Part shown: piece after piece, positions 1 through 42,256 of the stretch
Layout: each line of letters begins with the position of its first letter
Numbering within the stretch: position 1 is the stretch's first letter
Assembly (NCBI GenBank): GCA_003221615.1
Contig: QHSQ01000020.1
Span: forward strand, 1-42,256
Length of the DNA: 42,256 nt
Direction of reading: 5' to 3'
Origin: Candidatus Rokuibacteriota bacterium
GTDB lineage: Bacteria; Methylomirabilota; Methylomirabilia; Rokubacteriales; CSP1-6
Made by a program: the position numbers and the translations under genes
Notes under the pieces: generated by a model
What the model was told of the DNA's origin: nothing
Database searches by the model: none
The model's input: only the letters and a program-made list of their open reading frames with translations

Positions 1-369
1 GGACCAGAAGGCGGAGTCGTGGGCGAGTCCCACTCTCACCGTCATGTCGAGCTCATCCGCCAGTGTCAGGATCGTCTCGAGCGGTGGCTCGGCCACCGGG
101 GAGAGTCGGGTGCTCGGATAAAATGCCATGTCGTCGTACGCGGTCCACTGGACGACGATCTCCCCGGTTCGAAGCTGCGCGAGATATCCGAAGAGCCGCC
201 GCCACGAGTCCTCGCTCCACGAGCCGTGGGCCTGCGAGAGCTGGATGAAAGTTCCGTGGAGCCTGGGCGGCGGCGCCTGCGCCAGTGACGCCGCGCCACC
301 GGAAAGTGTCACCGCGGCGAGACCGATCCAGAGCCAAGGCCACCGGGCCGGCATCGTCACGCGCGCCAT
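1..369 (-). CDS. DUF4434 domain protein, secreted (partial, C-terminus outside window)
   Basis: The frame is open from an ATG at 369 to the window edge, giving 123 residues. An N-terminal signal peptide is visible (charged start, hydrophobic WLWIGLAAVTLSGGAA core, likely cut near residue 31 after SLAQA). The mature part begins GTFIQLSQAHGSW and continues with a W-x3-SW-x-RLF helix and an EIVVQWTAYDD strand. This is the pattern of the N-terminal part of DUF4434, a TIM-barrel family of unknown function related to glycoside hydrolases. The start lies 3 bases after the stop of the NfrA-like gene, so translation is probably coupled and the protein probably serves the same polysaccharide pathway, perhaps as a periplasmic glycan-trimming enzyme (inference). 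Family assignment is fairly sure; function is not. Confidence 0.75.
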   Translation of the reverse strand, partial: MARVTMPARWPWLWIGLAAVTLSGGAASLAQAPPPRLHGTFIQLSQAHGSWSEDSWRRLFGYLAQLRTGEIVVQWTAYDDMAFYPSTRLSPVAEPPLETILTLADELDMTVRVGLAHDSAFWS

Positions 370-372
370 CCC

Positions 373-2265
373 TCAGAAGCGCAGCACGCCGGTGAGCACG
401 AGTCCATGGAAGCTTCCGTCGGAGGCGCCGCGTTGGCGATTGAAGAAGTCGCCGGCCTTGTACTGGATCAACAGCTCGACGCTGCCTCGATAGCCCTCGT
501 ACCGCGACTCGCCGAACAGATACCGGAGCGAAACGCCGCCGCCGCCCTCCACGAAGGAGTCCGTGGGGCCGCGGGCATCCTGATACCTCGCGTCGACGAC
601 GACATGGGGCGTGAGCAGGACCTGGTTGGCGATCCGGAAAGTGACTCCTTGCCTGGCTTCGCCGTACAGGACCCACAGGGAGCGCTCGACGAAGTAACCG
701 ACGTCGGCGAAGACCGTCGTGTAGTTCCAGTGCGACCAGTCGGGTTTGCCGAGCAGCGGATGGTGCTCCCACGAATACAGCGCGCGGAGGAGCCAGTCGT
801 CACTCGCGTCCCTCCCGATCGCGAAGAGTCGTTCGGCGCTCACGAAGAGGTTCTGGGTTCTCAGCGGCTTGTACCGAAGGCCGACACCCGCCTGGAGCGA
901 ATGGTCATCGACGTCGAGCGATTCGGGTCGGAAATTCCAGAGCAAGCGCGCGAAGACCTGGAAGATCCGCTCGTCACGGAAGCCGATCACCGGGGGCTGA
1001 TACGCGACCTCCACGCCGCTCTGCGACGGGAGCGTCCCGCCTACGGCTCCTCCCGACCCGGTGCTGGGCTGGCGCTGCGACGAGCGGTAGGTCAGGTAGG
1101 CCGTCGCCTCGAACCGCTTGGCGAGGCGCGCCACCTCTTGCTGCAGCCGCGCCCGTTCCTCCGCGATGTCGCTCTCGGGTCGGGGATCGCGTGGTGCGTT
1201 GTCGATGGCCTTCTTGAACCACTCGACCGCCCGGGAGGTATCCGATAGCGCCGCATAGATGTAGCCCAGCTCCTGATAGAGCGGCAGGCGATCGGGATCC
1301 CGGGCGACCACTCCTTCGAACACGCGGGCCGCGTCGGCCAGGCGCCCGGCATCCTTGTACGCGTAGCCCAGAGCGACCGCGTAGCCGAGATCGTCCGGCG
1401 CGAGGGCGTGCGCCCGCTCGAGATGGTCGACGGCCTCCGGGCGGCGCTTGAGGTCTCCAAAGGCGAGACCGAGAGCATGGTGCCGTTGCGCCGACGGCTC
1501 CAGGGCGTTGGCCTCCTCGAGGGCGGCGATGCTGTCCGTCAGCCTCCCCTCGGCCCGGTCGAGCGCCGCGAGCTCGTCGAGCCGGACGGCGCGACTGGCC
1601 CGCGACAACCGGTCGGGCTCGATCGCCGTCAACGTTTGCCGGGCCCGACGCGCGTCGCCCAGGAGGCGCTGTGCTCGACCCAGCCGGAGCGCGATCTCCG
1701 GGTCGTCGCCGAGGGCAAGGGCTCGCTCCCACGCCTCGGCCGCCGCGGCGTGCTGTCCCTCGGCGGAGTAGAGGTAGCCCAGAGAGCCGAGGACGTCCTT
1801 CTGCTCGGCGGGCGCGAGTTCCTGAAGTCGAAGCAGGGCGAGCTGAAGCCAATGGATGGCGACCCCCGGCTTCTTCAAGCGCTCGTAGCAGCGCGCCAGG
1901 TAGACGAAGGAACGGGGCGCAGGGGACTGCCGAGCCGACAGCTCCAGCTCGCCGACCGCCTCCTCGCAGCGATCCAGCGACAGGAGCGCGAAGCCGAGGT
2001 TCTGGCGGATCTGCCAGTGATCGCGCCCGGCCGCGATCGCCGCGCGAAAGTATCGCGCGGCCTGTTCGTAGTCCCTGCGTTGCAGCGAGGCGACGCCCAG
2101 GCGCTCCAGGATCTCGGCGCGCTCCGTCGCGGGCGGAGGAGGCCGCTGAGCCTGGACGACGGCGGGTGAGACGCACACGAGTTGCACGGCGAGGCCGAGG
2201 GCCCAGACGAAGAAGCCTAGCCGAGGCCGGATTGGTCCAGGCGCTCGGCCCAGGGGAGGGGTCAC
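373..2265 (-). CDS. NfrA-like outer-membrane protein (TPR + C-terminal barrel)
   Basis: 630 residues from a GTG at 2265. The frame stays open further upstream, but this GTG overlaps the previous stop (GTGA, 4 bases) and sits directly before a signal peptide (hydrophobic FFVWALGLAVQLVCVSPAVVQA), so it is the likely start. Residues of about 45-380 are tandem TPR helices. From about residue 385 to the end the chain alternates aromatic and polar residues (RYKPLRTQNLF, VSAERLFAIGRD, YGEARQGVTF, LTPHVVV) and ends in a terminal Phe, typical of an outer-membrane barrel. This matches the C-terminal domain of the phage N4 adsorption protein NfrA. The role would be export or surface display of the glycan made by the NfrB-like enzyme. 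PgaA was considered, but no pgaB, pgaC or pgaD gene is present. Confidence 0.8.
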   Translation of the reverse strand: MTPPLGRAPGPIRPRLGFFVWALGLAVQLVCVSPAVVQAQRPPPPATERAEILERLGVASLQRRDYEQAARYFRAAIAAGRDHWQIRQNLGFALLSLDRCEEAVGELELSARQSPAPRSFVYLARCYERLKKPGVAIHWLQLALLRLQELAPAEQKDVLGSLGYLYSAEGQHAAAAEAWERALALGDDPEIALRLGRAQRLLGDARRARQTLTAIEPDRLSRASRAVRLDELAALDRAEGRLTDSIAALEEANALEPSAQRHHALGLAFGDLKRRPEAVDHLERAHALAPDDLGYAVALGYAYKDAGRLADAARVFEGVVARDPDRLPLYQELGYIYAALSDTSRAVEWFKKAIDNAPRDPRPESDIAEERARLQQEVARLAKRFEATAYLTYRSSQRQPSTGSGGAVGGTLPSQSGVEVAYQPPVIGFRDERIFQVFARLLWNFRPESLDVDDHSLQAGVGLRYKPLRTQNLFVSAERLFAIGRDASDDWLLRALYSWEHHPLLGKPDWSHWNYTTVFADVGYFVERSLWVLYGEARQGVTFRIANQVLLTPHVVVDARYQDARGPTDSFVEGGGGVSLRYLFGESRYEGYRGSVELLIQYKAGDFFNRQRGASDGSFHGLVLTGVLRF

Positions 2266-3791
2266 GGCGTCGCCTGATGCTCCGTGAGGGCCAACGCCCG
2301 CTCGAGATACTTGACGGCGTCGTCCAGCGCGTCGAGCTTCATGCACGTTTCGCCGAGCGCCATGTAGACGGCGACATCCTTCGGGTTGAGTCCGATCGAC
2401 TGCTCGAACGCCTCGCGCGCCTCACGATACCGCCCCTGGGCATGATAGATGAAGCCCTGCCGTTTGTACGCCTCACTTCTGATCTGCGCCGTCCCGCCGC
2501 CGGCCGCCGCGGCGATCAGATGGCGCAACGCCGGGTCCCAGCGCCGGAGCGTACCATGGAGGGTGGCGATCCTCAGATGCGTTTGCCCGCTCGCATCGCG
2601 GTCGGCGACGGGCTCGAGCGCGGCTGCCGCCTCGGCCAACCGGCCGGCGCGCTCGAGCGCCTCGGCCCACATGGTCAAGGTTGGCAGGTCCGCGCGAAGC
2701 TTCGCCGCCGCGCTGAGCGTCTCGACCGCCGCGGGGAGCTGGCCCAGCTTGAGGTACCCCTGTCCAAGCGCGATCAAGACCCGATGGCGATCCTCGGGCG
2801 CGCTCGCCGTCGCGACGAGCTCGCTGAACTCGCGGGCGGCTTCGCGGTAGTCGCCGAACGCATAGAGAGCATTGGCGAGTCGCTCGCGGTCCTGGGCGCT
2901 GCCGCTGGCCTCCGCGGTCGCTCGAAACCATCGGGTTGACTCCCCGACGTCCCTTCGCGAAAACGTCACCTCCGCGAGACGACGGAGGACGGCTGCATTG
3001 CGCGCATCGGTCTCTAGCATCGCCAGCAGCTCCTGACGGGCCTGGCCCCAGTGCTGCTGCTTCTCGGCCAGCTCCGCTCGCGCCTCGCGCACGCGAAGCC
3101 GTTCGGCGGCGTCCCGCGCCTCGGTCAGCGCCGTCGCGAACACGACCTCCGCTTCCTTCAGTCGGCCGAGCTTCTGGAGCACGCGACCACGCCTGAGACG
3201 GTGATCGGCGCTCGGCCGCAGGGCCACGAGGCGATCGGCAGCGGCGAGGGCCTCCTCGGCTGCTCCGTGCGCGGTTGCCAGATCGACGATCATCGCCAGG
3301 GCGAGCGTCTGGTGCTCGACCCTGGCGCCTTGCACCTCGGCGACTGCGCGAAAATCCCGGATGGCCTCGGCGTCGTCGGACCGAGCGTGGTTGGCCAGGG
3401 CCCGGTAGAGCAATGCAGGGGCGAACCCGGGGCGCTCCCGAAGAAGCGCATCGGCTTCCCGAATCAGCTCGGCGTGGGCGTTGAGGCGATGGAGCAGGAC
3501 GAGATAGCGGAAGCGGACCTCGAGGTCACGAGGATCGATCGACAGGTATGTTGCGAACTCCCGCTTCGCCTGCTCCAGCTCGCCTGCGGCGATCATCCGG
3601 TAGGCACGGTCCAGGTGCGGGTAGGTTCGGAAACGCCGGATCTCTCGCTGAAGCCATCCCTCGTCACGCACTACCTCGAGCGCCGCGCCGTAGCCGGAAG
3701 CCTCGGGGGCCTTCGGCGGCGGCGGAGTGCAGCCGGCCATCGCAATGGTCAGCGAGAGGACGCAGCCGATCGCGGCCGCCCGTGACATCAT
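2262..3791 (-). CDS. TPR lipoprotein, likely the detached N-terminal half of NfrA
   Basis: 509 residues. The N-terminus is a lipoprotein signal with lipobox AMAGC (Cys21), followed by a Pro-rich linker. The rest is helical TPR repeats, e.g. the clear one near residues 455-495 with GFIYHAQGRYREAREAFEQS. The segment RTYPHLDRAYRMIAAGELE at about residues 55-73 resembles the start of the TPR region of E. coli NfrA. Its start ATG overlaps the stop of the glycosyltransferase gene by one base, and a second ATG follows at once, so start choice matters little. Its own stop overlaps the start of the TPR-barrel gene by 4 bases. Together the two proteins have about the layout of one NfrA, so I infer a gene split in which this half is a lipid-anchored periplasmic scaffold. 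TPR and lipoprotein calls are sure; the NfrA relation is likely. Confidence 0.75.
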   Translation of the reverse strand: MMSRAAAIGCVLSLTIAMAGCTPPPPKAPEASGYGAALEVVRDEGWLQREIRRFRTYPHLDRAYRMIAAGELEQAKREFATYLSIDPRDLEVRFRYLVLLHRLNAHAELIREADALLRERPGFAPALLYRALANHARSDDAEAIRDFRAVAEVQGARVEHQTLALAMIVDLATAHGAAEEALAAADRLVALRPSADHRLRRGRVLQKLGRLKEAEVVFATALTEARDAAERLRVREARAELAEKQQHWGQARQELLAMLETDARNAAVLRRLAEVTFSRRDVGESTRWFRATAEASGSAQDRERLANALYAFGDYREAAREFSELVATASAPEDRHRVLIALGQGYLKLGQLPAAVETLSAAAKLRADLPTLTMWAEALERAGRLAEAAAALEPVADRDASGQTHLRIATLHGTLRRWDPALRHLIAAAAGGGTAQIRSEAYKRQGFIYHAQGRYREAREAFEQSIGLNPKDVAVYMALGETCMKLDALDDAVKYLERALALTEHQATP

Positions 3792-5236
3792 CAGGCTGCC
3801 CTAGGTGCCGAGCGCCGACGCAACTCTGCTTCGGACGGGAAGACGTGGCCCGTCTTGTCCCAGGCAATCGGCCGTCCCGTGATCAGGTGTCGCGCGAAGA
3901 GCCGGATGGCCCGGGCGGTGGCCGCGAAGTTGACGACATTGCTCCAGACCTGCCTCGGCACCGCGAGAATGGCTTGACGCCACCCATAGAGCTGCCAGAC
4001 GCACAGCGAGCGCTGCACCAGGCGCTCCAGCATCAGGAATCCGTTGGCCCACATGAGGTACCAGAGCCACGACCCGGATTCGACCACCGGCGGATACCGG
4101 TACGCGTCGGGGACCAGGGACGTCGTGACCCACACGGCGATCACGAACCCGACCGCGACATAACCGACCATCACGATCTGATTCGTGAGGAGCCCCTTGC
4201 GATCTCGGAACAGCGCATACTTCGTCCAGAGGTCGCCCCGCCAGCCCAACCCCGCCCAGCCCTGCAGCGTGATCCCGATGATCCATCTCGATTTCTGTCG
4301 GACGGCCTGCGAGAATCGAGACGGGAAGTATTCCCAGGTCCCGATGCACTCCCGCATCGAAGCCTGGTCGAGCGGCCCCCGGCGCTCGATCGCGAGACTC
4401 ACGAAGGTTTGGCTGAGCCCGTAGCGCTGCAGCCGCATGCCGATCTCGTAGTCCTCCGTGAGGGAGTCGAGGCTGAAGACCTGGTTCTCCGAGTCGGCCG
4501 CGAGGAGACGCAAGGCCCGCCGGCTGAAGGCGCAACCCACGCCGGCGGCCGGGATGCTGCCGGTCAGCCATTGCCGGACGGGCAGCTCCCTGACGTGACT
4601 GTGCGCGAACTCGTCGAGATAGTGTCCGGCCGTGAACCAATGCCACCTCGTGGGCAGGCACAGGACCGGTAACTGCACCATGTCGTACCGTGGCATCAGG
4701 GTGTTGAACAGATTGAACGACAGCGAGTGAGGCAGGTCCTCCGCATCGTGGATGACGAACATCGAGAACGTGAGGGAAGTCTCTCGCTCGAAGTCCAGGA
4801 TCGCCTGGTAGATCCAGTTCAGGCAGTCCGACTTGCAGGTCGGCCCGTTGTTCGGGCAGACGACCCGGTGAACATTGGCGAACGACTCCGTCACGACGTC
4901 GACCTCCCGGTGGGTGGCCGGATCGTTAGGGTACGTGCCGACGAAGACGTGGTAGTTCGAGTACGAGACGGACTTCAAGATGTTGCCGACCATCCGACGG
5001 ATCACGGCCGACTCGTCCCAGGCCGGCACCATCACGGCGATCGGCTGCTCGGTGATGCCGAGCAGCTCCTGCTCGGTGGCGACGTGAGGAGCCGGGACCC
5101 GCCGGTAGGCCATCGCGACGAAGCAGAGGTCGACGAAGCAGTCATCGATCCCGCTCAGCAAGCACGCGACGCCCACGACGGCCAACAGGCCCTTGCAGAC
5201 GACGAGAAGGACGGGGAGAACCTCGGCGGCGCTCAT
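3791..5236 (-). CDS. nfrB: NfrB-like membrane glycosyltransferase (GT2), no MshEN domain
   Basis: 481 residues from an ATG at 5236, chosen because it overlaps the wecB stop as ATGA and follows a GGCGG site; the frame opens further upstream but would overlap wecB by 73 bases. Processive GT2 hallmarks are visible: VMVPAWDES near residue 70, HDAED at 163-167, TED at 260-262 and QKSRW at 314-318. HVFVGTYPNDP, GPTCKSDCLNW and GHYLDEFA are close to E. coli NfrB, the synthase of the N4 glycan receptor, thought to use UDP-ManNAc. There is a membrane segment at the N-terminus and two or more after residue 345. E. coli NfrB continues with an MshEN c-di-GMP-binding domain after the GRPIAWDKTGH region; here the protein stops about 20 residues later, so that control is absent. 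The polymer is inferred to be ManNAc-based. Confidence 0.88.
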   Translation of the reverse strand: MSAAEVLPVLLVVCKGLLAVVGVACLLSGIDDCFVDLCFVAMAYRRVPAPHVATEQELLGITEQPIAVMVPAWDESAVIRRMVGNILKSVSYSNYHVFVGTYPNDPATHREVDVVTESFANVHRVVCPNNGPTCKSDCLNWIYQAILDFERETSLTFSMFVIHDAEDLPHSLSFNLFNTLMPRYDMVQLPVLCLPTRWHWFTAGHYLDEFAHSHVRELPVRQWLTGSIPAAGVGCAFSRRALRLLAADSENQVFSLDSLTEDYEIGMRLQRYGLSQTFVSLAIERRGPLDQASMRECIGTWEYFPSRFSQAVRQKSRWIIGITLQGWAGLGWRGDLWTKYALFRDRKGLLTNQIVMVGYVAVGFVIAVWVTTSLVPDAYRYPPVVESGSWLWYLMWANGFLMLERLVQRSLCVWQLYGWRQAILAVPRQVWSNVVNFAATARAIRLFARHLITGRPIAWDKTGHVFPSEAELRRRSAPRAA

Positions 5237-6429
5237 CGTACCGCCAGCGAAACTGGCCTGAACTCCCGCGCCCGGTGCAGCAATGGCCGCCGCCCATTGA
5301 ACCATCGAGTCAGCGCTTCGACGATCCGCTCCGCGGCGCGCCCATCCCCATACGGATTGATACCCGTCGACATCTCGTGGTAGGCGATCGGGTCGGTCAG
5401 CAGCCGGCCCACCTGGGTCACGATGCTCTCGCGATCGGTGCCGACCAGCTTCGCGAGCCCCGCTCGAAACGCCTCGGGGCGTTCCGTCACCCTGCGGAGC
5501 ACCAGCAGCGGTTTGCCGAGGGTGGGCCCTTCTTCCTGGATGCCGCCGGAGTCGGTCAGGATGACGTAGGCCCGCCGCATCAGGTCCACGAACCCGATGT
5601 AGTCCAGCGGCGAGATGAGGTGGATGCGCTCGACGCCCGCCAGCATCCGATTCACGGGCTCGCGCACGTTCGGATTGAGATGGACCGGGAACACGACCAC
5701 GAGGTCGGGAAACCGGGCCACCAGATCACGGAGCGCGCGACAAATGCTCTCGAGGTCATGCCCCCACGACTCGCGCCGGTGCGAGGTGACGACGAGCACC
5801 CGGCCGCCGTTGAACGGCCATTCGATGGAGCGCGTCGTCCGAGCCCCGCCCTCTAGTAGCCCACGAAGCGTGTCCACGATCGTGTTGCCGGTGACGACGA
5901 TCTTCCGCCGGGGTACCCCTTCTTTCATCAGGCGCCGCCGTGCCAGCGGCGTCGGCGCCAGATGGATGTCCGCGACGACCGCCGTCAGTCGCCGATTCGC
6001 CTCTTCCGGAAACGGGTTCTCCAGATCGCGGCTACGCAGCCCGGCCTCGACGTGGGCGATCGGGATCCGGGCGTAAAAGGCCGCCAGCGCAGCGGTGAAG
6101 GCCGTTGTCGTGTCGCCCTGCACGACGACCAGGTCCGGCCGATCTGCGGCGAGGCGACGGGCCACCTTCTCGAGCACGCCGCCGGTCAGCTCGGCAAGCG
6201 TTTGATTGGGGCGCATCAGATCCAGATCGACGTCGGGCGAGATCTGGAACAGGGACAGCACCTGGTCGAGCATCTCCCGGTGTTGCGCGGTCGCGATCAC
6301 GGACGTCTCGAAGAGCTCGGGCTCTCGTCGCAGGGCGAGAATGAGTGGCACGAGCTTGAGGGCTTCCGGCCGCGTGCCCAACACGATCGCGATCCGCCGG
6401 CGCCGGGGTGCGGTGTCGCCTCCGTCCAT
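5233..6429 (-). CDS. wecB: UDP-N-acetylglucosamine 2-epimerase (non-hydrolysing)
   Basis: 398 residues, full length for WecB. It interconverts UDP-GlcNAc and UDP-ManNAc in the cytoplasm. Family motifs are all in place: LGTRPEA (17-23), QGDTTTAF with Asp106, HVEAGLRS with Glu128, PEEANRRL with Glu142/143, GNTIVDT, TSHRRES with His217, VFPVHLNPNVR, LTDSGGIQEE (291-300) and NPYGDG near 358. No active-site residue looks changed. The start ATG has an AAGGAC site 6 bases before it and lies 21 bases after the LuxR-type gene; its end overlaps the NfrB-like gene by 4 bases. In E. coli WecB is also called NfrC because phage N4 needs it. Its place inside this operon says it supplies UDP-ManNAc to the NfrB-like enzyme. 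Confidence 0.95.
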   Translation of the reverse strand: MDGGDTAPRRRRIAIVLGTRPEALKLVPLILALRREPELFETSVIATAQHREMLDQVLSLFQISPDVDLDLMRPNQTLAELTGGVLEKVARRLAADRPDLVVVQGDTTTAFTAALAAFYARIPIAHVEAGLRSRDLENPFPEEANRRLTAVVADIHLAPTPLARRRLMKEGVPRRKIVVTGNTIVDTLRGLLEGGARTTRSIEWPFNGGRVLVVTSHRRESWGHDLESICRALRDLVARFPDLVVVFPVHLNPNVREPVNRMLAGVERIHLISPLDYIGFVDLMRRAYVILTDSGGIQEEGPTLGKPLLVLRRVTERPEAFRAGLAKLVGTDRESIVTQVGRLLTDPIAYHEMSTGINPYGDGRAAERIVEALTRWFNGRRPLLHRAREFRPVSLAVR

Positions 6430-6450
6430 GGCTTGTCCTTGGATCCTGGC

Positions 6451-7065
6451 CTATAGAGCCGGGTCGCGGACGAGCGATGCGCGGAGTGCGAGCGCCGCCG
6501 CGGCCGTCCGCGTCTCGACGCCGAGCTTTCGGTACACGCGGTTCAGGTGGATCTGGACGGTCCGCGCGGATCGGCCCAGGATGATCCCGATCTCCGGGTT
6601 CGTCTTTCCCTCGGTGACCCACCACAGGACCTCGTGCTCGCGCGGTGTCAGCCCATGCCGGCGCAGCGGTTGGTGCAAGGGCTGGCGCTGCTCCTGCACG
6701 AGCAGGACGATTTCGCCGGGATCGGAGGTCGGCAACGGACGCATCAGCAAGCGCCGGCCGTCCTGCTCGGCGACGAACGGCATGCCGCGCCCCGATTGCG
6801 CCAACCAGGCCACGAGAGACGGCGGGAGCCAGTCGCCGGTGATGGGCGCGACGTACGCGGCCACGAGCGCTCGAGCGTGCTCGGACACGAATTTGACGAA
6901 GCCGTGGCGACTGACGACGAGCACGGCGTCGGAACGGGAGGCATCGCCTGCCGTGGCCGGGGAATCCGCGGACCACGCGTCATCGGTGGGAACCTCGAGG
7001 AGCGCGGGCTCGGGTGCGACGCGTCCTCCACCGTCGTTCTTCCGCTGAGTACTAATGACTGGCAT
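6451..7065 (-). CDS. LuxR-family transcription regulator with PAS-like sensor
   Basis: 204 residues from an ATG at 7065, chosen for a good GAAAGG site in front and because the frame upstream (to 7410) has the Arg/Ser/Pro-rich look of non-coding DNA. Residues 137-195 are a LuxR-type helix-turn-helix: LTPREHEVLWWVTEGKTNPEIG followed by LGRSARTVQIHLNRVYRKLGV. Residues of about 46-125 (AVLVVSRHGFVKFVSEHAR, then EIVLLVQEQRQ) look like a compact PAS fold that could bind a small ligand. No receiver domain is present. It is the first gene of the polysaccharide operon, 21 bases before wecB, and probably controls it. The signal it senses cannot be read from the sequence. Confidence 0.88.
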   Translation of the reverse strand: MPVISTQRKNDGGGRVAPEPALLEVPTDDAWSADSPATAGDASRSDAVLVVSRHGFVKFVSEHARALVAAYVAPITGDWLPPSLVAWLAQSGRGMPFVAEQDGRRLLMRPLPTSDPGEIVLLVQEQRQPLHQPLRRHGLTPREHEVLWWVTEGKTNPEIGIILGRSARTVQIHLNRVYRKLGVETRTAAAALALRASLVRDPAL

Positions 7066-7591
7066 GGCTTGCCTTTCTCGCCTTTGCTCGCGCGACCGGC
7101 CTGGCCTGCTGAGCTTGCCTGCCTTCCAAGAGTTGCGTGACCACCGCGAGGACTCGCTTGGCCCGCCTCGAGGTCTTGATCGCGGTGAATCGGCTGACTG
7201 TCGGGGCTGGGGCGGCGGGCTGGGCTCGACGACGACCACGGAGCGATGACCGGTGCATCTGTAGACCCGGCGCCCTCTTCCTGGCTGACTTGAAACGTCC
7301 TTCAAGACCGACGGGCTCTCATCCGGCCTCGATCCTCCTCTCCGAGCCGCATCCGGTGACGGCATCAGATCACGGAGAATCCGATCCACACCATCAGGCG
7401 AAGTCCTCAACTTAATACCGAAAGTTCACTTATATATGAGATGTCGGACTCCCGGCGAGCGATCTGGCTCACTAAAAGGTGTCCATGCGCTCGATGACCT
7501 CGGACGGTGGTCGAGCCGAGGACGCTCGCGAGAATCCGCCGTGTGAGACTTCAGCGTGACAGGCTAGTGTGAAGGGAGGCCGAGGCCCGAG
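7066..7591. other. 526-base intergenic region, no gene seen
   Basis: Between the LuxR-type gene and the small HTH gene, both on the minus strand. Open frames here have the biased residue content of non-coding high-GC DNA. The only notable feature is the AT-rich patch near 7408-7440, listed separately. It is the natural place for the promoter of the polysaccharide operon. Confidence 0.5.
7408..7440 (-). promoter_or_regulatory. AT-rich patch, candidate promoter/operator of the polysaccharide operon
   Basis: The patch holds CTTAATACCG and CACTTATATATGAG in otherwise GC-rich DNA, about 350 bases before the LuxR-type start. On the minus strand it gives TATATA and TATTAA hexamers, but I could not pair either with a convincing -35 box at 16-18 bases. 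An AT-rich operator is equally possible. Confidence 0.2.
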
Positions 7592-7807
7592 TCAGACGCC
7601 GAGCGTGAGGCTCTGAAGAGTCCGGACTGTCGCTGCGGAGAGGAGCGCGATCCTTCGGGGCTTTCTTCCGGGGCCTCGGGCGAGGCGTCGCGGCAGCTTG
7701 TGCTTCGAGAGGAGATTCCGGATAGTGCCGTCGGAACGGTGGCAGAGCAGCGCCGCCTCTCGCACGGTATACCAGCGTTCGACATCCCCCGACGTCGAGT
7801 CCGCCAT
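7592..7807 (-). CDS. Small helix-turn-helix (excisionase/MerR-like) protein
   Basis: 71 residues from the ATG at 7807; the open frame goes back to 7936, but that part is not domain-like. Residues 11-40 (RWYTVREAALLCHRSDGTIRN) fit the HTH_17 fold: a tyrosine-led first helix, an AA turn and a recognition helix. A basic stretch (LPRRLARGPGRKPRR) and a final ALLSAATVRTLQSL helix follow. Such proteins bind DNA as small regulators or recombination directionality factors. No integrase or att-like repeat is seen nearby, so a regulatory role is more likely. The ribosome site is weak. It sits between a secreted glycosidase and the polysaccharide operon on the same strand. Confidence 0.6.
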   Translation of the reverse strand: MADSTSGDVERWYTVREAALLCHRSDGTIRNLLSKHKLPRRLARGPGRKPRRIALLSAATVRTLQSLTLGV

Positions 7808-8000
7808 GCCGGAGTCTAGGGCAACACCCGTGCCACAGCTCACCGTCAACTCACGCGGGGTGTTAGAACTACCGGCGTACAAGCCGCTTGCAAGGTAGCT
7901 CAAAGAATTTGCAGAGGGATGCATGCGGAGGGTCACCTCGAGCCGGCCGTGACGGGCCCCCTGGTCGAGCGGGTGTGGGTTCGGGCCGGCGCGGTGAAGC

Positions 8001-9542
8001 CTAGTTGTCGCGGATCACGTCGTTGAAGATCGTCCAGAGTGGATTGCTCAGCGGCACGAAATCCTGCTTGCCGTACCACCAGAAATGGCCACCGATGTAC
8101 TGCGGCAGCGCGAGGCGCACGGAATAGTAGCGCTGAATGTACGACGCTTTCCGTGAGGCGTACACGGTGCCGTTCTCGCCGAAGCCGATCTTCGAGTTGG
8201 GAAACATCGAGGCGAGTTTCTGGAAGACGCGCAGCCAATCCGGCTGAAGTCCGTTGCAGTCGTCCTCGTAGTAGCTGATCAGGACGTAGTCGAGGCCCTG
8301 CTTCATGTCGTCGGGGACATGGGCCTGGGTCCAGGTGAACATCTCGTTGGCGGGGTTCGACCAGCAGTCCTCGTTGTAGTACAACGTCAGGGCCGCGCGC
8401 GCACCTCGCTGCTTGACTCGATCATAGGCGCCCTGCATCTTGGCCACGACGCTCGGGGTGTCGCCCAGCCACTCACCATTGATCTCGTTGCCGACTTCCC
8501 AGATATCGACGACGGGTCCGAGGGCGTCGAGGTAGTCCGAGGTGCGCTGCAGGTAGTCGGCCACCGTATAGCGCTTGACGTACGCGGAATCGAGGATCTC
8601 GCCCATCACATAACTGACCCTGGAGATCTGGCTGACCGGGTCGACATAGTCGCTTGGCGGGACGAACTCGTCGAAAACGACGCGCGTGGTAGCCGTGTGC
8701 GAGAGGTTGCTGAGAGACGCGACGATGGCCGGTAAGTGATCGACGGCGTCCAGTGTGATCCCGTAGAGGGGATCGGGAATGGGCCGCGACGGGAGACCGG
8801 TCGACCCGGGCGCGGTCACGTTGAAGGCGGTACTCGTCGCCGAGGCGAGGTTCGGCGACAGCGCCCTCAGGGTGTAGCCGAGGCCGGTGGCGTTGACTCG
8901 GAGGTCGCTGAAGGTTGCCACGCCATCGATCGCGGCGCGGGTGGTCAAGCCCGATAGAGTTCCGCTGCTGGGATTCGATGCGATGGAGATGACGATGCTG
9001 GCGGCTCCTGAAGAAACAGTGTTGCCGTAGCGGTCGGAAAGCGCGACCTGGACCGGGGGGGCGATGAGAGCGCCGAGCAGCACGTTACGGGGCTGGCTCC
9101 TGAACATCACTTGGGTGGCGGCGGCGGGGGTAATCACCTCGGTCTGAGAGGCTGAGGCGAGCCCGGCGGCTGAGGCGGTAATCGTCGGCATGCCGACCAC
9201 GGTGCTTTTGAAATAGAACGCTTTGGTGGCCGAGGCCGCGGCGATCTTGACGGCATAGATCCGCGTCGAACAGGTCGAATTCGAGTAGAACTTCAGGTTG
9301 CTGCTGCCGGCGAGGCTGACGACCGTAACGGACGACACCGGAGCCGGCGAGGAGGCACTGTCCTGAGCCTGGACCCGGGTGGTCCCGGAGCAGGCCCCGG
9401 CCGTCACCGTCTGGGGCGACGTGATGATTCGCAGTGCGACCGGCGTCATCGCGAAGGCCGAGCTTGCCATGACGGCTCCCGCTGTCGCGAGGATGAAAAC
9501 GGATGCCGCGATCCGCATGCGCACGGCCGAATGAGTCAGCAT
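8001..9542 (-). CDS. Secreted glycosidase-like protein (Ig-like domains + TIM barrel)
   Basis: 513 residues from the ATG at 9542. In-frame alternatives are a TTG at 9560 and an ATG at 9518; none has a clear ribosome site, but all keep the signal peptide (hydrophobic RIAASVFILATAGAVMASS). Numbering from the TTG, residues of about 40-250 are two Thr/Ser/Ala-rich beta-sandwich (Ig-like) modules, with Cys57 and Cys97 possibly paired. From about 265 on comes a clan-A glycosidase-type barrel: EVGNEIN holds the likely acid/base Glu359 and GFGENG the likely nucleophile Glu462, with aromatic GGHFWWYGK near the end. The substrate is unknown. Same strand and proximity to the polysaccharide operon suggest a role in trimming or remodelling exported glycan, but 936 bases separate it from the LuxR-type gene. 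Confidence 0.75.
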   Translation of the reverse strand: MLTHSAVRMRIAASVFILATAGAVMASSAFAMTPVALRIITSPQTVTAGACSGTTRVQAQDSASSPAPVSSVTVVSLAGSSNLKFYSNSTCSTRIYAVKIAAASATKAFYFKSTVVGMPTITASAAGLASASQTEVITPAAATQVMFRSQPRNVLLGALIAPPVQVALSDRYGNTVSSGAASIVISIASNPSSGTLSGLTTRAAIDGVATFSDLRVNATGLGYTLRALSPNLASATSTAFNVTAPGSTGLPSRPIPDPLYGITLDAVDHLPAIVASLSNLSHTATTRVVFDEFVPPSDYVDPVSQISRVSYVMGEILDSAYVKRYTVADYLQRTSDYLDALGPVVDIWEVGNEINGEWLGDTPSVVAKMQGAYDRVKQRGARAALTLYYNEDCWSNPANEMFTWTQAHVPDDMKQGLDYVLISYYEDDCNGLQPDWLRVFQKLASMFPNSKIGFGENGTVYASRKASYIQRYYSVRLALPQYIGGHFWWYGKQDFVPLSNPLWTIFNDVIRDN

Positions 9543-9697
9543 AGCAACCGCGGCGCGCAAGATGTGTACCGAGCGGCGCCTCGAGCGAACGCATCAATTC
9601 TTCAGCGCGGCGCGCCGTCTTGGCCGGCACTGTCAGAGCCGCGCTGTCTCGGGCGTGACAGCCCGACACGTTGGAAAGGCCGGTCGACAAGCAGACG

Positions 9698-10138
9698 CTA
9701 GAGAGGACGACCGCCGAGCATCTTGCGGAGGAAGATCCGGATGTCGGCGCCGGGCCAGCCTGGAAGCTCGCCGATCACGTCGTAGCCGTTGCGCCGGTAG
9801 AACGCCGGTGCCTGATAGCTGTGGGTGTCCAGATGCATCTGGTGGCAGCCGCGGCGCACCGCCTCCGCTTCGGCCGCGGCCAGCAGCCGCGCGCCCAGAC
9901 CGCGGCGGCGAAGCTTCTCGTGGACCCAGATCGCCTGCACGAACCCGGTCCCGCCCCACGTCCACCCGTGCAGGCCGGCCACAATGGTGCCCTCAGCGTC
10001 GCTCGCGAAGATCGCGAGCGAGCGCCCGTCGTCGACGCCGCTCGCGGCGGCGTTGAACTCGTAGAGCCGCTCGTCGAGGAGCGCGAGGTCCTCCCGGCGC
10101 GGATCGTTCTCGATCCGGATGTCTTCGGGCGGCGCCAT
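9698..10138 (-). CDS. GNAT-family N-acetyltransferase
   Basis: 146 residues. The acetyl-CoA-binding signature RRRGLGARLLAAAEAEA (about residues 80-96) is clear, preceded by the GFVQAIWVHEKL strand and followed by MHLDTHSYQAPAFYRRNGY, a typical GNAT end. The start ATG at 10138 is 8 bases after the stop of the aldehyde ferredoxin oxidoreductase gene; the ribosome site is weak, so it may depend on coupling. The frame stays open far upstream, but that part overlaps the previous gene. The acceptor substrate cannot be told. Nothing ties it in function to the oxidoreductase except position. Confidence 0.88.
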   Translation of the reverse strand: MAPPEDIRIENDPRREDLALLDERLYEFNAAASGVDDGRSLAIFASDAEGTIVAGLHGWTWGGTGFVQAIWVHEKLRRRGLGARLLAAAEAEAVRRGCHQMHLDTHSYQAPAFYRRNGYDVIGELPGWPGADIRIFLRKMLGGRPL

Positions 10139-10146
10139 CGACGCCG

Positions 10147-11964
10147 TTAGCCGGCGTGGACGGCGTCGGCCTCGAGGTCGAGCACGCGGATGGTCTCCCG
10201 CGTCGGCACGCCCGTCGCCGGGTCCCAGCCCTGCTCGACGTAGTAGTCGGTGACGATCTTGTCCTGCTGCTCGCGGGTGAGGCCCGCGTGCTTGGGCAGC
10301 GGGTCGCTGAAGCGAGCCGGCAGCCGGTCGTCGGCCCGGCTCATGCCCTCGCGCAGGTTGAAGAGCCGGGCGAGCGTCAGGCCGCGATGCGCCGCGGTCA
10401 CCATCTCCTCGGGCGTGATGTCCCAGCCGGTGACCGTCTTGATGATCTGCAGCGACTGATCGTCCTCGTAGGCGAGGAAGTGGCAGAGCCCGATCTGGTT
10501 GCGCAGGCCGTTGCGGTTGCTGGTCTGGCGCATGTGATCGCCGCCGGTCGGCGCGAGCAGGTACGAGGCGCGCATGGCCGGCATGTGACGCGGGTCGTGC
10601 ATCGCCATCTCCATGCCCTTCACGGTCGTCAGGAATGCCTCGGAGCCGCGGCCGAGCCGTCGCGCCGCCCGCTGGGAGCCTTCGGCGAGCAGATCGCCGA
10701 TGCCCTGGCGGTACGCGATCATCTCGACCACCTTGATGACGCCATCGGCGTCGTGGAAGCGAAGCGGGACGCCGCCCGTGTCCTCGAGCGTGAGGATGCC
10801 CTTCTCGAAGCACTCCATCGCCCATGCGAGAGTCGCGCCGAGCGACACCGTGTCCATCGCGAGGTAGTTGCACATCTCGTTGGACTTGCAGATGGCGATG
10901 AGGTCGTCCAGGCCGAGGTTGACGCCGAGCGAGGCGAGCGATTCGTACTCCGGCCCGCCGTAGCGCGGGTCGACGCGGTAGCGGCCGAGCGGATCGACGG
11001 CCACCTTCGCCCGTCCCTTGTAGATGGTTTCCATGGCCTCGCGCGCCGTTTCTTCCTTCTGCTCGATGTGGACGACCTTCTTGCACCGCACCGAGCACGC
11101 GTAGCAGGCGCCCATCTTGACGCGTACCTCGTCGCGCACCGCGATCGCGTCGACCTTCGCAATGGTGTCGGCGGCGCCGAGACGATAGTTGAGGACGGGC
11201 ATCCCGCCCTCGAGGCTCTTACCCTGCATCGCCGCTCCGGTCCCGAACTCGTGAAACGCCCGGTGCTTCTCGTCCATCGTGCCGGAGACCCACTTGGCCA
11301 TCGCCAGGAGGCCCGGCTGATCGGCGATCTTCACCGGAACCTTGCCGCGGACCGCGATGGCCTTGAGCCGCTTCGAGCCCATCACGGCGCCCATGCCCGT
11401 TCGGCCCGCGACCTCGTTCAGCTCGTTGGCGATGCAGGCGAAGCGCACGAGGTTTTCACCCGCCGGCCCGATCTGAGCGACGCGGATGCGCGGGTCACCC
11501 AGCTCGGCGAGGATCGCGTCCTCGACCTCGCCGGTGATCTTGCCCCAGAGGTGCGTGGCGTCGCGGAACTCGACGGCTCCGTCGTTGATCCAGAGATAGA
11601 CCGGGGTGGGGGAGACCCCGTGAAAGACGATCGCGTCCCAGCCGGCGCGCTTGAGCTCGGCGCCCCAGTAGCCTCCGGACTCCGACTCGCCGAAGCCCCC
11701 GGTGAGCGGCGACTTGGCGCCGACGCTGTGACGCCCTGCGCCGGGGACCGGCGCGCCTGTGAGGATCCCGGGTGCGATGACGAGGATGTTGTCGGGCCCC
11801 AGCGGGTCCGCGCCCTTCGGCACGTGCTTCAAGAGGTAATGAGCGATGAGCCCGCGCCCGCCGGCGTAACGCCGGAAGAAGGGGTCGCCCGGCTCCTCGA
11901 TCCGCGTCGTGCGGTCGGAGAGGTTGACGTGCAGGATCTTGTTCCAGTAGCCGTAGCGTTCCAT
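10147..11964 (-). CDS. Aldehyde ferredoxin oxidoreductase family protein
   Basis: 605 residues, normal length. These enzymes hold a tungsten- or molybdenum-bispterin cofactor and one [4Fe-4S] cluster and oxidise aldehydes with ferredoxin or a similar carrier. The cluster ligands are visible: C-x2-C-x3-C at Cys287, Cys290 and Cys294, plus Cys494 in GLCHFL, almost the same positions as in the Pyrococcus enzyme. The N-terminus (WNKILHVNLSD, then YAGGRGLIAHYLL) and GPAGENLVRFACIANE are family hallmarks. The start ATG at 11964 follows a very strong AAGGGGGAG site and shares one base with the stop of the MoaD-like gene (TGATG). The MoaD-like neighbour fits pterin dithiolene synthesis. Tungsten versus molybdenum and the aldehyde substrate are open. 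Confidence 0.92.
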   Translation of the reverse strand: MERYGYWNKILHVNLSDRTTRIEEPGDPFFRRYAGGRGLIAHYLLKHVPKGADPLGPDNILVIAPGILTGAPVPGAGRHSVGAKSPLTGGFGESESGGYWGAELKRAGWDAIVFHGVSPTPVYLWINDGAVEFRDATHLWGKITGEVEDAILAELGDPRIRVAQIGPAGENLVRFACIANELNEVAGRTGMGAVMGSKRLKAIAVRGKVPVKIADQPGLLAMAKWVSGTMDEKHRAFHEFGTGAAMQGKSLEGGMPVLNYRLGAADTIAKVDAIAVRDEVRVKMGACYACSVRCKKVVHIEQKEETAREAMETIYKGRAKVAVDPLGRYRVDPRYGGPEYESLASLGVNLGLDDLIAICKSNEMCNYLAMDTVSLGATLAWAMECFEKGILTLEDTGGVPLRFHDADGVIKVVEMIAYRQGIGDLLAEGSQRAARRLGRGSEAFLTTVKGMEMAMHDPRHMPAMRASYLLAPTGGDHMRQTSNRNGLRNQIGLCHFLAYEDDQSLQIIKTVTGWDITPEEMVTAAHRGLTLARLFNLREGMSRADDRLPARFSDPLPKHAGLTREQQDKIVTDYYVEQGWDPATGVPTRETIRVLDLEADAVHAG

Positions 11965-12341
11965 CAGGCTCCCCCTTCTCTTGTCGTGGTCGCCTCGCCG
12001 TCGGCCGCGGCTCCCCCATCTCTTATCGTGGTCGCCTCGCCTACGGCTGCGCCGTCGGCTGCGGCTCCCCCTTCCATCGGGCTCAAGAGCATGACCTCGG
12101 CGCCCTCGCGCAGGGGGGCGTCCCGGTCGGCCTGCTCGCCGTCCAGCGCGATGGTCAACTCGGCGTCCGGCGCGACACCGATCACTGCCAGCAGATCGTC
12201 GACCGTGGCGTCCTTCGGCACCGTATAGCGCTGCGGCCCGTCGGCGCCGCGAGGCAGAAAGCGCCGGAGATCGGCGAAGAAGGTGACCATCACGGTGATG
12301 GTGGAAGGCTCCGTCCGCGTCGAGTCCCGAGGCCCGGTCAT
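11964..12341 (-). CDS. MoaD/ThiS-like sulfur-carrier protein with repeat-built tail
   Basis: 125 residues if started at the ATG at 12341; an ATG at 12290 (MVTFFADLRRF) is the other choice. Neither has a strong ribosome site. The beta-grasp fold is visible: VTFFADLRRFLPRG, DATVDDLLAVIG, LREGAEVMLLSP. In MoaD the chain ends in Gly-Gly, which is adenylated and thiocarboxylated. Here the expected end (MEGG) is followed by about 33 more residues made of two imperfect repeats, each returning to a Gly-Gly-Ala, and the protein ends EGGA. Function as a sulfur carrier would need tail removal or use of another end. Its stop shares one base with the start of the oxidoreductase gene, which fits supply of pterin cofactor sulfur to it. 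Confidence 0.8.
   Translation of the reverse strand: MTGPRDSTRTEPSTITVMVTFFADLRRFLPRGADGPQRYTVPKDATVDDLLAVIGVAPDAELTIALDGEQADRDAPLREGAEVMLLSPMEGGAAADGAAVGEATTIRDGGAAADGEATTTREGGA
11970..12065. repeat. In-frame tandem repeat in the MoaD-like gene (42- and 54-base units)
   Basis: Unit 11970-12011 and unit 12012-12065 both begin TCCCCC(T/A)TCTCTT on the plus strand and share TCGTGGTCGCCTCGCC and CGGC(C/T)GCGGC. The longer unit has 12 extra bases that are themselves a partial copy of CGGCTGCG. A third start of the unit (TCCCCCTTC) follows at 12066. Both lengths are multiples of three, so the reading frame is kept, and every unit copies the purine-rich ribosome site used by the next gene. Confidence 0.85.
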
Positions 12342-12353
12342 GACAATCTTGCT

Positions 12354-12365
12354 GGAGTATACTGC
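12354..12365 (+). promoter_or_regulatory. GGAGTATACTGC motif, candidate -10 region
   Basis: Lies in the 68-base divergent gap between the MoaD-like and flavin oxidoreductase genes. The core AGTATACT (12356-12363) is a perfect palindrome, so TATACT reads on both strands. It is 45 bases from the ATG at 12410. No good -35 box is seen at 16-18 bases. Close copies occur at 19306-19317, 35681-35692 and 36662-36673. Confidence 0.3.
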
Positions 12366-12409
12366 GCGGCGTCAACTATGACGGATCGAAGTGCGAGAGG
12401 AGATCTGAG

Positions 12410-13186
12410 ATGGGACTCGGTTTTGCCGTGTTCGCCGGCACCTCGCCCGAGGTCATTCGCGCGTGCGCGCGAGAGGCCGAGCGCCTCGGTTACAGCTCCT
12501 TCTGGGTGAATCATCCCGGCTCGACTGACGGGCTTGCCGCGCTCGCTCACGCGGCGCGCGAAACCCAGCGCATCGAGCTCGGGATCGGCGTCATCCCGCT
12601 GCACACGCGGGGACCGGAGAGCATCACCCAGGGCGTGAAGACCACGGGGCTCCCGCTCGATCGTCTGCTCCTCGGCGTCGGCAGCCCGAACCCGGAGGCG
12701 CTCAAGCGCGTGCGCACCGGCGTCGGTGAGCTGCGGCGCCAGCTCTCGACGCGGCTCATCGTGGCGGCGCTCGGTCCGCAGATGTGTCGCCTCGCCGGCG
12801 AGGTCGCCGACGGCGTGCTCTTCAACTGGCTGACGCCGGAGTACGCGCGAGAGTCGGCCGGGCGCGTGCGCGAGGGCGCGGCCGCCGCGAAGCGGCCGGT
12901 GCCGAGACTCTGCGCCTACGTGCGCGTGGCGCTCGGGCCCGGGGCGAGTGATCGGCTCCAGGAAGAGGGGAACCGTTACGCCGGAGTCCCGGCCTACGGC
13001 GCCAATTTCGCTCGCATGGGGCTGAAGCCCGTGGAGACCGCGATCGCCGCCAACAGCCCGGAGGCGATCACGCGAGGGCTCGCCAGGTGGCAGGGCGCGG
13101 TCGACGAGGTCGTCCTGCGCGCGATCACGGCGAAGGACACGGTCGAAGATCACCTGGCGCTCGTTCGCGCCGCTGCGCCCGCGTAG
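12410..13186 (+). CDS. LLM-class (luciferase-like) flavin oxidoreductase, short form
   Basis: 258 residues, shorter than the usual 320-350 of the bacterial luciferase-like family but with a complete-looking barrel. Visible parts are the first strand (GLGFAVFAG), the AREAERLGYSSFWVNHPG strand-helix, the RIELGIGVIPLHTR segment, RLLLGVGSPNP and the ADGVLFNWLTPEYA flavin-side loop. Such enzymes use FMN or F420 to act on small organic substrates; which one is unknown. The start ATG has a strong GAGAGGAG site 7 bases before it. It is a single gene, divergent from the MoaD-like operon and convergent with the enolase-superfamily gene, so context gives no substrate. Confidence 0.85.
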   Translation: MGLGFAVFAGTSPEVIRACAREAERLGYSSFWVNHPGSTDGLAALAHAARETQRIELGIGVIPLHTRGPESITQGVKTTGLPLDRLLLGVGSPNPEALKRVRTGVGELRRQLSTRLIVAALGPQMCRLAGEVADGVLFNWLTPEYARESAGRVREGAAAAKRPVPRLCAYVRVALGPGASDRLQEEGNRYAGVPAYGANFARMGLKPVETAIAANSPEAITRGLARWQGAVDEVVLRAITAKDTVEDHLALVRAAAPA

Positions 13187-13204
13187 CCCGGGCAGCGCCT
13201 TCTC

Positions 13205-14314
13205 CTAGCCCGCGCGGTAGCGGCGAACCAGGCCCTCGTCGAGGATCAGCCCGAACCCTGGGCCCTGCGCGACGTCCATCATCCCGTCCTTGATCGCCGG
13301 CCGATTCGTCCACATCGTCTGCCACACGGGATCGCGCTCGGGGTCGGCGAAGCACTCCGCGTAGGTGCCGTGCGGCACCGCGGCCAGAAGGTGCTGCGAG
13401 ATCTGCGACTCCTCGTGATGCGCCATCTGTAAGCCGGCCACGCCGCAGAGCGCCGCGGCGCGACGCCACTCGGTGACGCCGCCGCACTCGGAGGCGTCGA
13501 CGTTGACGAGATCGACCGCGCGCGCGTCGACCAGGCGGCGCACGCCGTGGCTCGTGATCTCTGACTGGCCGGCGGTGACGGGAATCCGCGTCGCCTGCCG
13601 CACGCGGGCCATCAAGGCCGCGTCGTCGTACCAGTGGCATGGCTCCTCGAACCACCGGACGTCGAGCGGCTCGATGAGCCGCGCGAAGCGTATCGCGTCG
13701 TCGGCCGACCAGCCGCGATTGGCGTCGACGGCCAGGATGAAGCCGGCGCCCGCGGCCTTGCGGGCGGCTTCGACTCGCCCGGCGTCCTCCTCGGGGGTGA
13801 GCCCGCCGACCTTGAACTTGCAGCCGGCCATGCCGGCGCGGCGGTACGCTTCCATCTCACGGCCGATGTCGGCGAGCGTCTTGCCTTCCATGTAGTAACC
13901 GCCGATCGAGATGATGGGCAGCCGCGACCGGTAGCCACCCAGCAGCGCGCACACGCTTTTGCCCAGCGCCTTGCCGACGAGATCCCAGAGCGCACAGTCG
14001 ACGCAGGCGATCGCCTCGAGCAGGACCTTCCGGTCGCGACTCGTGTGACTGACCGCGAATAGCCTCTCCCAGACGCGCTCGCCCTCGAAGATGCTCATGC
14101 CGCGGGCGAGGGGAGCGAGAGTCTCGTGGATCAGCCGCACGATCTCGCGGCCGTGCTCGCGGTTGTCGCCGTTGTAGACCTCGCTGACGAGGCCGTCCTC
14201 GGTCCGCATGCGGGTGATGACGGTGCAGCGCGTGAGCACGGAGTACGTGCTCCCACCGAAGTTCTTCTTGAGCGGGATCTCGATCGGGACGGCTTCGATG
14301 CTGTGGATGCGCAT
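13205..14314 (-). CDS. Enolase-superfamily enzyme (mandelate racemase/muconate lactonizing type)
   Basis: 369 residues, normal length. The acid-sugar-dehydratase/racemase active site is complete: KxK at Lys166 and Lys168 (GCKFKVGG), metal ligands Asp197 (VDANRGW), Glu223 (WFEEP) and probably Glu252 (AGQSEIT), and the Asp273 / His299-300 dyad (NVDAS; QMAHHEE). This is the mandelate-racemase subgroup, which abstracts a proton next to a carboxylate; substrates are often sugar acids or 2-hydroxyacids. The start ATG has GGAGGGAG in front. It is divergent from a methyltransferase/D-2-hydroxyacid dehydrogenase operon, and a second dehydrogenase for hydroxyacids is close by, so hydroxyacid catabolism is plausible. 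The exact substrate cannot be read. Confidence 0.92.
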   Translation of the reverse strand: MRIHSIEAVPIEIPLKKNFGGSTYSVLTRCTVITRMRTEDGLVSEVYNGDNREHGREIVRLIHETLAPLARGMSIFEGERVWERLFAVSHTSRDRKVLLEAIACVDCALWDLVGKALGKSVCALLGGYRSRLPIISIGGYYMEGKTLADIGREMEAYRRAGMAGCKFKVGGLTPEEDAGRVEAARKAAGAGFILAVDANRGWSADDAIRFARLIEPLDVRWFEEPCHWYDDAALMARVRQATRIPVTAGQSEITSHGVRRLVDARAVDLVNVDASECGGVTEWRRAAALCGVAGLQMAHHEESQISQHLLAAVPHGTYAECFADPERDPVWQTMWTNRPAIKDGMMDVAQGPGFGLILDEGLVRRYRAG

Positions 14315-14434
14315 GGGTGCGGGCTCCCTCCGCTGTCAGGATCGCCGCTACTGTCCCACCGGCCTACGGCGAAGGCAATCTCACTCGGGCACGACCGTGC
14401 TAGGCTCTCGGCTCGTCGCCTGGAGGAGCACCGA

Positions 14435-15040
14435 ATGGAGCCGCTGGACGCGCTGCTGGTCGAGCTCGAAGAGTTCGGACGAGCCAACGACGGCTCCATA
14501 TCCGAGCGGCCGCGCCGGATGCTGAACATCACGCGCGACACGGGCGAGTTCCTGGCCGTTCTGGTTCGAGCGACCCTGGCGCGGCGGGTGCTCGAGATCG
14601 GAACGTCGAATGGCTACTCGACCCTGTGGCTCGCCGGCGCCGCCCGCGCGATCGGCGGCACGGTGACCACGGTGGAGCTCTCGGACTACAAGATCGCGCT
14701 CGCCACGGCCAATTTCGCGCGATCGGGTGTCGCGCGCTACATTTCGCCCGTGCACGAACACGCGGGCCGCGTGCTCGCGCGCTCGGCGGACGGCGCGTTC
14801 GACCTCGTCTTTCTCGACTCCGAGCGCCCGGAGTATCCGGGCTGGTGGCCGGACCTCAAGCGCGTGCTGCGGCCGGGCGGGCTGTTGGTCGTCGACAACG
14901 CGACCTCGCATCGCACCGAGATGGCGCCGTTCGTGGCGCTGGTCTCGGCCGACGCCTCGTTCGCCACGAGCCTTGTTCCCGTGGGTAATGGTGAGCTCCT
15001 CGCCGTGAAAGCCGATCCAGGATGGAGCGATCCGAGATGA
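14435..15040 (+). CDS. O-methyltransferase-like SAM-dependent methyltransferase
   Basis: 201 residues. The start ATG at 14435 follows GGAGGA by 7 bases; the frame is open further back, but that part overlaps the divergent gene. SAM-binding motif I is [16 protein letters not shown] (about residues 52-67), followed by the acidic VTTVELSD strand, [16 protein letters not shown] (motif with Asp) and [14 protein letters not shown]. The DNA(T) after motif IV matches metal-dependent O-methyltransferases of the catechol/caffeoyl-CoA type. The acceptor is unknown. Its stop overlaps the next start as ATGA, so it is translated together with the D-2-hydroxyacid dehydrogenase. Confidence 0.88.
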
Positions 15041-16014
15041 ACATCACGATCCTCGACGACTACCAGGACACGATCCGCACCTTGACGTGCTATCCGAAGA
15101 TCGCGGGCCACACGGTCACGATCTGGAACGATCACACCAAGGACGTCGACACCCTCGCCGGACGGCTCAAGGATACCGAGGCGCTCGCGCTGATCCGCGA
15201 GCGCACGCCGATCCGCGCACCGCTGCTCGAGCGCCTGGACAAGCTCCGGCTGATCAGCCAGGCCGGCGTTTTCCCGCATATCGACGTCGAGGCCTGTACG
15301 CGGCGCGGTGTCCTCGTGTGCTCGCACACCGGTCCGGGTCGCCCGTCGTACGCGACCGCCGAGCTGACGTGGGGGCTCGTCATCGCGGCCTTCCGCCGCA
15401 TCCCCCAGGAGATGAACGCGCTCAAGGCCGGCAAGTGGCAGGCCTACCCGATCGGGATCGGCCTACGCGGCAAGACACTCGGGATCTACGGCTACGGCAA
15501 GATCGGAGCGGTCGTGGCCGGCTACGGCAAGGCCTTCGGCATGAACGTGCTCGCGTGGGGTCGCGAGAGCTCGGTCACCCAGGCGCGCGCCGACGGCTTC
15601 ACCGTGGCGGCCGGCAAGGAGGCGCTCTTCGCCGAGTCTGACGTGGTGTCGCTGCACCTGCGGCTGATCGACGCCACCCGCGGCATCGTCTCGGCCGCCG
15701 ATCTCGCACGCATGAAGCCCACGGCGCTCATCGTCAACACCAGCCGCGCCGGGCTCGTCGCCCCCGGCGCGCTCGAGGCCGCGCTTCGTGCCGGGCGGCC
15801 GGGCATGGCCGCCGTCGACGTGTACGAGGACGAGCCGATCCTCGGCGGCCGGCATCCGCTCCTGTCGATGGACAACGTCATCTGCGCGCCGCACCTCGGC
15901 TACGTCGAGCGCGACGGCCTCGAGCACATGTTCGCCGGGATCTTCGAACAGATCCTGGCGTTCGCGAACGGCAAGCCGATCAATGTCCAGAACCCCGCGG
16001 CGCTAACCCGCTGA
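15037..16014 (+). CDS. D-2-hydroxyacid dehydrogenase (NAD-dependent)
   Basis: 325 residues from the ATG at 15037, which overlaps the previous stop by 4 bases. An in-frame start 15 bases earlier lies inside the methyltransferase gene. The Rossmann signature is GYGKIG (152-157). Catalytic residues of the family are present: Arg237 (NTSRAG), Glu266 (VYEDEP) and His286 (APHLGY). It reduces 2-keto acids or oxidises D-2-hydroxy acids with NAD(P). The C-terminal [17 protein letters not shown] is typical of the phosphoglycerate dehydrogenase-like branch, without any ACT domain. The substrate is not defined. Its end overlaps the convergent malate/lactate dehydrogenase gene by 12 bases. Confidence 0.93.
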
Positions 16015-17073
16015 CGGAAAGCTCGTCACGCCGAAGCGGGTCGCCACGCCGCGGAGCTCGTCGACGATCGCGCGCGGCAACGGGATACCGTCGCGTGTGC
16101 GGTCCTCGAACGCTCGACTTCCGCGCTCGCCGGGCATGAGGACTTCGAGAACGCCGGGAGCGTGAGGCAGGGCCTTCAGCGCCGCGATCACGCGGTCGAC
16201 CTCGGAGCGAAACGCTTCGGGGTCACCGAAGCGTCGCAGGTCGATCGCGAGCACCAGGCCGTTCTGCCGGTGCCGCGTGCCGTCCCCGGCGACCTCGAGC
16301 GCGCCGGCGATGATCGGGTTCGAGACGACGAGGCTCGTGATGAGCTCGATCATGAGCGAGAGTCCCGATCCCTTCGGTCCGCCGAGCGGCAGGGGAATCA
16401 GCGCGGCCTGCGGATCGGTCGTTGGATTCCCGTCGCGGTCCAGCGCCCACCCCGCGGGAATCGGCCGGCCGGTCTTTCGGGCCTGGACCAGCTTGCCGCG
16501 GGCGACGACGCCGGTCGCCATGTCGAGCACGACGGGCCCGCGCGCGCCCCCGGGTACCGCGATCGAGATCGGGTTCGTCGAGACCCCGGCCGCGCGCGTA
16601 CCGTGGTAGGCCATGAACGGCGTCGACGCGGCCAGGGCGATCGCCGCCATCCCTTCCTGCGCCGCCATCAAGGTGTAGTAGCCGAGCGCCGCCGTGTGGG
16701 TCGTCGCCCGCACCAGCCCGAGGCCGACGCCCGCGTCGCGGGCCTTGCGCACCGCGGCATTCATCGCGGTCGTCATCGCGATCGGGCCCGCCGCGCGATC
16801 GGCGTCGACGAGCACCGAAGCCGAGGTCTCCGTGCGGATCTTGATCGATGGCGTCAGGTTCATGTCGCCGTCGTCGATGAGCCGCAGGTACATCGTGATC
16901 CGCGACACACCGTGCGAGTCCACGCCGCGCAGGTCGGCCCAGACCAGCACGTCGGCCACGATCGCCGCGTCCGCCGGCGGCATCCCGGCTCGCACAAACA
17001 CGTCCTGCGCAAATCGATGGAGCGCGTCGGCCGTGACGGTCGCGGCCGGCGCGGCGCGGGACGGCTCGCTCAT
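16003..17073 (-). CDS. Malate/L-lactate dehydrogenase family (Ldh2) oxidoreductase
   Basis: 356 residues, normal for this family, which is unrelated in fold to classical malate dehydrogenase. It uses NAD(P) on 2-hydroxy/2-keto acids or ureidoglycolate-like compounds. The family signature [10 protein letters not shown] (49-58) carries the catalytic His54; the NPISIAVP segment, [12 protein letters not shown] and [15 protein letters not shown] are further hallmarks. The start ATG overlaps the stop of the upstream hydrolase gene as ATGA. That makes it the last gene of a solute-binding protein / hydrolase / dehydrogenase operon, so it may oxidise whatever that transport protein brings in. Confidence 0.92.
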
Positions 17074-17720
17074 CGCGAGCGGGGCGAGACCGGGAAGTAC
17101 TTGTCGAGCCAGTTGCGCAGGAGCGTGACGACCAGGGTGTTGCCTTCGGAGAGCACGAAATGGTCGACGCCAGCGACCAGATGCAGATCGGTCGGCTGAC
17201 CGGCGTGCCGGAAGAGATCGATCGACTGCTCCGTGGGCGTCACCGAGTCGTTCGCCGGGTGCAGGAGCAGGAGAGGCCGCGGTGAGATCTTGCCGACCAC
17301 GTCGTTGGCCCGGAAGGCGTACATGCTCTCGATGACCTCGAACGGAAACTCCATGATCGAGCCGGGCGCGACGTTGCCCCGCAGCGCGGGCGGGATCGGC
17401 ACGATGTCGTATCGGGGCACCATGATCGACTCACCCGTCTCCTGACGGCGCCGCCGGCCCTCGGCGAGCATGGCGGTGAAGCGTCCCCACGCCTCCGGCG
17501 ACTCGTGCTGCTTGCGGAATTTCTTCTCGCCGTCGCCCCAGCCGCCCGCGGAGACGCACGCGCCGATTCTCTGATTGCTGCCGCCGCTGTCCTTGCTGCT
17601 GCCGAACCCGTGCAGGACCAGGAAGGCCGGCAGCCGCTCGCGCGCGCCGCGCGAGTCGGGCCCGTGCAGGACCCCCGCGAGCTTGAGTCCCCCGGAGACG
17701 AACGTCACGCGCTCTTCCAT
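17070..17720 (-). CDS. Alpha/beta hydrolase with internal deletion (nucleophile region missing)
   Basis: 216 residues from the ATG at 17720, which has a strong AGGAGGAGG site. The N-terminal half starts normally (GGLKLAGVLHGP, FLVLHGFGSSKDSGG), then jumps at about residue 50 straight to ACVSAGGWGDGEKKFRKQH, which in full-length relatives comes some 75-80 residues later. The missing part includes the GxSxG nucleophile elbow. The rest is well kept: PRPLLLLHPANDSVTP with the acid Asp and GVDHFVLSEG with the catalytic His. The frame stays open across the junction, so a protein can be made but should not be a working hydrolase. It lies 14 bases after the solute-binding protein gene and overlaps the next gene by 4 bases. 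Family call is sure; intactness is doubtful. Confidence 0.8.
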   Translation of the reverse strand: MEERVTFVSGGLKLAGVLHGPDSRGARERLPAFLVLHGFGSSKDSGGSNQRIGACVSAGGWGDGEKKFRKQHESPEAWGRFTAMLAEGRRRRQETGESIMVPRYDIVPIPPALRGNVAPGSIMEFPFEVIESMYAFRANDVVGKISPRPLLLLHPANDSVTPTEQSIDLFRHAGQPTDLHLVAGVDHFVLSEGNTLVVTLLRNWLDKYFPVSPRSR

Positions 17721-17734
17721 GGGGCCTCCTCCTC

Positions 17735-19282
17735 TCAGCTCTTCTTCAGGCGCACGTCTTCGAGCGGCGCCGACCACGGATAGGGATTGATCATCATGAG
17801 CGCCGGGTTCTCCACGCGCGGTCCGATCCCGCTGGGCCAGATGTACTCGAAGATCGGCGCGATCCGCGTGCGCTCGTTCATGAGCTGCTGGATCTGGTGC
17901 AGCATCGCCTCGCGCTTCTTGCGGTCGGTCTCGCGCGCCTGCTGCTTGTAGAGCGCGTCGACGTCGGGATAGCCGCCGTAGGCGTAGGCGCCTTCGCTCG
18001 GAAAGATCTCGGACATCCGCGAGGCGGCGTTGCCGTAGAGCGCGCTCGAGCAGACGCAGAGCCCCTTCGCCTTCCTGGACTGCAGCGCCGCGAAGTACGC
18101 AGCGCGCTCCATCGGCCGCATCTTCAGCTTGATGCCCACCGCCTGGAGGTTGCCGATGATCGCCTCGCCGAGCGAGAAGTACGGCGGAAGCTGGTAGAGC
18201 TCGCCGGCGTCGAAGCCGTTGGGATAGCCGGCTTCGGCCAGGAGCTGCTTGGCTCGCCCCGGATTGTGGGGCAGCGGCTCGATCGGCAGCGCGAAGTCGA
18301 ACGCGCGCGGGATGAAGTTGCCCGCGGGCCTGGAGGCGCCGAGCGTCTCCGCGTCGGAGAGCGCCTGACGATCGAGCGCGTAGCTGGCCGCCAGGCGAAC
18401 GCGCTTGTCGGCCCACGGCGACTTCGGATCCCACTGGTCGAGGAAGTCGAGGAAGAACACCGCGATCCCGCCGGAGAACGCCAGCTTGACGTTGGGATCG
18501 CGTTTCAGCTCCTGCGCCTGCGGCACCTCGAGGAGATACGCGATGTCCACCTCGCCGCGCTTGAGCATCGCCACGCGGGTCGTGGACTCCGGCACCACCT
18601 TGTAGACCAGCCGCTTCACGGACGGCACCTTGCGCCAGTAGCTCTCGTTGGCCTCCATGACCAGCTCGATGCCCGGCGTGTGGCTCACGAACTTGTACGG
18701 CCCGAGCCCGACCGGATTCTTCTTGAACCCATCGTCGCCGACCTTCTCGACGTAGCTCTTGGGCACGATCCAGCCGGCGCCGGTCGCCATCGTCCCGTAG
18801 AAGGCCATGAAGTCGGGGAAGGGCTCGTGGAGCTGGAAGCGCACGCGGGACGGGCTCACGACGACGACGTCCTTCACCCGGTCGTGGAGGACCTTCGAGC
18901 CCTTGGCGCGAAGGAAGCTGAACTTCACGTCCTCGGCCGTGAACGGATCGCCGTTGTGGAACTTCAGGCCTTCGCGCAGCTTGAACTCGTACACGCGCTG
19001 ATCCGGGCTGACGGTCCAGGATTCTGCCAGGCTCGGCGTCATCTGGTTGCCCGGCATCGGTTTCACGAGGGCATCGTGCAGCGCGTACAGCACCCAGAAC
19101 GGCGTGATCTGGCCGACGACCTCGCCGGGATCGAACCACACCGGGGAGAGCGTCACGTAGAGCGCCCAACGCATTTCGCCTTCGGGCTTGGTCTGAGCAG
19201 CGGGCCGGTCGAAGAGACCGCCCGCGAGGCATACGAACACGAGAGCGAGGCAGCCGATCGCGAGACGTCGTGTGTCGTGCAT
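17735..19282 (-). CDS. ABC transporter substrate-binding protein, family 5 (peptide/opine type)
   Basis: 515 residues with a signal peptide (RRLAIGCLALVFVCLAGGLF, cut near residue 30). The SBP_bac_5 body is clear: PSLAESWTVSPDQRVYEFKLREG, GDPFTAEDVKFSF, a GLGPYKFV signature near residue 190 and AGYPNGFDAG later. Such proteins bind peptides, sugars or other solutes in the periplasm for an ABC importer. No permease or ATPase gene is adjacent, so the importer must be encoded elsewhere or the protein is an orphan. It is the first gene of an operon with the truncated hydrolase and the Ldh2 dehydrogenase, and is divergent from the molybdenum hydroxylase gene. Confidence 0.93.
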   Translation of the reverse strand: MHDTRRLAIGCLALVFVCLAGGLFDRPAAQTKPEGEMRWALYVTLSPVWFDPGEVVGQITPFWVLYALHDALVKPMPGNQMTPSLAESWTVSPDQRVYEFKLREGLKFHNGDPFTAEDVKFSFLRAKGSKVLHDRVKDVVVVSPSRVRFQLHEPFPDFMAFYGTMATGAGWIVPKSYVEKVGDDGFKKNPVGLGPYKFVSHTPGIELVMEANESYWRKVPSVKRLVYKVVPESTTRVAMLKRGEVDIAYLLEVPQAQELKRDPNVKLAFSGGIAVFFLDFLDQWDPKSPWADKRVRLAASYALDRQALSDAETLGASRPAGNFIPRAFDFALPIEPLPHNPGRAKQLLAEAGYPNGFDAGELYQLPPYFSLGEAIIGNLQAVGIKLKMRPMERAAYFAALQSRKAKGLCVCSSALYGNAASRMSEIFPSEGAYAYGGYPDVDALYKQQARETDRKKREAMLHQIQQLMNERTRIAPIFEYIWPSGIGPRVENPALMMINPYPWSAPLEDVRLKKS

Positions 19283-19305
19283 GGGCTTTTTGTATCACAT
19301 CACCT

Positions 19306-19317
19306 CGCGTATACTCC
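19306..19317 (-). promoter_or_regulatory. GGAGTATACGCG motif, candidate -10 region
   Basis: In the 44-base divergent gap between the solute-binding protein and molybdenum hydroxylase genes. It reads TATACG toward the former and TATACT (19310-19315) toward the latter. On the plus strand a start about 7 bases after TATACT would leave a leader of only a few bases before the ATG at 19327. No convincing -35 box is seen. Confidence 0.3.
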
Positions 19318-19326
19318 CGCAGCATC

Positions 19327-21687
19327 ATGGCCAATCCGGTGACCGTCGAAAAATTCGGTGTCGGGCAGTCGGTGCGCCGCATCGAGGACCCTCGCCTGCT
19401 CCAGGGGTTCGGGCGCTACGCCGACGATGTGAGCCTGCCCCATCAGGCGTACGCCGTCGTGGTGCGTTCTCCGCACGCGCACGCCGCCATCCGCTCGATC
19501 GATCCGTCGGCGGCCCGCGCCGCCGCCGGAGTCCTCGCCGTCTTCACGGGAGCCGATCTGGCGGCCGACGGAATCGGCGATCTCCCGACGGACAGGAGCC
19601 GCAAGCGTCGCGACGGATCGCCGGCGTACGCCACGCCGCGGCCGGCGCTGGTCCGCGATCGCGCCCGCCACGTGGGCGATCCGGTGGCGCTCGTCGTCGC
19701 CCGGACGATGGAGCAGGCGGTCGACGCGGCGGAGCTGGTCGCGGTCGACTATCAGCCCCTGCCGGCGGTCGCCGCGACGGCTGACGCCATGCGCGCGGGC
19801 GCGCCGGCAGTGTGGGCGGAGGCGCCGGACAACATCGCGTTCGTCTGGGAGGCGGGCAAGAAGGACGAGACGGTGCGGGCCATCGCGGGCGCCGCGCACG
19901 TCACCAAGCTCGACTACGTGGTGACGCGGGTGGCGGCCGCGCCGATGGAGCCGCGCGGCGCGGTCGGCGAGTGGGACCGGCGCACCGGGCGCTACACGCT
20001 CCACACCGGCATCCAGGCGCCTCACGGCCTGCGCACCTTGCTCGCGGATCAGGTGTTCAAGATTCCGCAGAGCCACCTGCGCGTGGTCACCGGCGAGGTG
20101 GGTGGCAGCTTCGGGATGAAGAGCGGCGTCTACCCGGAGGTCGTGCTGGTGCTGTGGGCCGCGAAGCGACTGGGTCGTCCGGTCAAGTGGACGTCCGATC
20201 GGAGGGAAGGGTTCGTCACCGACGAGCACGGGCGCGACAACGTCTCGACGGCCGAGCTGGCGCTGGACGCCAACGGAAAGTTCTTGGCGCTGCGCGTGGC
20301 CATCAGCCTGAACGTCGGCGCCTATCTCACGCCGCGGAGCGCCGGCCCGGGCACCAACAATGTCGGCGGGATCGCCGGAATCTACACGACGCCCGCGATC
20401 CACGTGCAGACGACCGGCGTGTTCTCGAACACGACGCCAACCGGGCCGTACCGCGGCGCCGGCCGCCCGGAGGCGACGTACGCCATCGAGCGCGTCATCG
20501 ACGTCGCGGCCATGGAGCTCAAGATCGACCCGATCGAGCTGCGCCGCCGCAATCTGATCCCGGCCTCCGCGATGCCGTTCAAGACCGGGCTCGTCTTCAC
20601 CTACGACTGCGGCGAGTTCGCGCGCGGGATGGACATGGCGCTGAGTCTGGCGGATCGCGCCGGATTCGAGAAGCGACGCAGCGAGGCGCGCAAACAGGGC
20701 AAGCTGCGCGGCCTGGGCATCGCCAACCCGATCGAGGTGGCCGGCGGTCCGTACACCGCGATGAACCCGGACACCGCCGAGCTCAGGGTCAACGCCGACG
20801 GCTCCGTGTCCTTGTTTGCGGGGTCGACGTCGATGGGCCAGGGCAACGAGACGGCCTTCGCCCAGATCATCTGCGAGAAGCTCGGTGTGCCGCCCGAGCG
20901 CATCCAGGTGTTCTGGGGCGACAGCGACTTGCTCGGCGCCGGGCGCGGCAACGGCGGCTCGGGGGCCCTCACGGTGGGCGGCTCGGCGGTGACGCGCGCG
21001 ACCGAGAAGGTCATCGAGCGCGGGCGGAAAATCGCCGCGCGTCTGCTGGAGGCCGCTCCGGAGGACGTGGTCCACCAGGACGGAAAGTTCACGGTGAAGG
21101 GGACGGACAAGGGCGTGACGTTCGCCAACGTCGCGCGCGCCGCCTACGTGCCGCGCCAGCTTCCGAAGGGAATGGAGCCGGGCTTCAGCGAAGAGGCGTC
21201 GTTCACGCCGTCGGCCGTCACGTTCCCCAACGGATCGCAGATCTGCGAGATCGAGATCGACGAGGAGACCGGGGCCGTGCGCGTCGTGCGCCACACCGTC
21301 GTCGACGACGTCGGGCGCATGGTGAACCCGATGCTCGTGAAAGGACAGATCCACGGCGGCGTGGTCCAGGGGCTCGGTCAGGGGCTTTACGAGGAGCTCA
21401 CGTACGAGCCGACGACGGGCCAGCTGCTCGCGGGCTCCTTCATGGACTACGCGATGCCGCGCGCCGACGACATGCCCGCCTTCGACGTTGATTCTCACGA
21501 GGTGCCGACCGAGGTCAATCCGCTCGGCGCCAAGGGGGTGGGCGAGGCCGGGACCGTGGGCGCATTGCCCGCGCTCCTGAACGCGGTCAACGATGCCCTG
21601 GCGCCGCTCGGCGTACGGCACCTCGACATGCCGGTGACGGCCGAGCGCGTCTGGCGCGCGATCCAGGACGCGAAAGCTCGCCGCTGA
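19327..21687 (+). CDS. Molybdenum hydroxylase large subunit (xanthine dehydrogenase/CO dehydrogenase family)
   Basis: 786 residues from the ATG at 19327; no clear ribosome site. The N-terminal a/b-hammerhead domain starts GVGQSVRRIEDPRLLQGFGRY. Molybdopterin-binding parts follow: EVGGSFGMK near residue 260, TGPYRGAGRPEA near 375, STSMGQGNETAFAQI near 500, GRGNGGSGALTVGGSA, and KGVGEAGTVGALP near 735 with the active-site Glu. The loop is PYRGAGR, not the Cys-containing loop of true CO dehydrogenase, so this is an aldehyde/purine/N-heterocycle-type enzyme. The FAD and 2Fe-2S subunits that normally accompany it are not adjacent. An amidohydrolase follows after 16 bases, suggesting N-heterocycle or amide catabolism. 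Confidence 0.93.
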   Translation: MANPVTVEKFGVGQSVRRIEDPRLLQGFGRYADDVSLPHQAYAVVVRSPHAHAAIRSIDPSAARAAAGVLAVFTGADLAADGIGDLPTDRSRKRRDGSPAYATPRPALVRDRARHVGDPVALVVARTMEQAVDAAELVAVDYQPLPAVAATADAMRAGAPAVWAEAPDNIAFVWEAGKKDETVRAIAGAAHVTKLDYVVTRVAAAPMEPRGAVGEWDRRTGRYTLHTGIQAPHGLRTLLADQVFKIPQSHLRVVTGEVGGSFGMKSGVYPEVVLVLWAAKRLGRPVKWTSDRREGFVTDEHGRDNVSTAELALDANGKFLALRVAISLNVGAYLTPRSAGPGTNNVGGIAGIYTTPAIHVQTTGVFSNTTPTGPYRGAGRPEATYAIERVIDVAAMELKIDPIELRRRNLIPASAMPFKTGLVFTYDCGEFARGMDMALSLADRAGFEKRRSEARKQGKLRGLGIANPIEVAGGPYTAMNPDTAELRVNADGSVSLFAGSTSMGQGNETAFAQIICEKLGVPPERIQVFWGDSDLLGAGRGNGGSGALTVGGSAVTRATEKVIERGRKIAARLLEAAPEDVVHQDGKFTVKGTDKGVTFANVARAAYVPRQLPKGMEPGFSEEASFTPSAVTFPNGSQICEIEIDEETGAVRVVRHTVVDDVGRMVNPMLVKGQIHGGVVQGLGQGLYEELTYEPTTGQLLAGSFMDYAMPRADDMPAFDVDSHEVPTEVNPLGAKGVGEAGTVGALPALLNAVNDALAPLGVRHLDMPVTAERVWRAIQDAKARR

Positions 21688-21703
21688 GCGGTCGGGAGGT
21701 CTG

Positions 21704-23194
21704 GTGGCGACGATCATTCGAGGCGGCCGTGTGCTCGACATTCGCGCTCACCGCGCGGATGCCGCCGACATCCTGGTGACGGACGACACCATCACCGAGA
21801 TCGGCGCTCCCGGATTGCCGGCCCCGCCCGACGCGACCGTCCTCGACGCGCGGGGCACGCTCCTTCATCCCGGCCTGATCAACGCGCACACGCACGCCCA
21901 CGGCAACCTCGCCAAGGGGCTGGGCGATCGCTGGACCCTCGAGCTCCTGCTCACCGCCGGGTCGTGGATCAGCAGCGGACGCACGCTCGAGGACAAGCAT
22001 CTCAGCGCCAAGCTCGGCGCCGCCGAGATGGTGCTGAAGGGCTGCACGGCCAGCTACGATCTGCCGCTCGAGTTTCCGGCGCCGACCCCCGAGGGGCTGG
22101 AGGCGGTCGGCAGCGCGTACGCGGCGGTCGGCATGCGCGCCGTCGTGGCGCCGATGGTCGCCGATCGGACGTTCTACGAAGCGATTCCGGGCCTGATGGA
22201 CGTGCTGCCGCCCACGCTGCAGCGCGACGTCGAGAAGCTCCGCCCGGCGCCGTGGAAGACCAGCGTCGACAACATGCGGCGAGCGCTCTCCGGGTGGAAG
22301 CTCCACCGGGATCAGGTCCGTCTGGCGGTCGCGCCGACGATCCCGCACCACTGCTCGGACGAGTTCATCCGCGCCTGCGTGGCGCTCGCCGCCGAGCACG
22401 GCGTCGGCCTGCACACCCACGTCGCCGAGTCCAAGGTGCAGGCGATCGTCGGGCTGCAGCGCTACGGCCAGACGCTCACCGCGCACCTCGACGACCTCGG
22501 CGTGGTCGGCGAGCGCTTCACCGTCGCCCACGGTGTGTGGCTCGACGAGGACGACATGCGGCGGCTCGGCGATCGCGGCGCGTCGGTGGCCCACAATCCC
22601 GGCAGCAACATGCGACTCGGCAACGGTCTGGCGGACATGCGGGCGATGCTCGAGCGTCGCGTGAACGTCGGCATCGGCACCGACGGCGCCAACTGCTCGG
22701 ATAACCTGAACATGTACGAGTCGATGCGCCTGGCCTCGTTCGTCTCGAAGGCGCAGCGCCCGGACGTCGAGCGCTGGGTGACCACGGACGAGGTCGCGCT
22801 GGCGGCGACGGAGGGCAGCGCCCGGGCCCTCGGATTCGAGGGGCTGATCGGCCGGCTGGCGCCGGGTTACAAGGCGGACATCGTGTTCCTCGACCTGGGC
22901 CACGTCAACTGGATCCCGCTCAACGATCCCACCAACCAGCTCGTCCACACCGAGGACGGCGGCGCGGTGACCCACGTGATGATCGGCGGTCGGATGGTCG
23001 TGCGCGATCGGCGGCTGACGACGATCGACGTCGCCCAGCTCGCCCGAGAGGCCGAGGCCGCGCGCGAGCGCCTGGCGCGGCTCAACGCGCCGGGCAGGGA
23101 GCTGTACGAGCGGCTCGCGGCGGTCGTCGGCCGATTCTGTCCCGGCCTCGCCCACACCCCGTACCACGTCACGCGTTACGTCGGCCGGTACTGA
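21704..23194 (+). CDS. Amidohydrolase, TRZ/ATZ-SsnA (guanine deaminase-like) family
   Basis: 496 residues from a GTG at 21704, 4 bases after a GGGAGG site. Metal ligands of the superfamily are present: HTH at His62 and His64 (INAHTHAHG), His in GLHTHVAES, His in TVAHGVWLDED and Asp in GTDGANCSDN, the pattern of mononuclear-metal deaminases and chlorohydrolases. The N- and C-terminal beta-sandwich (ADAADILVTDDTITEIG; LAPGYKADIVFLDL) is complete. It should hydrolyse a C-N (or C-Cl) bond on a ring or amidine. Its place right after the molybdenum hydroxylase suggests the two act in turn on a heterocycle. The substrate is not determined. Confidence 0.92.
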   Translation: MATIIRGGRVLDIRAHRADAADILVTDDTITEIGAPGLPAPPDATVLDARGTLLHPGLINAHTHAHGNLAKGLGDRWTLELLLTAGSWISSGRTLEDKHLSAKLGAAEMVLKGCTASYDLPLEFPAPTPEGLEAVGSAYAAVGMRAVVAPMVADRTFYEAIPGLMDVLPPTLQRDVEKLRPAPWKTSVDNMRRALSGWKLHRDQVRLAVAPTIPHHCSDEFIRACVALAAEHGVGLHTHVAESKVQAIVGLQRYGQTLTAHLDDLGVVGERFTVAHGVWLDEDDMRRLGDRGASVAHNPGSNMRLGNGLADMRAMLERRVNVGIGTDGANCSDNLNMYESMRLASFVSKAQRPDVERWVTTDEVALAATEGSARALGFEGLIGRLAPGYKADIVFLDLGHVNWIPLNDPTNQLVHTEDGGAVTHVMIGGRMVVRDRRLTTIDVAQLAREAEAARERLARLNAPGRELYERLAAVVGRFCPGLAHTPYHVTRYVGRY

Positions 23195-23195
23195 T

Positions 23196-23211
23196 CCGGC
23201 GCCGAAGCCGG
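23196..23211. terminator. Small GC hairpin between convergent genes
   Basis: CCGGC (23196-23200), a 6-base loop, then GCCGG (23207-23211), directly after the amidohydrolase stop and before the end of the convergent flavin oxidoreductase gene. There is no T-run on either side, so intrinsic termination is uncertain. Confidence 0.25.
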
Positions 23212-23228
23212 CGAGACCACGACCGTCG

Positions 23229-24281
23229 TCACCTGACGCGCTGCCGCGGGCGGATCGCCGACTCCGCGAACAGCTCGAGCGAGCGGCATACCTGCGCGTG
23301 CGAGAGGCCGCCGAAGCTACACACCAGCAGGAGCGTGTCGACGCCGATCGCCGCCAGCCCGGCGACCTTCTCGGCCACTTCGTCCGGGGAGCCGATCAGC
23401 ATGCCGCCCATCGCGGCGAGCTCGTCGTAGGTCCGTCCGCCCCACACGCGGCCCGTCAGCTCCTTCAGCCGTGCGTCCGAGAACTCGCCCGGGAGCGGCG
23501 GCGGCGCCAGGGACGAGAGATACCAGAAGCCCTGCAGCGCCAGGGCGCCCTCGGCGCGAGCGGTCGCCGCGGTCTCGGCGACGTACGTCTCGCGACACAG
23601 CAGGAGGCGCGGTCGATACGGACCGTCGCCGGAGGCCTCCGTGCGCGCCGCGACGGCGGCGCGATACTCCTCCACACAGCGCGCGACCACGTCGGTCGGC
23701 GTGAAGTGCATCGCGACCGGCCAGCCCCGCGCGCCGACGCGCGCGGCCGAGGCGGGGCGGCTCGCCACCATGTGCAGCGGCGGGTGAGGCCGCTGGAACG
23801 CGCGCGGCCGGAGGCTCAGCTCGGGAAAGCGCCAGAAGCGCCCGTCGTGCGCGGCGGTGTCTTCGCGCCAGAGCTTGAGCAGGATCTCGATAGCCTCCTC
23901 TGTCATCTCGGGCGCCTCGTCGAAGCTGAGGCCGAGCTTGGTGAACTCGCCCGGGCGCACGCCCTTGCCGATACCGAAATCGAACCGCCCGCGCGCGAGG
24001 TTGTCGAGCGTGGCCGCCTCGGCCGCGAGTCGCAGCGGGTGATGGAAGGGGAGAACATTGACGTAATTGCCGAAGCGCATCCGCGAGGTACGCTGGAGCG
24101 CGGCCGCGATCATCAAGTTGGGGCTCGGCAGCAGCGAGTAGTCCGTGAAGTGATGCTCGGCGAACCAGCACTCGCCGAAGCCGAGCGTCTCGGCCAGCGC
24201 GATCTGGTCGAGCATCTCGGCGTACGCCTGAGCGTGTGGCACGCCGCGGCCCTGGCAGTAGTAGAAGAGCCCGAAGTCCAT
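23229..24281 (-). CDS. LLM-class (luciferase-like) flavin oxidoreductase
   Basis: 350 residues, full length. The bacterial-luciferase-like barrel is clear: MDFGLFYY start, AETLGFGECWFAEHHF (AEHHF is a group hallmark), PLRLAAEAATLDNLARGRFDFGIGKG and GSPDEVAEKVAGLAAIGVD near the C-terminus. These are FMN- or F420-dependent monooxygenases or dehydrogenases; the substrate is unknown. No convincing ribosome site is seen before the ATG at 24281. The LysR-type gene lies 67 bases upstream on the same strand and may regulate it. Confidence 0.92.
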   Translation of the reverse strand: MDFGLFYYCQGRGVPHAQAYAEMLDQIALAETLGFGECWFAEHHFTDYSLLPSPNLMIAAALQRTSRMRFGNYVNVLPFHHPLRLAAEAATLDNLARGRFDFGIGKGVRPGEFTKLGLSFDEAPEMTEEAIEILLKLWREDTAAHDGRFWRFPELSLRPRAFQRPHPPLHMVASRPASAARVGARGWPVAMHFTPTDVVARCVEEYRAAVAARTEASGDGPYRPRLLLCRETYVAETAATARAEGALALQGFWYLSSLAPPPLPGEFSDARLKELTGRVWGGRTYDELAAMGGMLIGSPDEVAEKVAGLAAIGVDTLLLVCSFGGLSHAQVCRSLELFAESAIRPRQRVR

Positions 24282-24348
24282 CGTCAGGACGCTCGCCGCG
24301 TCACCGGGAGTGCGATCATGCTGACGACGCGGACGCTCCGTGAAGTCA

Positions 24349-25254
24349 TCACCGGCTCGCCTCCCTGCGCGATCCCTGGAGCATCGACTTCCCTTCCTTG
24401 AACGCCGTGCGAATCCAGTCGATCAGTAGGCGCACGCGCGGGACGGTCTTGAGGTCGGGGTGAACGAGTAGCCAGTAGCTGTCGGTGAGCTCGGGCAGGG
24501 GTGCCGTGAGCCGCACGAGCGTCGGATCGGGGTCGCCGACGAAGCAGGGCAGGATGCCGAGCCCGGCGCCGGCCCGGATCGCTTCGAGCTGCAGCGAGAA
24601 ACGATTGGCGCGCACCCTGGGGCGGCGATCGCCGAGGTGACCCATCAAGAAGGCCATCGAGCCGAAATACTCGTGCGGCGCGTCGTAGGCCACCCACGCG
24701 CACGAGCGCCAGCGGGCTTCGGTCCGCGTCGTCGGCTGCGACTCGACGAGGCCCGCCGCGCCGTAGATCGCCGCCGCGATGGTCCCGAGACTGACGCGAA
24801 CGAGATGGCCGCGTGCCGCGAGCCCGTGCTGAATCAAGAGATCGGCCTCTCGCCGATCCAGATCCGGCTCGCTGTGAGTCTCCACCAGCTCGACGGTGAG
24901 GTCGCGATGGGTGGTGCTCAAGCTCGCCAGCCGCGGCGCGAGGAAGCGCGCCGGCCACTCTCCCGCGGACACCCGGACGACTCCGCCCCCGTCGTCGCCG
25001 AAGGCCATCCGCCGGCGGTCGATGGCGGTGGCCGCGTCGGCCATGCTCTGGGCCATCGGCATGAGGTGCTGGCCGCCCTTGGTGAGGCGATGGCCATCCG
25101 GGGTGCGCTCGAACAGCCGGGTGCCCAGGCTCTGCTCGAGCTGCCGCAGATGGCGGATGACCGTGGGCTGGCCAAAGCCGAGCACACGAGCCGCGCGCCT
25201 CAGGCTGCCGGCCTGGGCGATGGCGAGAAAGACCCGCAGATCGTCCCACTGCAC
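24349..25254 (-). CDS. LysR-family transcription regulator
   Basis: 301 residues. Residues 1-60 are the LysR winged helix: MQWDDLRVFLAIAQAGSLRR, then RVLGFGQPTVIRHLRQLEQSLGTRLFERTPDG. A linker helix and an effector domain follow (VRVSAGEWPARFLAPRL, VELVETHSEPDLDRREADL, AGAGLGILPCFVGD). The effector domain is the branch that often controls single oxidoreductases. It precedes the flavin oxidoreductase on the same strand and is divergent from the 73-residue gene, so either side may be a target. No LysR-type T-N11-A box stands out in the gap. Confidence 0.92.
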   Translation of the reverse strand: MQWDDLRVFLAIAQAGSLRRAARVLGFGQPTVIRHLRQLEQSLGTRLFERTPDGHRLTKGGQHLMPMAQSMADAATAIDRRRMAFGDDGGGVVRVSAGEWPARFLAPRLASLSTTHRDLTVELVETHSEPDLDRREADLLIQHGLAARGHLVRVSLGTIAAAIYGAAGLVESQPTTRTEARWRSCAWVAYDAPHEYFGSMAFLMGHLGDRRPRVRANRFSLQLEAIRAGAGLGILPCFVGDPDPTLVRLTAPLPELTDSYWLLVHPDLKTVPRVRLLIDWIRTAFKEGKSMLQGSRREASR

Positions 25255-25377
25255 CGCGCCAGATTAGCAACTTCGAAGGACCGGACGCGCTCCGAATCCG
25301 GAGCAGGGTGGTCCGCATCTGGCGGCTTCCGCGGCCGAGCCGGGGATGGTGGACTGGCGTGCAAGGAGGAACACGCA

Positions 25378-25599
25378 ATGTGTGACAACGAGTATCTGGC
25401 GCATCAGATGATCAAGGACCGGCTCCGTGAGGCGGAGACGCGGGGCGCGCTCAACTCGCTGGTCCGGGAGTTCCAGCAGACGCAGGGCAGCGACGCGGGT
25501 CGCGAGTACCCCCGGCGGACGTGGCTCGAGCTCTGGTGGCAAGCGCCCGCCGCCTGGGTCGCTCATCTGGCGCTTCCCAAGATCTGGAATAGGCTCTAG
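25378..25599 (+). CDS. Small hypothetical protein (73 residues)
   Basis: The ATG at 25378 has a perfect AAGGAGGA site (25363-25370) 7 bases before it, one of the best in the window, so I regard it as real. The N-terminal half is a charged helix (LAHQMIKDRLREAETRGAL, then LVREFQQTQG); the C-terminal half is Trp-rich and amphipathic (TWLELWWQAPAAWVAHLALP), which could lie on a membrane. No known domain is recognised. It ends 9 bases before the fused ABC exporter gene, which itself has a poor ribosome site, so translation of the exporter may depend on it. It may be a partner or leader of that exporter. Confidence 0.7.
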   Translation: MCDNEYLAHQMIKDRLREAETRGALNSLVREFQQTQGSDAGREYPRRTWLELWWQAPAAWVAHLALPKIWNRL

Positions 25600-25608
25600 G
25601 CTAGCGGC

Positions 25609-29187
<3,579 letters not shown>

Positions 29188-29204
29188 CCAGCGAGGAGGA
29201 CGAC

Positions 29205-29801
29205 ATGGCGTTCATTCGGACGATCCCGCCTTCCCAAGCGCAGGGCCCGGTTCGCGAGATGTACCAGGAGACTCAGGCGCGCTTCGGCTTCGTTCCGAAC
29301 TGGGCGCAGGCGTTCAGCCTGAGACCGGGCGTGCGGGACGGCTGGGCCGCTCTCTTGAAGTCGATCCAGTCCAATCTTCCTGTTCGGGCCTATGAGCTCG
29401 CGACCTTCGCGGCGGCGCGTGCGCTCCGATCCTCGTACTGCGCCCTGGCTCACGGCAGTGTGCTGGCCGACAAGGTCTTCGATCCGGCGGCAGTCACCGC
29501 GATCGCGAACGGCGCGCGCGAGGCCCCTCTCGAGCCGCGCGAGCGCGCCATGATGGCCTTCGCCGAGAAGGTCGCCCTCGACGCGGACCGCATCAGCGCG
29601 GCGGACATCGACGGGCTCAGGTCGCACGGCTACCGGGACGAGGAGATCTTCGACCTGGCCGCCGCCGCGGCGGCCCGTTGCTTCTTCAGCAAGCTCCTCG
29701 ATGCCTTGGGAGTGCAGGCGGACGCCGCCTTCCACGACATCGACCCGACGATGCGAGAGGCGCTGACGGTGGGGAGGTCGGTCGCCGCTCGACCGGAGTA
29801 G
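29205..29801 (+). CDS. Peroxidase-related / carboxymuconolactone decarboxylase-like (AhpD-fold) protein
   Basis: 198 residues from the ATG at 29205, with a GAGGAGGA site. The AhpD fold is seen in ELATFAAARALRSSYCALAHGSVLADKVFD (about residues 62-90, written in two parts in the family as the E-x-C-x3-H region) and in LEPRERAMMAFAEKVALDADRI. AhpD enzymes carry CxxC-x3-H; here only the second Cys and the His remain (SSYCALAHG), as in the uncharacterised peroxidase-related group. Classic disulfide chemistry is therefore unlikely. It begins 17 bases after the ABC exporter and is probably cotranscribed with it. Function unknown. Confidence 0.85.
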   Translation: MAFIRTIPPSQAQGPVREMYQETQARFGFVPNWAQAFSLRPGVRDGWAALLKSIQSNLPVRAYELATFAAARALRSSYCALAHGSVLADKVFDPAAVTAIANGAREAPLEPRERAMMAFAEKVALDADRISAADIDGLRSHGYRDEEIFDLAAAAAARCFFSKLLDALGVQADAAFHDIDPTMREALTVGRSVAARPE

Positions 29802-29807
29802 GACGCC

Positions 29808-29821
29808 AGCCCTTTCGGGCT
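29808..29821. terminator. Short hairpin shared by two convergent genes
   Basis: AGCCC (29808-29812), loop TTTC, GGGCT (29817-29821) in the 18-base gap between convergent stops; the stem reaches into the stop of the minus-strand gene. No T-run follows, so it may be only a weak two-way terminator. Confidence 0.35.
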
Positions 29822-31199
29822 ACAGAATCGGCCAGCGTGAGCGGGGGAAGGTGGTGCCGGTCCTTCGCTGGAGCTTCTCGCCGATCTCCTGCACCTGGGC
29901 GAACAGGCGCGGCTCGTCGACGAACGTCTGGCGATACGCGTCGACCCTCACGCGGCCGTCGACGATGACCGTGTGCACGCTGCGGCCGTCGGCGTTGTAG
30001 ACGAGGTTGTTGATCGGGTTGAAGAGCGCCTGCCACTCCGGCCGCTGCGTGTCGAAGAGCACCAGGTCGGCCTTCTTGCCGGGCTCGATCGAGCCGATCT
30101 CGTCGTCGACACCGAGCGCCTGAGCGCCGACGAGGGTCGCCATCTCCAGAGCCGCCTCGGCCGGGATCAGCCGGGTGTCCTGGCGGGCGTCCTTGTACTG
30201 GATCGCCGCCATGTTCATGGCGCGCACGATGTCGAGGTGGTTCGAGTTGTTGGGCGAGTCGCAGCCGAGCGCGACCTTCACGCCCTTGGCGAGGAGCTCC
30301 GGCATCCGCCCGTGCTCGGGGACGCCGCGGCCGCCCTTCGCGGCGGTGATCGGACACATCGCGACTTTCGTGCCGGTGCGCGCCAGGCAGTCGATCTCCG
30401 CGTCGTCGACGCCGAGCGAGTGCGCCAGGACCACGTTCGGCCCGAGGACGCCGAGCGACTCGAGGTACTCGGTCGGCGTCCGGCCGTGACGCGCCTGATA
30501 GTCCTTGCGCGCCTGCGGCCCGCTGCCGTGGTGGAGCGTCAGGTACGTGTCGTGCTCGTCGGCCACGCCCTTGAGCGCGCGCAGGAGATCGCCGGTGCAC
30601 GTCTCGGGTGAGAACGGCATGGCCCACGCCCGGATCCGCCCGTCGAGCCTTCCGTGCCACTTGTCGAGGAACGCGCCGGTGCGCGTGACGGCCTCACTCG
30701 CGGCGTAGCGGGGCAGGGGGAACGGCGCCTCCTGATCGCTGACGCATTCGCCGAGGATCACGCGAATGCCCGCGTCTTCGTACGCCTGCAGGCAGGCGTC
30801 CGGGAACTTGGTGCTCCCCGGATCGACGAAGCAGACCGTGCCGCTCTTGAGGAGCTCGACGAGTCCCAGCAAGGTCGTGGCGTGCTCTTCCTCTTCGGTC
30901 ATCGCCATCTGCAGCTTGAAGACGTGAGCGAGAGGGCTGGCGAGGTTATCGGGGAAGATGCCGCGCACCGCGTGCGCGTAGCTGATGTGCATGTGGCCGT
31001 TGACGAAGCCCGGTGTCACGACCAGATTGCGCGCGTCGATCACGCGATCGGCCCGCGCCCCCGCCAGCGACGCCGCCTTGCCCACCCGGCTCACCCGGCC
31101 GTCCTCGATGAGGATCGAGCCGTCTTGAAGTATCCGTCGCTCCTGATCGACGGTGACGACGTAGCGCGCGTTGTCGATCTTGATGCTCTCGGGCGGCAT
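29820..31199 (-). CDS. Amidohydrolase, TRZ/ATZ-SsnA family
   Basis: 459 residues. Metal-site residues are present: His69 and His71 (NGHMHIS), His in YLTLHHGSG, His in VLAHSLGVDD and Asp in GCDSPNNSNH. The beta-sandwich ends are complete (NARYVVTVDQER; IEPGKKADLVLFDT). It should hydrolyse a C-N bond, like cytosine/guanine deaminases or atrazine-type hydrolases; the substrate is not readable. It starts 23 bases after the enoyl-CoA hydratase-like gene on the same strand, so the two are likely one operon. It is only a distant relative of the other amidohydrolase in this window by eye. Confidence 0.92.
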   Translation of the reverse strand: MPPESIKIDNARYVVTVDQERRILQDGSILIEDGRVSRVGKAASLAGARADRVIDARNLVVTPGFVNGHMHISYAHAVRGIFPDNLASPLAHVFKLQMAMTEEEEHATTLLGLVELLKSGTVCFVDPGSTKFPDACLQAYEDAGIRVILGECVSDQEAPFPLPRYAASEAVTRTGAFLDKWHGRLDGRIRAWAMPFSPETCTGDLLRALKGVADEHDTYLTLHHGSGPQARKDYQARHGRTPTEYLESLGVLGPNVVLAHSLGVDDAEIDCLARTGTKVAMCPITAAKGGRGVPEHGRMPELLAKGVKVALGCDSPNNSNHLDIVRAMNMAAIQYKDARQDTRLIPAEAALEMATLVGAQALGVDDEIGSIEPGKKADLVLFDTQRPEWQALFNPINNLVYNADGRSVHTVIVDGRVRVDAYRQTFVDEPRLFAQVQEIGEKLQRRTGTTFPRSRWPIL

Positions 31200-31222
31200 C
31201 CGAGTCCTTCAGGCCGTTCGAC

Positions 31223-32017
31223 TCACCGGCCCTGGAACTGCGGGCGGCGCTTTTCGGAGAAGGCCTTCACACCCTCCTGATAGTCCTGGCTGTTGAAGCA
31301 GTCGGCGATGAGCTTCTCGAGCATCGCCAGATCGCGGTCGCCGTCGGGGCGCACGAGCTGCTCGACGGTGGCCTTGGCCGACCGCAGGGTGAGCGGCGCG
31401 TTCCTGGCCATCGTGAGCGCGTAGTTGCGGGTGAAGGCCTCGAGCTCCGCCTTCGGCACGACCTGGTTCACCAGCCCCATGCGCAGCGCGTCCTGGGCGC
31501 TGAAGTCGGTGCGGGCGGTGAAGAAGATCTCCTTCGTGTACGCCGGGCCGACGAGCTTCATCAGCTTTTCCATGCCCTTGTAGTGATAGCCGAGCCCGAG
31601 CCGCGCCGCCGGGATGCCGAAGCGCGCGTCGTCCGAGGCGATGCGCATGTCGCAACCGATGGCGATGCCGACGCCGCCGCCGACGCAGTAGCCGTGGATC
31701 ATCGCGAGGAGTGGCTTGGTCAAGGTGCCGAGCGCGCTCTGGCCGCGCTCCGAGATCCGGCTGTATTCCTCTTGATCGGCCATGTTGCGCCGGCGCTCCT
31801 TGAACTGGGAGATGTCGGCGCCGGCCACGAACGCCTGATCGCCCGCGCCACGCAGCACGACGACCCGGATCGCGTCGTCGTTGGCGAGGTCCTTGACGTA
31901 GTCCGGCATGAGCTGCCACATCTCCAGGCTCACGGCGTTGCGCTTCTCAGGCTGATTGAAGACGATCCAGCCGATCGGGCCATCCTTCTGCAGCAGGAGC
32001 TTCGGCGTCTCGCTCAT
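31223..32017 (-). CDS. Enoyl-CoA hydratase/isomerase family protein lacking both catalytic Glu
   Basis: 264 residues from the ATG at 32017 with AGGAG in front; an ORF start 30 bases upstream has no better signal. The crotonase fold is complete: NQPEKRNAVSLEM, FVAGADISQF (first oxyanion peptide), HGYCVGGGVGIAIGCDMRIA (second) and ARFGIPAARLGLG. In rat enoyl-CoA hydratase, Glu144 and Glu164 do the chemistry; here these places are Gly117 and Ala137. A hydratase reaction is thus unlikely and a different crotonase-type activity on an acyl-CoA is more probable (inference). It is first in an operon with the following amidohydrolase. Confidence 0.88.
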   Translation of the reverse strand: MSETPKLLLQKDGPIGWIVFNQPEKRNAVSLEMWQLMPDYVKDLANDDAIRVVVLRGAGDQAFVAGADISQFKERRRNMADQEEYSRISERGQSALGTLTKPLLAMIHGYCVGGGVGIAIGCDMRIASDDARFGIPAARLGLGYHYKGMEKLMKLVGPAYTKEIFFTARTDFSAQDALRMGLVNQVVPKAELEAFTRNYALTMARNAPLTLRSAKATVEQLVRPDGDRDLAMLEKLIADCFNSQDYQEGVKAFSEKRRPQFQGR

Positions 32018-32029
32018 GGCGTTCTCCTG
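32014..32029 (-). repeat. 16-base translation-start repeat, copy 1
   Basis: CAGGAGAACGCCATGA on the minus strand: the ribosome site and ATG of the enoyl-CoA hydratase-like gene. An identical copy lies at 32229-32244. Confidence 0.85.
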
Positions 32030-32065
32030 GTCGGGGGTTGAGGTCAAACCTACCGTGCGGCGCGC

Positions 32066-32232
32066 CTACTTGTCCAGCCAGACGTCCTGCATCCGTCCGT
32101 AGTTGTCGAGCGCGTTGTGCGGCAGATTCGAATCGCAGGGCGAGAGGGGCCAGGCTCCGGAGATCGTCGACGACTCGTGGATCGAAAACCCCGGCGGGTC
32201 TTCCGGCGCGGCACGTTCGACCGAGGTCTCAT
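32066..32232 (-). pseudogene. Probable C-terminal gene remnant
   Basis: In the minus-strand frame ending with TAG at 32066-32068 the last 50 or so codons read like real protein (PPGFSIHESSTISGAWPLS, then NALDNYGRMQDVWLDK) with the third-base GC bias of the neighbouring genes. The ATG behind a good AGGAG site at 32231 is in another frame and gives an Arg-rich chain of 60 residues that does not look coding. I infer that most of a gene was deleted, leaving its start signal joined out of frame to its last part. The parent family is not recognised. It lies just upstream of the enoyl-CoA hydratase-like gene on the same strand. Confidence 0.4.
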
Positions 32233-32244
32233 GGCGTTCTCCTG
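32229..32244 (-). repeat. 16-base translation-start repeat, copy 2
   Basis: CAGGAGAACGCCATGA, identical to 32014-32029, here in front of the gene remnant. It suggests a duplicated operon leader or a copied start region. Confidence 0.8.
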
Positions 32245-32294
32245 TTAGACTTCGAGCGGTCGAAATCCTACACCCGCGCACCGAGAGGAGCCTC

Positions 32295-33239
32295 ATGGAC
32301 CGCTGGCCCAACAGCCCCGTGCGATACCCGGATCCGGCCGTCCAGGTCCTCGATCCGAGCTTCGCCCCGTACCGGCTGGCGCTCGCGGCCGTCGAGCGTC
32401 TCGCCACGGGTTTCCGGTGGGCCGAGGGGCCGGTGTGGTTCGGCGACGGGCGCTTCCTGCTCTGGAGCGATATCCCAAACAATCGCGTCATGAAGTGGGA
32501 GGAAGAGACCGGCGCGGTGAGCGTCTTCCGCAAGCCGTCGAACAACACCAACGGCAACACGCGCGATCGCCAGGGGCGGCTGGTGTCCTGCGAGCACGAT
32601 GCCCGGCGCGTGACGCGCACCGAGCACGACGGCACGATCACGGTCCTGGCCGACCGCTACCAGGGCAAGCTCCTCAACTCGCCGAACGACGTCGTGTGCA
32701 AGTCGGACGGATCCGTCTGGTTCAGCGATCCACCCTTCGGCATCCTCGGAAACTACGAGGGCCACGTCGCGACGCCGGAGCTGCCGACCAGCGTCTACCG
32801 GGTCGACGGCCGGACCGGTGAGGTGACCGCGGTCACCAGCGACATCCCACGGCCCAACGGTCTCTGCTTCAGCCCCGACGAGTCGAAGCTCTACGTCGTC
32901 GTCAGCGGCGCCGTGCCGCGGGAGATCCGCGTGTTCGACGTCGTCGGCGGTGGGACGGCCCTCGCGAACAACCGCGTATTCGTGCATTGCGGCGACGGAT
33001 CTCCCGACGGGATGCGCTGCGACGTCGACGGCAATCTCTGGTGCGGCTGGGGCGGCGGGGAGGGATTGGACGGCGTGTCGATCTTCAATCCATCCGCCAA
33101 GCTGATCGGCCGCATCCTGCTCCCGGAGCGCTGCGCCAACCTCTGTTTCGGCGGGCTTCGGCGCAACCGGCTGTTCATGGCGGCCAGCCAGTCGCTGTAC
33201 GCGCTCTACGTCAATACGCAGGGCGTCCAGGGCGGCTAG
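32295..33239 (+). CDS. SMP-30/gluconolactonase/LRE family protein
   Basis: 314 residues from the ATG at 32295 with a GAGAGGAG site. The six-bladed propeller of the family is visible, with metal-site regions FRWAEGPVWFGDGRFLLWSD (Glu near 41), LLNSPNDVVCKSDGSVWFSD (Asn/Asp near 130-145), IPRPNGLCFSPDESKLYV (Asn) and SPDGMRCDVDGNLWCGW (Asp). It should hydrolyse a lactone such as a sugar-acid lactone, with a divalent metal. No signal peptide is seen, so it is cytoplasmic. The tannase-like esterase follows 36 bases later on the same strand. Confidence 0.92.
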   Translation: MDRWPNSPVRYPDPAVQVLDPSFAPYRLALAAVERLATGFRWAEGPVWFGDGRFLLWSDIPNNRVMKWEEETGAVSVFRKPSNNTNGNTRDRQGRLVSCEHDARRVTRTEHDGTITVLADRYQGKLLNSPNDVVCKSDGSVWFSDPPFGILGNYEGHVATPELPTSVYRVDGRTGEVTAVTSDIPRPNGLCFSPDESKLYVVVSGAVPREIRVFDVVGGGTALANNRVFVHCGDGSPDGMRCDVDGNLWCGWGGGEGLDGVSIFNPSAKLIGRILLPERCANLCFGGLRRNRLFMAASQSLYALYVNTQGVQGG

Positions 33240-33275
33240 CGCACGGGCTGCTTCTAGGCTGAGGAGGGCGCGCGC

Positions 33276-34862
33276 ATGCGAAGGCTCGGATCGATCGTCG
33301 TCGCGGCGCTGGCGGTGCTCGCCGTCGTCTCACCGGCCGCGGCCCAGAACCGTTACAGCTTCATCGACGCGGCGAAATCGCCACTCAACTTCTCCAGGGC
33401 CACGCTGAAGCCACAGCTCGCGTGCCCGGACCTGCGAAGCCTGACCGCCGGCAGCGTGTCCATCCTCGCCGTCGAGATCGTCGCGGCCGCCGAGGGTGTG
33501 CCGGAGCACTGTCGGGTGACCGGCTCGATCGCGCCCGAGATCCACTTCGAGGTGAATCTGCCCGCGGCCTGGAACCGCCGCTTCTACATGAGCGGCAACG
33601 GCGGCTTCGCGGGCGAGACCTCGGACAGTCCGCCCCGTGCCGTGGTGCGCGCGGCCGCGTTGCGCCATGGCTTCGTCACCGCGACGACCAATACCGGGCA
33701 CGACGCGACGAAAGAGCCCCTGGCGAGCTTCGCGCTCGATCCGCAGAAGGTGACGGACTATGCGTTCCGGGCCGTGCACCTCACGGCGATGACCGCCAAG
33801 GGGATCGCGGCGCGGTACTACGATCGTCCCGTCGCCTATGCGTACTGGGACGGCTGCTCGACCGGCGGACGGCAGGCGCTGATCTCGGCGCAACGATTCC
33901 CGGGCGACTTCGACGGGATCATCGCTGGCGCGCCGGTGCTGAACTTCGTGGACACGACCGTCGCCGGACTGTGGAATGCCGCGGCCCTGGCCGAGGCGCC
34001 GCTGACCCTGGACACCGTGAAGCTCGTCGCCGACGTCGTGTACGCGAAGTGCGCCGGTGCCGACGGCGTCATCGACGACCCGCGGCGGTGTCCCTTCGAT
34101 CCTACGCGCGACCTCCCGACGTGCGCGGGCGTCGTCGCGGGACCGGGCTGCGTCACCGAGCCGCAGGCCCGCGCGCTCAAAAAGATCTACGGCGGCGTCA
34201 TTCGCGACGGCAAGCCTTACTTCCCGGGCCAGCCCCTCGGCGCCGAGAAGGCGGGCACCTCAGCGTTCGGCGAGCCTCGGTCCTCGAGCGGCTGGGACCG
34301 ATGGCTGATCGGGCGCGACGGCGGCAAGTCGCTCCAGCTCGCCTTCTCCGAGTCGTTCATGCGGTACATGGCATTCGGCAAGCCGGATCCGAGCTACGAC
34401 TGGAAGACGTTCGACGTCGAGAAGGACCCGGATCGGATGAGCGACATCCGACGAGTCCTCAACGCGGTTGATCCGGATCTCACCGCGTTCAGGAACCGGG
34501 GCGGCAAGCTCCTGATGTATTTCGGCTGGGCGGATACCGCCCTGACGCCGTTCATGGCGATCGACTACTACGAGAAGGCGCTCGCCAGGAACGGTCCCGA
34601 CACGCGAGACTTCTTCCGGCTGTTCATGGTCCCCGGCATGTTCCACTGCCGGGGCGGCATCGGCACCGACCGGTTCGACGCGATGACGACCTTGATCAAC
34701 TGGGTCGAAGGCGGGACGACGCCCGACAGCATTCCCGCGGCGCGTGTCGAGCAGGATCAGGTCAAGCGCACGCGGCCGCTCTGCCCGTATCCACGCGTCG
34801 CCCGCTACAAGGGCTCGGGCAGCATCGACGACGCGGCGAGCTTCGCCTGCGCCGACCCGTGA
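33276..34862 (+). CDS. Tannase/feruloyl esterase family protein, secreted
   Basis: 528 residues from the ATG at 33276 with a GAGGAGGG site. A signal peptide (LGSIVVAALAVLAVVSPAAA, cut near residue 23) sends it to the periplasm or outside. The nucleophile motif is GCSTGGRQ with Ser195 next to Cys194; the acid is in YFGWADTALTP, and PGMFHC holds the catalytic His next to a Cys, the Cys-paired triad typical of this family. DGVIDDPRRCPFDP resembles the family's calcium site. It should cleave aromatic-acid esters such as feruloyl or galloyl esters, suggesting use of plant matter. It is the second gene after the SMP-30 protein. Confidence 0.93.
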   Translation: MRRLGSIVVAALAVLAVVSPAAAQNRYSFIDAAKSPLNFSRATLKPQLACPDLRSLTAGSVSILAVEIVAAAEGVPEHCRVTGSIAPEIHFEVNLPAAWNRRFYMSGNGGFAGETSDSPPRAVVRAAALRHGFVTATTNTGHDATKEPLASFALDPQKVTDYAFRAVHLTAMTAKGIAARYYDRPVAYAYWDGCSTGGRQALISAQRFPGDFDGIIAGAPVLNFVDTTVAGLWNAAALAEAPLTLDTVKLVADVVYAKCAGADGVIDDPRRCPFDPTRDLPTCAGVVAGPGCVTEPQARALKKIYGGVIRDGKPYFPGQPLGAEKAGTSAFGEPRSSSGWDRWLIGRDGGKSLQLAFSESFMRYMAFGKPDPSYDWKTFDVEKDPDRMSDIRRVLNAVDPDLTAFRNRGGKLLMYFGWADTALTPFMAIDYYEKALARNGPDTRDFFRLFMVPGMFHCRGGIGTDRFDAMTTLINWVEGGTTPDSIPAARVEQDQVKRTRPLCPYPRVARYKGSGSIDDAASFACADP

Positions 34863-34869
34863 GGCGGGC

Positions 34870-35664
34870 TCAGCCGCGCGTGATCTGAGAGATCCCCGGC
34901 AGGCGCCCGAGGAAGTTACCGGCGACACCGCCGTCGACGACGAGGTCGTGGCCGTTGACGTAGCGCGAGTCGGGGCCGAGCAGGAACGCGATGACGTCGG
35001 CCATGTCCTCCGGCGTAGCGACGCGGCCCAGGGGCACGAGCGCGTCGCGCTCCGAGGCGATCCGCTGATCCGCATACACCTGAGCGGTCATTCCCGTGCG
35101 CACCATCCCGGGTGAGACCGTGTTGACCCTGATGCCGTCCCGTCCGAGCTCTTGCGCCAGGACTTGCGCCAGCATGATCACGGCCGCCTTCGTTGGGCCG
35201 TAGGGGCCGAGGTTCGCGTGCGGGTTGCTGCCCGACATCGAGCCCACCGCGACGATCGCGCCGCGCGAGGCCTTGAGCGCCGGGTAGGCCGCCTTCGCCA
35301 GGAGCCACGTGGCGCGCGTGTTGACGGCGAACACGCGGTCCCAGTCGTCGACCGAGTATTCGACCAGCGGGCCGGGGCGGTTGATCCCGGCGTTGCTCAC
35401 CAGGCCGTCGAGGCCACCGAACCGGCCGACGGCCTCACTCACGACGCGCCCGGGCGCATCGACGCTTCCCATGTCGCCGTGGAGCGCGAGCGGCTCGGCC
35501 TCCTGCTTTCGTAGCTCGTCGATCAAGGCGTCGAGACCGGGCGAGGGGCCGATGTCGACGGCCGCGACCTGCGCCTTGCGACCCTGCGCCCTGGCATCCC
35601 GCGCCAGCCGAAGACACGTCGCCCGACCAATACCGCTCGCCGCGCCTGTCACGAGCACACGCAT
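34870..35664 (-). CDS. Short-chain dehydrogenase/reductase (SDR)
   Basis: 264 residues from the ATG at 35664 (GGAGG 5 bases before it; a GTG two codons earlier overlaps that site). Classical SDR motifs: TGAASGIG near residue 7 for NAD(P), NAG in LVSNAGINRPG, catalytic Ser in VGSMSGSNP, and YGPTK with Tyr and Lys in the right spacing. The end (DMADVIAFLLGPDSRYVNGH, VVDGGV) is that of 3-oxoacyl reductase-like members. The substrate is unknown. It is convergent with the tannase-like gene, with only 7 bases between stops. Confidence 0.93.
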   Translation of the reverse strand: MRVLVTGAASGIGRATCLRLARDARAQGRKAQVAAVDIGPSPGLDALIDELRKQEAEPLALHGDMGSVDAPGRVVSEAVGRFGGLDGLVSNAGINRPGPLVEYSVDDWDRVFAVNTRATWLLAKAAYPALKASRGAIVAVGSMSGSNPHANLGPYGPTKAAVIMLAQVLAQELGRDGIRVNTVSPGMVRTGMTAQVYADQRIASERDALVPLGRVATPEDMADVIAFLLGPDSRYVNGHDLVVDGGVAGNFLGRLPGISQITRG

Positions 35665-35680
35665 ACGCACCTCCGCCCGA

Positions 35681-35692
35681 GGAGTGTACTGC
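35681..35692 (+). promoter_or_regulatory. GGAGTGTACTGC motif, candidate -10 region
   Basis: It differs by one base from GGAGTATACTGC at 12354 and, like that copy, ends 45 bases before an ATG (35737). It lies in the divergent gap between the SDR gene and the TAXI-like fragment. No clear -35 box is seen. Confidence 0.25.
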
Positions 35693-35736
35693 TGAATCGA
35701 TGGTCCCGCCCGAGTCGTCTGAAGGCAGGTAGAACC

Positions 35737-36099
35737 ATGCCACGTGCGGTACGCCTCGACGCTTTAGCCGGCGGGGCCGGCGGAAGCTGGTATGTCCTCA
35801 TGAAAGGCCTGGCGCGGCTGGTCGGAGAGATCCATCCGGATATCCATATCACCGTCGTCGAAGGCGGCGGGATTTCGTCGTGGCTTCTCGGCACGGGAGT
35901 GCTGACGAGCAATAACGCCATCGGGGTGCTGTCGGATGGAATCGATCGCGCGTCGCTCGGAAGCTTGCCGCTGAGTCTCATTCCGACCTTCGCCGTGCCG
36001 TTGTGGACGATCCTCCACATCGTCTCGCTCCTGCAGCTCGCTGGAACGTCGGACACGGTCTCGCTGCGGGAAGCCTCGCTGGCGACTCCGTCGATCTGA
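35737..36099 (+). CDS. Short TAXI-type (TRAP) solute-binding-like fragment
   Basis: 120 residues with AAGGCAGG in front. The first 50 residues (LAGGAGGSWYVLMKGLARL, then ITVVEGGGIS) resemble the start of the mature part of TAXI-family TRAP solute-binding proteins, normally about 300-340 residues with a signal peptide. Here there is no signal peptide, and after about residue 60 the similarity fades into a hydrophobic stretch (LPLSLIPTFAVPLWTILHIVSLL). The other two frames soon hit stops, so a simple single frameshift does not rescue it. It is best seen as a decayed or truncated gene; a real small protein cannot be excluded. Confidence 0.45.
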   Translation: MPRAVRLDALAGGAGGSWYVLMKGLARLVGEIHPDIHITVVEGGGISSWLLGTGVLTSNNAIGVLSDGIDRASLGSLPLSLIPTFAVPLWTILHIVSLLQLAGTSDTVSLREASLATPSI

Positions 36100-36108
36100 C
36101 GAGCGCGC

Positions 36109-36552
36109 TCAGCGCCCGATGCCGCGCGCCATGAGCACGGCCATGAGCGGGATGAGCGCGAGCAGCCCGAGCTCGATGTGGATGAAGCGTCGAGCGCCGG
36201 CGATCTCGTCGCCGGCCGGCGCGGCGCCGCTGGCCGCCGCGTGTTTCCAGCGGACGAACGTGCGCGTCGGCTTGATCGAGAGCACCGCGATGATCACGTA
36301 GAGGGCCATCTTCGCCCAGAAGGTCGGGTTGCCCGTGTAGAAGCTGACCCCCTTGGCGTAGAAGAACAGGCGGAGCAGGCCGGTCGCGAGCGCGGCGAGC
36401 GCGGAGACGAAGAAGACGACGTCGATGGTGGCCAGGTGCTGCGCCTGCTCACCCGTTATCCCGTGTCGGCACGTGACCAGCTCGGCGACCAGGAAGCCGG
36501 CCGTGAGGATGATGCTGAGGTAGTGCAGATACGCGACCAGCGGCTCCATCAT
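36109..36552 (-). CDS. DUF2214-family membrane protein
   Basis: 147 residues from the ATG at 36552, 6 bases after a GGGAGG site; a second ATG follows directly. Four hydrophobic helices are visible: YLHYLSIILTAGFLVAELV, VVFFVSALAALATGLLRLFF, WAKMALYVIIAVLSI and LGLLALIPLMAVLMA. The conserved FYAKGVSFYTGNPTFWAK loop and IKPTRTFVRW are typical of DUF2214. Function is unknown; the family is an inner-membrane protein. It is divergent from the thiolase operon and convergent with the TAXI-like fragment, with 9 bases between. Confidence 0.82.
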   Translation of the reverse strand: MMEPLVAYLHYLSIILTAGFLVAELVTCRHGITGEQAQHLATIDVVFFVSALAALATGLLRLFFYAKGVSFYTGNPTFWAKMALYVIIAVLSIKPTRTFVRWKHAAASGAAPAGDEIAGARRFIHIELGLLALIPLMAVLMARGIGR

Positions 36553-36661
36553 CACAGACCTCCCATGTCCACTCCTCGGCGAGGCTATGCCGACGCACCG
36601 CGAGCGGTCAAACGCTGGATCGGCGCATGACGCCATCGTCTCCGCAGCGATCGTCAGGGGT

Positions 36662-36673
36662 GGAGTAGAATGC
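36662..36673 (+). promoter_or_regulatory. GGAGTAGAATGC motif, candidate -10 region
   Basis: It contains TAGAAT (36666-36671) and matches GGAGTATACTGC at 12354 in ten of twelve bases. It lies 34 bases before the thiolase ATG. No clear -35 box is seen. Confidence 0.3.
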
Positions 36674-36706
36674 AGGGCCACGATCGAAGAGGAGGGCGAC
36701 CGGTCC

Positions 36707-37876
36707 ATGACGATCAAGGGCAAAGCGTACATCGCGGGCATCTACGAGCACCCCACACGCAAGGCCGACACCCAGTCGCTGGCGCAGCTGCACGCCGAGT
36801 CGGGGCTCGGCGCCCTGGCGGACGCGGGCCTGACCAAAGACGACGTCGACGGCTACTTCTGCGCCGGCGATGCGCCGGGCCTCGGTCCGCTCTCGATGGC
36901 CGACTACATGGGGCTGAAGCTCCGCCACATGGATACGACCGAAACGGGCGGGTCGTCCTACGTCATCCACGTCGCGCACGCCGCCGAGGCGATCGCGCTC
37001 GGCAAGTGCAACGTCGCGCTGATCACGCTCGCCGGCCGGCCTCGGGCCGAGGGCATGGCGACCGGCACCGTGCCACGCGCGCCGGTGGCGGCCGCACCGG
37101 ACGCGCCCTTCGAATACCCCTTCGGACCGACGGTCGTGAACCAGTACGCGATGGCGGCGATGCGCCACATGTACCAGTACGGCACGACGAGCGCGCAGCT
37201 GGCCTGGATCAAGGTCGCGGCCTCACAGCACGCGCAGCACAACCCGCACGCGCTCTTGCGCGAGGTGGTCACGGTCGAGGAGGTCCTCGGCTCGCCGATG
37301 ATCTCCGATCCGCTGCACCGGCTCGATTGCTGCGTCATCACCGACGGCGGCGGCGCGATCGTGGTCGTCAAGCCCGAGATCGCCAGGCGCTTGAAGCGCC
37401 CGCTCGTGAAGGTGCTGGGCGCCGGTGAGGCGCCGAAGCATCAGATGGGCGGCAAGATCGACCTGACCTATTCCGGCGCGGTCTGGTCCGGGCCCGCGGC
37501 ATTCGCGGAAGCCGGTGTGACGAACGCGGATATCAAGTACGTGTCGATCTACGACAGCTTCACGATCACCGTGCTCATCACGCTCGAGGATCTCGGCTTC
37601 GCGGCGAAGGGGCAGGGCGGCAAGCTCGTCGCCGACGGCAACCTGATCTCGGGCGTCGGCAAGCTGCCGTTCAACACCGACGGCGGCGGGCTCTGCAACA
37701 ACCATCCGGCCAACCGCGGCGGCCTGACGAAGGTGGTCGAGGCGGTGCGTCAGCTGCGCGGCGAGGCGCATCCGAAAGTCCAGGTGAAGAACTGCGACAT
37801 CGCGCTGGCGCACGGCACCGGCGGCTCGCTCGGGACGCGTCACGGCAGCGCCACCGTGATCATGGGCAGGGAGTGA
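36707..37876 (+). CDS. Thiolase-like protein (SCP2/acetyl-CoA acetyltransferase type), catalytic Cys absent
   Basis: 389 residues from the ATG at 36707 with GGAGGG 11 bases before it. The thiolase fold is clear (KAYIAGIYEHPTRKA; ADAGLTKDDVDGYFCAGDA; AHAAEAIALGKCNVALI; DLTYSGAVWSGPAAF; NNHPANRGGLTK). Classical thiolases use two Cys and one His. Here the first site reads TGGSSYV (no Cys), the His is kept near 333 (NNHPANRGG), and the last motif is HGTGG in place of CxG. It therefore cannot use the classical two-Cys mechanism. The next gene is the DUF35 zinc/OB protein that usually pairs with such thiolase homologues, and the two probably form a complex in acyl-CoA metabolism. Confidence 0.9.
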   Translation: MTIKGKAYIAGIYEHPTRKADTQSLAQLHAESGLGALADAGLTKDDVDGYFCAGDAPGLGPLSMADYMGLKLRHMDTTETGGSSYVIHVAHAAEAIALGKCNVALITLAGRPRAEGMATGTVPRAPVAAAPDAPFEYPFGPTVVNQYAMAAMRHMYQYGTTSAQLAWIKVAASQHAQHNPHALLREVVTVEEVLGSPMISDPLHRLDCCVITDGGGAIVVVKPEIARRLKRPLVKVLGAGEAPKHQMGGKIDLTYSGAVWSGPAAFAEAGVTNADIKYVSIYDSFTITVLITLEDLGFAAKGQGGKLVADGNLISGVGKLPFNTDGGGLCNNHPANRGGLTKVVEAVRQLRGEAHPKVQVKNCDIALAHGTGGSLGTRHGSATVIMGRE

Positions 37877-37880
37877 GGCC

Positions 37881-38273
37881 ATGACCACCACCGAACGGAA
37901 ATATCCGGCACCGGCGGTCAATCCGGAGATCAAGCCCTTCTTCGACGCGGCCACGCAGGGCACGCTGATGCTCAAGAAGTGCGGGGCGTGCGGCCAGGCG
38001 CATCACTACCCGCGCGCGATCTGCCCCTTCTGCGCGAGCGACCGTACGGAATGGATCACCGCCTCGGGCCGGGGCACGATCTACTCCTACAGCGTCATGC
38101 GGCGCGTGCCGGTTCCATACGCGATCGGCTACGTCACCCTCGAGGAAGGCGTGACGATGATGACCAACATCGTCGACTGCGATCTGGACGCGATCCGGAT
38201 CGGCCAGCGCGTGAAGGTGGTCTTCAAGCCGACCGACGGCGGGCCGGCGGTACCCATGTTCACCCCAGCCTGA
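37881..38273 (+). CDS. DUF35 OB-fold zinc protein, thiolase partner
   Basis: 130 residues, starting 4 bases after the thiolase stop. The rubredoxin-like zinc ribbon has Cys34, Cys37, Cys48 and Cys51 (KKCGACGQ, AICPFCAS). The OB fold follows (RGTIYSYSVMRRVPVPYAIGYV, then RIGQRVKVVFKP). Members of this family bind acyl-CoA-like ligands and form complexes with thiolase or HMG-CoA-synthase relatives. Gene order and spacing fit a stoichiometric partner of the preceding protein. Confidence 0.92.
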   Translation: MTTTERKYPAPAVNPEIKPFFDAATQGTLMLKKCGACGQAHHYPRAICPFCASDRTEWITASGRGTIYSYSVMRRVPVPYAIGYVTLEEGVTMMTNIVDCDLDAIRIGQRVKVVFKPTDGGPAVPMFTPA

Positions 38274-38292
38274 TCGGCTGCGACCCGCGGAG

Positions 38293-38898
38293 ATGGCGCA
38301 GCTCTTCGACCAGATCGGGCTCGGGTATCGAGACTATCGCCGGCCCGATCCGCGGCTGGCCGCGGCGATCACACGCGCGCTGAACCGAACGGACACCGTG
38401 GTGAACGTGGGCGCCGGGGCCGGCTCCTACGAGCCGTCGGATCGGGCGGTGGTCGCCGTCGAGCCCGCGATGACGATGATCCGGCAGCGGCACGCCGGTA
38501 GCGCGCCCGTGGTCCAGGCCTCCGCGACTGACCTGCCGTTCCGAGACGAGGGCTTCGCCGCCGCGCTGGCGGTGCTCACGGTGCACCACTGGCCGGATCG
38601 CGCGCGGGGGCTCGAGGAGCTGGCGCGAGTGGCTCGGCAGCGTGTCGTCGTCGTCACCTGGGATCCGTCGTCGTTCGGCTTCTGGTTGACCGACGACTAC
38701 TTCCCCGATCTGATCGAGATCGATCGCCGTATCTTTCCGACGGTCGCGGACTTCGAGGATGTCCTCGGGCGCGTGGAGGTCCAACCGCTCCTGATCCCGT
38801 ACGACTGCGTCGACGGGCGGCTACCGGATCGTGATCGCCGCAAAGTCCTGACGCGAGCTGATCAGCTCAGGCGCAGGCGACCGCGTACACGTCCTTGA
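38293..38898 (+). CDS. SAM-dependent methyltransferase, C-terminus lost by out-of-frame deletion
   Basis: 201 residues. The class I core is intact: VVNVGAGAGSYEP (about 36-48), VVAVEPAMTMIRQR, FAAALAVLTVHHWPD and VARQRVVVVTWDPSSFGFW. After YDCVDG (171-176) the residues become Arg/Asp-rich (RLPDRDRRKVLTRADQL) and no longer look like the family. In the next frame, 38819-38851 encodes GYRIVIAAKS and a stop, which is how intact members end. I infer a deletion of about 45-55 codons that joined the two parts out of frame. The present frame runs 32 bases into the convergent propeller gene; the old stop would not have. The protein may still fold but is probably impaired. It is third after the thiolase and DUF35 genes. 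Confidence 0.75.
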   Translation: MAQLFDQIGLGYRDYRRPDPRLAAAITRALNRTDTVVNVGAGAGSYEPSDRAVVAVEPAMTMIRQRHAGSAPVVQASATDLPFRDEGFAAALAVLTVHHWPDRARGLEELARVARQRVVVVTWDPSSFGFWLTDDYFPDLIEIDRRIFPTVADFEDVLGRVEVQPLLIPYDCVDGRLPDRDRRKVLTRADQLRRRRPRTRP

Positions 38899-39928
38899 CC
38901 TGCTCCGGCAGCCGCCACTCCTTCCAGGTCTTGCCGCCGTCGCGCGTGCCGAAGACCTGTCCCAGCCGCGCGACGCTATAGACCTGCTCGGGGTCGCGCG
39001 GGTGGAGCGAGACGGCCATCATCGTGCTCTCGGCCTTGATGCCGTGATCGATGCGCCGCCAGGTCTGTCCCAGATCGTCGCTGCGGTAGAGCGAGCCGTC
39101 GGTGCTGCGCGCGGCGGGGCTGAGCGCGGCCACCAGGGTTCTCGGGTTGTGCGGCGAGACCACCACGTCGCGCGCGTACGTCAGCGGCGAGAAGCGGCCG
39201 ATCTCCATGTCCTGCCAGGTCTGGCCGCGGTCGGCGCTGCGGAAGAGGCCCATGCGCACGGCGAGGAAGACCGTGCCGGGGAGCGCGCTCGACACGGTGA
39301 GGGCGTGGGTGTCGAGCATGCCCTCGTTCTCGGTGTCGCTGGCGATGCGGCTCTTGAGATGCGGCCGCTCGGCGAGCTTGACGAGATCCTGACCGATGTC
39401 TTCCCAGGTCTCGCCGCGATCCCGGCTGCGCAGCACGCCATCGACCTCGAGCCCCGCGTAGATCTCGTCCGGGTTCGAGGGATCGATCGCCAGGCGAGTG
39501 ACCCGGCAGGGGAAGTTCATCTTCACGCGGCCCGGCGAGGTCACGCGCGGCAGCTTGCGCCAGCTGTCGCCACCGTCGTCGCTGCGGTAGACCGCCACCG
39601 GCGAGGTCCCGAGGTACATGGTGCGGGGATCACGCGGATGAATCAGGATGGACCACACTTCCTGCCCCTCGTCGGGGAAGGGAAGCTTCTCCCAGCTCGC
39701 GCCGTCATCCCGGCTCCGGTACGGGCCGTTCTGGGAGCCGGCGAAGATCAGATTGGAATCGGTCGGGTGAATGGTGATCGCCTGGACGTCCATGCGCTCC
39801 GGCAGCCCCTTCTCGAGGTGCTCCCACCGGTCGCTGCCGACGGTTTGCCGGAAAATCCCTGAGACGGCTCCGGGGATGCGTGCCGCGGTGCCGACGTAAA
39901 CGTGCGAGGTTCCTGACGGGTTCGCCAT
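38867..39928 (-). CDS. Asp-box (BNR/sialidase-like) beta-propeller protein
   Basis: 353 residues from the ATG at 39928, which has AGGAGG 7 bases before it. At least six Asp-boxes (S/T-x-D-x-G-x-x-W) are seen: SRDDGASW, SDDGGDSW, SRDRGETW, SADRGQTW, SDDLGQTW and TRDGGKTW, each after a HPxDPxxIYAG-like strand. This is the propeller of sialidase- and photosystem-assembly-like proteins. The catalytic Arg triad and Glu/Tyr of sialidases are not evident, so a binding or structural role is more likely. No signal peptide is seen. It stands alone on the minus strand. Confidence 0.88.
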   Translation of the reverse strand: MANPSGTSHVYVGTAARIPGAVSGIFRQTVGSDRWEHLEKGLPERMDVQAITIHPTDSNLIFAGSQNGPYRSRDDGASWEKLPFPDEGQEVWSILIHPRDPRTMYLGTSPVAVYRSDDGGDSWRKLPRVTSPGRVKMNFPCRVTRLAIDPSNPDEIYAGLEVDGVLRSRDRGETWEDIGQDLVKLAERPHLKSRIASDTENEGMLDTHALTVSSALPGTVFLAVRMGLFRSADRGQTWQDMEIGRFSPLTYARDVVVSPHNPRTLVAALSPAARSTDGSLYRSDDLGQTWRRIDHGIKAESTMMAVSLHPRDPEQVYSVARLGQVFGTRDGGKTWKEWRLPEQVKDVYAVACA

Positions 39929-40131
39929 CACCGGCCTCCTGGAAGTTCTGGGCTGATGCCTGCGTTTCGTGGCCCAGACTGTACCACTCACGGGCGCCAT
40001 CGTGCAGACGTCGTACGTGGCCCTGGCGCGGCGCATGAAAAGCAGTTGACGCCGCCCACGCTCCGGGCTTAATGAAGGCCCTACCCGCGCTGTGCGGGAC
40101 CGCCAACTCTCACCGTCGAAAGGAGTCGCAC

Positions 40132-40749
40132 GTGATTTACGAGATTCGCACCTACCAGATCGCGCCAGGCAGCCTGGCCGAGGTCGAGAAGCGCTTCGGC
40201 GACGCTTACCAGTACCGGAAGAAGTATTCGGAACTCACGGCGTTCCTGCACACGGAGGTCGGGCCGCTCAACGAGATCGTCCACATCTGGGGATACAAGG
40301 ATCTCGCCGATCGCGCGCGCGTACGCGGCGAGGCCTCGAAGGAGGCGAACTGGCCGCCGAAGATCCAGGAGTTCATCCGTCAGATGCGCTCCGAGATCGT
40401 CGTGCCGTTCTCGTTCATCCCCGAGCCGCGCCCCGGCAAGCTGGGCCCGGTCTACGAGCTTCGCTATTACACCCTGAAGCCCGGCACGCTCCCGGACACG
40501 GCGAAGGGCTGGGAGTCGAAGATCGGCGAGCGCGCGAAGCTCTCGCCCATCGTGTTCGCGGGCGGCGTGGAGTTCGGCCGCGCCAACGGCTTCGTGCACA
40601 TCTGGGCCTACTCGAGCATGGACAACCGTGTGCAGGTACGTGACGAAGCGAGGAAGAAGGGCGTGTGGCCGCCGCCGGGAGGCGCCGATCGGCTCCTCAC
40701 GCAGGAAAACAAGATCCTCCTGCCTTCCGCCTTCTCGCCGCTACAGTAA
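40132..40749 (+). CDS. NIPSNAP-family protein (two repeats)
   Basis: 205 residues from a GTG at 40132 with AAAGGAG in front. Two copies of the NIPSNAP ferredoxin-like domain are visible: YEIRTYQIAPGSLAEVEKRF (about 3-22) with VHIWGYKDLADRARVR, and YELRYYTLKPGTLPDTAKGW (about 106-125) with VHIWAYSSMDNRVQVR. The family has no settled activity; bacterial members often lie in catabolic gene sets. It precedes the hydantoinase A gene by 96 bases on the same strand. Confidence 0.92.
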   Translation: MIYEIRTYQIAPGSLAEVEKRFGDAYQYRKKYSELTAFLHTEVGPLNEIVHIWGYKDLADRARVRGEASKEANWPPKIQEFIRQMRSEIVVPFSFIPEPRPGKLGPVYELRYYTLKPGTLPDTAKGWESKIGERAKLSPIVFAGGVEFGRANGFVHIWAYSSMDNRVQVRDEARKKGVWPPPGGADRLLTQENKILLPSAFSPLQ

Positions 40750-40845
40750 GAAGATTTCAGCGCGGAGCTTCGGCCGCGAGGGTGCCCTGGGCCCTCGCGA
40801 CGAGGCGCCCTGCCGCGCGCCCGCGCTGGCCTGATAAGGAGTGAC

Positions 40846-42256
40846 GTGGCTCTGCGAATCGGCGTCGACATCGGCGGCACCTTCACGGACCTCGTCGCGC
40901 TCGACGAGACCACAGGCGCCGTCGTCACCACCAAGGCGCTCAGCACCCCGCGCGAGCTCCTCGAGGGCGTCCTCTCCTGCGTCGACCAGGCCGGCGTCCG
41001 GCTGGCGGACTGCCGGTTCGTCATCCACGGGACCACGATCGGGATCAACGCGCTCCTCGAGCTGAAGGGGGCGCGCACCGGCCTCATCACCACCGAGGGA
41101 TTTCGCGACGTCCTCGAGATCGGCCGCGGCAACTTCCTGAAGATGTACGACGTGCTCTATCGGCGTCCCGAGCCACTGGTGCCGCGCGGCCGCTCTCGCG
41201 AGGTGCCGGAGCGCCTGAGCGCGACGGGCGAGGTGCTGGTGCCGCTCGACGAAGAGGCCGTGCGGGCGGCCGCCCGCCAGCTCCTGGCCGCCGGCGTCGA
41301 GTCGGTGGCGGTCGTCTTCCTGTTCTCGTATCGCGACCCCGCCCACGAGCAGCGCGCCGCGCAGATCGTGGCAGCCGAGATGCCGGGAGTGTCGGTGTCG
41401 GCCTCGCATCGCATCACGCAGGAGTGGCGCGAGTACGAGCGGACCAGCACGACCGTCGTGAACGCTTACGTTCAGCCGATCATGGACCGCTACCTCGGCG
41501 AGTTCGGTCGCGACCTGGGCGGGCGCGGCTTCAGGGGAGAGCTCCTGGTGACCCAGTCCAACGGCGGCGCATTCTCGCTCGAGGCCGCGCGCTCGAAGCC
41601 CGTGCACACGATCGAGTCGGGCCCCGCCGCCGGTGTCACCGGCAGCGCGAGCCTCTCGCGGATCCTCGGCGCCGACCGGCTGATCTCGTTCGACATGGGC
41701 GGCACGACCGCGAAGTGCGCGATCGTCGAGCGCGGGCTCGTCCAGACCACCGACGAGTACCACGTCGACGGCCGGCCGCTCCGGATCCCGGTGATCGACA
41801 TCAACGAGGTGAGCGCCGGCGGCGGCACGATCGCGTGGATCGACGCAGGCGGCGCCTTGATGCTCGGCCCACACAGCGCCGGCGCGGACCCGGGACCCGT
41901 GTGCTACGCGCGCGGCGGTCAGGAGCCGACCGTCACCGATGCGAACCTGGTGCTCGGTCGGATCGACGCCGGACGCTTCCTCGGGGGCGCGATGCCGCTC
42001 GATCTCGCGAGCGCCGTGCGCGCCATCGACGGGAGGATCGGCGCGGCGCTGGGGCTCACCCGCGCCGCGGCCGCCGCCGGCATCGTCAGGCTGGCCGACG
42101 TGAAGATGGCGCTCGCGGTGCGAAGCATCACGACCGAGCGCGGCCTCGATCCGCGCGACTACACCCTGCTGACCTACGGCGGGGGCGGGCCGCTCCACGC
42201 GGTCGCCATCGCGCGCGAGCTCGGCATCCCGCGCGTCGCGGTGCCGCCGTCGCCGT
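40846..42256 (+). CDS. hyuA: Hydantoinase A / N-methylhydantoinase A family protein (partial, runs off window)
   Basis: 470 codons are seen from a GTG at 40846, just after an AAGGAG site; the usual length is about 680-700, so the last third is outside. The N-terminus IGVDIGGTFTDLVAL is the ATP-phosphate-binding loop of the actin-like fold. FVIHGTTIGINALLE, ESGPAAGVTGSA, SFDMGGTTAKCA, DINEVSAGGGTIAW and LTYGGGGPLHAVAIA are family marks. These ATP-dependent enzymes open hydantoins, oxoproline or similar cyclic amides, or carboxylate acetone, together with a HyuB subunit, which is expected directly downstream of the window. Confidence 0.93.
   Translation, partial: MALRIGVDIGGTFTDLVALDETTGAVVTTKALSTPRELLEGVLSCVDQAGVRLADCRFVIHGTTIGINALLELKGARTGLITTEGFRDVLEIGRGNFLKMYDVLYRRPEPLVPRGRSREVPERLSATGEVLVPLDEEAVRAAARQLLAAGVESVAVVFLFSYRDPAHEQRAAQIVAAEMPGVSVSASHRITQEWREYERTSTTVVNAYVQPIMDRYLGEFGRDLGGRGFRGELLVTQSNGGAFSLEAARSKPVHTIESGPAAGVTGSASLSRILGADRLISFDMGGTTAKCAIVERGLVQTTDEYHVDGRPLRIPVIDINEVSAGGGTIAWIDAGGALMLGPHSAGADPGPVCYARGGQEPTVTDANLVLGRIDAGRFLGGAMPLDLASAVRAIDGRIGAALGLTRAAAAAGIVRLADVKMALAVRSITTERGLDPRDYTLLTYGGGGPLHAVAIARELGIPRVAVPPSP

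What the first reader, a model, noticed from the sequence alone, without database searches (positions are those of the whole stretch)
1..7065. Self-contained NfrAB/WecB-type glycan export operon with a LuxR regulator and DUF4434 protein
The gene set is LuxR, wecB, NfrB-like synthase, TPR lipoprotein, NfrA-like barrel and DUF4434, with overlaps of 4, 1 and 4 bases and a 3-base gap from wecB onward. It rebuilds in one operon the parts that E. coli keeps in separate places for the phage N4 receptor glycan (NfrA, NfrB, NfrC=WecB). Seen directly: motifs, gene order and overlaps. Known: the E. coli roles. Inferred: this operon makes and displays a ManNAc-type polysaccharide at the cell surface that could act in adhesion or as a phage receptor. 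I know of no description of such a complete, compact version outside Enterobacteria-like genomes.
Basis: partly seen in the sequence, partly recalled or inferred. Interest (0 to 1): 0.75.

Follow-up and report, generated by a model that had tools for sequence, protein, structure and literature searches.

The report
Acquired polysaccharide gene island, Nfr-type
A bacterium carries, as one inserted block of genes, a kit for making and exporting a surface sugar polymer of the kind phage N4 uses to recognise E. coli; the kit is a known type, but here it lacks the usual c-di-GMP switch, its export pore is split into two proteins, and it comes with extra sugar-processing enzymes.

Summary
Gene set, overlaps and family assignments are confirmed; the synthase groups with NfrB, not PgaC or BcsA. 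The novelty claim is not supported: E. coli already has nfrB-nfrA-ybcH (ybcH = DUF4434) in one operon, wecB beside nfrB in other species is published (PMC8669469), and 26 of 33 other NfrA+NfrB loci in my survey had wecB nearby. (2) NfrB lacks the c-di-GMP-binding MshEN end, as do 5 of 33 others. (3) The genes lie in a ~12.2 kb island, absent at the same site in five congeners, holding the only wecB found in the genome. (4) The island also carries a GH-A-like secreted protein and a DUF2334 protein, both recurrent nfr neighbours. (5) DUF4434/YbcH is modelled as a GH-A-type TIM barrel with two invariant glutamates at the catalytic positions, so it is probably a glycosidase rather than only a scaffold. 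LuxR was not found at the other 40 loci (weak test). Verdict: new variant of a known kind; product and function inferred.

The parts
1..369 (-). DUF4434 gene (YbcH family), first 122 residues only; cut by the contig end. Complete 341-aa copy on contig C85 (L005 156-1181)
   Evidence: PF14488 53.8 bits here, 166 bits on C85; C85/window overlap 96.3% over 515 bases
373..2265 (-). nfrA-C: C-terminal TPR plus outer-membrane barrel half of NfrA, own Sec-type signal (read by eye), GTG start at 2265
   Evidence: NfrA_C 104.6 bits; aligns to residues 619-1211 of the 1211-aa NfrA of L006, 46% identity
2262..3791 (-). nfrA-N: N-terminal TPR half of NfrA as a separate lipoprotein (lipobox MAGC, read by eye)
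   Evidence: 40% identity to residues 35-514 of L006 NfrA, 1e-98; no remnant of residues 515-618 found in any frame of window 301-3900
3791..5236 (-). nfrB-like GT2 synthase, 481 aa, no MshEN domain
   Evidence: NCBIfam PRK14716/PRK15489/NfrB; catalytic D, TED, QxxRW kept, c-di-GMP residues missing
5233..6429 (-). wecB (nfrC), UDP-GlcNAc 2-epimerase, the only one found in the genome
   Evidence: TIGR00236 467.6 bits; solved UDP-GlcNAc 2-epimerases at 2e-118; own-genome search
6451..7065 (-). LuxR-type HTH regulator, 204 aa
   Evidence: GerE 58 bits; not found at the other 40 loci with a single-sequence search
7066..7591 (.). intergenic leader upstream of the operon; no Rfam family, no sigma-70 consensus
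7592..7936 (-). small HTH_17 (excisionase-like DNA-binding) protein, inside the island
   Evidence: PF12728 28.4 bits, cut-off 27
8001..9560 (-). secreted GH-A-like protein (called GH519 here): Ig-like N-part by eye, C-part with WEVGNE and a second invariant Glu
   Evidence: homologues near nfr genes in 4 of 40 loci; E359 and E462 invariant in 5 of 5; GH53 profile only weak
9690..9722 (.). right edge of the island; backbone (GNAT, AFOR genes) begins
   Evidence: synteny with five congeners starts at 9711-9722

Best explanation
It is a horizontally acquired, self-sufficient Nfr-type exopolysaccharide system, of the same class as the E. coli system that makes the N4 glycan receptor. WecB makes UDP-ManNAc (family knowledge; its product here not shown). 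NfrB polymerises it and passes the chain through the inner membrane (inferred from E. coli and from conserved catalytic residues). The chain crosses the periplasm along a TPR scaffold that here is a separate lipoprotein (nfrA-N) and leaves through the nfrA-C barrel, a layout like AlgK plus AlgE (recalled). DUF4434, a GH-A-like glycosidase, and probably DUF2334 and GH519 trim or modify the polymer (inferred). The synthase lacks the c-di-GMP-binding end, so output is probably set by transcription, perhaps by the LuxR gene, rather than by c-di-GMP binding to NfrB (inferred).
Confidence: 0.78

Rival explanations
1. The operon makes a different polymer (for example a GlcNAc- or cellulose-like chain) and wecB serves another pathway.
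For: The linkage and sugar of the product cannot be read from sequence; WecB products feed other glycans in many bacteria (family knowledge).
Against: The synthase is NfrB-like, with no significant match to PgaC or BcsA; wecB overlaps nfrB by 4 bases, lies near nfr genes in 27 of 40 other genomes, and is the only WecB found in this genome.
Confidence: 0.12
2. The split NfrA is a sequencing or assembly frameshift in an ordinary fused NfrA, and the missing MshEN end is a truncation artefact.
For: The window is one MAG contig; the split was seen in 0 of 36 other uncut NfrA frames.
Against: Each half begins with its own export signal (by eye), about 105 residues of the fused protein have no remnant in any frame, and the genes overlap by a 4-base GTGA. 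The nfrB stop overlaps the next start, and 5 of 33 other NfrB also lack MshEN.
Confidence: 0.08
3. The region is foreign DNA wrongly binned or chimerically assembled rather than an island in this genome.
For: Contamination 8.55%; NfrA_C absent from the other 94 genomes of the class.
Against: The same contig, from about 9.7 kb to at least 27.4 kb (the stretch tested), is backbone shared with congeners, and a second contig, C85, independently shows the other island-backbone junction at the same site.
Confidence: 0.07
4. DUF4434 and DUF2334 are inactive binding scaffolds, as proposed for YbcH (PMC8669469), not enzymes.
For: In E. coli a ybcH deletion only partly suppressed the motility effect and N4 still infects (PMC8669469, passages). 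Fold alone shows no function.
Against: Two glutamates are invariant in 32 DUF4434 proteins, E. coli included, at the GH-A catalytic positions; a pure scaffold need not keep both.
Confidence: 0.25

Closest known systems
Escherichia coli NfrBA-YbcH-WecB (N4 glycan receptor, NGR) system
   Same: NfrB-type GT2, NfrA-type TPR barrel, WecB, DUF4434/YbcH; catalytic residues kept
   Different: wecB in the operon; no MshEN; NfrA split in two; DUF2334, GH519 and LuxR added; on an island
wecB-nfrB-DUF2334-nfrA-DUF4434 loci of Variovorax ISL-3 (L009), Azoarcus (L070) and Comamonadaceae OTU4NAUVB1 plasmid CP099603.1 (L175)
   Same: Same core genes; L009 also lacks MshEN, L070 keeps only a stub; L175 not tested for MshEN
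   Different: NfrA in one piece; DUF2334 between nfrB and nfrA instead of convergent; no LuxR found (L009, L070), no GH519 found (L009, L070)
UBA5754 wecB-nfrB-nfrA-DUF4434 locus (L006)
   Same: Best match of the window's NfrB (55%) and of both NfrA halves among those compared
   Different: Has MshEN and a fused NfrA; no DUF2334
PgaABCD (poly-GlcNAc) and alginate AlgK/AlgE (layout recalled)
   Same: Would work like them: synthase, TPR plus barrel export, deacetylase and hydrolase tailoring; split lipoprotein plus barrel as in AlgK/AlgE
   Different: Synthase has no significant BLAST match to PgaC; not members

Membership tests
Nfr (NGR) polysaccharide system | NfrB-type GT2 with DxD/TED/QxxRW and the residues equivalent to D169, D267, W330 | tested here: met
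Nfr (NGR) polysaccharide system | NfrA with TPRs and NfrA_C barrel | tested here: met
   NfrA_C 104.6 bits; but encoded as two genes; NfrA equivalog PRK09782 94 bits, cut-off 1223 not reached
Nfr (NGR) polysaccharide system | UDP-ManNAc supply by WecB (NfrC) | tested here: met
   TIGR00236 467.6 bits, only copy found in the genome
Nfr (NGR) polysaccharide system | YbcH/DUF4434 in the operon | tested here: met
   PF14488; cut in the window, whole on C85. YbcH equivalog PRK09936 94 bits, cut-off 344 not reached
c-di-GMP-activated NfrB (NF008411 equivalog) | C-terminal MshEN domain; score over 1170 bits | tested here: not met
   505 bits, aligned to 4-481 of 723 only; no MshEN match. Filed as Nfr-type, not as the c-di-GMP-activated equivalog
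Nfr (NGR) polysaccharide system | product is a ManNAc polymer and phage N4-type receptor | not testable with these tools
   needs biochemistry and phage assays
Cellulose (BcsA) or poly-GlcNAc (PgaC) synthases | synthase groups with BcsA/PgaC | tested here: not met
   BLASTP E 0.28 and 0.067 against 6e-129 for E. coli NfrB; separate branch, though a very long one
Clan GH-A glycoside hydrolases (DUF4434) | TIM barrel fold of GH-A type | tested here: met
Clan GH-A glycoside hydrolases (DUF4434) | Glu at the ends of strands 4 and 7 | tested here: met
   E177 and E282 of L006 (E144 and E245 of E. coli YbcH), invariant in 32; clan rule recalled
Clan GH-A glycoside hydrolases (DUF4434) | hydrolytic activity | not testable with these tools
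   -
NodB-type polysaccharide deacetylase (DUF2334) | homology to known deacetylases, metal triad | tested here: inconclusive
   HGxTHQ, D285 and H531 invariant in 10 (motif meaning recalled); hhalign to single PgaB and ArnD sequences found nothing; model pLDDT 46
Mobile genomic island | empty site in relatives | tested here: met
   five congeners; in L105 about 466 other bases lie at the site
Mobile genomic island | integrase or flanking repeats | tested here: inconclusive
   only an HTH_17 gene; no shared repeat at the two ends beyond chance; nothing clear within each end

The most novel reading that the evidence does not exclude
A c-di-GMP-independent, mobile branch of the N4-glycan system: MshEN lost repeatedly, polymer tailored by dedicated periplasmic enzymes (DUF4434 glycosidase, DUF2334 deacetylase-like, GH519), with a two-protein NfrA. 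In these bacteria the exported chain would be a trimmed, partly de-N-acetylated ManNAc polymer that deacetylase-tailspike phages of the N4 type could no longer use. YbcH of E. coli would be the glycosidase of the known system.
Probability: 0.3. Interest if true: 0.65.

Novelty: new variant of a known kind. Interest (0 to 1): 0.42.

Why it matters
The NGR polymer is a phage receptor in enterobacteria whose chemistry was only proposed in the papers seen. This locus gives two testable leads. YbcH/DUF4434 is probably a glycosidase, not just a scaffold, so its catalytic mutants could trap or lengthen the polymer. MshEN-less synthases may be active without c-di-GMP, which could yield enough polymer for structure work. 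The island and a plasmid copy also suggest (inferred) that the system travels as a block that brings its own sugar-nucleotide enzyme.

Tried and rejected
Considered and rejected: TPR lipoprotein as an extra component (it is the NfrA N-half). LuxR as part of the conserved set (0 of 40; a weak test with one query sequence: a LuxR-like gene 2.5 kb upstream of wecB in L016, 39 bits, was not picked up by it). A c-di-GMP riboswitch or other known RNA in the 7066-7591 leader (none). Sigma-70 consensus promoter (none in 5000-9800). A small separate MshEN gene between nfrB and DUF2334 in L009, L070 and L016 (none seen by eye in the six-frame translations). DUF2334 or GH519 as phage-like proteins (no phage record matched the Azoarcus DUF2334; no PHROGs match for the six proteins tried). 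Shared end repeats of the island (none beyond chance). My first home-made MshEN profile was contaminated with GT sequence and was replaced. PDB hits of the DUF4434 profile to TAL-effector repeats were taken as chance. DUF2334 structure model unusable, so no fold search was run with it.

Limits of the survey: the 15 genomes were chosen because they held an NfrB relative; those were drawn evenly from larger groups. G686, below the cut-off, was dropped (41 to 40). Several loci are cut by contig ends, so neighbour counts are lower bounds. The profiles were built partly from loci that were then counted, GH519's wholly from the window and the four loci found by BLAST. The 67 control loci (L017, L019-L069, L071-L085) are mostly Acidobacteriota and many are short; L015 and L018, NfrB-like loci with a WecB-like gene but no NfrA, and L011 were not in the control. 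Weak BLAST matches in controls stayed under the profile thresholds (L048 to DUF4434, L055 and L076 to NfrA). The MshEN profile was built from eight loci, four of which (L006, L008, L010, L012) were then counted. MshEN-less NfrB as such is not new: 1,841 minus 1,705 in PMC8669469 lack it.

That I found no report of a split NfrA, of DUF4434 as a glycosidase or of DUF2334 with nfr rests on listings (15 of 16 shown; 20 of 162 shown), 74, 75, 109, 110 in one open-access library; only PMC8669469 and PMC8669472 were opened, in part.
Full report
WHAT IS THERE. The window is the whole 42,256-base contig C66 of a 7.24 Mb, 596-contig genome (completeness 96.48, contamination 8.55). On the minus strand lie, in order of transcription, luxR 7065-6451, wecB 6429-5233, nfrB 5236-3791, a TPR lipoprotein gene 3791-2262, an nfrA-type gene 2265-373 and a DUF4434 gene from 369 that runs off the contig. 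Family matches: WecB 467.6 bits, NfrA_C 104.6, DUF4434 53.8 over the first 90 of 283 profile positions, PRK14716.1-3 447.6 (over its cut-off), PRK15489 514 and NfrB 505 (under theirs).

NOT NEW AS AN OPERON. E. coli K-12 carries nfrB-nfrA-ybcH together; DUF4434 rings in E. coli and ybcH aligns with the DUF4434 proteins, so DUF4434 is not an addition. PMC8669469 (section 11 read in full; other passages) reported that, in all organisms it found without a wecB homologue in another pathway, wecB lies directly beside nfrB, and that 1,705 of 1,841 NfrB homologues have MshEN. The window obeys that rule: its wecB is the only one found in its genome. PMC8669472 (passages) called the genes sporadically encoded in other Gram-negatives. 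I searched for NfrA_C in 15 chosen genomes (10 hits), 399 of an order (15), 395 of a phylum (9), 369 of a class (7), 297 of a phylum (5) and 46 of an order (1). These give 41 different genomes; one, below the cut-off, was dropped. In the stretches around the remaining 40: NfrB 33, WecB 27, DUF4434 33, DUF2334 10, GH519-like 4, LuxR 0. Of the 33 with NfrB, 26 have WecB. As a control, 67 loci with an NfrB-like synthase and no NfrA had none of WecB, NfrA_C, DUF4434, DUF2334 or GH519 over the same thresholds (its limits are told under Tried and rejected). A plasmid of a leaf Comamonadaceae holds wecB, a glycosyl transferase, a small orf, DUF2334, a TPR protein and DUF4434 in a row, so annotated in the public record (the TPR protein matches the window's NfrA).

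NFRA IS SPLIT. The 'TPR lipoprotein' aligns to residues 35-514 of the 1211-aa NfrA of L006 (40%, 1e-98), and the 'NfrA' gene to residues 619-1211 (46%, 3e-164). In translated search of window 301-3900 nothing matches residues 515-618 as a separate piece in any frame. The first half begins with a lipobox (MAGC), the second with a Sec-type signal (read by eye, no signal predictor was run). Among the other 40 genomes, 36 NfrA frames are not cut by a contig end and none has a separate N-half (one of the 36, L173, is only a 154-aa fragment). The split is thus so far seen in this genome only.

NO C-DI-GMP END ON NFRB. E. coli NfrB binds c-di-GMP through MshEN and needs it for N4 infection (PMC8669469, passages). 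The window's NfrB stops where MshEN would begin. Positions of D169, D267 and W330 are kept; L490, G491 and L537 have no counterpart. In the survey 5 of 33 other NfrB also lack it (G098, G104, G462, G113, G1102); a further few keep only a stub (for example L070). On a 43-row tree the six MshEN-less rows need five changes (gains or losses), four of them forced by supported branches, and are not clustered (94 of 500 shuffles as low); one of the six, L016, has a long branch and an unsure place. DUF2334 near the locus needs four changes and is clustered (0 of 500 shuffles as low), though near relatives help that result. The two traits overlap but are not tied: DUF2334 is in 3 of the 5 other MshEN-less loci and 6 of the other 28.

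THE SYNTHASE. It matches E. coli NfrB at 41% and 6e-129, PgaC at 0.067 and BcsA at 0.28. An 11-row tree sets PgaC and BcsA apart (100/100, on very long branches) but does not resolve NfrB from the NfrB-like L015 and L017; the 43-row tree does.

IT IS AN ISLAND. From window 9711-9722 onward the contig is syntenic with congeners at about 81-89% identity; to the left it is not. Contig C85 of the same bin begins with 515 bases that match window 515-1 at 96.3%, and holds the end of nfrA-C, the whole DUF4434 gene and a convergent DUF2334 gene. From its base 3022 it is again syntenic with the same five congeners. There the two flanks lie 1 to 17 bases apart in four (L103, L104, L106, L107), and about 466 bases apart in L105, where a small gene seems to lie between. 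The insertion is between the stops of a metallo-beta-lactamase-fold gene and a GNAT gene, leaving both whole. Its size is about 12.2 kb (arithmetic from these coordinates, assuming C66 and C85 belong together). NfrA_C occurs in 1 of 95 genomes of the class, this one only, so gain is the simplest reading. No integrase was seen and the two ends share no repeat beyond chance. GC of nfrB (0.648), GH519 (0.635) and DUF2334 (0.656) is below the backbone (0.695); the nfrA genes (0.688-0.693) are not clearly so.

VERDICT. Shown: gene content, split NfrA, missing MshEN, island with empty site, sole wecB found, invariant glutamates of DUF4434; predicted: its fold. Inferred: polymer identity, export path, tailoring, c-di-GMP independence, LuxR control. 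It is a well-formed new variant of a published system, not a first case of a complete Nfr operon outside enterobacteria.

Noticed in passing
L005 (contig C85) 1162-2841, minus strand: DUF2334 gene convergent with DUF4434, part of the same island but outside the window; recurrent next to nfr genes (10 of 40 loci).
   Followed up: yes
window 17738-19282: SBP_bac_5 solute-binding protein gene; this stretch matches many places in each of the nine genomes of the genus searched.
   Followed up: no
window 10150-12375: Aldehyde ferredoxin oxidoreductase near the island's insertion site, in a stretch conserved in congeners.
   Followed up: no
window 25609-29187: One 1192-aa frame with two ABC transporter ATPase stretches and membrane regions, apparently a fused double half-transporter.
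   Followed up: no
window 7592-7936: Small HTH_17 excisionase-like gene inside the island; no BLAST homologue among the fetched loci.
   Followed up: partly
L105 4499-4966: One congener has about 466 other bases, apparently a small acetyltransferase-like gene (by eye), at the same insertion site, so the site may be a variable spot.
   Followed up: no
L017, L019-L069, L071-L085: A large group of NfrB-like synthases, mostly Acidobacteriota (Bryobacterales), two tested members with MshEN, has no NfrA, WecB or DUF4434 over my thresholds in the stretch held: partners unknown.
   Followed up: no
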